Assembly (NCBI GenBank): GCA_009703055.1
Contig: WLGW01000005.1
Coordinates: 1 to 47,692, forward strand
Reading direction: 5' to 3'
DNA length: 47,692 nucleotides
Source of the DNA: Actinomycetota bacterium
GTDB lineage: Bacteria > Actinomycetota > Acidimicrobiia > Acidimicrobiales > Ilumatobacteraceae
The notes beneath the pieces are model-generated. The model was not told the DNA's origin. It made no database searches and saw only the letters and a program-made list of their open reading frames with translations. Position numbers and translations under genes: made by a program. Numbering within the stretch: position 1 is the first letter of the stretch; each line of letters starts with the position of its first letter. Positions 1-47,692 of this stretch are shown here, piece after piece.

Positions 1-538
1 CATACGCATCCATCACCTCTTGATAACGATCAAGACTGAAGATGAGAGTGACGTTGACACTGCGTCCTTCGGCAATCATCTGTCGGATTGCTGGAAGACC
101 TTCCTTCGTTGCGGGAATCTTGATCATGACGTTCGATCGATTGATTCTTTCGTGAAGCTCCCGAGCTGCAGTCAGTGTTCTGTCACCGTCACGGGCCAAA
201 CGCGGGTCCACCTCAACACTGACGAAGCCATCAACGCCCTCCGATGATTCATATAGTCCAGAAAAGACATCAAGCGCGTCGTTGATGTCTTTGGTCACGA
301 GAGACCAATAAGCATCTAGCGGAGAAGCGCCCTGGCGAATCTCAGAGGAAAATTGATCGTCGTAATCTGCTGATCCCTGAATGGCCTTCTGAAAGATGGT
401 GGGATTTGATGTCAATCCACGCACTCCGGCTGCAATGAGCTCGGCAAGCTTCCCCGACGTGATGTAACTGCGTTGCAAGTTATCGAGCCACGGACTCTGT
501 CCATGTTCCGAGTACGTGCGAAGCAGAATCTCGCTCAC
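1..538 (-). CDS. tal: Transaldolase, N-terminal part (runs off the window)
   Basis: Reverse-strand reading gives VSEILLRTYSEHGQSPWLDNLQRSYITSGKLAELIAAGVRGLTSNPTI...NRSNVMIKIPATKEGLPAIRQMIAEGRSVNVTLIFSLDRYQEVMDAY, typical of transaldolase. GTG start at 538 overlaps the tkt stop (TAGTG). Confidence 0.9.
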   Translation of the reverse strand, partial: MSEILLRTYSEHGQSPWLDNLQRSYITSGKLAELIAAGVRGLTSNPTIFQKAIQGSADYDDQFSSEIRQGASPLDAYWSLVTKDINDALDVFSGLYESSEGVDGFVSVEVDPRLARDGDRTLTAARELHERINRSNVMIKIPATKEGLPAIRQMIAEGRSVNVTLIFSLDRYQEVMDAY

Positions 539-2490
539 TACGCGATTGCCCTCTTGACGGTGGCAGCAACGTTGCTCGCAGAAATGCCCAACTTCTCCAT
601 CACGACATTGCCCGGAGCGCTCGCTCCGAAACGGTCGATGCCAACGCTGTGTGTTGCGATTGCTGTCCAACCGAAAGTCGATCCGGCTTCGACACTGATT
701 CTCGGAAGAGACGTAGGAATGATTGCTTCTCTTTCAGAAGCAGGCAACGAAAGGAATCGTTCCCATGAAGGGAGAGACACAACATTCACAGCAATTCCGT
801 CTGCTTCGAGGAGAACCGACGCCTCTAGTGCTGTGCCGACTTCAGAGCCTGTTCCGATAACTGTTGCAACCGGTGATGATGCCTTCTTGATGATTGCAGC
901 ACCTGGCTGCACAGCAGAACCATCGGTAACGGACGGAACGTTCTGACGGCTGAGAATGATGGCCGTCGGACCATCGTGAGTAACAGCAGTGAGCCATGCA
1001 TGAGCGGTCTCATTCGGGTCAGCTGGTCGAATGACCTGTAAACCAGGAATTGACCGCAAGGAAGACAAATGTTCAATCGGTTGGTGCGTAGGACCGTCTT
1101 CTCCGACTCCGACAGAGTCGTGACTGAATACAAACACACAACGTGCGCCTGAGAGAGCCGCAAGGCGAATGGATGGTCGCATGTAATCGGCGAATACAAA
1201 GAAAGTTCCACCGACCGGAATGACGCCTCCGTGAAGAGCCATGCCGACCATTGCCGCACCCATTGCGTGCTCACGGATGCCGTAATACACCTGCTTACCT
1301 GATGGGTTCGATGACGAATACCCCGTTGCAGCCGACAACTTGGCACCAGTGTTCCCAGTGAGGTCAGCGGCACCGGCAATCACGTGTGGAAGGACATCAT
1401 CGGTTGCTTCAATAACCTTTTGAAAAGCTTGACGTGTTGCGAGGTTCGTCGAAGCGTCATAAACGGGCAGGGCAGCAGTAAGGGTTTTGACATCAACAGT
1501 TGATTGCTGATCGTCGAGCTTCTTCTTTGCAGCAGGAGAAATTGATGACTCCCAAGCAATGCGTGATGCACTGCCGCGAGAGAGAACATGTGAGCGGTAG
1601 GAAGCAACGAGATCTTCTGGTGCCCAGAATGGCTCGTCGGGAATTCCCATAACCTTTTTGACAGAGGTGACAAGCTCAGCAGTGAACGGGTTGCCATGGG
1701 CTTCGTGCTTATCGGTCATCTCTGGTGACGGGAAGCCGATGTGCGTGCGCAGCACAATCATTGTCGGAGCACCGGAATGATTCTTTGCCGCAAGAAGTAC
1801 TGACTCCAACGCGTCGCAATCCTCTGCGATTTCACCAGCCTCAATCACATTCCATCCATAGGAACGGAATCGAGCGGGAACATCGTCACTGCATGTCAGA
1901 TCTGTTGAGCCATCAATCGTGATCTTGTTGTCATCAAAAACACACACGAGGTGATCCAACTTGAGGTGACCTGCCAATGATGCAGCTTCGTGGCTGACAC
2001 CTTCCATCAAACATCCGTCTCCGACAATGACATATGTGTGGTGATCAACAGCATCGGCACCATGGACAGAACGAAGATGACTTTCTGCGATTGCCATTCC
2101 AACAGCATTCGCAAAACCCTGACCTAAGGGACCTGTTGTGACCTCAACACCAGCCGTGTGACCTACCTCAGGGTGACCAGGCGTTGCCGAATCCCACTGA
2201 CGAAAGTTCTTGAGGTCATCCAAAGAAAGACCCCATCCGCCGAGATACAAAAGTGCGTACTGGAGAATCGACGCGTGACCATTCGACAAGATGAATCGGT
2301 CTCTATTGAGCCATTGGGGCTGCGATGGGTCGTGCTGCAGAATTCGGCTGTAGAGAACATGCGCAAGAGGAGCCAGTGACATTGCGGTTCCCTGATGACC
2401 ACTCTTTGCTTTCAGGGGAGCATCGAGGGCCAGGCCACGAATAAGGGCAATCGCCAGTTGATCTTGTTCTGCAGTCAGTTTGTTAGCCAC
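538..2490 (-). CDS. tkt: Transketolase
   Basis: 650 aa; SGHQGTAMSLAPLAHVLY, GDGCLMEGVSHEAASLAGHL (TPP motif), FSHDSVGVGEDGPTHQPIEHL. Confidence 0.97.
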   Translation of the reverse strand: MANKLTAEQDQLAIALIRGLALDAPLKAKSGHQGTAMSLAPLAHVLYSRILQHDPSQPQWLNRDRFILSNGHASILQYALLYLGGWGLSLDDLKNFRQWDSATPGHPEVGHTAGVEVTTGPLGQGFANAVGMAIAESHLRSVHGADAVDHHTYVIVGDGCLMEGVSHEAASLAGHLKLDHLVCVFDDNKITIDGSTDLTCSDDVPARFRSYGWNVIEAGEIAEDCDALESVLLAAKNHSGAPTMIVLRTHIGFPSPEMTDKHEAHGNPFTAELVTSVKKVMGIPDEPFWAPEDLVASYRSHVLSRGSASRIAWESSISPAAKKKLDDQQSTVDVKTLTAALPVYDASTNLATRQAFQKVIEATDDVLPHVIAGAADLTGNTGAKLSAATGYSSSNPSGKQVYYGIREHAMGAAMVGMALHGGVIPVGGTFFVFADYMRPSIRLAALSGARCVFVFSHDSVGVGEDGPTHQPIEHLSSLRSIPGLQVIRPADPNETAHAWLTAVTHDGPTAIILSRQNVPSVTDGSAVQPGAAIIKKASSPVATVIGTGSEVGTALEASVLLEADGIAVNVVSLPSWERFLSLPASEREAIIPTSLPRISVEAGSTFGWTAIATHSVGIDRFGASAPGNVVMEKLGISASNVAATVKRAIA

Positions 2491-3574
2491 GTAGAGACAC
2501 TAATCGGCTCCATGTCCTCGTCACGCAGAGCGAGTCATCGAGCGCCACAAAATCTGCCGGTTGTCCAACCACAAGTCGTCCGACTCCTTTGAGACCGACC
2601 GCATCAGCAGGGGAGGACGTTGCGGCACGAAGCGCTTGTTCAAGGGAGACGCCTGCATCCGTCACAATTCTTCGCACGCACTCGGCCAGCGGGGTTGAGC
2701 TACCGGCCAGAGTGCCATCTGGCAATCGAGGAGAACCGTCACGAATACTGATGTTTCTCTTTTGTGCCCACTGCGAAGTCCAGCCCACCGAGTCTGAAAC
2801 AAGACAGATACGACCATCTCCCTTGACCGTGAATGCAAGAAAAATGGCCTGCGGTGAAACATGGACTAGGTCACCAATGAGTCCGGCGAAAACCTCGGAG
2901 TCATTAAGAGCCATCAGTGCAAGGCCATCATCGCGATGATGTACTCCACTCATGCCATTAAAAAGGTGTGTGACGAGTTGAGCACCGGATTGTCTACATT
3001 CGCTCCATTGCGAAAGGGTGGGTCGAGAGTGGCCAATGGAAACGGCGATGTTTTGGTTACGAAGAAGGGCAACAGCTTCGCCAACATGCTCTTGCTCGGC
3101 AGCCAGCGTCACCAATCGAACAGAAGACGAGAGCCCTTGAATCCATTCTTTGTCGAAAGCGATGATCCAATCTGGATTATGGGCTCCTGGCGCTTGACCT
3201 AAGAACGGGCCCTCTACGTGTACTCCAGCAAAGCCAGGAATCTCCGAGGATGTTGCAGCACTATCAATAGTTGCAAGTGATTTCGAGAGTGATTCCAACG
3301 GCGCAGTCGTGATGGTCCCCAACCAGGTGGTTGTACCCAGTTGTTGCAGACGAACACCTAAATCATGCAAATCGTTTTGAGTACCCCGAGCAACATCCCA
3401 TTGCTCGAAGCCATTCATCTGAATATCGACAAAGCCTGGAGAGAGAAGGTGGTGATCAGCCGAACCTTGAAAAGGCTCAATTGATGTGACGACGCCGTCG
3501 ACATACGTCAGTCGACGAGGGCCATGCAATGTGTCTCCATCAAAGAAGTGATCACAGGTAACGACAACCGTCAT
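2483..3574 (-). CDS. nagA: N-acetylglucosamine-6-phosphate deacetylase (amidohydrolase)
   Basis: LLSPGFVDIQMNG, GVHVEGPFLGQAPGAHNP, SIGHSRPT, THLFNGMSGVHHRDDG, SDSVGWT; 3' end overlaps the tkt start. Confidence 0.9.
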   Translation of the reverse strand: MTVVVTCDHFFDGDTLHGPRRLTYVDGVVTSIEPFQGSADHHLLSPGFVDIQMNGFEQWDVARGTQNDLHDLGVRLQQLGTTTWLGTITTAPLESLSKSLATIDSAATSSEIPGFAGVHVEGPFLGQAPGAHNPDWIIAFDKEWIQGLSSSVRLVTLAAEQEHVGEAVALLRNQNIAVSIGHSRPTLSQWSECRQSGAQLVTHLFNGMSGVHHRDDGLALMALNDSEVFAGLIGDLVHVSPQAIFLAFTVKGDGRICLVSDSVGWTSQWAQKRNISIRDGSPRLPDGTLAGSSTPLAECVRRIVTDAGVSLEQALRAATSSPADAVGLKGVGRLVVGQPADFVALDDSLCVTRTWSRLVSLRG

Positions 3575-3594
3575 GGTGTCAGAGTAGTTGTGTT

Positions 3595-4356
3595 CTATGC
3601 AGCGCCAGTGCGTGCTGCGCGTGACAGCCTCACATCGTTGAAACGAAGTGTCGCTAATCGGAATGTCTTAAGAGTGCTGATGACCCACCAGCCGGGATCG
3701 ATCTGGCCCCGCTTGTGAGACAGACGTGGCGAGGATGGTGCTGCATGGTGATTGTTATGCAGACCTTCACCCATTGTGAGAAATGCAAGCCACTGAAGAT
3801 TCGTTGCCTGATTTGCATATGGACGACGCCCAAAGTGATGACCCAATGCGTTCACGCCTGCATTGACCGCAAGATAAACGTTGGCGTGAATGAATGCGGC
3901 CAGCAGACCAGTCCACGGACCAAGCACAACCATCAAAATGATGATTCCAGTGACAAGACCCGTCTTGTTGTGTCCAAAGAACATGCGATCCCATTTGTCG
4001 TCGGGAAGATCCCTTGCGTACTTATCAATGATGCTCTTGTCTGCGAGAGCCTCCCGATACAACATCACATTGCCTTTTTGGACACGTTTCCAACCCAGCA
4101 ACACAGGGGAGTGTGGGTCACCTTCAGAATCGGTAAATGCATGGTGCTTACGGTGAACCGCAACCCACTCTTTTGGTTTGATTCCTGTTGTCAGCCAGAT
4201 CAACGCTCGAAACACCCACGCAACCGATGGACGCAGTGTCAGCGCTCGGTGACTCAACCCACGGTGAAGGTACACAGTCGTACACGTGTTGGCGACCGTG
4301 GTGACGACGGCAGCCGCGATGACCGCCACGAGGATTGAGGACAGAATCGAATTCAT
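3595..4356 (-). CDS. Membrane fatty acid desaturase (acyl-CoA delta-9 type)
   Basis: Histidine boxes HRGLSHR, HRKHHAFTD and HNNHH; ATG at 4356 preferred over the GTG at 4374 because a -10-like box lies 7 nt upstream of it. Confidence 0.9.
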   Translation of the reverse strand: MNSILSSILVAVIAAAVVTTVANTCTTVYLHRGLSHRALTLRPSVAWVFRALIWLTTGIKPKEWVAVHRKHHAFTDSEGDPHSPVLLGWKRVQKGNVMLYREALADKSIIDKYARDLPDDKWDRMFFGHNKTGLVTGIIILMVVLGPWTGLLAAFIHANVYLAVNAGVNALGHHFGRRPYANQATNLQWLAFLTMGEGLHNNHHAAPSSPRLSHKRGQIDPGWWVISTLKTFRLATLRFNDVRLSRAARTGAA

Positions 4357-4373
4357 GACTGAACCATAACTCA

Positions 4374-4391
4374 CTACCTACTGGTAGGTAG
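4374..4391. promoter_or_regulatory. Putative operator palindrome CTACCTAC-TG-GTAGGTAG between divergent desaturase and TetR genes
   Basis: Perfect 8-bp arms with a 2-bp spacer, placed between and overlapping the predicted promoter elements of both genes. Confidence 0.75.
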
Positions 4392-4416
4392 GCAGTGGAG
4401 CCGATATCTTGTCACG

Positions 4417-5040
4417 GTGTCCAATGCAACAAGTTCTGAGTCTTCCCCGTCAACTCGGGATCAGATTCTTGATGAAGCCCTGAAGTGCTTTGCGGAAAAG
4501 GGCTATGAGGGCACATCGTTGAATGACATCGCTGCGGGCGTCGGCATTCGGCGCCCCAGCCTCTTGCACCACTTTGCGAGCAAGGAAACTCTGTACGGAG
4601 ATGTCTTCGAACGGCTGTTATCTGACTGGATGGAGCGACTCGATGAGGCAATTGCTGTGCCGGCCACCGGGTGGGACAAAGCAGAACTAGTTCTTCGAGC
4701 CTGTCTTGATCTGTTTGCTGAAACGCCGGACTATGTGCGAATCATGAGACGAGAAGCTCTTGACGGCGGGATTCACTTGGGAATCGATCTTTCAGGTGTT
4801 CTGCGACCTTTCTTTGACAATGCCGTCACATATTTGGAAGGCCAGATGGATGCGGGTGTCTTCACACGACTTGATGCACGTCACCTTCTCATCACCGGAT
4901 ACGGCGCCATTTTGACGTATTTCTCTGATTCTCCATTTGTTGATGGGCTGATTGATGACAATGCGATGAACACAAAGAACATCTCTGATCATCAAGAGCA
5001 CGTCATTCAATTCTTTCGGTCTGCGCTTCTTCGTTCGTAG
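4417..5040 (+). CDS. TetR/AcrR family transcriptional regulator
   Basis: TRDQILDEALKCFAEKGYEGTSLNDIAAGVGIRRPSLLHHFASKETLYGDVF, a TetR HTH signature. Confidence 0.95.
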   Translation: MSNATSSESSPSTRDQILDEALKCFAEKGYEGTSLNDIAAGVGIRRPSLLHHFASKETLYGDVFERLLSDWMERLDEAIAVPATGWDKAELVLRACLDLFAETPDYVRIMRREALDGGIHLGIDLSGVLRPFFDNAVTYLEGQMDAGVFTRLDARHLLITGYGAILTYFSDSPFVDGLIDDNAMNTKNISDHQEHVIQFFRSALLRS

Positions 5041-5069
5041 GTAATCGCTCCATCGTCTACCGTCGGGGC

Positions 5070-5846
5070 ATGGCAGTTTTCGAACATCACGGTCGCAATA
5101 TTGGTTACAACGTCAACGGTACTGGACCTGCAATCCTCGCTTTTCACGGAACGACGCAGACAGGGAACGCATGGGACCAAGTGCGCGATGCTTGTGCAGA
5201 AGAGCGCACGTGGATTGTCTTTGAATTCCCCGGTTCTGGCGAGTCAAGCATGCCAACTTCTCCATTGGACCTAGATGAAATCATCATTGACGCCCTCGCG
5301 CTGATGACCCATCTAGGACACAGCACTTTCCATGTCGTTGGTTATTCGCTCGGAGCAGTGTGTGCTCTTCACATGGCTGCTCAACACCCTTCAAGCGTTC
5401 TTTCTGTGACGTCGCTGTGTGGCTGGTCTCAAAGCGATGCGCGCATGCGAGGAACTTTCGATCTATGGCGTCGATTGATTTCAATCGGACCAGATCTCTT
5501 CATTCGATATGCATTGGTTGATGGCTACACACCAGAGACAATCGCCGTCATTGAGCCAATGTGGGAAGGCGCTGTGGCAATGGCCGCTGCAACTGTGCAA
5601 CCAGGGTCAGATGCTCATCTCGAGCTAGACATCCGGATTGACATCGAATCCGACTTGCCCCTCATTTCTTCCCCGTGTTTGGTCATTGGAGGGCAGCAAG
5701 ATCGGTGGGTGGATATCTCAAAGTCTCGACACATTGCTTCGCAAGTGCGCGAATCCACCCTGGTGGAACTTCCAGCTGGACACTTGGTAATTGGAGAAAT
5801 GCCTGCCGATATTGCCTCCCTCATTGGGGCGCACACGACTCGATAG
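5070..5846 (+). CDS. Alpha/beta hydrolase
   Basis: LAFHGTTQTGNAW, GYSLGA nucleophile elbow, C-terminal ELPAGHLVIGEMP. Confidence 0.9.
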   Translation: MAVFEHHGRNIGYNVNGTGPAILAFHGTTQTGNAWDQVRDACAEERTWIVFEFPGSGESSMPTSPLDLDEIIIDALALMTHLGHSTFHVVGYSLGAVCALHMAAQHPSSVLSVTSLCGWSQSDARMRGTFDLWRRLISIGPDLFIRYALVDGYTPETIAVIEPMWEGAVAMAAATVQPGSDAHLELDIRIDIESDLPLISSPCLVIGGQQDRWVDISKSRHIASQVRESTLVELPAGHLVIGEMPADIASLIGAHTTR

Positions 5847-5892
5847 TCATTCAGCCGTTCTTTGCACGGGGTATTGACTACGGTATGTAGCC

Positions 5893-8049
5893 GTGTCAAC
5901 TCATAGTTCTTCCACCTTGTCCGAAGCAGCCTCAAAGGAATTGCTCGCGGCGTATGGCGTGCCTTTCGCCGCTGAACTTAAAGTCTTTACCGCTGCAGAT
6001 GCAGTGGAAGCCGCCCATCAGTTGGGGTATCCCGTTGTTGCAAAACTTGGTGGGGACAAGATTGCCCACAAGACAGAGCGCGGCCTCGTTCGTCTTCGTT
6101 TGTCGGACGCATCAGCGGTGGAGAAAGCCGCAACAGAGCTTTTTGCAGCAGCCACGGCCGACGACGGTGAAGTTCATGTGCTCGTGGCCCCCATGGTCTC
6201 TGGCTCACGCGAGTTGATCGCCGGACTTCTCGTTGACCAGCAGTTCGGCCCGACAGTGATGCTGGGCGTCGGAGGCATCATGGCGGAAGTCATTAAGGAC
6301 GTTGCTTTCAGACCAGCTCCGCTGACGAAAGAGATTGCACTCGACATGGTGAAGTCACTGCGCATGCAAGGACTCTTGGAAGAGTTCCGCGGTGAGACCG
6401 CTGTCAACGTTGATCAGGTCGTTGCATGCCTGATGGGACTCTCAGCCGTTGCTGCTGATCGAACAGACATTGTCTCTGTCGATATCAATCCACTCATCGT
6501 GAAAAGTGATGGCTCGATTGTTGCTGTCGATGCTCTAGTCGAATTAGGTCAACGCTCCACAAACGAGGGGACTGTTCGGCCTGCCTACTCGCAGGAGCAG
6601 TTCATGGCCCTGTTTGAGCCACGTGGCGTGCTTGTCACCGGGGCATCAACTCACCCAGGCAAGTTCGGTTTTGTATCTCTCCACAACATTCTTGCGAGCG
6701 GATACAACGGTGCTGTTTTTGGGACGAATCTTCAGGGCGAAGAAGTACTCGGAATTAAGACTGTTGCTGACATTGCTTCGCTTCCCGATGGACAGATTGA
6801 CCTCGTATTCGTATGCACTCCTGCTTCAGCGAATCCAGATTTGTTGCGTGCTTGTGCACAGAAAGGTGTGAAGGCAGCCTTTCTCACATCGGCGGGTTAC
6901 GGAGAAGCCGGCGATGAAGGGCGCAAGTTGGAAGATGAACTCATTGCACTTGCAGACGAGTTGGGAATTCTGCTTGCAGGACCAAACGGTCAGGGCGTGG
7001 TGTCAACACCTGCACATCTGTGTGCACAAATTGTTGCTCCTTATCCACCAGCAGGTGCAATCGCAGTTGCAAGTCAGAGTGGCAACTTTGTTTCCAGCTT
7101 CCTCAACTATGCACGACAGACCGGTGTGGGAATTAGTCGCGCAGTTTCAGCTGGCAATGCGGCGGCGCTCGGGGTTGCAGATCTCATCGAGTGGTACGGA
7201 ACAGACGATGCGACACGTGTATCGCTTGCATATGTCGAAGGCATCAGCGACGGAGCGGGCCTGATGAAGAGACTTTCTCAGGCAGCGAAGAAGAAGCCTG
7301 TCGTATTAGTCAAGGGCGGTGCAACAGAAAATGGCGCGCGCGCAGCTGCAAGCCACACAGGTGCTTTGGCTGCAAACGATTCCATCTTCGACGGCGCATG
7401 TCGAGCAGGTGGCATCTCACGCGCAGCAACAGTGGAAGAAGCGTTTGAAGCTGCTGCGACATTCGCAACACAGCCTCTTCCGAAGGGACCGAAGGTCATC
7501 ATCTTGACCACAGCTGGTGGGTGGGGAGTCGTGACGAGCGATGCAATCGCGCGAGACGGTTCTCTTGAACTCATGGAACTCCCGGCTGACCTTCAAAAGC
7601 AGATTGATACAAAGCTTCCACCACGATGGAGTCGCAATAATCCCGTTGACTGTGCCGGTGGCGAAACGCGTGACACCATTCCTGAAGTTATGGAGATGAT
7701 TGCATCGCACCCAGAAGTTGATGCAGTGATTTATCTTGGCCTCGGAATTCAAGCCAACCAGGCCCGTCTCATGCGAGAAGGACGATTCCATCCAGACCAC
7801 GGTCTTGAACGCATTGTTGAGTATCACGAGCGTCAAGATGCGCGATTTGCGCAAGCAGCACATGAGTTGTCACTTCGAACAGGCAAGCCAATTCTCGTCG
7901 CAACTGAGTTAGCGGTTGCAGATCCAGAGAACGCAGGAGTTGTCGCTGTTCGTGAATCAGGTCGACTGTGTTACGCAAGCGGTAACAGGGCAGTAGCGGC
8001 ACTCGGTCATCTCTATCGTTACGCAGTTCACACAGGAGTGGCTCGTTAA
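5893..8049 (+). CDS. NDP-forming acyl-CoA synthetase family protein (ATP-grasp, CoA-binding and succinyl-CoA ligase-like domains)
   Basis: N-terminal ATP-grasp (SKELLAAYGVPFAAE...YPVVAKLGGDKIAHKTERG), then CoA-binding (FEPRGVLVTGASTHPGKFGF), then AASHTGALAANDSIFDGACRAGG with the phosphohistidine-type SHTGA. Confidence 0.9.
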   Translation: MSTHSSSTLSEAASKELLAAYGVPFAAELKVFTAADAVEAAHQLGYPVVAKLGGDKIAHKTERGLVRLRLSDASAVEKAATELFAAATADDGEVHVLVAPMVSGSRELIAGLLVDQQFGPTVMLGVGGIMAEVIKDVAFRPAPLTKEIALDMVKSLRMQGLLEEFRGETAVNVDQVVACLMGLSAVAADRTDIVSVDINPLIVKSDGSIVAVDALVELGQRSTNEGTVRPAYSQEQFMALFEPRGVLVTGASTHPGKFGFVSLHNILASGYNGAVFGTNLQGEEVLGIKTVADIASLPDGQIDLVFVCTPASANPDLLRACAQKGVKAAFLTSAGYGEAGDEGRKLEDELIALADELGILLAGPNGQGVVSTPAHLCAQIVAPYPPAGAIAVASQSGNFVSSFLNYARQTGVGISRAVSAGNAAALGVADLIEWYGTDDATRVSLAYVEGISDGAGLMKRLSQAAKKKPVVLVKGGATENGARAAASHTGALAANDSIFDGACRAGGISRAATVEEAFEAAATFATQPLPKGPKVIILTTAGGWGVVTSDAIARDGSLELMELPADLQKQIDTKLPPRWSRNNPVDCAGGETRDTIPEVMEMIASHPEVDAVIYLGLGIQANQARLMREGRFHPDHGLERIVEYHERQDARFAQAAHELSLRTGKPILVATELAVADPENAGVVAVRESGRLCYASGNRAVAALGHLYRYAVHTGVAR

Positions 8050-8125
8050 GAAGTCATCGTCCTCGGGGAGACGCCGCGCCAAGGACCCTGTCAAGGTTGT
8101 TCTGAGCGCCGGAGTCATTGGCGCG

Positions 8126-9463
8126 TTGGTACTCGCTTCTGGCTATTTCGTCACGTCTTCACTCGCAACACGTGTGACTCCGGTTGAGAGTGGCTCCATT
8201 GCACAACAACCGAAGTTTTCAGTGCTGTCAGCACGTCGGACGCCAAACACATTGTCGAACGACACACGACTTGGCGGTTTACGTCGTTCATTAACTGGAC
8301 TACAAAATCGAGTTCCATCAGCCGGCTGTCTCACTGTCGAATGGTTGGGTCAGTCATTGGCCAATGTGCGAGGCGAGAAGCTATTGATTCCTGCATCTGC
8401 TGTGAAAGTACTGACAGCAGCAACAGCGCTTGAAGTTCTCGGGAGCTCATTCACGTACAAGACAGAGATTCTCGCGACAAAGACTGCTCAACCGGGTGTC
8501 GTTACTGATTTGTTCTTTGTTGGCGGTGGGGATCCGGTCATTGTTCGTAACGAATACGTTGCAACGGAAAAGTACAAGACCTTCAACGGAACGTCCTTGG
8601 AGACACTGGCCGATCAGATTGTCGCAACGGGCATCCGAACGGTCTCAGGTTCGATTGTAGGAATTGATTCTCGTTACGACGATAAGCGCTTCGTGGACAT
8701 TTGGCCAACAGAATTTCGTTTCACTGAATCGGGCCCGCTAGGTGCTTTGCTCGTTAACGACGGAGTAGTCGTCGGGGAGCCCGTTAAGCCAGACGACCCG
8801 GCACTTGCTGCGGCGTCAGAGTTGCGAACAATGCTGATTGCACGGGGAGTGTCTGTCACGGGAACAGTCCGTCATGATGCTTCTCTTCCGAGCGATGCAA
8901 CTCCCGTCACGACGATTTCTTCATCACCGCTTCCGCTTGTTCTTCGTGAGATGCTCGTCAACAGCGATAACAACACTGCAGAGATGGTCTTGAAAGAAAT
9001 CGGCTTCAACAAGTTGAAGTCCGGTTCGTCTGCTGCAGGTCTCGAAGTAGTGAAGCAGTATTTCGCTGACAAGAAAATCACTCCACTTCCGTCTCTTGCT
9101 GACGGTTCTGGTCTCTCGGGTTCAAACCAAGCGTCGTGTCAGTCATTTATGGCCCTCTTGAACTCGCAAGCGGCTCAGTTGGCTCCTTTGCTGGCTATTG
9201 CAGGAACCACAGGGACACTGACATCGGCGTTCGAAGATTCTCCGATGAATGGTCGTCTCCTTGGTAAGACCGGGACTCTGTCGGGAGTCAAGTCTCTCGT
9301 GGGATATCTGCCCGTTGAAGGCGGTCAGCCAGTGGTCTTTGCTTTCATCATGAACGCCAGCGGTATTGACAACAAGACTGCGTACCGGCCCTTGTGGGAC
9401 GCGCTGGGCGATGCTCTGAATAAGGCCAAATCAACGCCCAGAGCGGACCAACTAGCCCCGTAA
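8126..9463 (+). CDS. dacB: D-alanyl-D-alanine carboxypeptidase/endopeptidase, PBP4 type
   Basis: SxxK (SAVK), SDN and GKTGT motifs of the S13 family. The start is uncertain: the frame stays open upstream with a signal-peptide-like sequence but without ATG/GTG/TTG. Confidence 0.88.
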   Translation: MVLASGYFVTSSLATRVTPVESGSIAQQPKFSVLSARRTPNTLSNDTRLGGLRRSLTGLQNRVPSAGCLTVEWLGQSLANVRGEKLLIPASAVKVLTAATALEVLGSSFTYKTEILATKTAQPGVVTDLFFVGGGDPVIVRNEYVATEKYKTFNGTSLETLADQIVATGIRTVSGSIVGIDSRYDDKRFVDIWPTEFRFTESGPLGALLVNDGVVVGEPVKPDDPALAAASELRTMLIARGVSVTGTVRHDASLPSDATPVTTISSSPLPLVLREMLVNSDNNTAEMVLKEIGFNKLKSGSSAAGLEVVKQYFADKKITPLPSLADGSGLSGSNQASCQSFMALLNSQAAQLAPLLAIAGTTGTLTSAFEDSPMNGRLLGKTGTLSGVKSLVGYLPVEGGQPVVFAFIMNASGIDNKTAYRPLWDALGDALNKAKSTPRADQLAP

Positions 9464-9509
9464 TCAGCCTGTGGATAACTTGCGCACTCTGGCGTAGGAT
9501 GATTCGTCC

Positions 9510-9848
9510 ATGGTGAAGCCTCCTCCTTTCCGCAAGCGTCTGACGCCGACTGACCAGGTCACAGACCTCGTCGAGTCCGTTAAGTCCTATGCGCGGCAAG
9601 AGACCTTGGGGCCACTCAAGGGCGCTGCTCGATGGCTCGGTATGGGCACTGCAGCCGCTAGCTCGCTCGGGCTTTCCATGGTTTTCCTTGCTCTTGCAGT
9701 ACTGCGATTGAGTCAAGACCTTGGCGGAACCACACTCGACGGTTCTTGGTCATTTCTGCATTACTTCTTCACATTGATCGTTATCTCGCTTCTCGTGTGG
9801 CTGTCCTTCAGTCGAATTTCCCAGAGAAGCCTGGCGAAAGGGGAATAA
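9510..9848 (+). CDS. Small membrane protein with two predicted TM segments (holin-like size and topology)
   Basis: 112 aa; hydrophobic stretches SSLGLSMVFLALAVLRL and FLHYFFTLIVISLLVWLSF; followed by a tight gene cluster. Confidence 0.75.
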   Translation: MVKPPPFRKRLTPTDQVTDLVESVKSYARQETLGPLKGAARWLGMGTAAASSLGLSMVFLALAVLRLSQDLGGTTLDGSWSFLHYFFTLIVISLLVWLSFSRISQRSLAKGE

Positions 9849-9850
9849 CC

Positions 9851-10060
9851 ATGTCTGATACTCCACGTGTGTCCCGCGAGGACCTTGAGACCAAGTTTCG
9901 CGCACTGCAAGCCGACATTCAAGGTCGTGCAGCCGACAAAAAGCAGTCCATGGTTGCAATCGGTAGTGCCGCCGGTGCGGTGATCGTTCTGCTGGCGTAT
10001 TTGTTCGGTCGTCGCGGTGGGCGCAAGAGCGGATCACGCGTTGAATTTCGTAGGTTCTAA
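9851..10060 (+). CDS. Small single-TM protein
   Basis: ATG at 9851: MSDTPRVSREDLETKFRALQADIQGRAADKKQSMVAIGSAAGAVIVLLAYLFGRRGGRKSG; soluble helix, one TM, basic tail. Confidence 0.7.
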   Translation: MSDTPRVSREDLETKFRALQADIQGRAADKKQSMVAIGSAAGAVIVLLAYLFGRRGGRKSGSRVEFRRF

Positions 10061-10063
10061 TTC

Positions 10064-10267
10064 ATGTTCACCCTCTTTTCCTGGGGTGCTCGAAAGATTC
10101 TCAGTGGTCAGTCCGCAAAGCGACTGTGGGTTCGCCGTCTTCTCTTCCTTCTCACTGTTCTTCGCTGGATACACCAACGCTTGAATAACAAAGCATCTCG
10201 CATTGCCCTCAAACGAGGCGAATCCCTGTACATCAGTATTCAAAAGAACGGAGGCGCTCCGCAATGA
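10064..10267 (+). CDS. Small basic protein of unknown function
   Basis: 67 aa; sits 3 nt after the preceding CDS and its stop overlaps the trmI start (ATGA). Confidence 0.6.
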   Translation: MFTLFSWGARKILSGQSAKRLWVRRLLFLLTVLRWIHQRLNNKASRIALKRGESLYISIQKNGGAPQ

Positions 10268-11034
10268 GTCCTATTTTTCTCGATGGTGAAAAAGCCCTTT
10301 TCATCGACTCAAAGAAGCGCCGATATCTGGTCACATTAAATGTTGAAGGTGAGTTTCACAGCCACTCTGGCTTCGTTCCCCACACGAGCATCATCGGAAA
10401 GAAACCAGGCATCGTTGCCGAAACCACAAAGGGTGCGAAATACATCGTTCTTCGGCCGACGTTGGAGGACTTTGTCATCGAGATGCCACGCGGCGCTCAA
10501 GTGATCTACCCCAAGGACCTTGCACCGATGTGCATGTTGGGCGACATCTATCCAGGTGCACGCGTATTCGAGACAGGTATCGGATCCGGTGCACTCTCAA
10601 TGACAATGCTTCGATGGGGAGCCCACATCACCGGACTTGAACTGCGAGAAGACTTCCTGAATCGGGCAGTGAATAACGTGAAATCCTTCCTCGGAGAAGA
10701 CGCACTCTCTCGTTATGACGTCAGCCTTGGAGATAGCTACGAAGATTGCCCAGAGGGGGAGTTTGATCGCGTCATGCTTGATCTTCCGGAGCCTTGGCGC
10801 GTCACACCCACTGCAGAGAAAATTCTCGTACCAGGTGGATTAATGGTCGCGTATACGCCGTCAATTACACAAGCAGTACAGGTTCGTGAGTCGATGGGAA
10901 AGGGCTGGGTAGATCAACGAACCCTGGAAGTACTTCATCGCACCTGGCACATTGAGGGCATGGCAGTACGACCTGACCATCGAATGGTCGCTCATACAGC
11001 GTTTCTTACGGTTTCGCGCTTCGTCGGCGCGTAA
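10264..11034 (+). CDS. trmI: tRNA (adenine(58)-N1)-methyltransferase
   Basis: YPKDLAPMCMLGDIYPGARVFETGIGSGALSMTMLRW, VMLDLPEPWR, typical of actinobacterial TrmI. Confidence 0.95.
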   Translation: MSPIFLDGEKALFIDSKKRRYLVTLNVEGEFHSHSGFVPHTSIIGKKPGIVAETTKGAKYIVLRPTLEDFVIEMPRGAQVIYPKDLAPMCMLGDIYPGARVFETGIGSGALSMTMLRWGAHITGLELREDFLNRAVNNVKSFLGEDALSRYDVSLGDSYEDCPEGEFDRVMLDLPEPWRVTPTAEKILVPGGLMVAYTPSITQAVQVRESMGKGWVDQRTLEVLHRTWHIEGMAVRPDHRMVAHTAFLTVSRFVGA

Positions 11035-11037
11035 GCA

Positions 11038-11283
11038 TCAGACTTCGATGAAGATGCACTCGCCGGGGCATTCCTCGGCGGATTCGACAACTGCGTCCAT
11101 GCGGCTGTCTGGAAAGTTTGCGAGGCCATCAGCGCCCTGTGCATTGCCCTTAGCGGTGGCGTACACCGTGTCGCCTTCCTTCACGTAAGCGAGGCCGTCG
11201 TCGAGAAGTGTGAAAACGTCGGGAGCGATCTCTTCACAGAGTCCGTCACCGGTGCACAGGTCTTGGTCGATCCATACCTTCAT
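11038..11283 (-). CDS. Ferredoxin (3Fe-4S/4Fe-4S type)
   Basis: MKVWIDQDLCTGDGLCEEIAPDVFTL...AEECPGECIFIEV. Confidence 0.93.
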   Translation of the reverse strand: MKVWIDQDLCTGDGLCEEIAPDVFTLLDDGLAYVKEGDTVYATAKGNAQGADGLANFPDSRMDAVVESAEECPGECIFIEV

Positions 11284-11330
11284 TTGGGAAGTCCCTTCGT
11301 CAAGTCGCCGTTGTGGCTTCTATGGCTGGC

Positions 11331-11393
11331 CCCTCTCGGGGTACCAAAACAATACACGCAAGCCCCCATTTGAACGACTTCACCCCGAGAGGG
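11331..11393. repeat. 12-bp perfect inverted repeat (ccctctcggggt / accccgagaggg) in the ferredoxin-lepB divergent region
   Basis: Arms at 11331-11342 and 11382-11393, separated by 39 nt. Confidence 0.7.
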
Positions 11394-11453
11394 ATGGTTG
11401 TATTCCTTGCCACATCAACTTCGCGGACTGCTTGCAACTAGGTTTGATGCCTC

Positions 11454-12065
11454 ATGGAAGAGTCGGACCAAGAATTATCGGACGTATTGTCCGAAGAGTC
11501 ACAGAGGCAGAGCCCTGGTCGGGTGCTTCGTGACTGGATTCTCGTGGTCGTCATCGCCCTCGGGGCCGCTCTCCTCGTCCGCGTGTATGTCCTCCAGCAG
11601 TTCTACATCAGTGGGCCTTCCATGGAGACAACATTGTTGGAGAACAATCGCGTCCTTGTGAACAAGCTTTCGTATCGCCTACACGACGTCCACCGCAAGG
11701 ATGTCGTTGTCTTTGATCGCATTACGACGAGCGGTGGGGTCATTGCCCATGATGACTTAATCAAACGAGTCATCGGTATTGAAGGCGACACGGTGGAGAT
11801 CAAAAACTGCAAAGTGTTTGTCAATGCCAAAGAAATTGAAGAGCCGTACCTAGATAAGCAAGTTCTCGCGTTGCCGAATGCTGTGGAACGCTGTCGAGTG
11901 ATTGACATGAAGCCAATAACGGTTCCGAAAGATCAACTGTTTGTGATGGGCGACAATCGACCCGAGTCTTTTGATAGCCGCAGCTTTGGAACTATTCCAA
12001 AACACTTGGTTGTCGGACGTGCCTTTGCCATTGTGTGGCCGTTTAGCCGTATTGCTGCGCTCTAG
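11454..12065 (+). CDS. lepB: Signal peptidase I
   Basis: QQFYISGPSMETTLLENNRVLVNKLSYR (catalytic Ser), RKDVVVFDR, VIGIEGDTVEIK, FVMGDNRPESFDSR. Confidence 0.97.
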   Translation: MEESDQELSDVLSEESQRQSPGRVLRDWILVVVIALGAALLVRVYVLQQFYISGPSMETTLLENNRVLVNKLSYRLHDVHRKDVVVFDRITTSGGVIAHDDLIKRVIGIEGDTVEIKNCKVFVNAKEIEEPYLDKQVLALPNAVERCRVIDMKPITVPKDQLFVMGDNRPESFDSRSFGTIPKHLVVGRAFAIVWPFSRIAAL

Positions 12066-12797
12066 TTAGAGCCTCGGAACATGACCGATGACTTGGTCGT
12101 AGGACTCCACCAGTCGATCAACATGATCGCTGTAAATTCCATCGAGACCCATCAGCAATCCTTTGCTCAGAGCTGTTGGAAATTGTGCATCCCAGCCAAA
12201 AGCTTGGACATTGAATCGATGCATCATTGTGACAAGCCCGCCGTTCCAGTCACTGATGTGCATGTTGAGAACATCGATGCCTTTGTTTGCGAGTAACGCA
12301 GCACGCATCTCTGGTCCATCTTTGAGACGTTGAAGGCGAGTCGAGTCCACGACTTTGACGTCGTGATGACGATCTCGAATTGCGAAACACTCAGCACTTT
12401 TCCAGTGACAGACAAATAAGCGACTGAGATCGAAAGCGCATTCCTTTGCAACTGAGACCAAACCATCTGTCGCTCTCTCGTCTTTGATGTCGACACTGAA
12501 GCTGAAGTTCGTACCACATGAGTCAAAAAATTCGCCCACAGTAGGAATGTGACTCGGGAGTCCTTGTCGCGTCACATCAGAGATAAGTCTTTTCCGAGCA
12601 CGAGATCGAACAACTCCGTCATGGTCAAGGACGACCTCTCCATCAGACGTCATCCACACATCGCTTTCGAGGCCGTTGGCTCCCAGTTTCAGGGCTAACT
12701 GGAATGCCTCGATAGTGTTCTCTCGCGCATGAGCGCGAGCACCACGATGGGCAAAAGCCAGGGGTTCATCAACAAGAGAGGGAAGACGCTGCTGCAC
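12066..12797 (-). CDS. Glycerophosphodiester phosphodiesterase
   Basis: LAFAHRGARAHARENTIEAFQLALKLGANGLESDVWMTSDGEVVLDHDG. Confidence 0.95.
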   Translation of the reverse strand: MQQRLPSLVDEPLAFAHRGARAHARENTIEAFQLALKLGANGLESDVWMTSDGEVVLDHDGVVRSRARKRLISDVTRQGLPSHIPTVGEFFDSCGTNFSFSVDIKDERATDGLVSVAKECAFDLSRLFVCHWKSAECFAIRDRHHDVKVVDSTRLQRLKDGPEMRAALLANKGIDVLNMHISDWNGGLVTMMHRFNVQAFGWDAQFPTALSKGLLMGLDGIYSDHVDRLVESYDQVIGHVPRL

Positions 12798-12833
12798 GCA
12801 TGAAGACTAGATGGGCGGTTCTACAATGAGAGG

Positions 12834-13163
12834 GTGTTCAACTTCAGTGGCAGCGAGATTGTTTTCCTGCTCATTGTGGGTCTTGTTGTCCTTGGGCCCG
12901 AACGCCTTCCCACTGTGATTCGCCAGATTGGGAAGATCTATGGAGACCTGCGTCGAGCCACCCAGGGGTTAGAGAAAGAGTTGCTCGAAACCTTCGACGA
13001 GCCCCTAAAAGACTTCCGCTCCACTGCAGATGAAATTCGTGCCGGATTCGGGCAGGTTGACCTAGAGCCAACACCACCGATGCGCCCTGAACAGGCGCAG
13101 TCCTTGACACCAGAAGAACTTGAAGCAATTCCATCTGAAACATCAGAGACGACAGATGAATAA
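12834..13163 (+). CDS. tatB: Sec-independent translocase TatA/TatB family, TatB-like
   Basis: MFNFSGSEIVFLLIVGLVVLGPERLPTVIRQIGKIYGDLRR; immediately followed by tatC. Confidence 0.92.
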   Translation: MFNFSGSEIVFLLIVGLVVLGPERLPTVIRQIGKIYGDLRRATQGLEKELLETFDEPLKDFRSTADEIRAGFGQVDLEPTPPMRPEQAQSLTPEELEAIPSETSETTDE

Positions 13164-13926
13164 TTCCTCGTCACCACCAGAAACAGTGATGCCCCTGATG
13201 GAGCACCTACGCGAATTGCGCACACGTATCATTCGAAGCCTGCTTGCTGTCGCTGTCAGCACCATTGTCATTCTTGCTCTGTACGACCCTGTGAAGAATT
13301 TTCTCACAAAGCCGTACCGAGATTTGTGCAACCAAAGACCTGAATTCAAATGCGATGGGTCATTGTTTGCATTGGGACCCCTTGATGGATTCTCTGCTCG
13401 TATGCGCATATGTGCGTACGGTGGTCTCGTTCTCGCACTGCCGATTGTGTTGTGGCAGATATGGCGCTTCATTGTTCCCGCACTGTCGCGCAAAGAAAAG
13501 CAATACGCCGGTCCATTTATCGCGTCGTCCATTGTTTTGTTCATCGTTGGTTGCTCCCTGGCGTACTGGACTCTGAATAAGGCATTGGAATTTCTCATCA
13601 CGTGGTCAGGCACTGATGTCACACAGAGTTATCAAATTACGAAGTATGTGTCTCTTGTGGTTCTCATGATGCTGGCTTTTGGCATTGGTTTCCTAAGCCC
13701 TGTTCTCATCGTCTTTTTGCAACTGGTCGGTGCAGTTCGCCCAAAGACACTGATTAAACAATGGCGATTTGCAATCTTGGGGATCTTTGTCGCGGCGGCA
13801 GTCATCACACCTTCTGGTGACCCATTCAGCATGATGGCGCTCGCAGTCCCTCTCACAATCCTTTATTTGATCGCTGTGCTCATTGGTTGGCTTCTGACAC
13901 GACGTCGAACATCGGCTGTCTCATGA
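13156..13926 (+). CDS. tatC: Sec-independent translocase TatC
   Basis: MPLMEHLRELRTRIIRSLLAV, several TM segments, VITPSGDPFSMMALAVPLTILYLIAVLIG. Confidence 0.96.
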   Translation: MNNSSSPPETVMPLMEHLRELRTRIIRSLLAVAVSTIVILALYDPVKNFLTKPYRDLCNQRPEFKCDGSLFALGPLDGFSARMRICAYGGLVLALPIVLWQIWRFIVPALSRKEKQYAGPFIASSIVLFIVGCSLAYWTLNKALEFLITWSGTDVTQSYQITKYVSLVVLMMLAFGIGFLSPVLIVFLQLVGAVRPKTLIKQWRFAILGIFVAAAVITPSGDPFSMMALAVPLTILYLIAVLIGWLLTRRRTSAVS

Positions 13927-16475
13927 CCACAGTGAGGGAGGAGTTTCTCTCCCGTCTGAAATATGAGCCAGATACCTTTCAAGTGAAGGCGATGGAGTCC
14001 ATTGACGCCGATGCGTCTGTGCTTGTGGCAGCTCCAACTGGATCCGGAAAGACATTGATTGCCGAATACGGAATAGCGAGGGCATGTTCAGCGGGTCTCC
14101 GGGCTTTCTACACAACCCCCATCAAGGCGTTGTCGAATCAGAAGTTTCGAGACCTAGGAGAGTTATACGGCGCTCGCAATGTCGGACTGATTACAGGCGA
14201 CAACGCCATTAATGCGGAAGCACCAGTTGTTGTCATGACAACCGAAGTGTTGCGCAACATGATCTATGCCTCATCGTCGCGTCTCGACAACCTCGGCGTT
14301 GTGATTCTGGACGAAGTTCATTATCTACAGGATGCATATCGCGGCCCCGTTTGGGAAGAAGTCATCATTCAGTTGGATCCCGAAGTGCAATTGGTGTGCC
14401 TCTCGGCGACAGTCTCAAATGCCGATGAGGTAGGTGAATGGCTTTCGACAGTTCGCGGTCGTACTGATGTTGTTGTGGAGACAACGCGACCAATCGAGTT
14501 AACGAATCATTTTGCGTTGCATAATAATTCGTCTGGGCGCACAGAGATGTACCACACGGTCATCAATGGAGAACCAAACGCACACGTTCAACGCTTACTT
14601 GCCGGTGGGCGGCCAGGGCCACAACGAGGTGGAGGGCATCAGAAGAAAGTTCGTCGCTTCACACCCCCAACGCGCCCTGAGATCATTGAGCTTCTCGAAG
14701 AGAACAACATGTTGCCAGCGATTGTGTTCATCTTCAGTCGCGCCCAATGCGAAGATGCAGTTACTTCATGCATGCGTGCCGGCATGGTCTTGACGACTGC
14801 CGAAGAGGAGAACCAAATCCGCGAGATTGTGGAACGTCATTGTGAGTCGCTCACCGAAGATGACAGAACTGCTTTGGAGTATCACTATTTCCTCGACGAC
14901 ATCGGAACGGGAATCTCCTGCCATCACGCAGGAATGATTCCGATGTTCAAAGAAGCAGTTGAGGAATGCTTCGTCAAGGGTCTTGTCAAAGTTGTTTTCG
15001 CCACAGAAACACTTGCTGTCGGAATCAATATGCCCGCACGAGCTGTTGTCATTGAAAAGTTAACGAAGTACACCGGAGAACATCATCAACTTTTACGAGC
15101 ATCTGAGTTCACTCAGTTGACTGGCCGGGCTGGACGGCGTGGCCTCGACGACATCGGACATGCAATCTCCTTGTGGAACCCTTTTGTCAATTTTGATCAG
15201 GTTGTCGGTCTGGCACTGAGCCGCAGTTTCCGATTGTCCTCAGCATTCCGACCAACGTTCAACATGGCAGTCAATATGGTGCGCCGACACTCCACTGATG
15301 GCGCTCACCACATTCTCAATCTCTCGTTTGCACAGTTTCAGGCAGACAGAGATGTTGTGACATCAGAAGCCACTCTTGAGAAGCGCCGAAAGGAACTGTC
15401 TCTCCTTGAAAAAGCACAGAGCGAGTTGAGCAACGAGGATCTCAACGACACTGATCGAGAGCTCTTGGCATCAAACGTTGAAGTAGAGATTTCGCTGCGT
15501 GGATTGCGTCCGGGAGACGTCGTCGTCTTTGACGCTTCAAACATTCGCGGGCGAGGACTTGTTTTGTCGACAGCAGCTCGTCGTTCTGGCATTCGACTCA
15601 CGGTTGTTACTCCCACTCGAAAGATCATTGATGTGATGGCGAAGGACCTCCGATCTCTACCAGTTCGTGCGGGACACGTTGACCTTCCTGTTCCTTTTGA
15701 ACCTGCGCGAACAGAATTCATCAAGGAGTCAGCGGCTCGGTTGGTGAAAGCCCGAATTGACGAAACAGTCGGACGAGCCATTGAAGAGAACAATGGACCT
15801 CGAATTGCCGATTCACCCGTGTCATCGAAGAATATTCGTCGTCTCCGCAAGGAAATTGAACAAATGGAATCAAGCACGCGACATCGTGCCGGTTCGGTGG
15901 GTGCACGATTCATGGACGTTGTCGAGCTTCTCGAAGATCTTGGCTACATCGATGATTGGACTCTTACTGACAAGGGCGAAACGCTTGCTGGAATCTTCCA
16001 TGAATCAGATCTCCTCGTTGTTGAGGTGATGAATCGGGGAGTGCTGGACAATCTGTCAGTCAATGACCTTGTCGCTGTTCTCTCCACTTTGATTTATGAG
16101 CCCCGCGGTGGTGACAACGGGGGGCCAACTCGGTGGCCATCCGAATTGGTGCGTCAGCGTTTCAAGAGAATCGAAAAGATCAGTGAAGGCTTGCAAGAAG
16201 CGCAACGCCAACGAGGTATGCACTTGCACCGCGCACCGAATGGTGGACTGGCGCATGAGACTGCGGGTTGGGCATCAGGAAAACCTCTGTCTCGAATCCT
16301 TGACCCAGAACTCACGCCGGGGGATTTTGTGCGTTCCATGCGTCAGTTGATTGATCTACTCCGACAAATCGCCACGACCACACAGAGTGATTCCTTGCGT
16401 TCAACTGCCGAAGACGCAGCTCGCAGTATTAACCGCGGTGTTGTGGCCGCAGCACAGGGCGGTTCGGGCGGATGA
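13923..16475 (+). CDS. helY: Ski2/Mtr4-like DEAD/DExH helicase (HelY type)
   Basis: VLVAAPTGSGKTLIAEYGIA, LDEVHYLQD (DEVH box), LSATVSNADEVGEWL, TGRAGRRG; overlaps tatC by ATGA. Confidence 0.95.
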   Translation: MTTVREEFLSRLKYEPDTFQVKAMESIDADASVLVAAPTGSGKTLIAEYGIARACSAGLRAFYTTPIKALSNQKFRDLGELYGARNVGLITGDNAINAEAPVVVMTTEVLRNMIYASSSRLDNLGVVILDEVHYLQDAYRGPVWEEVIIQLDPEVQLVCLSATVSNADEVGEWLSTVRGRTDVVVETTRPIELTNHFALHNNSSGRTEMYHTVINGEPNAHVQRLLAGGRPGPQRGGGHQKKVRRFTPPTRPEIIELLEENNMLPAIVFIFSRAQCEDAVTSCMRAGMVLTTAEEENQIREIVERHCESLTEDDRTALEYHYFLDDIGTGISCHHAGMIPMFKEAVEECFVKGLVKVVFATETLAVGINMPARAVVIEKLTKYTGEHHQLLRASEFTQLTGRAGRRGLDDIGHAISLWNPFVNFDQVVGLALSRSFRLSSAFRPTFNMAVNMVRRHSTDGAHHILNLSFAQFQADRDVVTSEATLEKRRKELSLLEKAQSELSNEDLNDTDRELLASNVEVEISLRGLRPGDVVVFDASNIRGRGLVLSTAARRSGIRLTVVTPTRKIIDVMAKDLRSLPVRAGHVDLPVPFEPARTEFIKESAARLVKARIDETVGRAIEENNGPRIADSPVSSKNIRRLRKEIEQMESSTRHRAGSVGARFMDVVELLEDLGYIDDWTLTDKGETLAGIFHESDLLVVEVMNRGVLDNLSVNDLVAVLSTLIYEPRGGDNGGPTRWPSELVRQRFKRIEKISEGLQEAQRQRGMHLHRAPNGGLAHETAGWASGKPLSRILDPELTPGDFVRSMRQLIDLLRQIATTTQSDSLRSTAEDAARSINRGVVAAAQGGSGG

Positions 16476-17086
16476 CCATTCGAAAAGGAGAGCAGTGGGG
16501 TAGTCGTATCTCCACACCATCACGTATTCGCCATGTATCAAGCGATGCTGAAATTGCCCAGTGTTCTTCAGAAGATTTCATCGCAGTGGGTGGCGGTGAC
16601 ATCTATGCGACCCTTGGTTCTCCTGCATTTGTTTCTGAGTCAGATCAATGCACTCTGCTACCGATGGATGCATTGCAGGTAGAGATTCTGTTGTCGGACG
16701 CATCGGAAAAATCCTGTACAGCAGCGTCGTGTATTGAAGTCGGGTCACTTATCTCGCCGCTGAAGTCCGGTCGATACATCTGCGTCACAAACGGAGGCAT
16801 TGTGTCGGGCCGAAACTTTGCTCCTCGTGCTCATCCGAACGACGGTCGATTGGACATCATGCAATTAGCGGAAACAATGTCGTTTCGAGATCGTCTGACT
16901 GCAAAGAAGAAGGCGCTCACAGGCACCCATGTTCCACATCCGAGCATCTCTCTTCGGCAGGTTGAGACATTCAGCGCAAAACGATCAGGGGAACGAGAGA
17001 AACTTCGAATTGACGGCGTCTCTGTTGCCAACTGGATAGAAGTTTCCGTATCAATTGTTCCTGATTACTGGCAGATAGTCGTCTAG
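16472..17086 (+). CDS. Diacylglycerol kinase C-terminal-domain-like protein lacking the catalytic N-domain
   Basis: ICVTNGGIVSGRNFAPRAHPNDGRLDIMQL resembles the DAGK/YegS NGG...G....P.A.P.DG.LD signature; no GGDGT motif is present. Confidence 0.6.
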   Translation: MTIRKGEQWGSRISTPSRIRHVSSDAEIAQCSSEDFIAVGGGDIYATLGSPAFVSESDQCTLLPMDALQVEILLSDASEKSCTAASCIEVGSLISPLKSGRYICVTNGGIVSGRNFAPRAHPNDGRLDIMQLAETMSFRDRLTAKKKALTGTHVPHPSISLRQVETFSAKRSGEREKLRIDGVSVANWIEVSVSIVPDYWQIVV

Positions 17087-17103
17087 TCACCTACGGTTGA
17101 ACC

Positions 17104-18096
17104 ATGGAAGCATGGATCCTTAACGAATCGCCCGGCAGTTATGTCTGGGGTTCTCTGCCAGACCCCACCCCAGCACCCGACGAAGTGCGAATCAGAGTGG
17201 TCACCAGCGCACTGAACCACATGGATTTATGGGTGACGCGTGGGATGCCAAAGCCACCTCTGCCGCATGTGCCGGGGTGTGACACTGCCGGAATCGTTGA
17301 TGCCGTGGGTTCAGCAGTGACGACTCTTTCTGTGGGTGACGAAGTAGTCGTCAACCCGGGTGTTTCACCAGTGGATGAAATCATCAAGTACGGAAACAAT
17401 TCACCAATGGGACCTGGTTTCATGATTTGGGGTGAGCATTGCAAAGGCGGTCATGGAACCTACGCAATCGCTCCCGCGCGAAATGTTCGGCTGAGACCAC
17501 AGAGTCGTTCATGGGAAGATTGCGCGGCGTTTCCACTGGCGTATCTCACTGCTCTGCGAATGCTGAATCGTGCGCGCCTCCGTGCAGGTGAAACCGCTCT
17601 CATTGTTGGCGTTGGTTCTGGCGTATCGAGTGCAGCATTGTCGATTGCGAAATGGATGGGAGCAACTGTTATCGCAACAAGTCGTGATGAGGCGAAGCGT
17701 GTGCAAGCCAAAGTCATGGGAGCTGATGCGGTGATTGACACATCAGCTGATCGGTGGGATGTCGAAGCAGATGTTGTGATCGAAAGCGTCGGTCCAGCGA
17801 CATGGGATAAATCGATGCGTTCGCTCGCACCAGGTGGACGCATGGTCGTGTGTGGCGGCACATCGGGTCCGAAAGTAGAGATCAATCTTCCACGTTTGTT
17901 CTTCAAGCAGTACGAAATCATTGGTTCAACAATGGGAAGTTACGAAGAGTTCGACCAACTTCTTGCGCTCGTTGAGCAGGGCTTACCGATTGCAGTTGAT
18001 TCCGTCCATCCATTGTCAGAGTACGAGACAGCACTCGCGCGTCTTGAAAAAGGGGAACAACTCGGAAAGATTGTTCTTCGACACGAGGTCATGTAG
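17104..18096 (+). CDS. Zinc-type alcohol dehydrogenase / quinone oxidoreductase family (MDR)
   Basis: ALNHMDLWVTRGMP, PHVPGCDTAGIVDAVG, VGVGSGVSSAALSIAKWMGATVIATS. Confidence 0.93.
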   Translation: MEAWILNESPGSYVWGSLPDPTPAPDEVRIRVVTSALNHMDLWVTRGMPKPPLPHVPGCDTAGIVDAVGSAVTTLSVGDEVVVNPGVSPVDEIIKYGNNSPMGPGFMIWGEHCKGGHGTYAIAPARNVRLRPQSRSWEDCAAFPLAYLTALRMLNRARLRAGETALIVGVGSGVSSAALSIAKWMGATVIATSRDEAKRVQAKVMGADAVIDTSADRWDVEADVVIESVGPATWDKSMRSLAPGGRMVVCGGTSGPKVEINLPRLFFKQYEIIGSTMGSYEEFDQLLALVEQGLPIAVDSVHPLSEYETALARLEKGEQLGKIVLRHEVM

Positions 18097-19295
18097 TGAC
18101 TTCCGACATTGAGACACTCAAGGAACGTGCGTGCCGAAAAATTGACTCCATCGCTCAAGACCTGGTGGAGGCAAGCCACACAATTCATGAGAATCCTGAG
18201 CTCAACTACGAAGAGTTTCTTGCTTCTGAATTACTTGTCCGTTTAGCAAACCAACATGGTCTCGTGACCGAAAGAGATGTCTTCGGTTGTGAGACTGGTT
18301 TTGTCGGAGACAGCGGTTCTGGACCCACTGTCTGCGTCATGAGTGAATATGACGCACTGCCTGTCATCGGACATGGGTGTGGACACAACATCATCGCTAC
18401 TGCTGGCTTGGGTGCAGCGATTGGCTTGTCTGCCGTTGCAGCAGACGCAGGGGGCCGTCTTCGCTATCTTGGCACTCCCGCAGAAGAGGGTGGCGGCGGA
18501 AAACTAGTCATGGCACGCAATGGCGCTCTTCTGGGTGTCGACATCGCGATGATGGTGCATTCCGCAGATGCTGATCTGACAACTATCGATGCAATCGCGC
18601 TTCAGCAGTTACTTGTTGAATACGACGGGGAAGCGGCACACGCGGCAGCAGCACCTGAGAAGGGCAAAAACGCACTGGATGCGGCAGTTCTCGGATACAT
18701 GGCGGTCTCAGCGCTTCGTCAGCACATTCTTCCTACAGAACGAGTTCACGGCATATTTGTGCGTGGAGGTAGCAAGCCGAACATCGTTCCGCATGATGCC
18801 GCGACAGAGTGGTACGTCCGTTCCGACACTATGTCATCACTTCAAGAGTTAAAGCCACGAGTTCTCGCCGCTCTTGAATCCGGTGCTCACGCTTGTGGTT
18901 GCTCGGTGCGTCATCAGTGGGATCAGAATCCGTATGCCGACATGGTGACGAACAACAACATTTCTGCGTTGTACATCAGCAACGCCGCGCGGATCGGTAG
19001 AGAAGTGACTGTGCCAGGAACAAAAGGCCATCGCGTGGTGGGAAGCACAGACATGGGCAACATCAGCCATCTTGTTCCTTCGATTCACCCGATGATTTCT
19101 TCCGCGCCGGCAGGAACTGCCATCCACACAACCGCCTTCGAAAAAGCCTCACGGTCACCTCAAGCAGATCAAGCGGTCATTGACGGGGCCAAAGCCATGG
19201 CGATGACTGCGATTGATTACTGGACTTCTCCTGAGCAGCAGAAGGCGATTTCTGAAGAGTTTGCCCGTACAAATGCAAGCCGAGATGTGCTCTAG
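18096..19295 (+). CDS. M20 family metallopeptidase/amidohydrolase (AbgB-like)
   Basis: IHENPELNYEEFLASELL, VMSEYDALPVIGHGCGHNI, LGTPAEEGGGGK, GSTDMGNISHLVPSIHP. Confidence 0.95.
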   Translation: MTSDIETLKERACRKIDSIAQDLVEASHTIHENPELNYEEFLASELLVRLANQHGLVTERDVFGCETGFVGDSGSGPTVCVMSEYDALPVIGHGCGHNIIATAGLGAAIGLSAVAADAGGRLRYLGTPAEEGGGGKLVMARNGALLGVDIAMMVHSADADLTTIDAIALQQLLVEYDGEAAHAAAAPEKGKNALDAAVLGYMAVSALRQHILPTERVHGIFVRGGSKPNIVPHDAATEWYVRSDTMSSLQELKPRVLAALESGAHACGCSVRHQWDQNPYADMVTNNNISALYISNAARIGREVTVPGTKGHRVVGSTDMGNISHLVPSIHPMISSAPAGTAIHTTAFEKASRSPQADQAVIDGAKAMAMTAIDYWTSPEQQKAISEEFARTNASRDVL

Positions 19296-19341
19296 GCGGT
19301 ATCCCTAGGCAGACCACGCCTAACTCCTAGGCTAAAAAACT

Positions 19342-20946
19342 GTGACGGTCTACGTTCCTGAGGAATTTACTGATACTGAATCCGACATTCTTCGTCGGTA
19401 TTTTACGAACCTTGACCAGCCAGTTTTTGCGCTTGTCAACCTTCCTGAGGTTGTGAAGGGAGCCCTGTTCGCGCGTTACAGCCGCAGTCCACGTAGCTTG
19501 CGCCGCCTCTTCCTGGATGAGTTCGTTAACGATCTCGAGATCAAGGGCGATCAGGCTGTTGATGCAACTGTGGGCGTTGATCGCGCAGAATCTCTGTACG
19601 AGAAAGTTTTCGTTGAATACGGCGATGACTCAGTTGCGCAGTTGGGTGGGGTTCACCTCGCCTGTGAGCAAGCATCGAATATTCTCACCAAGATTCTCGA
19701 GTGGGGCCGCTTAATGAGCTACCTCGAGCAATCAACTCGCTACATCGCATATGACGATCGTCTTGGCGGTCGGTACCGCTACTACCGCGACCCAGATCTC
19801 CTAGAGGGCAAATTCGGCACCCGCTATGTCGGCGATATGGATCGCATGTTCGATTCGTACAGTTCTCTTGCTGAAATAGTCACTCAACACATCCGGACAA
19901 CAGTGCCCAAAGGTGAGGGTGATAGCGACTTCGTGTATCGCCAAGCGACACGAGCAAAAGCTCTCGATGCAGTCCGAGGAATGCTCCCAGCATCAGCGTT
20001 GTCCAACGTTGGCATCTACGGAAGTGGACAGGCTTTTGAACAACTGTTGCTTCGCATGCGCGCACACCCATTGCCAGAAGCTCGTGTATACGCCGACATG
20101 ATGTTGACCGAGTTGAGGAAAGTTATTCCTTCCTTCTTGCGTCGCGTCGATGTCGTCGAGCGTGGTGGCAAGTGGTCCGAGTACTTGTCGACAAACACAG
20201 CGAACATGAATTCTCTCGTCGACAACTTGTTTGGCGACTCCATTGCAACAGACGTTGAAGAAGTCACTCTCGTTGATTTTGATCCGGATGGCGAGAACAA
20301 AATTGTTGCGGCGGCGTGTTATGCATTCTCACATCTTCCCGAATCGCAGATTCTTGCGAAGGTAGAGAAGATGACAACCGAAGAGAAGTCAGAGATTCTT
20401 CGCAACTACGTCGGTGATCGTGAGAATCGTCGCCACAGGCCAGGTCGTGCCTTCGAACGCACTGACTATCGTTTCGACGTTCTTTCTGACTACGGCGCAT
20501 TCCGAGACATGCAACGCCACCGTCTTCTCACGATTGAGTGGCAGCCACTTACTCCGTACCACGGCTTTGCTCGACCAGATCTTGTTGATGCTGCAGGTGC
20601 TGCAGAACAGTTCAACGAGGTCATGGATCGTTCAGCGGCACTTTATGACGCGTTGGTAGGGGACCACCCAAGTCAAGCCTCATACGCCGTCTCAATGGCC
20701 TATCGCATCAGATATTCGATGCAGTTCAACGCACGCGAAGCAATGCACATGCTCGAATTGCGCTCAAGTCCGCAAGGACATCCGTCGTACCGTCGTGTTG
20801 CTCTTGAAATGCACCGTCTCATCGCCGAGAAGGCTGGTCATCGGGCCATTGCAAGTGCAATGACTCACATGACGACTGAAGCACCGGAGCTCGAGAGACT
20901 CGATTCTGAGCGCCGTGCTGAAGCTCGCCGCACCGGACGTTCATAG
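19342..20946 (+). CDS. Tandem ThyX-like protein (FAD-dependent thymidylate synthase family, long form)
   Basis: 534 aa with two ThyX-like halves: RLMSYLEQSTRYI in the first and DMQRHRLLTIEWQPLTPY in the second. Confidence 0.8.
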   Translation: MTVYVPEEFTDTESDILRRYFTNLDQPVFALVNLPEVVKGALFARYSRSPRSLRRLFLDEFVNDLEIKGDQAVDATVGVDRAESLYEKVFVEYGDDSVAQLGGVHLACEQASNILTKILEWGRLMSYLEQSTRYIAYDDRLGGRYRYYRDPDLLEGKFGTRYVGDMDRMFDSYSSLAEIVTQHIRTTVPKGEGDSDFVYRQATRAKALDAVRGMLPASALSNVGIYGSGQAFEQLLLRMRAHPLPEARVYADMMLTELRKVIPSFLRRVDVVERGGKWSEYLSTNTANMNSLVDNLFGDSIATDVEEVTLVDFDPDGENKIVAAACYAFSHLPESQILAKVEKMTTEEKSEILRNYVGDRENRRHRPGRAFERTDYRFDVLSDYGAFRDMQRHRLLTIEWQPLTPYHGFARPDLVDAAGAAEQFNEVMDRSAALYDALVGDHPSQASYAVSMAYRIRYSMQFNAREAMHMLELRSSPQGHPSYRRVALEMHRLIAEKAGHRAIASAMTHMTTEAPELERLDSERRAEARRTGRS

Positions 20947-21064
20947 TCTTTTTCTTAGTGACCATCGTCACTTCATCTGAATCTTTTCCAAGGATTCGTG
21001 CGTTGACTCATTTTTATGTCTAATATCCCGCCCCGAGCCTTGTGGCAAAACGGAGGAATCCAAA

Positions 21065-21526
21065 GTGGCAAAAGATGAGATTGATCCAGAAGATATGGAC
21101 GAACTCGAGATTGAAGGCGAGGACGAACTCGACATTCTCGAAGACGACCTTGATGGAGACGACCCACTTCTTAGTGACGACGACGACGCCATTGACGACG
21201 AGGACGATGACGACTCGATGAGCGCACCGGTTGTTCGAAAGAAGACCGACGAAGAAGAAGATGACGACGACATGGTTGCCCCCGACGATGTCGAAGAGGA
21301 CCTTGCCGAGATCCTGAAAGATCGTCTTGCCTCAGAAGACCTTCCGGCCGAAGAGGACGAAGTTGTTGAAACCGACGAGCGCACGGGTGCCGATGATGCT
21401 CTGCAACCAAAGCGAGCAGATGAGACCTTGTGCAATCTGTGCTTCATGTTGGTGCGAAAGAACACAACGATGTGTCCGATGGGCGACGACGACTGCCCAG
21501 TGGTCGTAAAGAAAAAGAAGAAGTGA
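21065..21526 (+). CDS. Very acidic protein with C-terminal Cys motif and poly-Lys tail (possibly DUF4193-like)
   Basis: Asp/Glu-rich N-terminus; ADETLCNLCFMLVRKNTTMCPMGDDDCPVVVKKKKK; SD-like ggagg upstream of the GTG. Confidence 0.8.
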   Translation: MAKDEIDPEDMDELEIEGEDELDILEDDLDGDDPLLSDDDDAIDDEDDDDSMSAPVVRKKTDEEEDDDDMVAPDDVEEDLAEILKDRLASEDLPAEEDEVVETDERTGADDALQPKRADETLCNLCFMLVRKNTTMCPMGDDDCPVVVKKKKK

Positions 21527-21708
21527 CCAATCCACTTCTGTCTCTTCACCGTGCAGTGTGGCGCAGAATCAACCATGTGGTGCAAGATGCGCGCTCACAG
21601 GCCCCATCTGCTCGCATGGTGGGGGAGTTTGCCGTGAAGCAAGCCGCCAAAGAGGCGAACAAGAACATACGCAAAGTCACTGAGAAGAAAGATTCTCCAG
21701 GCGTTTAA
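21523..21708 (+). CDS. Small protein of unknown function
   Basis: GTG at 21523 overlaps the upstream stop (GTGA): MTNPLLSLHRAVWRRINHVVQDARSQAPSARMVGEFAVKQAAKEANKNIRKVTEKKDSPGV. Confidence 0.55.
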   Translation: MTNPLLSLHRAVWRRINHVVQDARSQAPSARMVGEFAVKQAAKEANKNIRKVTEKKDSPGV

Positions 21709-21712
21709 TCTC

Positions 21713-22123
21713 ATGGTTGGTTCATCATTTGTTCGCACAGCAATTGACACTGATGCAACCGCAATCGCAGCACATCGTTCTGCTTCGCTCACCGAATCAG
21801 ACTTGTATCGTGGGCATGTTCGCAACCTCAGCAGTAGTGGCAGCGAGCTATCTCTTGTTGCTGGGTTCGGCACCACTGTCATGGCGAGTCTGACTGCGCG
21901 TATTGATAAGACTCACGCTGTGATCCAGCATGTTTTTGTTGTACCCGAATCACGAGAAGTGGGACTCGGCGATTCATTAATTCATACGTTGATCACAGAA
22001 CTTCGTTCAAGAGGTGTGCAATTTATCGAGGCCCAAGCACTGCCAGGTGACCGCGGAATGAAGAATCTTTTTGAACGTCATGGGCTCATCGCCCAGACAA
22101 TCATTGTGGGGAAGTCGCTCTAG
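21713..22123 (+). CDS. GNAT family N-acetyltransferase
   Basis: VIQHVFVVPESREVGLGDSLIHTLITELRSRGVQFIEAQALPGDRGMKNLFERHGL. Confidence 0.85.
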   Translation: MVGSSFVRTAIDTDATAIAAHRSASLTESDLYRGHVRNLSSSGSELSLVAGFGTTVMASLTARIDKTHAVIQHVFVVPESREVGLGDSLIHTLITELRSRGVQFIEAQALPGDRGMKNLFERHGLIAQTIIVGKSL

Positions 22124-22902
22124 CGACCTTTCCACTGAGGGGCACGCTTCTCAATGAAAGCAGTGAGGCCCTCTTTCGTGTCTTCTGATTTCAGAATTGG
22201 CGCAAACTCTGCGTTGGTCATGTTGATCAGGTTCTCATCACTCTCGTACGCCGATGCAAGAACAACGCGACGACTTGCAGCGACTGCCATTGGTGCTGAT
22301 GTAGCAATCTTGTTTGCGAGCGCCAGAGCAGCATCCAATGCCTCTCCTGGACCCACAAGATGATTCACAAGCCCGAGCTGGTGTGCACGTTCTGCCGAGA
22401 GGGGATCGCCGGTCAGAATTACTTCCATAGCGACCGACTTGCCGATTGCACGAGGAAGACGGAACAGTCCTCCCGCACCGGCGATGAGGTTGCGCTTAAC
22501 TTCAGCGAGCCCGAACGATGAGCGAGTCGTTGCAATAACCATGTCGGAAGCAAGAACAATCTCGCATCCACCCGCAGTGGCTAGCCCATCAACAGCAGCG
22601 ATGATCGGCTTGTTGCGCTCGCGGTACACGAAACCAGCGAATCCTCCGCGCTTGGTACCCAGTGTTTGACCACCAGCACTCAATGCCTTGAGGTCCGCTC
22701 CTGCGCAGAACACAGGGGACTTGTGGCCTTCCGTATTGGCCGTCAGCACACCAGCCCAGACACCCTCTTCAGCCTCAAGACGGTCGATTGCATCTTCCAT
22801 CGCCTGTGCAACATCGTCATTGATGGCATTACGCGCATCCGGACGATTGAGAGTGATAATCGCGACCTGGCCGCGGACTTCGTATGTAACTAATTCAGCC
22901 AT
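22120..22902 (-). CDS. Enoyl-CoA hydratase/isomerase (crotonase) family
   Basis: VAIITLNRPDARNAIND, FCAGADLKALSAG, KPIIAAVDGLATAGGCEIVLASDMVIA; C-terminal FIEKRAPQWKGR. Confidence 0.96.
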   Translation of the reverse strand: MAELVTYEVRGQVAIITLNRPDARNAINDDVAQAMEDAIDRLEAEEGVWAGVLTANTEGHKSPVFCAGADLKALSAGGQTLGTKRGGFAGFVYRERNKPIIAAVDGLATAGGCEIVLASDMVIATTRSSFGLAEVKRNLIAGAGGLFRLPRAIGKSVAMEVILTGDPLSAERAHQLGLVNHLVGPGEALDAALALANKIATSAPMAVAASRRVVLASAYESDENLINMTNAEFAPILKSEDTKEGLTAFIEKRAPQWKGR

Positions 22903-22937
22903 AGGTGTCACCGTAGTGGCGACCACCGTGGCGAGGC

Positions 22938-24443
22938 CTATTCGGCTGAGTCAGCTTGTGGGGTTTCTGAAGCAGCAGCCTCGACTACTGGAGTCTCTAC
23001 TGCTGGAGCATCAGATACGGGAGTGTCGACTGCTGGAGTTTCAGCAACAGGTGCCTCTACTGATGGTGTTTCAGTAGCGCCTGCAGCAGGTGCGGCCGGT
23101 GCTTTAGGAGCCGATGCAGGCTTCGGTCCACTCGATGCAGGCTTTGGACCACGAGGAGCCTTGGCATCAGCAGACTTGTTCACATCAGCAGCACGCTTCT
23201 TAGGGTTTTTGTCCCCACGTGGCTGTTGCAACGGACGCGGTGGACGAGCCTTCGGATCAACCATCACGCCGAACAACGCTGCAAGTTGTGGCATCAACGG
23301 CCCGAGACGAGTCACCGTTTTCAAGAGGTCTTCAGACACCACTGTTGGTACAGCGGGCGGAAGAACTTTTCCATGAACAGGGGAGAAGGCCGCTGCTTCG
23401 AGCAATGTAATCCAACGCTCCGATGGAGCGTCAGCTGTCATGCCAGCAACGGTGGCATCAATCAGTTCAATTGCAAGTGCAGGCGGGAAGGGAACTCCGG
23501 CCTTTGGTGGCTGCGATGACAAACGCAATGCACGAACAACACGTCCCACCTTGGTGGCGGTCGCAATGTCTTCAAGCCAATTGCGAATTTCAGTTTCTTG
23601 ACGCACGACAAGCGCCTGCTTCATCTTTGCAACGAGACCACGTGTGGCTTCATCAATCGCTACGAGTTGGTCTGCAGAAACGACGATTGAACGCAAATCA
23701 CGAAGATCAATTTCTTCAATGATGGTCTCTGCCGAAAGGGCGCGGTCACGCCATTCAGCAACTCTGAGGCGTGGGAGCAACTGCTCAGCAATCTGGACGA
23801 TGCCATCTGCCGGCACCTTCTCGCGACCTTCTGCGACTGCCTGCTTGTTCTGCTCTTCAACAGCAGCACGAACCGCGGGCACGCCACCCATCAGAACCTT
23901 CTCTGCGATAGCGCGCTGAGCTTCGGGAAGTTCTGCAAGAACTGCATCAATATTCACACGACGTGGCTTGATGCGCTTTGGCTTTGGCCGCTGAGGCAAT
24001 TCTGGTGGAGTCTCAAAGAACGGACGACGAGGACGGTCTCCACGGCCTTCAGCACCTTCACGACGCTCACCACGAGGCTTGTCGCCATCACGGCGCTCTC
24101 CACGAGGTTTGTCACCATCGCGACGAGGACCACGGCGCTTGTCGCCGTCACGACCACCCTTCTTGCGAAGTTGCTGTGTCACTGCCTCAAAAGGCTTTTC
24201 AGAAGGAAGGATCTCAAGAAGCCCAGTGCGGGCCGCCTTCTGCTTCGGTGCACTGATCGAGAGAACTCGAGTTCCGTCAAGGTCTGATTCAACTTCAGCG
24301 CGAACGACATCCTTCACTGCGGTGCCTGCTGGCACCACTGAATCGGCAACGACACCCTTGGGCTGAAGCGCGCCTGCTGCGCGCCAAGTCCAAGTGCCAT
24401 CTTCGCGCTTGCTGGTGAGTTCGATCTCGATACGACGTGACAT
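22938..24443 (-). CDS. Uncharacterised protein: N-terminal beta-rich domain, Arg/Gly/Asp-rich basic repeat, helical core, Lys/Ala/Pro/Thr/Val-rich tail
   Basis: 501-aa uninterrupted ORF; (R)RDGDKPRGER repeats at about aa 96-137; C-terminal VEAPVAETPAVDTPVSDAPAVETPVVE. Confidence 0.85.
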   Translation of the reverse strand: MSRRIEIELTSKREDGTWTWRAAGALQPKGVVADSVVPAGTAVKDVVRAEVESDLDGTRVLSISAPKQKAARTGLLEILPSEKPFEAVTQQLRKKGGRDGDKRRGPRRDGDKPRGERRDGDKPRGERREGAEGRGDRPRRPFFETPPELPQRPKPKRIKPRRVNIDAVLAELPEAQRAIAEKVLMGGVPAVRAAVEEQNKQAVAEGREKVPADGIVQIAEQLLPRLRVAEWRDRALSAETIIEEIDLRDLRSIVVSADQLVAIDEATRGLVAKMKQALVVRQETEIRNWLEDIATATKVGRVVRALRLSSQPPKAGVPFPPALAIELIDATVAGMTADAPSERWITLLEAAAFSPVHGKVLPPAVPTVVSEDLLKTVTRLGPLMPQLAALFGVMVDPKARPPRPLQQPRGDKNPKKRAADVNKSADAKAPRGPKPASSGPKPASAPKAPAAPAAGATETPSVEAPVAETPAVDTPVSDAPAVETPVVEAAASETPQADSAE

Positions 24444-24513
24444 AGGGGTTATACGGTATCCCCGTTTTACCCTTGACCATCAAGAACGCGCCCATCATCA
24501 CTAGTCTTCGCCC

Positions 24514-25032
24514 ATGGCTATCTATGCACTTGGTGAGCAAGTTCCCGTTATTCACCCCACGGCCTTCGTATCGCCCGACGCCGTCATTATTGGGTCAGTC
24601 ACCATTGGTGCCGATAGTTCCATCTGGTCTGGTGCCGTGCTGCGCGGAGATGATGGCGCCATCGTCATCGGCGAGCGAACCAGCATTCAAGACGGCACCG
24701 TCATTCACACCACTCCTGCTAACCACACCACAGTGGGGGATGACTGCGTTATCGGCCACATCGTCCACCTTGAGGGTTGCATCATCGAAAACGGCGCTCA
24801 GGTCTCGTCAGGGTCTGTTGTATTGCACCGAGCTGTCATCAGCACAGGGGCAATTGTTGCGGCCAATGCAGTGGTCTTGAACGACACGTTTGTTCCACCA
24901 GGAGCTCTCGCTGTTGGTGCTCCCGCGAGCATCAAGGAAGGCCGAGCACGGCAAGAAGACATTGCCTTCGCGGCACTTGCGTACGTTCACAAGGGTGCGC
25001 GTTTTCGTGAGCAACTTCGACGAATCGATTAG
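24514..25032 (+). CDS. Gamma carbonic anhydrase family / left-handed beta-helix protein
   Basis: Hexapeptide repeats; AVLRGDDGAIVIGERTSIQDGTVIHTTP, VGDDCVIGHIVHLEGCIIENGAQV. Confidence 0.95.
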   Translation: MAIYALGEQVPVIHPTAFVSPDAVIIGSVTIGADSSIWSGAVLRGDDGAIVIGERTSIQDGTVIHTTPANHTTVGDDCVIGHIVHLEGCIIENGAQVSSGSVVLHRAVISTGAIVAANAVVLNDTFVPPGALAVGAPASIKEGRARQEDIAFAALAYVHKGARFREQLRRID

Positions 25033-25042
25033 TTCGTGGCCC

Positions 25043-25834
25043 ATGGTCGACTTCTCGGTTCCCGAGAGCGATCAAGAACTCGTCTCCGACCTCTTGTGGT
25101 CACTCGGAGTCGTGGCAATTGAAGAGCGAGAACTCTCTTCTGATCGCATCATTCTGCGGACCAGCATGGGGGATGACCCGGAGAACGCAGTCGCGACAGT
25201 TGTCAGTGCATTTCCCGACATTGCAGTCGAACGAATCAACATTGCTCGCTCAGTAGCCGACACGTGGAGGGAACATGCTGTTCCCACATGGGTGAATGAT
25301 GATGTTGCACTCGTCCCTGCGTGGATCGATGCTCCAAAGAACTCGACGCCAATTTACGTTGAACCTCTCGACACTTTTGGGCTCGGCAATCACCCCACAA
25401 CAGTTCTCACCTTGCGACTTGCTCTGCAACATGTGCGCACTGGATCAACTGTCTTCGACCTCGGGTGCGGATCAGGAGTTCTGGCAATAGGGCTCGCTGT
25501 TCTGAAGCAATGCCGGTGCAACGTGTATGACATTGCCGACAGTGCGAAGAAAGCCGTGGAGGAAAATGCACGCATTAACAATGCCGACCACGTGTCGTGG
25601 GTTAATGGTTATCCATCGAAACCATCGGATGCTGTTTTGGCAAACATCCTTGCGCCTGTCCTTATCGAGGAATCCGAAAGAATTACCAACTCAGTCAGAA
25701 GCAGGGGATTGCTGTTCCTGAGTGGCATGCGCACTGAGCAGGTAACGCGGGTACTGGGTGAATACTCAGAGTTTTCTCTTCTCGACAGTGACGAGATGGA
25801 CGGCTGGACTGCCGTTGCACTTCAAAAGAAATAG
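25043..25834 (+). CDS. prmA: Ribosomal protein L11 methyltransferase-like (PrmA family)
   Basis: DTFGLGNHPTTVLTLRLAL, TVFDLGCGSGVLAIGLAVL, DAVLANILAPVLIE. An in-frame GTG further upstream is an alternative start. Confidence 0.88.
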   Translation: MVDFSVPESDQELVSDLLWSLGVVAIEERELSSDRIILRTSMGDDPENAVATVVSAFPDIAVERINIARSVADTWREHAVPTWVNDDVALVPAWIDAPKNSTPIYVEPLDTFGLGNHPTTVLTLRLALQHVRTGSTVFDLGCGSGVLAIGLAVLKQCRCNVYDIADSAKKAVEENARINNADHVSWVNGYPSKPSDAVLANILAPVLIEESERITNSVRSRGLLFLSGMRTEQVTRVLGEYSEFSLLDSDEMDGWTAVALQKK

Positions 25835-26140
25835 CTACGAGATGTTGCGTGCACGTACACCGATTGGTGCGATGAGGCGATAGCCAGCTGCGTGGCGCTC
25901 TTCTTCTGATTCGCCACCCCAGAATCCGTATTCACGATTGCGGCGCGCAAAATCACGACAGTCGACCATCACTTCACATGAATGGCACACTTCACGAGCT
26001 TGTGCTTCACGACGTTCACGAGCCTGCGGACGTTCTGCAGCAGGTGGGAAGAAAATTGCAGCAAGGCCTTTACATTCGGCAGAGACAGACCACGTCGTAT
26101 CATCCCATTCCCTAAATGCGAAAAGATCTCCGATGGCCAT
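25835..26140 (-). CDS. WhiB family iron-sulfur transcriptional regulator
   Basis: AECKGLAAIFFPP..., VCHSCEVMVDCRDFARRNREYGFWGGESEEER; four Cys and the G(F)WGG motif. Confidence 0.96.
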   Translation of the reverse strand: MAIGDLFAFREWDDTTWSVSAECKGLAAIFFPPAAERPQARERREAQAREVCHSCEVMVDCRDFARRNREYGFWGGESEEERHAAGYRLIAPIGVRARNIS

Positions 26141-26225
26141 TGTTGTCCCCCAACTTCAGTGCCTTGGGACACATTAGCGGAATTGACTCCTCAGTCAATT
26201 CTTGACATTTCGTCAAAGAATCGGG

Positions 26226-27275
26226 TCAAGAAAAAGCGGCGATGACACCGGCTGCGAATGCGTCAACATCGGCTTCCGTGGAGTCCCAAGAAGTCATCCA
26301 GCGCACCTGAGATCGGCTGATATCCCAGTCCCAGAAGAAATTCCAGTCTTGAAGTTTCTTCTTGATATCTGGAGGGAGAACTGGGTACATGCTGTTGACG
26401 GCAGGGGAGCCAATCTCCAGACCTGGGATATCGGAGACCGCGTGAAACAAACGCTGCGCCATCGCGTTTGCCTGCGCCGCTGTCTCCAGCCACAGACCAT
26501 CAGACAAAGCCTCAACGAACTGTGCAGCCGCATACCGTTGCTTCGAAGGCAATTGAGTTGCTTGTTTCCGAATGTATGCACTTCGATCCGATGCAACACC
26601 ACGACGCAACAGAACTGCTTCTGCGCCCAACATCGCATTCTTTGTTCCACCAAATGAGACAGCATCAACACCGGCTTCAAATGTCATCGCGCGGAATGTG
26701 GCGGCGTCACCACCAAGCGCTGCAACAGCATTTGAGATACGCGCACCATCGAGATGGACGCGCATTCCAAATGAGTGTGCTGTTTCGCAAATGGCACGAA
26801 TTTCTTCGATGGAATACAACCCACCAAGTTCAGTGGCCTGAGTAATGGAAACAACTCCTGGTTGCACATGATGAACATTTCCGATGGCCCCCGCAAGCGA
26901 TGTGATGTGCTCGGGAGTTAACTTCCCGTCGGCGGCATCAACGTCATGCAACTTGACACCAAGAAACTTCTCCGGCGCACCTGTCTCATCAACATTGATA
27001 TGAGCCCAGTTCGTGCAGATCACAGAATCTGCAGGCTTCAACAAACTTGCCAGTGCAACGACATTTGAACCCGTTCCGTTGAACGTGAAGAGAACATCAA
27101 CTTCTACGCCACACAACTCCTCGAAGAGGGAAGTGGCTTGCTTTGTGAGTGCGTCACCGCCGTACGCCATCACATGACCCTCATTGGCACGAGCAATTGC
27201 ATCGATGTACCGAGGATGGGCGCCAGAGAAATTGTCACTTGCGAAAAAACTGTTGGGCGCTGGGGGAAGTTCCAC
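26226..27275 (-). CDS. ltaE: Low-specificity L-threonine aldolase
   Basis: SDNFSGAHPRYIDAI, VHLDGARISNAVAALG, VSFGGTKNAMLGAEAVL. Confidence 0.94.
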   Translation of the reverse strand: MELPPAPNSFFASDNFSGAHPRYIDAIARANEGHVMAYGGDALTKQATSLFEELCGVEVDVLFTFNGTGSNVVALASLLKPADSVICTNWAHINVDETGAPEKFLGVKLHDVDAADGKLTPEHITSLAGAIGNVHHVQPGVVSITQATELGGLYSIEEIRAICETAHSFGMRVHLDGARISNAVAALGGDAATFRAMTFEAGVDAVSFGGTKNAMLGAEAVLLRRGVASDRSAYIRKQATQLPSKQRYAAAQFVEALSDGLWLETAAQANAMAQRLFHAVSDIPGLEIGSPAVNSMYPVLPPDIKKKLQDWNFFWDWDISRSQVRWMTSWDSTEADVDAFAAGVIAAFS

Positions 27276-27307
27276 ATCTGCAATCTACTCCGCGTTATCA
27301 TTTCGTC

Positions 27308-27697
27308 ATGACGAAATCAGCAGATGATGGAGTAGTGCGGGGAACAGAGCGCCGTTGTCGATGGTGTCGACATGCCCTGGCCGCTCAAGACGGACCCGGC
27401 CGTCGCAAGGAGTTCTGCAGCCAGAAATGCCGTCAATGGGATTGGGTCTCTAGACAGCGAGCAACCGAGTTAGAGCTGTCTGAGAACGAACTGGTGATGA
27501 CTCGCGAGGAACTTGATGCACTCAAGGATCAGATCTACGTATTGCATTGCGCATTGACGGATGCACGCAATGACTTATCGAAACCTCGTCATACAAAGGA
27601 TTCAATTCGAGAGATCCTGGAATGGGTCATGGACGCCGCAGAGCCAGTCGCCAATGCATCTCTGCACCCCTCTTCGCCATCCGCGTTACGCCCATAA
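27308..27697 (+). CDS. Zinc-ribbon plus coiled-coil protein of unknown function
   Basis: RRCRWCRHALAAQDGPGRRKEFCSQKCRQWDWVSRQRATELELSENELVMTREELDALKDQI. Confidence 0.8.
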   Translation: MTKSADDGVVRGTERRCRWCRHALAAQDGPGRRKEFCSQKCRQWDWVSRQRATELELSENELVMTREELDALKDQIYVLHCALTDARNDLSKPRHTKDSIREILEWVMDAAEPVANASLHPSSPSALRP

Positions 27698-27783
27698 TGT
27701 CCGTTATGTAATTTATGTATTGACCAATAACCCCAATGGTTTGCAACGGTTCTCCCCGCCTGACTGGCACCTAAGGTGCTCAC

Positions 27784-29034
27784 ATGGCAATCAGGAAACT
27801 CCAGAACGGCATCGGCGCTCAAGACGTCTTCAGTGAACTTGAATCGTTCCGTGCGAACGACGTTCAGTGGCGAGATGGTCGCTGCTTCACGCTCGCCTAT
27901 TCAGCCGGCCCCGAAGCGCTTGCAGTTGCCGAGGAGGCATACCGGAGGTTCTCTGGCGAGAATGCTCTGAACACAGCCGCATTCCCGTCTCTGAAGCTCA
28001 TGCAACAAGATGTGGTCGACACAGTGGCTGGTTGGTGCCACGGAGACGACGATGTAGCGGGGTTTATGACCTCTGGTGGCACAGAGAGCCTCGTACTCGT
28101 TGTGCGCTCTGCTGTGATGCGAGCCAAGCGTGAGGGTCGTCTCACTGGGACACCCAACATGGTTCTTCCCACCTCGGCCCATGCCGCCCTCGAGAAAGGC
28201 GCGGACTACTTCTCTGTTGAGAGCCGTCGCGTAGGAGTCGGTCCAGATTGGCGGGCCAACATCAGTGCCATGCGTGCTGCCGTAGACGAAAACACAATCC
28301 TCATCGTTGGTTCAGCACCGCAGTACCCCCAAGGCGTTGTCGACCCGATCGTGCATATCGCTGCCATCGCAGCCGAACACGACATCAACTGCCATGTGGA
28401 CGCATGCATGGGCGGCGTCACGCTTCCCTACCTTGAGGCTCTTGGTGAAGAGATTGCTCCGTGGGATTTCCGTGTCGACGGAGTCACATCAATTTCGGTC
28501 GACTTGCACAAGTACGGATACACATCAAAAGGTGCTGGTGTTCTGTTGCACAAAAACAAGAAGTTGCGTAGTGATCAAACATTCATGACGGATAACTGGC
28601 TCGGCGGCATGTACGGCTCATCAGGAATTCTCGGAACAAAATCTGGTGGCCCTATTGCGTCCGCTTGGGCTGTGTTGCGCTTTCTTGGCGATGACGGCTA
28701 TCGCAAAGTTGCTCGCAGCGCACGGGACAGTGCGCTGAAGATTGCATCCCACATCGATGCACACCCCTTACTTACCTTGCGAGCTCAGCCCGACTCCACA
28801 CTCCTCTGCTTCGGCACCGCAGATCCAAAGCGTCATGACGTATTTGCCTTAGCAGAACTTCTCATCGAGCGCGGCTGGTTTATGGACCGCCAAACTCCAC
28901 CCGCGAGCATCCACCTCACCGTCCATGCCGGCCATGAGGCCCGCATCGATGAATTCCTCACAGACCTCGACGAATGTATTCAGGAGATTGAAGGCCGAAC
29001 AGGATCCGCTGGGTCCTATGCCACAACAGACTGA
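27784..29034 (+). CDS. PLP-dependent decarboxylase/lyase, sphingosine-1-phosphate lyase-like
   Basis: NTAAFPSLKLMQQDVV, GFMTSGGTESLVL, DACMGGVTLPYLE, SISVDLHKYGYTSKGAGVLLHK (PLP Lys). Confidence 0.92.
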   Translation: MAIRKLQNGIGAQDVFSELESFRANDVQWRDGRCFTLAYSAGPEALAVAEEAYRRFSGENALNTAAFPSLKLMQQDVVDTVAGWCHGDDDVAGFMTSGGTESLVLVVRSAVMRAKREGRLTGTPNMVLPTSAHAALEKGADYFSVESRRVGVGPDWRANISAMRAAVDENTILIVGSAPQYPQGVVDPIVHIAAIAAEHDINCHVDACMGGVTLPYLEALGEEIAPWDFRVDGVTSISVDLHKYGYTSKGAGVLLHKNKKLRSDQTFMTDNWLGGMYGSSGILGTKSGGPIASAWAVLRFLGDDGYRKVARSARDSALKIASHIDAHPLLTLRAQPDSTLLCFGTADPKRHDVFALAELLIERGWFMDRQTPPASIHLTVHAGHEARIDEFLTDLDECIQEIEGRTGSAGSYATTD

Positions 29035-29084
29035 TTCCTCACCGAGTCATCGCGCCACTCCTCCACCGACTACGGTGTGAGAAA

Positions 29085-29262
29085 ACGTCTACTTGGGAGA
29101 GAACGCTTCAATGCGTCGCCGAAGGAGCAACCGCCCCGGAATCTCTCAGGCAAAGGGACCAGGTAGATACAGAACGCTGGAAAGAGAGGGTTCGCCCTCC
29201 GCCGACGGGGAAAGCCACTCACGTGGTGAAGCTCTCAGGCACAAAAGACAGCGGGGGTCGAA
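29085..29262 (+). ncRNA. Tandem glycine riboswitch
   Basis: Two aptamer-like units: CUACUUGGGAGAGAACGC...GCCGAAGGAGCAACCGCCCCGGAAUCUCUCAGGCAAAGGGACCAGGUAG, then AACGCUGGAAAGAGAGGG...CGCCGACGGGGAAAGCC...GAAGCUCUCAGGCACAAAAGACAGCGGGGG. Located just before gcvP. Confidence 0.95.
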
Positions 29263-29279
29263 ACTCCATCGGAGAACAT

Positions 29280-32156
29280 ATGAGCCCGAGCCCCCGGTCT
29301 TTGACAACCCCAGGTTTTACTCCTGATGACTTTGCATTTCGTCATCTTGGATTGTCTGACGATGATCGCGCCGAGATGCTCCGTGTCATCGGCATTGAAT
29401 CCGCCGAGGCACTGTTGAATGCAACGATTCCATCAGCGATTCGTTTGCGAGATCGACTCCCACTTGCTGATGCAGTGTCAGAGCATTCAGTTCTTGAAGA
29501 GCTTCGTGCAAAATTCTCAACGGACGTGAAGCGCACTTCGTTCATTGGTCAGGGCTACTACGGCACGATTACGCCACCCGTGGTAAAGCGCAATGTTCTC
29601 GAAAATCCAGCGTGGTACACGGCTTACACGCCGTACCAGCCTGAAATTAGTCAAGGACGCTTGGAAGCACTTCTGAACTTTCAAACAATGATCTCAGAGA
29701 TCACTGGACTTCCTTTAGCGAATGCATCACTTCTTGATGAGGCAACTGCGGTAGCAGAAGCCGTCACTATGGCTCACCGCATTAGCAAGTCCGGCTCTGA
29801 CTCTGTACTTGTCGATGCGAACACTCACCCGCAAACACTTTCTGTTTTGCGCACGAGAATGGAACCAATCGGCATCACTGTTGTCGAATCTTCCATCAAC
29901 GACATGAGTCCCGACGGGCACTTTGCTGTTGTTGTTTCATGGCCCGGCAGCAACGGAGCGCTCCCCTCACCCAACCTTGTGCGCTCCATCACCTCGGCAG
30001 CTCAAACCGCAAAGGCAGTATCAATTGCCACCACCGATCTCATGGCTTGCACTGTCGTGATTCCGCCAGGCCAATTGGGCTTCGACATCGCAGTTGGCTC
30101 CTCTCAACGATTTGGAGTGCCAATGGGCTTTGGTGGACCACATGCAGCCTTCATGTCGACGCGTGAGTCTCATGCACGCTCATTGCCAGGACGCCTCGTT
30201 GGCGTCAGTACCGACACTGCCGGACGACCAGCATTACGCCTCACATTGCAAACGCGTGAGCAACACATTCGTCGCGAGAAAGCAACGTCCAACATCTGTA
30301 CTGCTCAGGTATTGCTAGCCAACATCGCAGGAATGTACGGAGTGTGGCATGGCCCGCATGGTCTGCGTCGAATCGCACAAAGAATCAACAATCTCGCGGT
30401 ACGTGCTGCAACTTCATTGCAAGGTTCAGGCTTCACACTCGTATCAGAGACTTTCTTTGACACCGTTGCGATCAATGTGGCCGACGCATCTTCAACAGTT
30501 CAGAGCGCACGCAAAGCTGGCTTCAATATTCGTCAAGTGAGTCCCACCTCTGTGTCTTTCAGTGTGGACGAAACAACATCGGAAGAGTCTTTGTCGCAAT
30601 TGCTTGCGTCGCTTGGTTCCTCTCTCGCGACGTCATCGTCTGCATCTCTCAGCGATCTCGAGCGAACTGATTCCTTCATGACGCAGTCTGTTTTCCATCG
30701 CTACCACACAGAGCATGAGATGCTTCGTTATCTTCGTTTCCTTGCTGACAGAGACCTTGCACTCGACCGCACAATGATTCCTCTCGGGTCATGCACCATG
30801 AAGTTGAATTCGACGACAGAGATGGAGCCAGTGACGTGGCCTGAGTTCTCGTCACTTCATCCGTTGGTTCCCGACGATGAATCAGTCGGCATCCGGAGAG
30901 TTGTCACCGAGCTTGAAGACATGCTCGTAGCAATTACTGGTTATGACGCAGTGAGCTTGCAGCCGAACGCAGGTAGTCAGGGCGAGTTTGCGGGCTTAAT
31001 GGCTATCCGCGCATATCACCACTCACGTGGAGACCATCAGCGCGACATCTGCCTGATTCCATCCAGCGCTCACGGCACCAATGCCGCCAGTGCAGTCATG
31101 GCTGGTATGAGGGTTGTTGTTGTCGCATGTGATGACAACGGAAACATCGATGTCAACGATCTGCGTGCGCAAGCCGAGAAGGCAGGCTCTGCGCTCGCGG
31201 CGACCATGGTGACGTACCCGTCAACACACGGTGTGTTTGAGGAAGCAATTGGCGAGATCTGTGCGATCATCCACGACAACGGTGGACAGGTTTATGTTGA
31301 CGGAGCAAACATGAATGCTCTTGTCGGCACTGCACAGCCAGGAAAATTTGGCGCTGACGTCAGCCATCTCAATCTCCACAAGACATTTTGTATTCCACAC
31401 GGCGGTGGCGGTCCTGGTGTTGGCCCCGTAGCGGTTCGTTCACACCTTGCGCCGTTCCTTCCAGGAGACCCACTGAAGACCGACTCCCCTGTTGGTCCCA
31501 TCTCTGCAGCGATGTATGGCTCGGCAAGCATTCTGTGTATCCCGTGGGTGTACATCACAATGATGGGCTCAGACGGTCTCGTGCAAGCAACCTCAGATGC
31601 AATCTTGTCGGCTAACTACATTGCCGCACGCCTCGACAAGGCGTTTCCGGTTTTGTACCGAGGTACAAACGACAGCGTCGCACATGAATGCATTCTGAAT
31701 GTGGGTGAAGTTCTCAAAGGCTCAGAGCTCACGATTGATGACATCGCAAAGCGTCTGATGGATTACGGCTTACACGCTCCAACAATGAGTTTCCCTGTTG
31801 CAAACACACTCATGGTTGAACCCACTGAGAGCGAGTCGCTATCTGAGGTCAATCGATTCTGCGAGGCAATGTTGAGCATCCGTCGTGAGATTGATCATGT
31901 TCTTTCCGGTGCAGTGAGAGCAGAGGAATCAGTACTTCGTCATGCACCTCACACGATTGAGGACATCGCAGGAGAATGGACACATCCATACTCACGCGAA
32001 GAGGCCCTCTTTCCCGTTCCCCAATTGCGCTCCCGCGGCTACCACACTCCCGTATCGCGAATTGATGCCGCATATGGCGACCGCAATCTTGTGTGCACAT
32101 GTGCCCCCATTGAGGCCTATGCCATGTCTCTCGATGCGAGTACCGTAGGCTCGTGA
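29280..32156 (+). CDS. gcvP: Glycine dehydrogenase (aminomethyl-transferring), P protein
   Basis: FIGQGYYGTITPPVVKRNVLENPAWYTAYTPYQPEISQGRLEALLNFQ; LHKTFCIPHGGGGPGVGPV. The ORF call from 29223 starts inside the riboswitch, so ATG at 29280 is preferred. Confidence 0.98.
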   Translation: MSPSPRSLTTPGFTPDDFAFRHLGLSDDDRAEMLRVIGIESAEALLNATIPSAIRLRDRLPLADAVSEHSVLEELRAKFSTDVKRTSFIGQGYYGTITPPVVKRNVLENPAWYTAYTPYQPEISQGRLEALLNFQTMISEITGLPLANASLLDEATAVAEAVTMAHRISKSGSDSVLVDANTHPQTLSVLRTRMEPIGITVVESSINDMSPDGHFAVVVSWPGSNGALPSPNLVRSITSAAQTAKAVSIATTDLMACTVVIPPGQLGFDIAVGSSQRFGVPMGFGGPHAAFMSTRESHARSLPGRLVGVSTDTAGRPALRLTLQTREQHIRREKATSNICTAQVLLANIAGMYGVWHGPHGLRRIAQRINNLAVRAATSLQGSGFTLVSETFFDTVAINVADASSTVQSARKAGFNIRQVSPTSVSFSVDETTSEESLSQLLASLGSSLATSSSASLSDLERTDSFMTQSVFHRYHTEHEMLRYLRFLADRDLALDRTMIPLGSCTMKLNSTTEMEPVTWPEFSSLHPLVPDDESVGIRRVVTELEDMLVAITGYDAVSLQPNAGSQGEFAGLMAIRAYHHSRGDHQRDICLIPSSAHGTNAASAVMAGMRVVVVACDDNGNIDVNDLRAQAEKAGSALAATMVTYPSTHGVFEEAIGEICAIIHDNGGQVYVDGANMNALVGTAQPGKFGADVSHLNLHKTFCIPHGGGGPGVGPVAVRSHLAPFLPGDPLKTDSPVGPISAAMYGSASILCIPWVYITMMGSDGLVQATSDAILSANYIAARLDKAFPVLYRGTNDSVAHECILNVGEVLKGSELTIDDIAKRLMDYGLHAPTMSFPVANTLMVEPTESESLSEVNRFCEAMLSIRREIDHVLSGAVRAEESVLRHAPHTIEDIAGEWTHPYSREEALFPVPQLRSRGYHTPVSRIDAAYGDRNLVCTCAPIEAYAMSLDASTVGS

Positions 32157-32644
32157 CCGAAGAGACACATCAAGAATCAGCCAGCAACTCAGAACCCGGT
32201 TCGACGACGAACCCCATTGAGCAACTTTTGCAACTTCTTGCTTTAGTCGACCCGATCGAACTTGCAGGCAAAGCAATTGACACAACGCGACGAACAACAG
32301 AGACCCTTGTTCTCGTGCTAGAGAACTTTGCTTCCACCATTGACAACCTGAACCGAACGACAACACGAGTAAACGCACTTCTTGACGAAGTGGAAGAGCC
32401 ACTGAAGCGTGTGATGCCTCAACTAGGAAACGCTATGAATGCCATGGCGACAATGGGCGAAGCAGCAACTCAACTTGCTGATCTCTCAAAACGACTCGGG
32501 CCGCTCACGACGCTTGCCGAGAATGCTGGAGGACTCTTTGGCTTCCGACCTGGCAAGCCAAGTGGGAACCAAACTTCCTCGCCTACTTCTTCCTCGCCTA
32601 CTTCTTCCTCGCCTACTTCTTCTTCGCCACAAACGGAGTCGTAA
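32153..32644 (+). CDS. Hypothetical helical protein with Ser/Pro/Thr repeat tail
   Basis: 163 aa overlapping the gcvP stop; long helical segment and SSPTSSSPTSSSPTSSSPQTES. Confidence 0.75.
   Translation: MTEETHQESASNSEPGSTTNPIEQLLQLLALVDPIELAGKAIDTTRRTTETLVLVLENFASTIDNLNRTTTRVNALLDEVEEPLKRVMPQLGNAMNAMATMGEAATQLADLSKRLGPLTTLAENAGGLFGFRPGKPSGNQTSSPTSSSPTSSSPTSSSPQTES
32575..32619. repeat. Three perfect copies of a 15-bp tandem repeat, ttcctcgcctacttc
   Basis: Copies at 32575-32589, 32590-32604 and 32605-32619, followed by a degenerate partial copy. Confidence 0.95.
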
Positions 32645-33665
32645 CAACCACTCCGGGAATCTGTGTCCCGCGAACATCAAGAAGTACGTGATCACCAACA
32701 GTTGTCGTTGGCTTCACAAATGCAAGGGCCACACAATGCCCCAGTGTTGGCGAGAAGTTGCCACTACTGACGAAACCAATCTCGGTGCCCGTTGAGTCCA
32801 GCACTACCGTTCCGTCGCGAGCGGGACGACGTCCGTCGATGGAGATTCCAATCAAGCGACGTGAAACGCCAGTTTCCTTCTCCTTCGCCAGAGCATCTCG
32901 ACCAAGGAAAGAATCCTTCTTCCAAGCAACGACCCACTCAAGGCCCGCTTGCAAAGAAGTAATCCCCTCGCCCAGTTCATGGCCATGAAGCGGCAGCGCT
33001 GCCTCAAGGCGCAACGTGTCACGTGCACCAAGCCCCGCTGGCACTACGCCCGCGTCAAGGAGCGCATTCCATACGTCTGCACAGCCGCTCACTGGGACAG
33101 CAATTTCAATTCCGTCCTCACCCGTGTAGCCCGTACCAGCAACAACACAAGGGTGACCTGCAACAGTGACTTCACGAACGTTGAATCGGGGAACATCTGC
33201 AGCCTCTGGACAAAATATTGAAACCAAGCGACGCGCCTCAGGACCCTGAACAGCGATCACTGCACGAGTTGCAGTGGTGTCTGTTCCGCCTATCGCTGCA
33301 ACAACACGATCCGTGTTCGAGGCGTTCGGCATGACGTCAAAAACATTCTCAGAAACCCACCACACAATGATGTCGTCAAGCACTGAAGCATCGACATCGT
33401 TCAACAAATGTGTGTATTGAGCGCGACCAGGTGCAATCTTCGAAAGATCATTTGTCAGAACAGCTTGCAGGCGATCAAATGCATCGGGCCCTTCTACGCG
33501 AACTGTCCCAAGGTGTGACACGTCAAACATCGCAGCCGAGTTTCGACATGCTGCATGCTCAGAAAGAGTTCCTTCGGAATATGCCAAAGGCATCTCCCAT
33601 CCGCCAAAGGGAACAAGTTTTGCGTTGAGGGAACGATGCTGAGCATCAAGCGGAGAAAACTTCAT
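32613..33665 (-). CDS. gcvT: Aminomethyltransferase (glycine cleavage T protein)
   Basis: KLVPFGGWEMPLAYSEGTLSEHAACRNSAAMFDVSHLGTVRVEGPDA; GTGYTGEDGIEIAVP. Confidence 0.97.
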   Translation of the reverse strand: MKFSPLDAQHRSLNAKLVPFGGWEMPLAYSEGTLSEHAACRNSAAMFDVSHLGTVRVEGPDAFDRLQAVLTNDLSKIAPGRAQYTHLLNDVDASVLDDIIVWWVSENVFDVMPNASNTDRVVAAIGGTDTTATRAVIAVQGPEARRLVSIFCPEAADVPRFNVREVTVAGHPCVVAGTGYTGEDGIEIAVPVSGCADVWNALLDAGVVPAGLGARDTLRLEAALPLHGHELGEGITSLQAGLEWVVAWKKDSFLGRDALAKEKETGVSRRLIGISIDGRRPARDGTVVLDSTGTEIGFVSSGNFSPTLGHCVALAFVKPTTTVGDHVLLDVRGTQIPGVVVTTPFVAKKK

Positions 33666-33667
33666 TC

Positions 33668-34141
33668 TTAGACAGCAACAACTGACGCAGTGCCGCCTTC
33701 TTCGTCTCTTCCTGGCTCGAAGGAAAGAGGTTCAGGACGGAGCGAGATGATTTGGCGGTCGACTTCATCGCGTACACCAGACATGGGAAGTACGTTCAAG
33801 ACACCTTGACCATGACGAAGAACGTCAATGAGATCATCACCGTTGCAAAGGACAACACTGCCACCATCAATGACGAGATGCGCCGCAGAGATGTCCGTGT
33901 CAACATGCTCACGCATGTAAGAGAACACGTCGCGGATTGATTCCAAACGAATACCAGCGTCGAGAAGTTTCTTAATCACTTTCAACTCGAGAAGATCTCG
34001 GTATGTGTACAAACGGCGGCTACCGCTACCTGTTGCATCTGCGAAGGTAGGGCGAACAAGATCAGTTCGAGCCCAATAATCAAGACGGCGATATGTGATT
34101 CCGACAATCTCAGCTGCCTGAGTTCCGCTAAATGTCTGCAT
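33668..34141 (-). CDS. MerR family regulator (Rv1830-like by position)
   Basis: FSGTQAAEIVGITYRRLDYWARTDLVRPTFADATGSGSRRLYTYRDLLELKVIKKLLDAGI. Confidence 0.92.
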   Translation of the reverse strand: MQTFSGTQAAEIVGITYRRLDYWARTDLVRPTFADATGSGSRRLYTYRDLLELKVIKKLLDAGIRLESIRDVFSYMREHVDTDISAAHLVIDGGSVVLCNGDDLIDVLRHGQGVLNVLPMSGVRDEVDRQIISLRPEPLSFEPGRDEEGGTASVVAV

Positions 34142-34239
34142 GACTTCGTCCAATTCCTATAGCGCGCGACCAACAACAATCTGGTAACTACGCGGATGTA
34201 AGACGCTAGGGGTATGAAAGCGGAATCGTCAAGGGGTGA

Positions 34240-34728
34240 TTATTGGAAATCATCGGGAGAGATGTTTTCAATGAAATCCCTGAATTCATCGAGAATCTCA
34301 TCATTTGGAGCAGATTCCTCTTCCTCGAGCACCTCGCCCACCATCTCGAGTAACTCTTCAGAAGCAAAGACTGGGCATGAAGCCCTCAGAGCTATGGCAA
34401 TGGCATCTGAGGGGCGAGACGAGACGATGGATTCTTCTCCGGTCTCCCCTACGAGAACCAAGTCAGCAAAGTATGTTCCCGCTGTCACTCGTGTGAGAAC
34501 GACACGAACAATTGCATACGACAACTGCTCCAAGGTGTTCACAAACAACTCGTGGGTCAATGGACGTGGAGTCTGATCTCCATCGAGAGCGGTTTTGATT
34601 GCGGCTGCTTCTGGAGCTCCGATATAAATCTCGAATGCCCGACGAGGCGCTTCGTCTTCACGAAGCATGACAACAGGTGTACCAGCCATACGGTCGATGC
34701 GTACACCTCGGATTGACAAAGACTTCAT
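34240..34728 (-). CDS. Bifunctional nuclease / DUF151 family protein
   Basis: PVVMLREDEAPRRAFEIYIGAPEAAAIKTALDGDQTPRPLTHELF; SRPSDAIAIALRASCPVFASEELLE. Confidence 0.95.
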   Translation of the reverse strand: MKSLSIRGVRIDRMAGTPVVMLREDEAPRRAFEIYIGAPEAAAIKTALDGDQTPRPLTHELFVNTLEQLSYAIVRVVLTRVTAGTYFADLVLVGETGEESIVSSRPSDAIAIALRASCPVFASEELLEMVGEVLEEEESAPNDEILDEFRDFIENISPDDFQ

Positions 34729-34730
34729 CT

Positions 34731-35576
34731 CTAGCGCTGCTCAGTGAGACGCAGGATGTCGCGCTGGATGAGTGCAGAGCGAAGCTCACCGCCGAGTTCC
34801 ATGAACTCGGCAAGCATCTGCAGTGCTTCCTCTCGCGCGGCTGGGTTTCGTTGGCGCAGGTACGGAAGGATTCGTTGTTCAAACAAACTCACTTCACGAT
34901 CAGCTGAAGTTTTCCAGGCACGAAGATGGCGAACATCAATGCCCAACTCTTGAAAACGAGCAGCCGACTTCGCCACAGCAATGGATGACGCATCAAAAAA
35001 CGTTGTGTCGCCTACTTCGTGACCATTAATCAGTCCAGCAGATTCAAGTTCTCTCAAGAACACAGCATCAATCTCAAACTGCTGCAACAACTGATCACGC
35101 GGAATCGATTCAGTTTTGTCGGCATGGAGGACCGCATCCTGTCGTTGCAGGCGTCTCACTGACTCAGGAACAATGGGATCTTGCTCTACCGCGGACAACG
35201 GAGCAGATTGCCCGTGAGAAGCCCCGTCGCGTGGACGAGGAACGGATGTGCGTGTTGCCGGGTGCCCACTTGTTGCAACGTATTCACTTGGCATCATGAT
35301 GTCCCTGCTGATATCTCGACTGATGTCTGCAGTGTCGTCGTCCAATTTGTCTTTGATGATTCTCAAGGGCAAGTAATTTGTCCGTTGTTCTCGCAAGATA
35401 AATCGCAATCGTTCAACTTCAGATGTTGTGAACTTGCGATATCCAGACGGAGTGCGTTCAGGTTCAATGAGACCTTGACTTTCTAAGAATCGAATCTTAG
35501 AAATCGTGACATCGGGGAACTCTTCAAGAAGTTGAGCCAATACCTCACCGATACTGAGGAAATCACGATCGCTCAC
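34731..35576 (-). CDS. MerR family regulator, FtsR-like (Rv1828-like)
   Basis: LSIGEVLAQLLEEFPDVTISKIRFLESQGLIEPERTPSGYRKFTTSEVERLRFILREQRTNYLPLRIIKDKL. Confidence 0.93.
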   Translation of the reverse strand: MSDRDFLSIGEVLAQLLEEFPDVTISKIRFLESQGLIEPERTPSGYRKFTTSEVERLRFILREQRTNYLPLRIIKDKLDDDTADISRDISRDIMMPSEYVATSGHPATRTSVPRPRDGASHGQSAPLSAVEQDPIVPESVRRLQRQDAVLHADKTESIPRDQLLQQFEIDAVFLRELESAGLINGHEVGDTTFFDASSIAVAKSAARFQELGIDVRHLRAWKTSADREVSLFEQRILPYLRQRNPAAREEALQMLAEFMELGGELRSALIQRDILRLTEQR

Positions 35577-36064
35577 GAGACTTCCTCAGCTCTTTCCAAA
35601 AACACAAGACGGAATTTTCCTACTTGGAGTTCATCGCCTTGTCGCAACTCGATGACATCGATCCTTTGCTGATTCACATATGTTCCATTCAATGAACCCG
35701 CATCTCGCACGATGTAATCCCCACCGGAGAAATGAATCTCACTATGCCTGCGAGACACAGTGATGTCATCAAGTGCGATATCAGAATCCGCATGACGACC
35801 AATTGTGGTAACGGATGAGGCAAGCACGAAATGCTGACCCTCTTCTTCGCCTCCGCGTATCACCAGAATGGCTGTCCCTCTCTCAATCTCGTTGAGATTC
35901 ACAGTGGTGTCGTCTTGTGGACCCGGGGCATCCATTAATGGATCAACCTTCGCCAAAGTAATCGTTCGATCGTCAACCAGGTCAAGCACAGCACCGCACG
36001 CTGAACAAAACGACGAGGTTGGCGGATTGCGATGACCGCAGCGATTACAGAATACGTACGACAT
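35573..36064 (-). CDS. garA: FHA domain protein with N-terminal zinc ribbon (GarA/OdhI-like)
   Basis: CNRCGHRNPPTSSFCSACGAVL zinc ribbon; TTIGRHADSDIALDDITVSRRHSEIHF...VRDAGSLNGTYVN FHA core; upstream DDTTVNL motif. Confidence 0.9.
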   Translation of the reverse strand: MSYVFCNRCGHRNPPTSSFCSACGAVLDLVDDRTITLAKVDPLMDAPGPQDDTTVNLNEIERGTAILVIRGGEEEGQHFVLASSVTTIGRHADSDIALDDITVSRRHSEIHFSGGDYIVRDAGSLNGTYVNQQRIDVIELRQGDELQVGKFRLVFLERAEEVS

Positions 36065-36069
36065 GGATA

Positions 36070-36447
36070 TCAAGCACCAATCAGTGCTGAATACTCCTCT
36101 GCCGTTAAGAGATCCTTCTCATTCAAGGAAGATGTTTCAATCTCACAGATCCAACCATTGCCGTATGGGTCACTATTCAGAAGTTCTGGGCTCGAGACCA
36201 ATGCATCATTGACTGTGACAACGGTGCCAGCAACGGGCGCGTACACATCATTGACGCTTTTCGTACTTTCAATCTCACCAATACCCTGGTGAGCATCAAT
36301 CTGAGAACCAGCGTCCGGGAGCTGGATAAACACAATGTCTCCGAGAGCGTCCTGCGCATAGTCGGTGATGCCAACGCGCACTGTTGACCCAGTGACCAAG
36401 ACCCATTCGTGGTCTTTTGTATAACGAAGATTTGAGGGAACGTTCAC
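36070..36447 (-). CDS. gcvH: Glycine cleavage system H protein
   Basis: VPSNLRYTKDHEWV...GEIESTKSVNDVYAPVAGTVV with lipoyl Lys; GTG at 36447. Confidence 0.96.
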   Translation of the reverse strand: MNVPSNLRYTKDHEWVLVTGSTVRVGITDYAQDALGDIVFIQLPDAGSQIDAHQGIGEIESTKSVNDVYAPVAGTVVTVNDALVSSPELLNSDPYGNGWICEIETSSLNEKDLLTAEEYSALIGA

Positions 36448-36464
36448 TCCCCCAACGGTACTCG

Positions 36465-37028
36465 CTAGGCGACACGCCTCGAGGACATGTTGGCCTTTAC
36501 AACAGGCAAATACCGAACAAAAGACACGTAGGAAAAGAACACTCCAGGCACAGCCGCAACCCACCCAGCAATGGTGAACGGACTCCACCAACCTCCGGCA
36601 GTACCGATGGTGATCCATGGGACCGCACACATCAAACCAAAGGCGGCCTGCTTGCCCATTTTTGTGACAGGGAATCGCTCCATGCCAAGAGCGGTCGCCC
36701 CGACCATCAAGACTGCAATTGCTACTTCCCTCGCCAGAATCACAATGCCGAGCCACGCGGGAAAGTAGTTGTAGTACATGACCGTGCCGATACCAACGAA
36801 AAAAATCAAGCGATCAGCAACGGGGTCAAGCACCTTCCCAAACTCACTGACTTGATTAAATCGTCGAGCGATGTAGCCATCAATCCAGTCAGTGAATGCC
36901 AACAGGCCAAAGAACCACGAGCCCGCAACAACTCGACCATCTGCCATCAGCAATACGAAGTACGGAAGCAGTGCAATGCGAATTAGTGTGATGATGTTCG
37001 GGATTGTAAATACTGAGCGAAGAGGCAC
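36465..37028 (-). CDS. pgsA: CDP-alcohol phosphatidyltransferase (PgsA-like)
   Basis: VFTIPNIITLIRIALLPYF; FTDWIDGYIARRFNQVSEFGKVLDPVADRL matches DG...AR...G..lD..aD. GTG at 37028 preferred. Confidence 0.93.
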   Translation of the reverse strand: MPLRSVFTIPNIITLIRIALLPYFVLLMADGRVVAGSWFFGLLAFTDWIDGYIARRFNQVSEFGKVLDPVADRLIFFVGIGTVMYYNYFPAWLGIVILAREVAIAVLMVGATALGMERFPVTKMGKQAAFGLMCAVPWITIGTAGGWWSPFTIAGWVAAVPGVFFSYVSFVRYLPVVKANMSSRRVA

Positions 37029-37084
37029 GTTCCGATGGTACTCCGAGTGCCCACAGACCTCATGGGACGGCATAGGGTTCGTAC

Positions 37085-37894
37085 ATGACCTTGCCATTAC
37101 AAGACCAAGTCGCATTCATTACAGGTGCCGGATCTGGCCTCGGAGCCGAGACGGCCCGTCGCCTCGCTAAAGACGGAGCGATCATCGCTGTGAATGACCT
37201 CAATGAAACAGCAGCGCAATCAATAGCTAACGAGGTCGGAGGAATCGCACTCCCCTTTGACGTTGTTGACTCTCACGCTTTTGACCTGGCGGTTGATTCC
37301 TGTGTTTCCCAATTGGGACGAATTGACATCCTGGTCAACAACGCCGGTATCGCACCATCTGACGCTGCGACAAAGACAGACAGAATGATGGCCAATTCCA
37401 TGCGCCGCATGGAAGGAAAGATCAATGAGTTAGAGCCTCTTGACTTCATGCTGGACCTCAGCGACGAAGCGTGGGATCGCATGATCAAGATTCATCTCTA
37501 CGGAAGTTTCTACGGCTGCCGCGCAGCGCTCCGTCACATGCAACCGCAACGATCAGGCCGCATCATCAATATGTCTTCTGTGCTTGGGTTGTATCCGTCT
37601 TCAGGAGCACCGCACTATTCCGTTGCGAAAGCTGCAATCATCACTCTCACCAAGACGGTGGCAGAGGAAGTCGCCGGACTCGGCATCAATGTCAACGCAA
37701 TCTGTCCTGGCTATATCGACACTCCTCTTCTCACTCCGTTCAGTGAAGTGATGAAGGCAGGTATCACGATGCGCATCGGAAAGGGCCACATGGGCGAGGC
37801 ATCCGATATCGCGGAGATGGTTCGATTCCTCGTTGGCCCAGAATCGCGATACTGCACTGGCGATGTATTTGCAGTATCGGGTGGCTACCGATAA
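37085..37894 (+). CDS. Short-chain dehydrogenase/reductase
   Basis: AFITGAGSGLGAETARRL, NNAGIAPSD, YSVAKAAIITLTKTVAEEVAGLGINVNAICPGYIDTPL. Confidence 0.96.
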   Translation: MTLPLQDQVAFITGAGSGLGAETARRLAKDGAIIAVNDLNETAAQSIANEVGGIALPFDVVDSHAFDLAVDSCVSQLGRIDILVNNAGIAPSDAATKTDRMMANSMRRMEGKINELEPLDFMLDLSDEAWDRMIKIHLYGSFYGCRAALRHMQPQRSGRIINMSSVLGLYPSSGAPHYSVAKAAIITLTKTVAEEVAGLGINVNAICPGYIDTPLLTPFSEVMKAGITMRIGKGHMGEASDIAEMVRFLVGPESRYCTGDVFAVSGGYR

Positions 37895-38295
37895 TGCCGA
37901 CTCTCTTTACGCACATTCTTAACGGGGATATTCCAGGCACATTTGTCTACCGCGATGAACTGTGTGCAGCGTTCATGACGATCAACCCACTCGCTGATGG
38001 TCATGTTCTTGTTGTTCCCGTGGAAGAAGTCGATCACTGGGTCGACCTCCCTGGACCACTGTCTCAACACTTGTTCGCCGTGTCACACCGCATCAGCCAA
38101 GCACTAAACAAGGCCTTTCCGTGCGAGCGCGTTGGCATGATCATCGCAGGGTACGAAGTGAACCACTGTCACATCCATCTCATCCCTACGAACACTCTTG
38201 GTCAGTTCAATTTCGCGAATGCCGCAACTTCTATCGAGCGAACAACGCTTGAACAGCATGCACAACGCATTGTTGATGCATTAGAGAATCACTAG
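37894..38295 (+). CDS. HIT family protein
   Basis: TLFTHILNGDIPGTFVYRDELCAAFMTINPLADGHVLVVPVEEVDHW; NHCHIHLIP. Confidence 0.95.
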   Translation: MPTLFTHILNGDIPGTFVYRDELCAAFMTINPLADGHVLVVPVEEVDHWVDLPGPLSQHLFAVSHRISQALNKAFPCERVGMIIAGYEVNHCHIHLIPTNTLGQFNFANAATSIERTTLEQHAQRIVDALENH

Positions 38296-39014
38296 AAGAG
38301 TGTGGGAGCCCCAGAGTCATCTTCTGGTGGAAAATCTTCTCTCAGTAATTCTGAATCATTGTTGCGAACCGAATTGACTCGTGTCGACACCCGCACAGTA
38401 CTGAACCGAGGTTGTTGATCGGGTGCAAATAGTTCGAGTGGAGCCTGAGTGGCTGACATCCATTCAACGGCATCGTGTGCCGAGAGCTCCACGGGGCTTC
38501 GATCATGAATAGCGGAAAGATCTGACACGCTGTCGCGAGTAATCAAAGAAAACGTTCTTGCCTCGTCAACAATTGGCGAGTCACTCCAAATTCCGGCCGA
38601 CAGCATCAAATGCCCATCAGCACGATTCACGTAGTACGGAATCTTTGACTTCGGATTCTCACGGTTCCATTCATAAAAGCCACTCATCGGGATGATGCAG
38701 CGATGGCCGGGAACAAGCCCCTTGAACGATGGTTTCTCTGTGATGGTCTCCGAACGTGCATTAATCATCTTCGATCCGATGTTTGGGTCCTTCGACCAAA
38801 TCGGAATGAGACCCCACCGCATGACATCGACCACAACTTCTCTGCCAACAACTCGAAGAATCGGAACAGTGTGCGTAGGTGCAACATTGAAGTTCTGAAG
38901 CAATGGCCCATCAAACTCTGGAACACGTAATGTCAAACCAAAGGCATCGACAGCTTCGCCAATCTCAGCAATCAAATCCTCTGAATTGAAATTTCCGACG
39001 AATCGACCACACAT
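38292..39014 (-). CDS. SOS response-associated peptidase (SRAP/YedK/HMCES family)
   Basis: MCGRFVGNF with Cys2; NVAPTHTVPILR; MRWGLIPIWSKDP; INARSETITEKPSFKGLVPGHRCIIPMSGFYEW. Confidence 0.97.
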   Translation of the reverse strand: MCGRFVGNFNSEDLIAEIGEAVDAFGLTLRVPEFDGPLLQNFNVAPTHTVPILRVVGREVVVDVMRWGLIPIWSKDPNIGSKMINARSETITEKPSFKGLVPGHRCIIPMSGFYEWNRENPKSKIPYYVNRADGHLMLSAGIWSDSPIVDEARTFSLITRDSVSDLSAIHDRSPVELSAHDAVEWMSATQAPLELFAPDQQPRFSTVRVSTRVNSVRNNDSELLREDFPPEDDSGAPTLF

Positions 39015-39046
39015 AGAAACTCCCCTCGCGTAGTCAAAGGTTTGAT

Positions 39047-39763
39047 CTACGGTCGCGGACCAGCGACTTTGGGATAGAAGGTCTCGATGTGCTTCGGAAG
39101 ACTGTTCTTTACGAATGCAGAAGTGTCATCGGCCAACACTTCAGGCAGCCCAGCAGCAACGCCGTCAAGAGTGCGCCCCACGACTTGGTGCGGCGATGTC
39201 TTCGGCACGTCAACTCCAGCGGCCATATCGGTATCAATAAAGGCCGGGTGAACAGCAACAACAAGAGTTCCCTGACGAGCAAGTTCAAGTCGAAGAGCAT
39301 TCGTTAACGACCACGCGGCCGACTTCGACATTGCATATGTTGCGACTTCTTTGATGGACATCCAGGACACTGCAGACAGAACGTTGACGATTGCACCACC
39401 ACCATTTGCCGATAACACAGGGGCAAACGCTTTCGCGAGATTGAAGGGCCCCCAAACGTTCGTTTCAAACTCAGCTTTGGCATTCTCTAATGAGTTCTCT
39501 GCAAGAACTCGGGAACCAATGACAACACCTGCGTTGTTAATCAGCATCGTGAGATCTGAACATTGCTGAACAGCAGCTTGAATATCTGCAGCACTTGTAA
39601 CGTCCAGTTTGAGTGGAATCGCCCCTGCGTTCGTTACAGACTCAGGAGAACGCGCTCCGGCATACACCTTTGCCGCACCACGGTCGAGCAACTGGCGCAC
39701 ATACTCAGCGCCCAGTCCGCGATTTGCACCGGTGACCAGAACAACTGCACCTTCAATATTCAT
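39047..39763 (-). CDS. Short-chain dehydrogenase/reductase
   Basis: ATG at 39763: MNIEGAVVLVTGANRGLGAEYVRQLL; NNAGVVIGSR; YAMSKSAAWSLTNALRLEL. Confidence 0.94.
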   Translation of the reverse strand: MNIEGAVVLVTGANRGLGAEYVRQLLDRGAAKVYAGARSPESVTNAGAIPLKLDVTSAADIQAAVQQCSDLTMLINNAGVVIGSRVLAENSLENAKAEFETNVWGPFNLAKAFAPVLSANGGGAIVNVLSAVSWMSIKEVATYAMSKSAAWSLTNALRLELARQGTLVVAVHPAFIDTDMAAGVDVPKTSPHQVVGRTLDGVAAGLPEVLADDTSAFVKNSLPKHIETFYPKVAGPRP

Positions 39764-39792
39764 TGACCGACCACCCAATTCATCTGTTCTAT

Positions 39793-39870
39793 TGGTCGGG
39801 CTGGCGGGATTTGAACCCACGACCTCTTGTCCCCCAGACAAGCGCGCTAACCAAGCTGCGCTACAGCCCG
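39793..39870 (-). tRNA. tRNA-Pro (anticodon GGG), 3' CCA encoded
   Basis: Reverse strand: cgggctgtagcgcagcttggttagcgcgcttgtctgggggacaagaggtcgtgggttcaaatcccgccagcccgACCA. Acceptor stem cgggctg/cagcccg, T-loop gttcaaatc, anticodon loop ctGGGgg. Confidence 0.96.
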
Positions 39871-39907
39871 AATGAGTGACAACTCTATCGGCAGGACACT
39901 TCAGTCC

Positions 39908-40150
39908 CTAGACAAAGATGACGACGACTCTCCAGCCGAGGTACAAGCACAACAAAGACACCAAAAGTTTGAAATGCCACGGAATCTTCTCGCCATCTAG
40001 GCCAGCAAGTTTCTTGAGATCTAACTCTTCAGGCGCCAGTCGGCCGGATACCGAGGGCGTCTCAAGATGCTCACCACAATCAGGGCATGCACCTCGGTCT
40101 GTCATTGCCGAAGGAGCTAAATAACGGGCACACGGTTCACACCATGGCAT
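39908..40150 (-). CDS. Small zinc-ribbon, single-TM protein
   Basis: MPWCEPCARYLAPSAMTDRGACPDCGEHLE...WHFKLLVSLLCLYLGWRVVVIFV; 2 nt downstream of der. Confidence 0.8.
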   Translation of the reverse strand: MPWCEPCARYLAPSAMTDRGACPDCGEHLETPSVSGRLAPEELDLKKLAGLDGEKIPWHFKLLVSLLCLYLGWRVVVIFV

Positions 40151-40152
40151 CG

Positions 40153-41481
40153 CTAATCACCCTTTCGACGAACTCGCAACTTCAACGGTGTTGACCCAAA
40201 ATCACATGCTTCACGAATGGATCGTTCGAGATAACGGAGATACGGCTGTGGTAAATCACGATTTACAAACAACGTGAACGTCGGTGGGTTTGCAGCACCT
40301 TGCACAGCAAACATGACTTTGGCTCCGCCAGCAGCAGGCTGCTTTTGCTGTGCCTCGGCAATGATGCGATTCACATCACGCGTTGGGATCTTTCGGTGGT
40401 ACTGATCAATCGCATCTTGCAGAACTGGGCGCAACTTGTGCACTCCCTTTCCGGTCAATGCTGAGATCTTGAGTACCGGAGCATCATCAATGAAGTACAA
40501 CATTCGCGCGAGATCGGCTTCTACCTTGCGGCGATCTTCCGAATCAAGCAGCTCCCATTTATTCAACACGATGAGAATCGGACAGCCAGCAACGTCAACT
40601 CGCTCAGCAAGTCGTTGGTCTTGGCTCGTCACACCAACAGTGGCATCGATGACCAGCATCGCGACATCTGCTTCATCAATTGCGCGCAGTGCACGGACAA
40701 GTGAGTAGTACTCCGCAGAGTCATCAACTTTGCTTCGCTTACGCATACCTGCCGTGTCAACAAAAATCAGCGGACCATCTTCAGTTTCCACCAGGGTGTC
40801 GATCGCATCGCGAGTTGTGCCGGGCAGGTCATGAACGATTGAGCGCTCTTCGCCTACCAGACGGTTGAACAGCGTGCTCTTTCCAACATTCGGACGTCCA
40901 ACAAGCGCGACTCGCGGAACACCATCTGCGCCAACTGGCTCAACTTTTTCTTCTGGACGAAGAACTCGAGGAATACGCGCAACAACTTCGTCAAGAAAAT
41001 CACCTGAGCGGCGACCGTGAAGCGCCGAGACGGTAAATGGTTCACCCAGACCCAACGACATAAACTCCCAGCGCTCCGCTTCGCGACGCTCGTTGTCTGC
41101 CTTGTTGGCGACAAGTAAAACTTCTACCTTGCTGCGACGAAGCCACGCCGCAATCAATTCGTCTTCGTCTGTCACACCCACCGAAGCATCGACCATGTAA
41201 ATGACCAAGTTGGCTTCTCTGACGGCTTCTTCCACTTGACGACTCACTTTGTCGTCCAATTCGGTTCCGTGAGGCATCCACCCACCGGTATCAACAATCC
41301 AAAACTCAATACCAAGCCACGAGGCCATACGGCGATGACGATCACGCGTGACACCTGGCTGATCTTCAACAATCGCTGCACGCTCGCCGATCACACGATT
41401 GAACCAGGTGCTCTTTCCGACGTTGGGGCGCCCGACAATCACCACTGTGGGGAAATCAATTGTCTCGTCAATGTCAGTCAC
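40153..41481 (-). CDS. der: Ribosome biogenesis GTPase Der (EngA)
   Basis: Two GTPase domains: VVIVGRPNVGKSTWFNR...DTGGW and VALVGRPNVGKSTLFNRLVGEERSIVHDLPGTTRDAID...DTAGMRKR. Confidence 0.98.
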   Translation of the reverse strand: MTDIDETIDFPTVVIVGRPNVGKSTWFNRVIGERAAIVEDQPGVTRDRHRRMASWLGIEFWIVDTGGWMPHGTELDDKVSRQVEEAVREANLVIYMVDASVGVTDEDELIAAWLRRSKVEVLLVANKADNERREAERWEFMSLGLGEPFTVSALHGRRSGDFLDEVVARIPRVLRPEEKVEPVGADGVPRVALVGRPNVGKSTLFNRLVGEERSIVHDLPGTTRDAIDTLVETEDGPLIFVDTAGMRKRSKVDDSAEYYSLVRALRAIDEADVAMLVIDATVGVTSQDQRLAERVDVAGCPILIVLNKWELLDSEDRRKVEADLARMLYFIDDAPVLKISALTGKGVHKLRPVLQDAIDQYHRKIPTRDVNRIIAEAQQKQPAAGGAKVMFAVQGAANPPTFTLFVNRDLPQPYLRYLERSIREACDFGSTPLKLRVRRKGD

Positions 41482-42913
41482 GACTGTTCTCTTTTCTTGC
41501 GGCTTCAAGCCGTTGGCGCAAAGCAACACCACTTGTGGCAATCACTTCAATGTCGAATTCCTCCGACAGATCACCCACTGTGGCCCCATCCAAAAAAACA
41601 CCGTCATTTAGACACACATCAGGCAATAGATACACATTCTCGCGCCCATGAGCCCGAAGCGCACCCTGAATGTCAGCAAATGTCATAAGACCTGCCACTG
41701 CGGTATTGCCACCGAAATGCAGATTTGGCACTTCTACAACGGGGATATGGGCCAAATCAGTTCCCGCCAAGAGTTTTCTGAACATCGAGGACCCGTAGGG
41801 GCCGGAAACAATCGCAGGCACCTTGGCCGAACGAGTCCGTGGATTCAGTGACACCGAGACTGGTTTTGCCACTCGGAGCGATGTTTCCACCGCAGGATTG
41901 ACGGGTCGGACGTAATCAGTGGGAGAACCATGATCAACAGAAGCGAAGAAGCCATCGTGGCGACCATTGACATCTGGACCATTGCCACTGAAGGATTCAA
42001 TAAAAGAGCGGACTAACCCAACGCCGTCCTCCAACATTGGATATTCACCGTAATGGTCTGCCGATGGCACGTCTCGGTTCGCAACTAAATAGAACTCGTC
42101 TGCCAGATGAATGGGCTGTCGACCTAGGACGCTACGAAAACGTCGCTGCCACTCTTCAACTAAATCAATAACGGCATTTGCTTCATCAGAAGTTTGAAAC
42201 CGCATTCGACTCTCAGTATTGAATTGGGACAGCCCCAAAGGCACGACTGCAATCGATTCAAGCTCAGGAAACTGTTCAAGAAGACCACTCAGTGTCGATT
42301 CCAGAACGTCGCCATCATTAACGCCTGGACACAGAACAATCTGCGCCCGAATATCAATCTGGTTGTCCAGCATCAGACGAACCCAGCGAAGACTGAACCC
42401 ACCACGATTGTTCCGCAACATCTCTGAACGAACATGCGGTTCAACGGCATGAATGCTGACGTAGAGAGGAGACAGTTTTTCTTCAATGACTCTTTCGAGG
42501 TCGGCTTCTGTAAACCGAGTGAGCGTCGTGAAATTTCCAAAAAGGAAACTCAGGCGGTAATCGTCGTCTTTGAGATACAGACTTCGACGCATGCCTTTTG
42601 GCAGCTGATAGATGAAGCAAAACTCGCAATGGTTATCGCACGTGTGAATTCGATCAAAGACAGCACTGTTGATGGATATACCTAAGGGCTCTCCTGGCTG
42701 TCGTTCGAGGACAATGTCAAGAGATTCACGACCGCGTGCAATCTGAAGGTCAACGACATCAGATTCAACCAACCGATGCCACTCCAAAATGTCACGGGGA
42801 ACGACACCATTCACAAGGACGATCTGGTCCCCCACCTGGATGCCCACCCGCGAAGCGGCCGAAGGTGTCTGCACCGCTGAAACCTCAGGGAGAGTATCGA
42901 TGGCAGTGCTCAC
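41474..42913 (-). CDS. PDZ-like plus radical SAM/DUF512 family protein
   Basis: PDZ-like N-terminus (AASRVGIQVGDQIVLVNGVVPRD), CDNHCEFCFIYQLPKGMRRSLYLKDDDYRLSFLFGNFTTLTRFTEAD (CxxxCxxC), IRAQIVLCPGVNDG. Confidence 0.93.
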   Translation of the reverse strand: MSTAIDTLPEVSAVQTPSAASRVGIQVGDQIVLVNGVVPRDILEWHRLVESDVVDLQIARGRESLDIVLERQPGEPLGISINSAVFDRIHTCDNHCEFCFIYQLPKGMRRSLYLKDDDYRLSFLFGNFTTLTRFTEADLERVIEEKLSPLYVSIHAVEPHVRSEMLRNNRGGFSLRWVRLMLDNQIDIRAQIVLCPGVNDGDVLESTLSGLLEQFPELESIAVVPLGLSQFNTESRMRFQTSDEANAVIDLVEEWQRRFRSVLGRQPIHLADEFYLVANRDVPSADHYGEYPMLEDGVGLVRSFIESFSGNGPDVNGRHDGFFASVDHGSPTDYVRPVNPAVETSLRVAKPVSVSLNPRTRSAKVPAIVSGPYGSSMFRKLLAGTDLAHIPVVEVPNLHFGGNTAVAGLMTFADIQGALRAHGRENVYLLPDVCLNDGVFLDGATVGDLSEEFDIEVIATSGVALRQRLEAARKENSRD

Positions 42914-42960
42914 TCGTCACAGGATACTGCCACCCCACTTCGGTAGTCTGTGAAGGTCTT

Positions 42961-43998
42961 ATGTCGGTCGAAAAAGTGCTCCTGGCGTCACCGCGTGGTT
43001 TTTGTGCGGGCGTCGAAATGGCCATCAAGGCATTGGCATGGATGGTCCGATCGTTTGATGAGCCCGTGTACTGCTACCACGAGATCGTGCATAACAAGAT
43101 TGTCGTTGACCGCTTCATCGACAAGGGCGTAGTATTTGTGGACTCCATTGATGAAGTTCCCCTTGGCTCCCCCATCATGCTCTCCGCACATGGCTCAGCT
43201 CCCGAAGTAGTCGCTGCAGCGCGCGAACGAGGCAGCTACGTGGTCGATGCTGTGTGTCCACTCGTCACAAAGGTTCACCACGAAGTGAAGACGCGCGCCG
43301 GCAAGGGCTTTCACATTGTGTATGTCGGTCATGAAGGTCACGAAGAGGCAGTCGGAACGATGGCTGTTGCACCAGATGCAATTACGCGTGTTGAATCCGT
43401 TGAAGAAGTCGATGCACTTCCCGTCTTTGACAAACCGATCGCCATGCTTGCTCAAACAACTCTGTCTCATCGCGAGTGGAGCGAAGTCGCGGTTCATGTC
43501 AAGACACGTTTTCCCGATGTGTGGACACCCGGTCGAAGCGATTTATGTTTCGCAACAACAAATCGTCAAAGCGCACTGATGAGCATCGCGCCACAAGTCG
43601 ACGCATTCATCGTCATCGGCTCGTCGAACAGTTCCAACACGCGCGCTCTAGAACGCTTGGCTGTCGAAGCAGGCTGCACTCACGTATACAGAGTCAACTC
43701 TGCAGACGAGCTTCCAGCAGATCTCACCGGCATTGTCGGTGTCACCGCAGGAGCCTCAGCACCTGAGGAACTAGTCGAAGGTGTTCTAGCGAGATTGAAT
43801 CCTCGCCTCGGAGTGGAAGAAATCTTCGTCACCGACGAAGACGAGTACTTTCCCCCACCTCGCAATATTCGAGAACTCCAAAGCTCGATTGATATGGCAA
43901 TCACAGCAATGTCCGGAGCCTCAATCCTTGGAACACCAGGCCTCGATGATCGATCACTTGCAGCGAGTGTGGTTCTTGAGGCACTCTCTCACTCATGA
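42961..43998 (+). CDS. ispH: 4-hydroxy-3-methylbut-2-enyl diphosphate reductase
   Basis: VLLASPRGFCAGVEMAIKAL; YHEIVHNKIVVD; VDAVCPLVTKVH; GSSNSSNTRALERLA; GVTAGASAPEELV. Confidence 0.98.
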   Translation: MSVEKVLLASPRGFCAGVEMAIKALAWMVRSFDEPVYCYHEIVHNKIVVDRFIDKGVVFVDSIDEVPLGSPIMLSAHGSAPEVVAAARERGSYVVDAVCPLVTKVHHEVKTRAGKGFHIVYVGHEGHEEAVGTMAVAPDAITRVESVEEVDALPVFDKPIAMLAQTTLSHREWSEVAVHVKTRFPDVWTPGRSDLCFATTNRQSALMSIAPQVDAFIVIGSSNSSNTRALERLAVEAGCTHVYRVNSADELPADLTGIVGVTAGASAPEELVEGVLARLNPRLGVEEIFVTDEDEYFPPPRNIRELQSSIDMAITAMSGASILGTPGLDDRSLAASVVLEALSHS

Positions 43999-44405
43999 TT
44001 TCTCCCACACTCGAATCCTTTCGCATCTTTCTCCACGTCGTCGCTGTTGCAGTGTGGGTTGGCGGACAGATAGTTCTCGCAGGACTCGTTCCCGCAATCC
44101 GTATCTCAGCACCTGAAGTGTTGCCCAAAGTTGCACAAGCATTTGCTCGTGTTGCGTGGCCCGCCATGATCGTCATCGTCTTCACCGGCATGTGGGGACT
44201 GACCTCATCGTCAGCATCAGATTCAGACACCGAATACATGGCGACTTTCGCCGTCAAGATGGTGATGGTCTTCATCGCTATCGCTGCAACAGTTGTTCAT
44301 TCCCAAGGAAGCAGCAAAGCCGCGAAGGCAATCGGTGGAGCACTTGGTCTCCTCGGATCACTCCTCGCGGCTTATGCAGGAATTCTTCTGGCCCACGCGG
44401 GCTAG
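43995..44405 (+). CDS. CopD-like integral membrane protein
   Basis: Four hydrophobic segments; FRIFLHVVAVAVWVGGQIVLAGLVPAIR; overlaps the ispH stop. Confidence 0.75.
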   Translation: MISPTLESFRIFLHVVAVAVWVGGQIVLAGLVPAIRISAPEVLPKVAQAFARVAWPAMIVIVFTGMWGLTSSSASDSDTEYMATFAVKMVMVFIAIAATVVHSQGSSKAAKAIGGALGLLGSLLAAYAGILLAHAG

Positions 44406-44417
44406 TTATTTGACGAA

Positions 44418-45617
44418 TTAGTTGCGTGGAACTTTGCTCCATGCGACATCCCGGTCGACGCGAACATCGCCTGGAAGTCCGAGAATTCGCTCGCCAAGGA
44501 TGTTCTTCATCACTTCGGTGGTTCCACCTTCGATGGAGTTAGCGCGCGAACGAAGGAAGGCCTTTTGAATTCCTTCAAAGTTCATCGCCATCTCTGGGCG
44601 GACCATTTCATATGAGCCATACAGCATTCCTTCAGCACCCATCAGGCCAATCGTGAATTCATAGATGGCCTTATTGAGGTTTGCGCTCTCCATCTTTCCA
44701 ATGGAGCCTTCGGGTCCAGGCGCACCCATACGACGCTGTGCGTTGGCACGAATGTTGGTGAGGCGGTGCACTTCAGCACGGCTCCACAACTTCATCAATT
44801 CCTCAAGTGCGGCAGGGTCACGCTGATCTTCAGGCAGAGCTTTCCAAGCCTTGATTGCATGAGCGATGGCTCCGGAACCCTTCTGAGGAATAGAACCACC
44901 GATAGAGACTCGCTCGTTCATCAACGTCGTGAGGCTCACACGCCAGCCATCTCCAGGATTACCCAGCATTTCGGCTGCAGGAATGCGAGTGTCTGTGAAG
45001 TACACCTCATTGAATTCGGCTTCACCAGTCATCTGACGAAGTGGACGAACTTCAACTGTCGGCGCATGCATGTCAACGACAAAAGCGGTGAGGCCCGCGT
45101 GCTTCACTGCATCAGGATCAGTACGAACAACAAGGAGACCCCAGCGAGACAAGTGAGCAAGAGTTGTCCAGACTTTTTGGCCATTGCAGATCCATTCATC
45201 GCCGTCTTTCACACCTTTCGCGGAAAGCCCAGCAAAGTCAGAGCCTGAACCAGGCTCGGAGAACAACTGGCACCACACTTCTTCACCTGTAAAGAGAGGA
45301 CGCAGGTAACGCTTCTTCTGTTCTTCACTACCCCACTCCACAACTGTGGGACCACACATTCCGTGTCCAATTGGGTTACGCATCATCGCGTAAGGAGCAC
45401 CTGCGGCATAGATGCATTCGTTCACAACCTTCTGGAACTTTGGAGAGATACCAAGTCCACCGTGACCGACTGGGAAATGAACCCAGGCCAGGCCTTTGTC
45501 GAACTGTGCACCGAGAAACTCGACGACCGACACTTTTGATGGCGGAAACTCAGCGAGTAATTCCTGGGCTAGTTGAAGGACGCGTGCGTCATCAATTTGG
45601 GTCTCTACAACACTCAT
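44418..45617 (-). CDS. Acyl-CoA dehydrogenase
   Basis: YAMMRNPIGHGMCGPTVVEWGSEEQKKRYLRPLFTGEEVWCQLFSEPGSGSDFAGL; EGGTTEVMKNILGERILGLP. ATG at 45617 preferred. Confidence 0.96.
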   Translation of the reverse strand: MSVVETQIDDARVLQLAQELLAEFPPSKVSVVEFLGAQFDKGLAWVHFPVGHGGLGISPKFQKVVNECIYAAGAPYAMMRNPIGHGMCGPTVVEWGSEEQKKRYLRPLFTGEEVWCQLFSEPGSGSDFAGLSAKGVKDGDEWICNGQKVWTTLAHLSRWGLLVVRTDPDAVKHAGLTAFVVDMHAPTVEVRPLRQMTGEAEFNEVYFTDTRIPAAEMLGNPGDGWRVSLTTLMNERVSIGGSIPQKGSGAIAHAIKAWKALPEDQRDPAALEELMKLWSRAEVHRLTNIRANAQRRMGAPGPEGSIGKMESANLNKAIYEFTIGLMGAEGMLYGSYEMVRPEMAMNFEGIQKAFLRSRANSIEGGTTEVMKNILGERILGLPGDVRVDRDVAWSKVPRN

Positions 45618-45729
45618 GTTTCCCCCTGAGGTAAGCGTGACCCTGATATTAGAAGTAACCAGAGGGGCTGTACGAACCGTCAGCACCCTGAGGCAAATGT
45701 GACCCTCGTCATTCACTAGTTTGGTAGCC

Positions 45730-47286
45730 ATGTACCCAGGCGTCTACGCAGATCAGCATCCCGACCGTCCCGCAGTGATTCAGGCTGAAACCGGAGAAAT
45801 CACCACATACAAACAGCTCCACGAGGGGGCCGTGAGACTGTCGAACGTCTTGCGCTCCGCCGGCTTTGAGCCTGGTGACCACATCGCCATCTGCATGGAG
45901 AACCACCCTCGCTATCTCGAAGTCATCTGGGGATGCCATTACGCAGGTCTCGTGTACACGGCATGTTCCAGTCGACTAACAAAAGCCGAACTCATCTACA
46001 TCATCAATGACTGTGCTGCGAAGGGCTTCATCACATCGAAGTACAAAGCTGATCAAGCACAGGAGGTTGCGGGCGACATCCCCAACGCAACCCTTCGTCT
46101 CATGCTCGGTGGAACTATTCCCGGATATGACTCCTATGAGGACACTGTTGCTCAGGCATCAACGACCCCACTAGAGAACATGATCGATGGCACCGACATG
46201 CTCTACTCAAGTGGAACTACTGGAATGCCAAAGGGAATCACACGCGCCTTCCCCGGCACACCACTGGGAACAGCTGCTGGTCTCGCATCGGCAATTACCG
46301 ACGGACTCTTCAAGTTCAGAGACGGAATGGTGTATCTCTCGCCTGCCCCGCTCTATCACGCAGCTCCATTGCGATTCAATATGTCCGTTATCGGACGCGG
46401 TGGCACCACAGTGATCATGGAGCACTTCGACGCAGAGGACTACATCAAGTACGTCGAAAAGTACAAGGCGACACACACGCAACTTGTTCCAACAATGTTT
46501 ATTCGAATGTTGAAACTCGATCCAGCTGTGCGTTCACAGTACGACGTGTCGTCTCTCGAGATTGCAATTCACGCAGCAGCACCTTGCCCGGCTGAAACTA
46601 AGCGAGCAATGATCGAATGGTGGGGACCCGTCATCCACGAGTACTACGCCGGGACCGAAGGTAATGGCTTCGTATATTGCAACAGCGAAATGTGGCTCGC
46701 CCACCCCGGCTCCGTTGGTGTTGCTATTCAAGGCGTCGTACACATCTGTGATGAGAATGGAGACGAGGTTCCTCAAGGAGAATCAGGCACTGTCTACTTT
46801 GAAGGAACAGCTGCGTTCGAATATCACAACGACCCCGAGAAAACGAAGTCATCGCGTGACCCCAAAGGTCGTGGCTGGTCCACACTCGGCGATGTTGGTT
46901 ACCTCGACGCTGACAATTTCTTATATCTCACCGATCGCAAGGCGTTCATGATTATCTCGGGTGGCGTCAACATCTATCCGCAAGAGTCAGAGAACATTCT
47001 GGTGAATCACGACAAGGTCGTCGACGTTGCAGTCTTCGGTATCCCGAATGATGATTTCGGCGAAGAAGTCAAAGGAGTTGTGCAACCCAAAACGATGCCC
47101 GCAACGCCTGAAGAAGCAGCGGCATTAGAAAAAGAACTCATTGCGTACTGCAGGTCGCACTTAGCCGACATCAAGTGTCCACGCAGTATCGACTTCCGTG
47201 AAGAGCTCCCCCGTCATCCAACGGGCAAGTTGTACAAGAGAATTCTGAAAGACGAGTATTGGAAGGCCGCTGGTCGGTCTATCTAA
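45730..47286 (+). CDS. AMP-dependent acyl-CoA synthetase/ligase
   Basis: DMLYSSGTTGMPKGITRAF (P-loop), YAGTEGNGF, GWSTLGDVGYLDADNFLYLTDRKAFMIISGGVNIYPQE, PTGKLYKR. Confidence 0.96.
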   Translation: MYPGVYADQHPDRPAVIQAETGEITTYKQLHEGAVRLSNVLRSAGFEPGDHIAICMENHPRYLEVIWGCHYAGLVYTACSSRLTKAELIYIINDCAAKGFITSKYKADQAQEVAGDIPNATLRLMLGGTIPGYDSYEDTVAQASTTPLENMIDGTDMLYSSGTTGMPKGITRAFPGTPLGTAAGLASAITDGLFKFRDGMVYLSPAPLYHAAPLRFNMSVIGRGGTTVIMEHFDAEDYIKYVEKYKATHTQLVPTMFIRMLKLDPAVRSQYDVSSLEIAIHAAAPCPAETKRAMIEWWGPVIHEYYAGTEGNGFVYCNSEMWLAHPGSVGVAIQGVVHICDENGDEVPQGESGTVYFEGTAAFEYHNDPEKTKSSRDPKGRGWSTLGDVGYLDADNFLYLTDRKAFMIISGGVNIYPQESENILVNHDKVVDVAVFGIPNDDFGEEVKGVVQPKTMPATPEEAAALEKELIAYCRSHLADIKCPRSIDFREELPRHPTGKLYKRILKDEYWKAAGRSI

Positions 47287-47692
47287 TGCCACGTCATTCA
47301 TATCTTGACCACTCAGGCCCCATCGCATTTGCGCACCGTGGCGGAACATCTGCTGCACCTGAGAATTCGTTGCGGGCTTTTGCCGACGCCGTATCTCTCG
47401 GGTACCAGTATTTAGAAACTGATGTACACGCCACCTCCGATGGTGTTTTAGTGGCCTTCCACGACAACGACCTCGAAAGAACGTGCGGCGAGAAACGTGC
47501 AATTGCGACGAGCACATGGGAAGAACTGACATCTGCCCGCATTGATGGCACTGACCCCATTCCTTTGCTGGACGACCTATTGGATGAATTTCCCGAAGCG
47601 AAGTTCAATATTGATTGCAAGGCAGATTCAGCCCTAGAACCACTCATCAAGAAACTGCGTCAGCGAGATTGTCTTTCAAGAGTCTGCATTGG
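47286..47692 (+). CDS. Glycerophosphodiester phosphodiesterase family, N-terminal part (runs off the window)
   Basis: MPRHSYLDHSGPIAFAHRGGTSAAPENSLRAFADAVSLGYQYLETDVHATSDGVLVAFHDNDLERTCG; TAATG overlap with the preceding gene. Confidence 0.94.
   Translation, partial: MPRHSYLDHSGPIAFAHRGGTSAAPENSLRAFADAVSLGYQYLETDVHATSDGVLVAFHDNDLERTCGEKRAIATSTWEELTSARIDGTDPIPLLDDLLDEFPEAKFNIDCKADSALEPLIKKLRQRDCLSRVCI

Follow-up and report, generated by a model that had tools for sequence, protein, structure and literature searches.

What is encoded by the 501-codon reading frame at 22938-24443 of the window, i.e. the whole 47,692-nt stretch of DNA analysed here, and what might its product do? It had been described from the letters alone as an RNA-binding-like protein of four regions that belongs to no named family.

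The reading frame and its conservation

Read on the plus strand, 22938-24443 contains eight stops; the ORF is a minus-strand one (Table 1), and its coordinates and translation had been given correctly in the original prediction, with the strand left unstated. A total of 42 orthologues of 417-604 aa can be aligned with the 501-aa protein and whole-protein dN/dS against four genus relatives is 0.046-0.113, establishing that the ORF is a real gene under strong purifying selection. Among the closest relatives the differences are nearly all synonymous.

An AlphaFold2 model based on 42 natural orthologues has two confident parts, residues 1-66 (pLDDT ~92) and 163-390 (pLDDT ~96), while confidence is low from ~70 to 140 and beyond ~410, in line with disorder. 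All four of the regions first described are present, namely a beta-rich N-terminal domain (1-66), a basic repeat (~96-142), a helical core (163-390) and an A/P/E/T/V tail (~413-501), and the model backs both folded parts. Mean pairwise identity is 63% in the N-domain, 56% in the core, 44% in the linker and 26% in the tail (region 413-501, dN/dS 0.14-0.24), and among genus relatives dN/dS is 0.03-0.14 for the N-domain and 0.026-0.065 for the core. The repeat and the tail, which first drew the eye, are the least conserved parts of the protein, whereas the N-domain and core are the conserved ones. Gene fusions were also considered as a functional clue, but the long frames, checked in six of eight loci, consist of an extra tail or upstream frame and bring no partner domain.

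Table 1. Positions of the gene, its parts and adjoining features in the window
Feature	Position	Strand	Remarks
Whole gene	22938..24443	(-)	501 aa + stop; ATG 24443..24441, stop 22940..22938
Putative -10 element TACCGT, ends 9 nt before ATG	24453..24458	(-)	GATACCGT-like; putative leaderless-type promoter
N-terminal domain, residues 1-66	24246..24443	(-)	Predicted five-stranded cold-shock/OB-like fold (AlphaFold2 pLDDT ~92-95; Foldseek); most conserved part, 63% identity
Motif DGTWTWR, residues 15-21, within and just ahead of strand 2	24381..24401	(-)	D15, G16, W18, W20, R21 invariant in 38 N-domains
R/G/D/P-rich basic linker, predicted disordered, residues 96-142	24018..24158	(-)	10-residue repeats RDGDKPRGER; mean net charge +7.8
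All-helical core, residues 163-392	23268..23957	(-)	pLDDT ~96; sequence and fold searches without relative
Core motif DLRDLRS, residues 246-252	23688..23708	(-)	D249, L250, R251 invariant
Core motif GRVVRALRLSSQPPKAG, conserved basic loop, residues 300-316	23496..23546	(-)	R301 and A305 invariant
Basic, partly disordered stretch after core, residues 393-440	23124..23267	(-)	Net +8 in window protein
Acidic low-complexity A/P/E/T/V tail, residues 441-501	22941..23123	(-)	Poorly conserved
Crotonase/enoyl-CoA hydratase gene, adjoining, co-directional	22120..22926	(-)	Syntenic neighbour; probably outside the function

Family and distribution

No Pfam or NCBIfam model matches the 501-aa protein at E <= 1, and a scan of each of the 42 orthologues at E <= 10 returned scattered chance matches only, bearing out the statement that no named family could be recognised; as regards family models, "truly undescribed" was an accurate description. 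In 84,980 species genomes scanned, 65 loci were found, all consistent with Acidimicrobiia, and every one of 32 near-complete relatives carries the gene. In a class sample of 197 genomes the gene is present in all 79 order-level genomes, the window's own included, in one copy where the assembly allows, and is absent from the 118 genomes outside the order save for one marginal match (E 7e-4, around residues 320-403), which was rejected as spurious. A core-only search of the class (150 genomes) found no match outside the order; in a phylum sample of 150 genomes, N-domain-only and core-only profiles each hit the same 10, all in the order, and neither matched the remaining 140. Both parts are therefore order-specific at profile sensitivity. 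Taxonomic distribution had been named as a check in the original prediction, and the result is an order-specific, single-copy, near-universal protein of one Acidimicrobiales-type order, whose presence in 79/79 order-level and 32/32 near-complete genomes argues for a core rather than an accessory function.

The protein represents a new family, so far without a name and confined to one order. Hu, Cha and Gao (2018, PMC5962788) surveyed conserved signature proteins that are hypothetical and confined to Acidimicrobiia, and the 501-aa protein shares both properties. Compared by lengths and descriptions, it seems to be missing from Table 2 of that survey, in which the five lineage-wide proteins have 99-226 aa versus 417-604 aa for the present family. 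The gene matters because it belongs to the core of an entire actinobacterial order that is ecologically abundant, in fresh and marine waters, soil and acidic waters, and because it has no name and is missing from Pfam and NCBIfam despite strong purifying selection.

Several records titled "Bifidobacterium breve" (L020, L024, L025, L045 and L048) also carry the order-specific gene. Most of these loci keep the common neighbours, so the titles look wrong and the records are probably mislabelled MAGs.

The N-terminal domain

Five strands are predicted in the N-domain (2-12, 17-22, 30-33, 46-54 and 57-63; AlphaFold2, pLDDT > 90) and the same strands are kept when the domain is modelled alone. In Foldseek searches of the PDB, cold-shock domains rank first for both the full model and the separate N-domain model. 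The best match is CspA 2l15 (probability 1.00, TMt 0.69-0.70, rmsd 2.6-2.7, 14% identity, E 0.068 and 0.048), and later matches are YBX1, Lin28b and Bacillus Csp structures, with Rho and IF-1 lower down. Meanwhile, no E-value for the N-domain against the PDB reaches 0.001 (best 0.048), PF00313 has no match in the window protein or any of the 42 orthologues at E <= 10, hhalign of the N-domain against Csp sequences gives 0.3%, i.e. no profile link, and PDB sequence searches return just de novo trefoils and chance matches. An RNA-binding type of layout, as first suggested, is plausible insofar as the N-domain is predicted to adopt a cold-shock/OB fold, but sequence profiles do not bear out homology to the cold-shock family; the Foldseek comparison proposed for both folded parts brought the N-domain together with cold-shock structures (E 0.05-0.07) but gave no convincing match for the core. 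The domain is best termed a "cold-shock-like OB fold by prediction" rather than "a cold-shock domain".

The RNP1 (KGFGFI) and RNP2 (VFVHF) consensus motifs are not found in the N-domain, which instead has an invariant DGxWTWR and a strand-3 region PKGVV/L. DGTWTWR may be the counterpart of RNP1, a correspondence drawn outside any tool alignment. Besides the motif residues in Table 1, the invariant N-domain positions include A23-A25, P28 and G30. In common with cold-shock proteins such as CspA and CspB are a predicted OB barrel with five strands and ~66 residues and aromatics in strand 2; unlike them, the present protein carries, beyond its barrel, a basic linker, a large helical core and an acidic tail in the same chain, and it has neither a sequence-profile match to PF00313 nor its consensus motifs.

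The linker and tail

The linker is encoded by a tandem array with a 10-residue, 30-bp period (TRF 24058-24154, 3.2 copies, 76% matches), and its period-10 self-match is 23 of 36 residues, compared with a mean of 6.7 and a maximum of 17 in 5,000 shuffles. Its composition is 31% R, 18% G, 15% D and 13% P. Of what would be expected of a condensate-forming protein, as the layout first suggested, disorder and a mixed-charge composition alone are seen. Across orthologues the linker ranges from 33 to 92 aa, with the R/G/D/P-rich composition kept and a net charge of +6 to +11, i.e. basic in all of them, and such variable length with constant basic charge is as expected for a flexible electrostatic tether. 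The repeat is no RGG box of the kind known from RNA-binding proteins of eukaryotes: RGG is absent from the window protein's linker, and aromatics are near zero (mean 0.17 per linker). The tail is acidic on average in the orthologues and drifts in sequence.

In YBX1 and Lin28 a cold-shock domain is extended by disordered RG-rich or zinc-knuckle regions. The present protein resembles them in joining a cold-shock-like barrel to a basic disordered region, but YBX1 and Lin28 are eukaryotic and have no helical core, and its own linker consists of R/D/G/P repeats without RGG or aromatics. As modelled, the architecture would be a variation on the OB/cold-shock-like barrel with a disordered basic region.

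The helical core

About ten helices are predicted in the core by AlphaFold2. Foldseek against the PDB returned helical matches only (probability <= 0.25), a structural search against viral models returned nothing, and sequence comparison of the core with the PDB found no relative; the modelled core may be a new fold. Its invariant positions include W231, D233, D249-R251, R268, W289 and R301.

Gene neighbourhood

The gene is divergent from a hexapeptide (gamma-carbonic-anhydrase-like) gene, the crotonase gene is next on the same strand, and convergent GNAT and ThyX-like genes follow. Among the 56 loci in the set, the crotonase cluster is kept in 48, GNAT in 47 and the ThyX-like gene in 39. At most loci the crotonase gene adjoins on the same strand, yet an operon function shared with it is not supported: in Microthrixaceae-like loci (L037, L039, L043, L045 and L059) the gap to the crotonase is ~650 bp, and in L037 an opposite-strand HAD-phosphatase-like ORF (about 6387-7050) lies between the two genes. 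The widely kept gene order and the Microthrixaceae-like gap together show that the neighbourhood reveals vertical inheritance and no pathway.

Proposed function

The protein is proposed, at about even confidence, to be a housekeeping protein, order-specific and single-copy, that binds nucleic acid, most likely as an RNA-binding or RNA-chaperone-type factor. Nucleic-acid binding is suggested by the first rank of cold-shock domains in Foldseek, the confidence of the N-domain model (pLDDT ~92-95), the basic linker, the near-universality of the gene and its low dN/dS. Counted against RNA binding are the lack of any Foldseek E < 0.001 or sequence-profile link to cold-shock proteins, the fact that proteins or sugars are ligands of OB folds as well, and neighbours (crotonase, GNAT, ThyX-like and hexapeptide protein) that are not RNA genes. 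At -1 to -2, the net charge of the N-domain lies between roughly neutral and slightly acidic, which is not unusual among cold-shock proteins but lends no positive support.

In the proposed mechanism single-stranded RNA would be gripped, with little sequence specificity, by the OB barrel, which contains the conserved strand with DGTWTWR, together with the basic R/G/D linker. The helical core would either dimerise or dock on the ribosome, RNA polymerase or degradosome as its partner, and the acidic tail would tune solubility or compete for the basic linker. The core given this role has numerous invariant positions, and no enzyme family is detectable in it. Canonical cold-shock proteins (PF00313) occur in 179 of the 197 class genomes, on which grounds their replacement by the present protein was rejected; since they remain in most genomes, it would be an additional factor. 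The window's own genome shows none but is only ~79% complete.

OB and cold-shock folds bind ssDNA as well as RNA, and the structural matches include the RNA-binding domain of Rho, so that a DNA- or RNA-polymerase-associated transcription factor, with the OB domain on ssDNA or the nascent transcript and the core on RNA polymerase, has to be weighed; no RNAP-binding motif was recognised in the protein, and this reading is considered unlikely. The near-neutral N-domain, the metabolic genes nearby and a core that resembles only HEAT-like scaffolds (symplekin and STAG1, weakly, probability <= 0.25) would instead suit a structural or protein-protein adaptor in the divisome, the envelope or a metabolic scaffold, in which proteins would bind to the OB barrel, the core would serve as scaffold and the R/D-rich linker would act only as a spacer. 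Such an adaptor is doubtful, however, as a conserved, strongly basic linker with a cold-shock-type barrel is unusual in a pure scaffold, and the model shows no evident signal or membrane segment. Finally, it is highly improbable that the protein is a divergent, lineage-specific version of the DUF349 protein (PF03993) of Actinomycetes, which is likewise actinobacterial, mostly helical and without assigned function, and is absent from the whole class: the DLRDLRS helix of the core is similar by eye, but hhalign against actinobacterial DUF349 proteins gives a probability of 0.2%, i.e. no profile similarity, PF03993 matches no member, and the distribution differs, DUF349 being also absent from orders without the present protein so that the two do not alternate.

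If the RNA-binding reading is true, the protein would represent a new bacterial RNA-binding architecture in a phylum whose global RNA chaperones are poorly known, and the helical core would be a new domain family, open to modelling now and to structure solution. The boldest form of this reading is a long shot, namely a general RNA chaperone or translation factor that defines the order by combining a cold-shock-like barrel with a new helical fold, perhaps in a role that Hfq/ProQ-type proteins have elsewhere or acting on leaderless mRNAs, its own included.

Transcription start

A TANNNT element ends 8 or 9 nt upstream of the start in 37 of 41 loci, where 1.5 are expected by shuffling; spacings of 7-10 nt were tested and every hit fell at 8 or 9. 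An SD-like sequence precedes the start in only 3 of the 41. From the position of TANNNT and the rarity of SD-like sequences, we infer a leaderless transcript that is probably conserved across the order. The same TANNNT signal is found at the ThyX-like gene in 27 of 39 loci and only rarely at other neighbours.

In the window the ThyX-like protein (19342-20946, plus strand) has 534 aa, roughly double the length usual for ThyX. Two of its stretches match PF02511, its TIGR02170 score is weak (43 bits; cut-off 88), and it is regarded as a divergent, order-conserved, putative ThyX-like protein. Also on the plus strand, 21065-21526 encodes a very acidic, D/E-rich protein of 153 aa, which has no Pfam or NCBIfam match and ends in a possible zinc-binding Cys motif (CNLCFMLVRKNTTMCPMGDDDCP).
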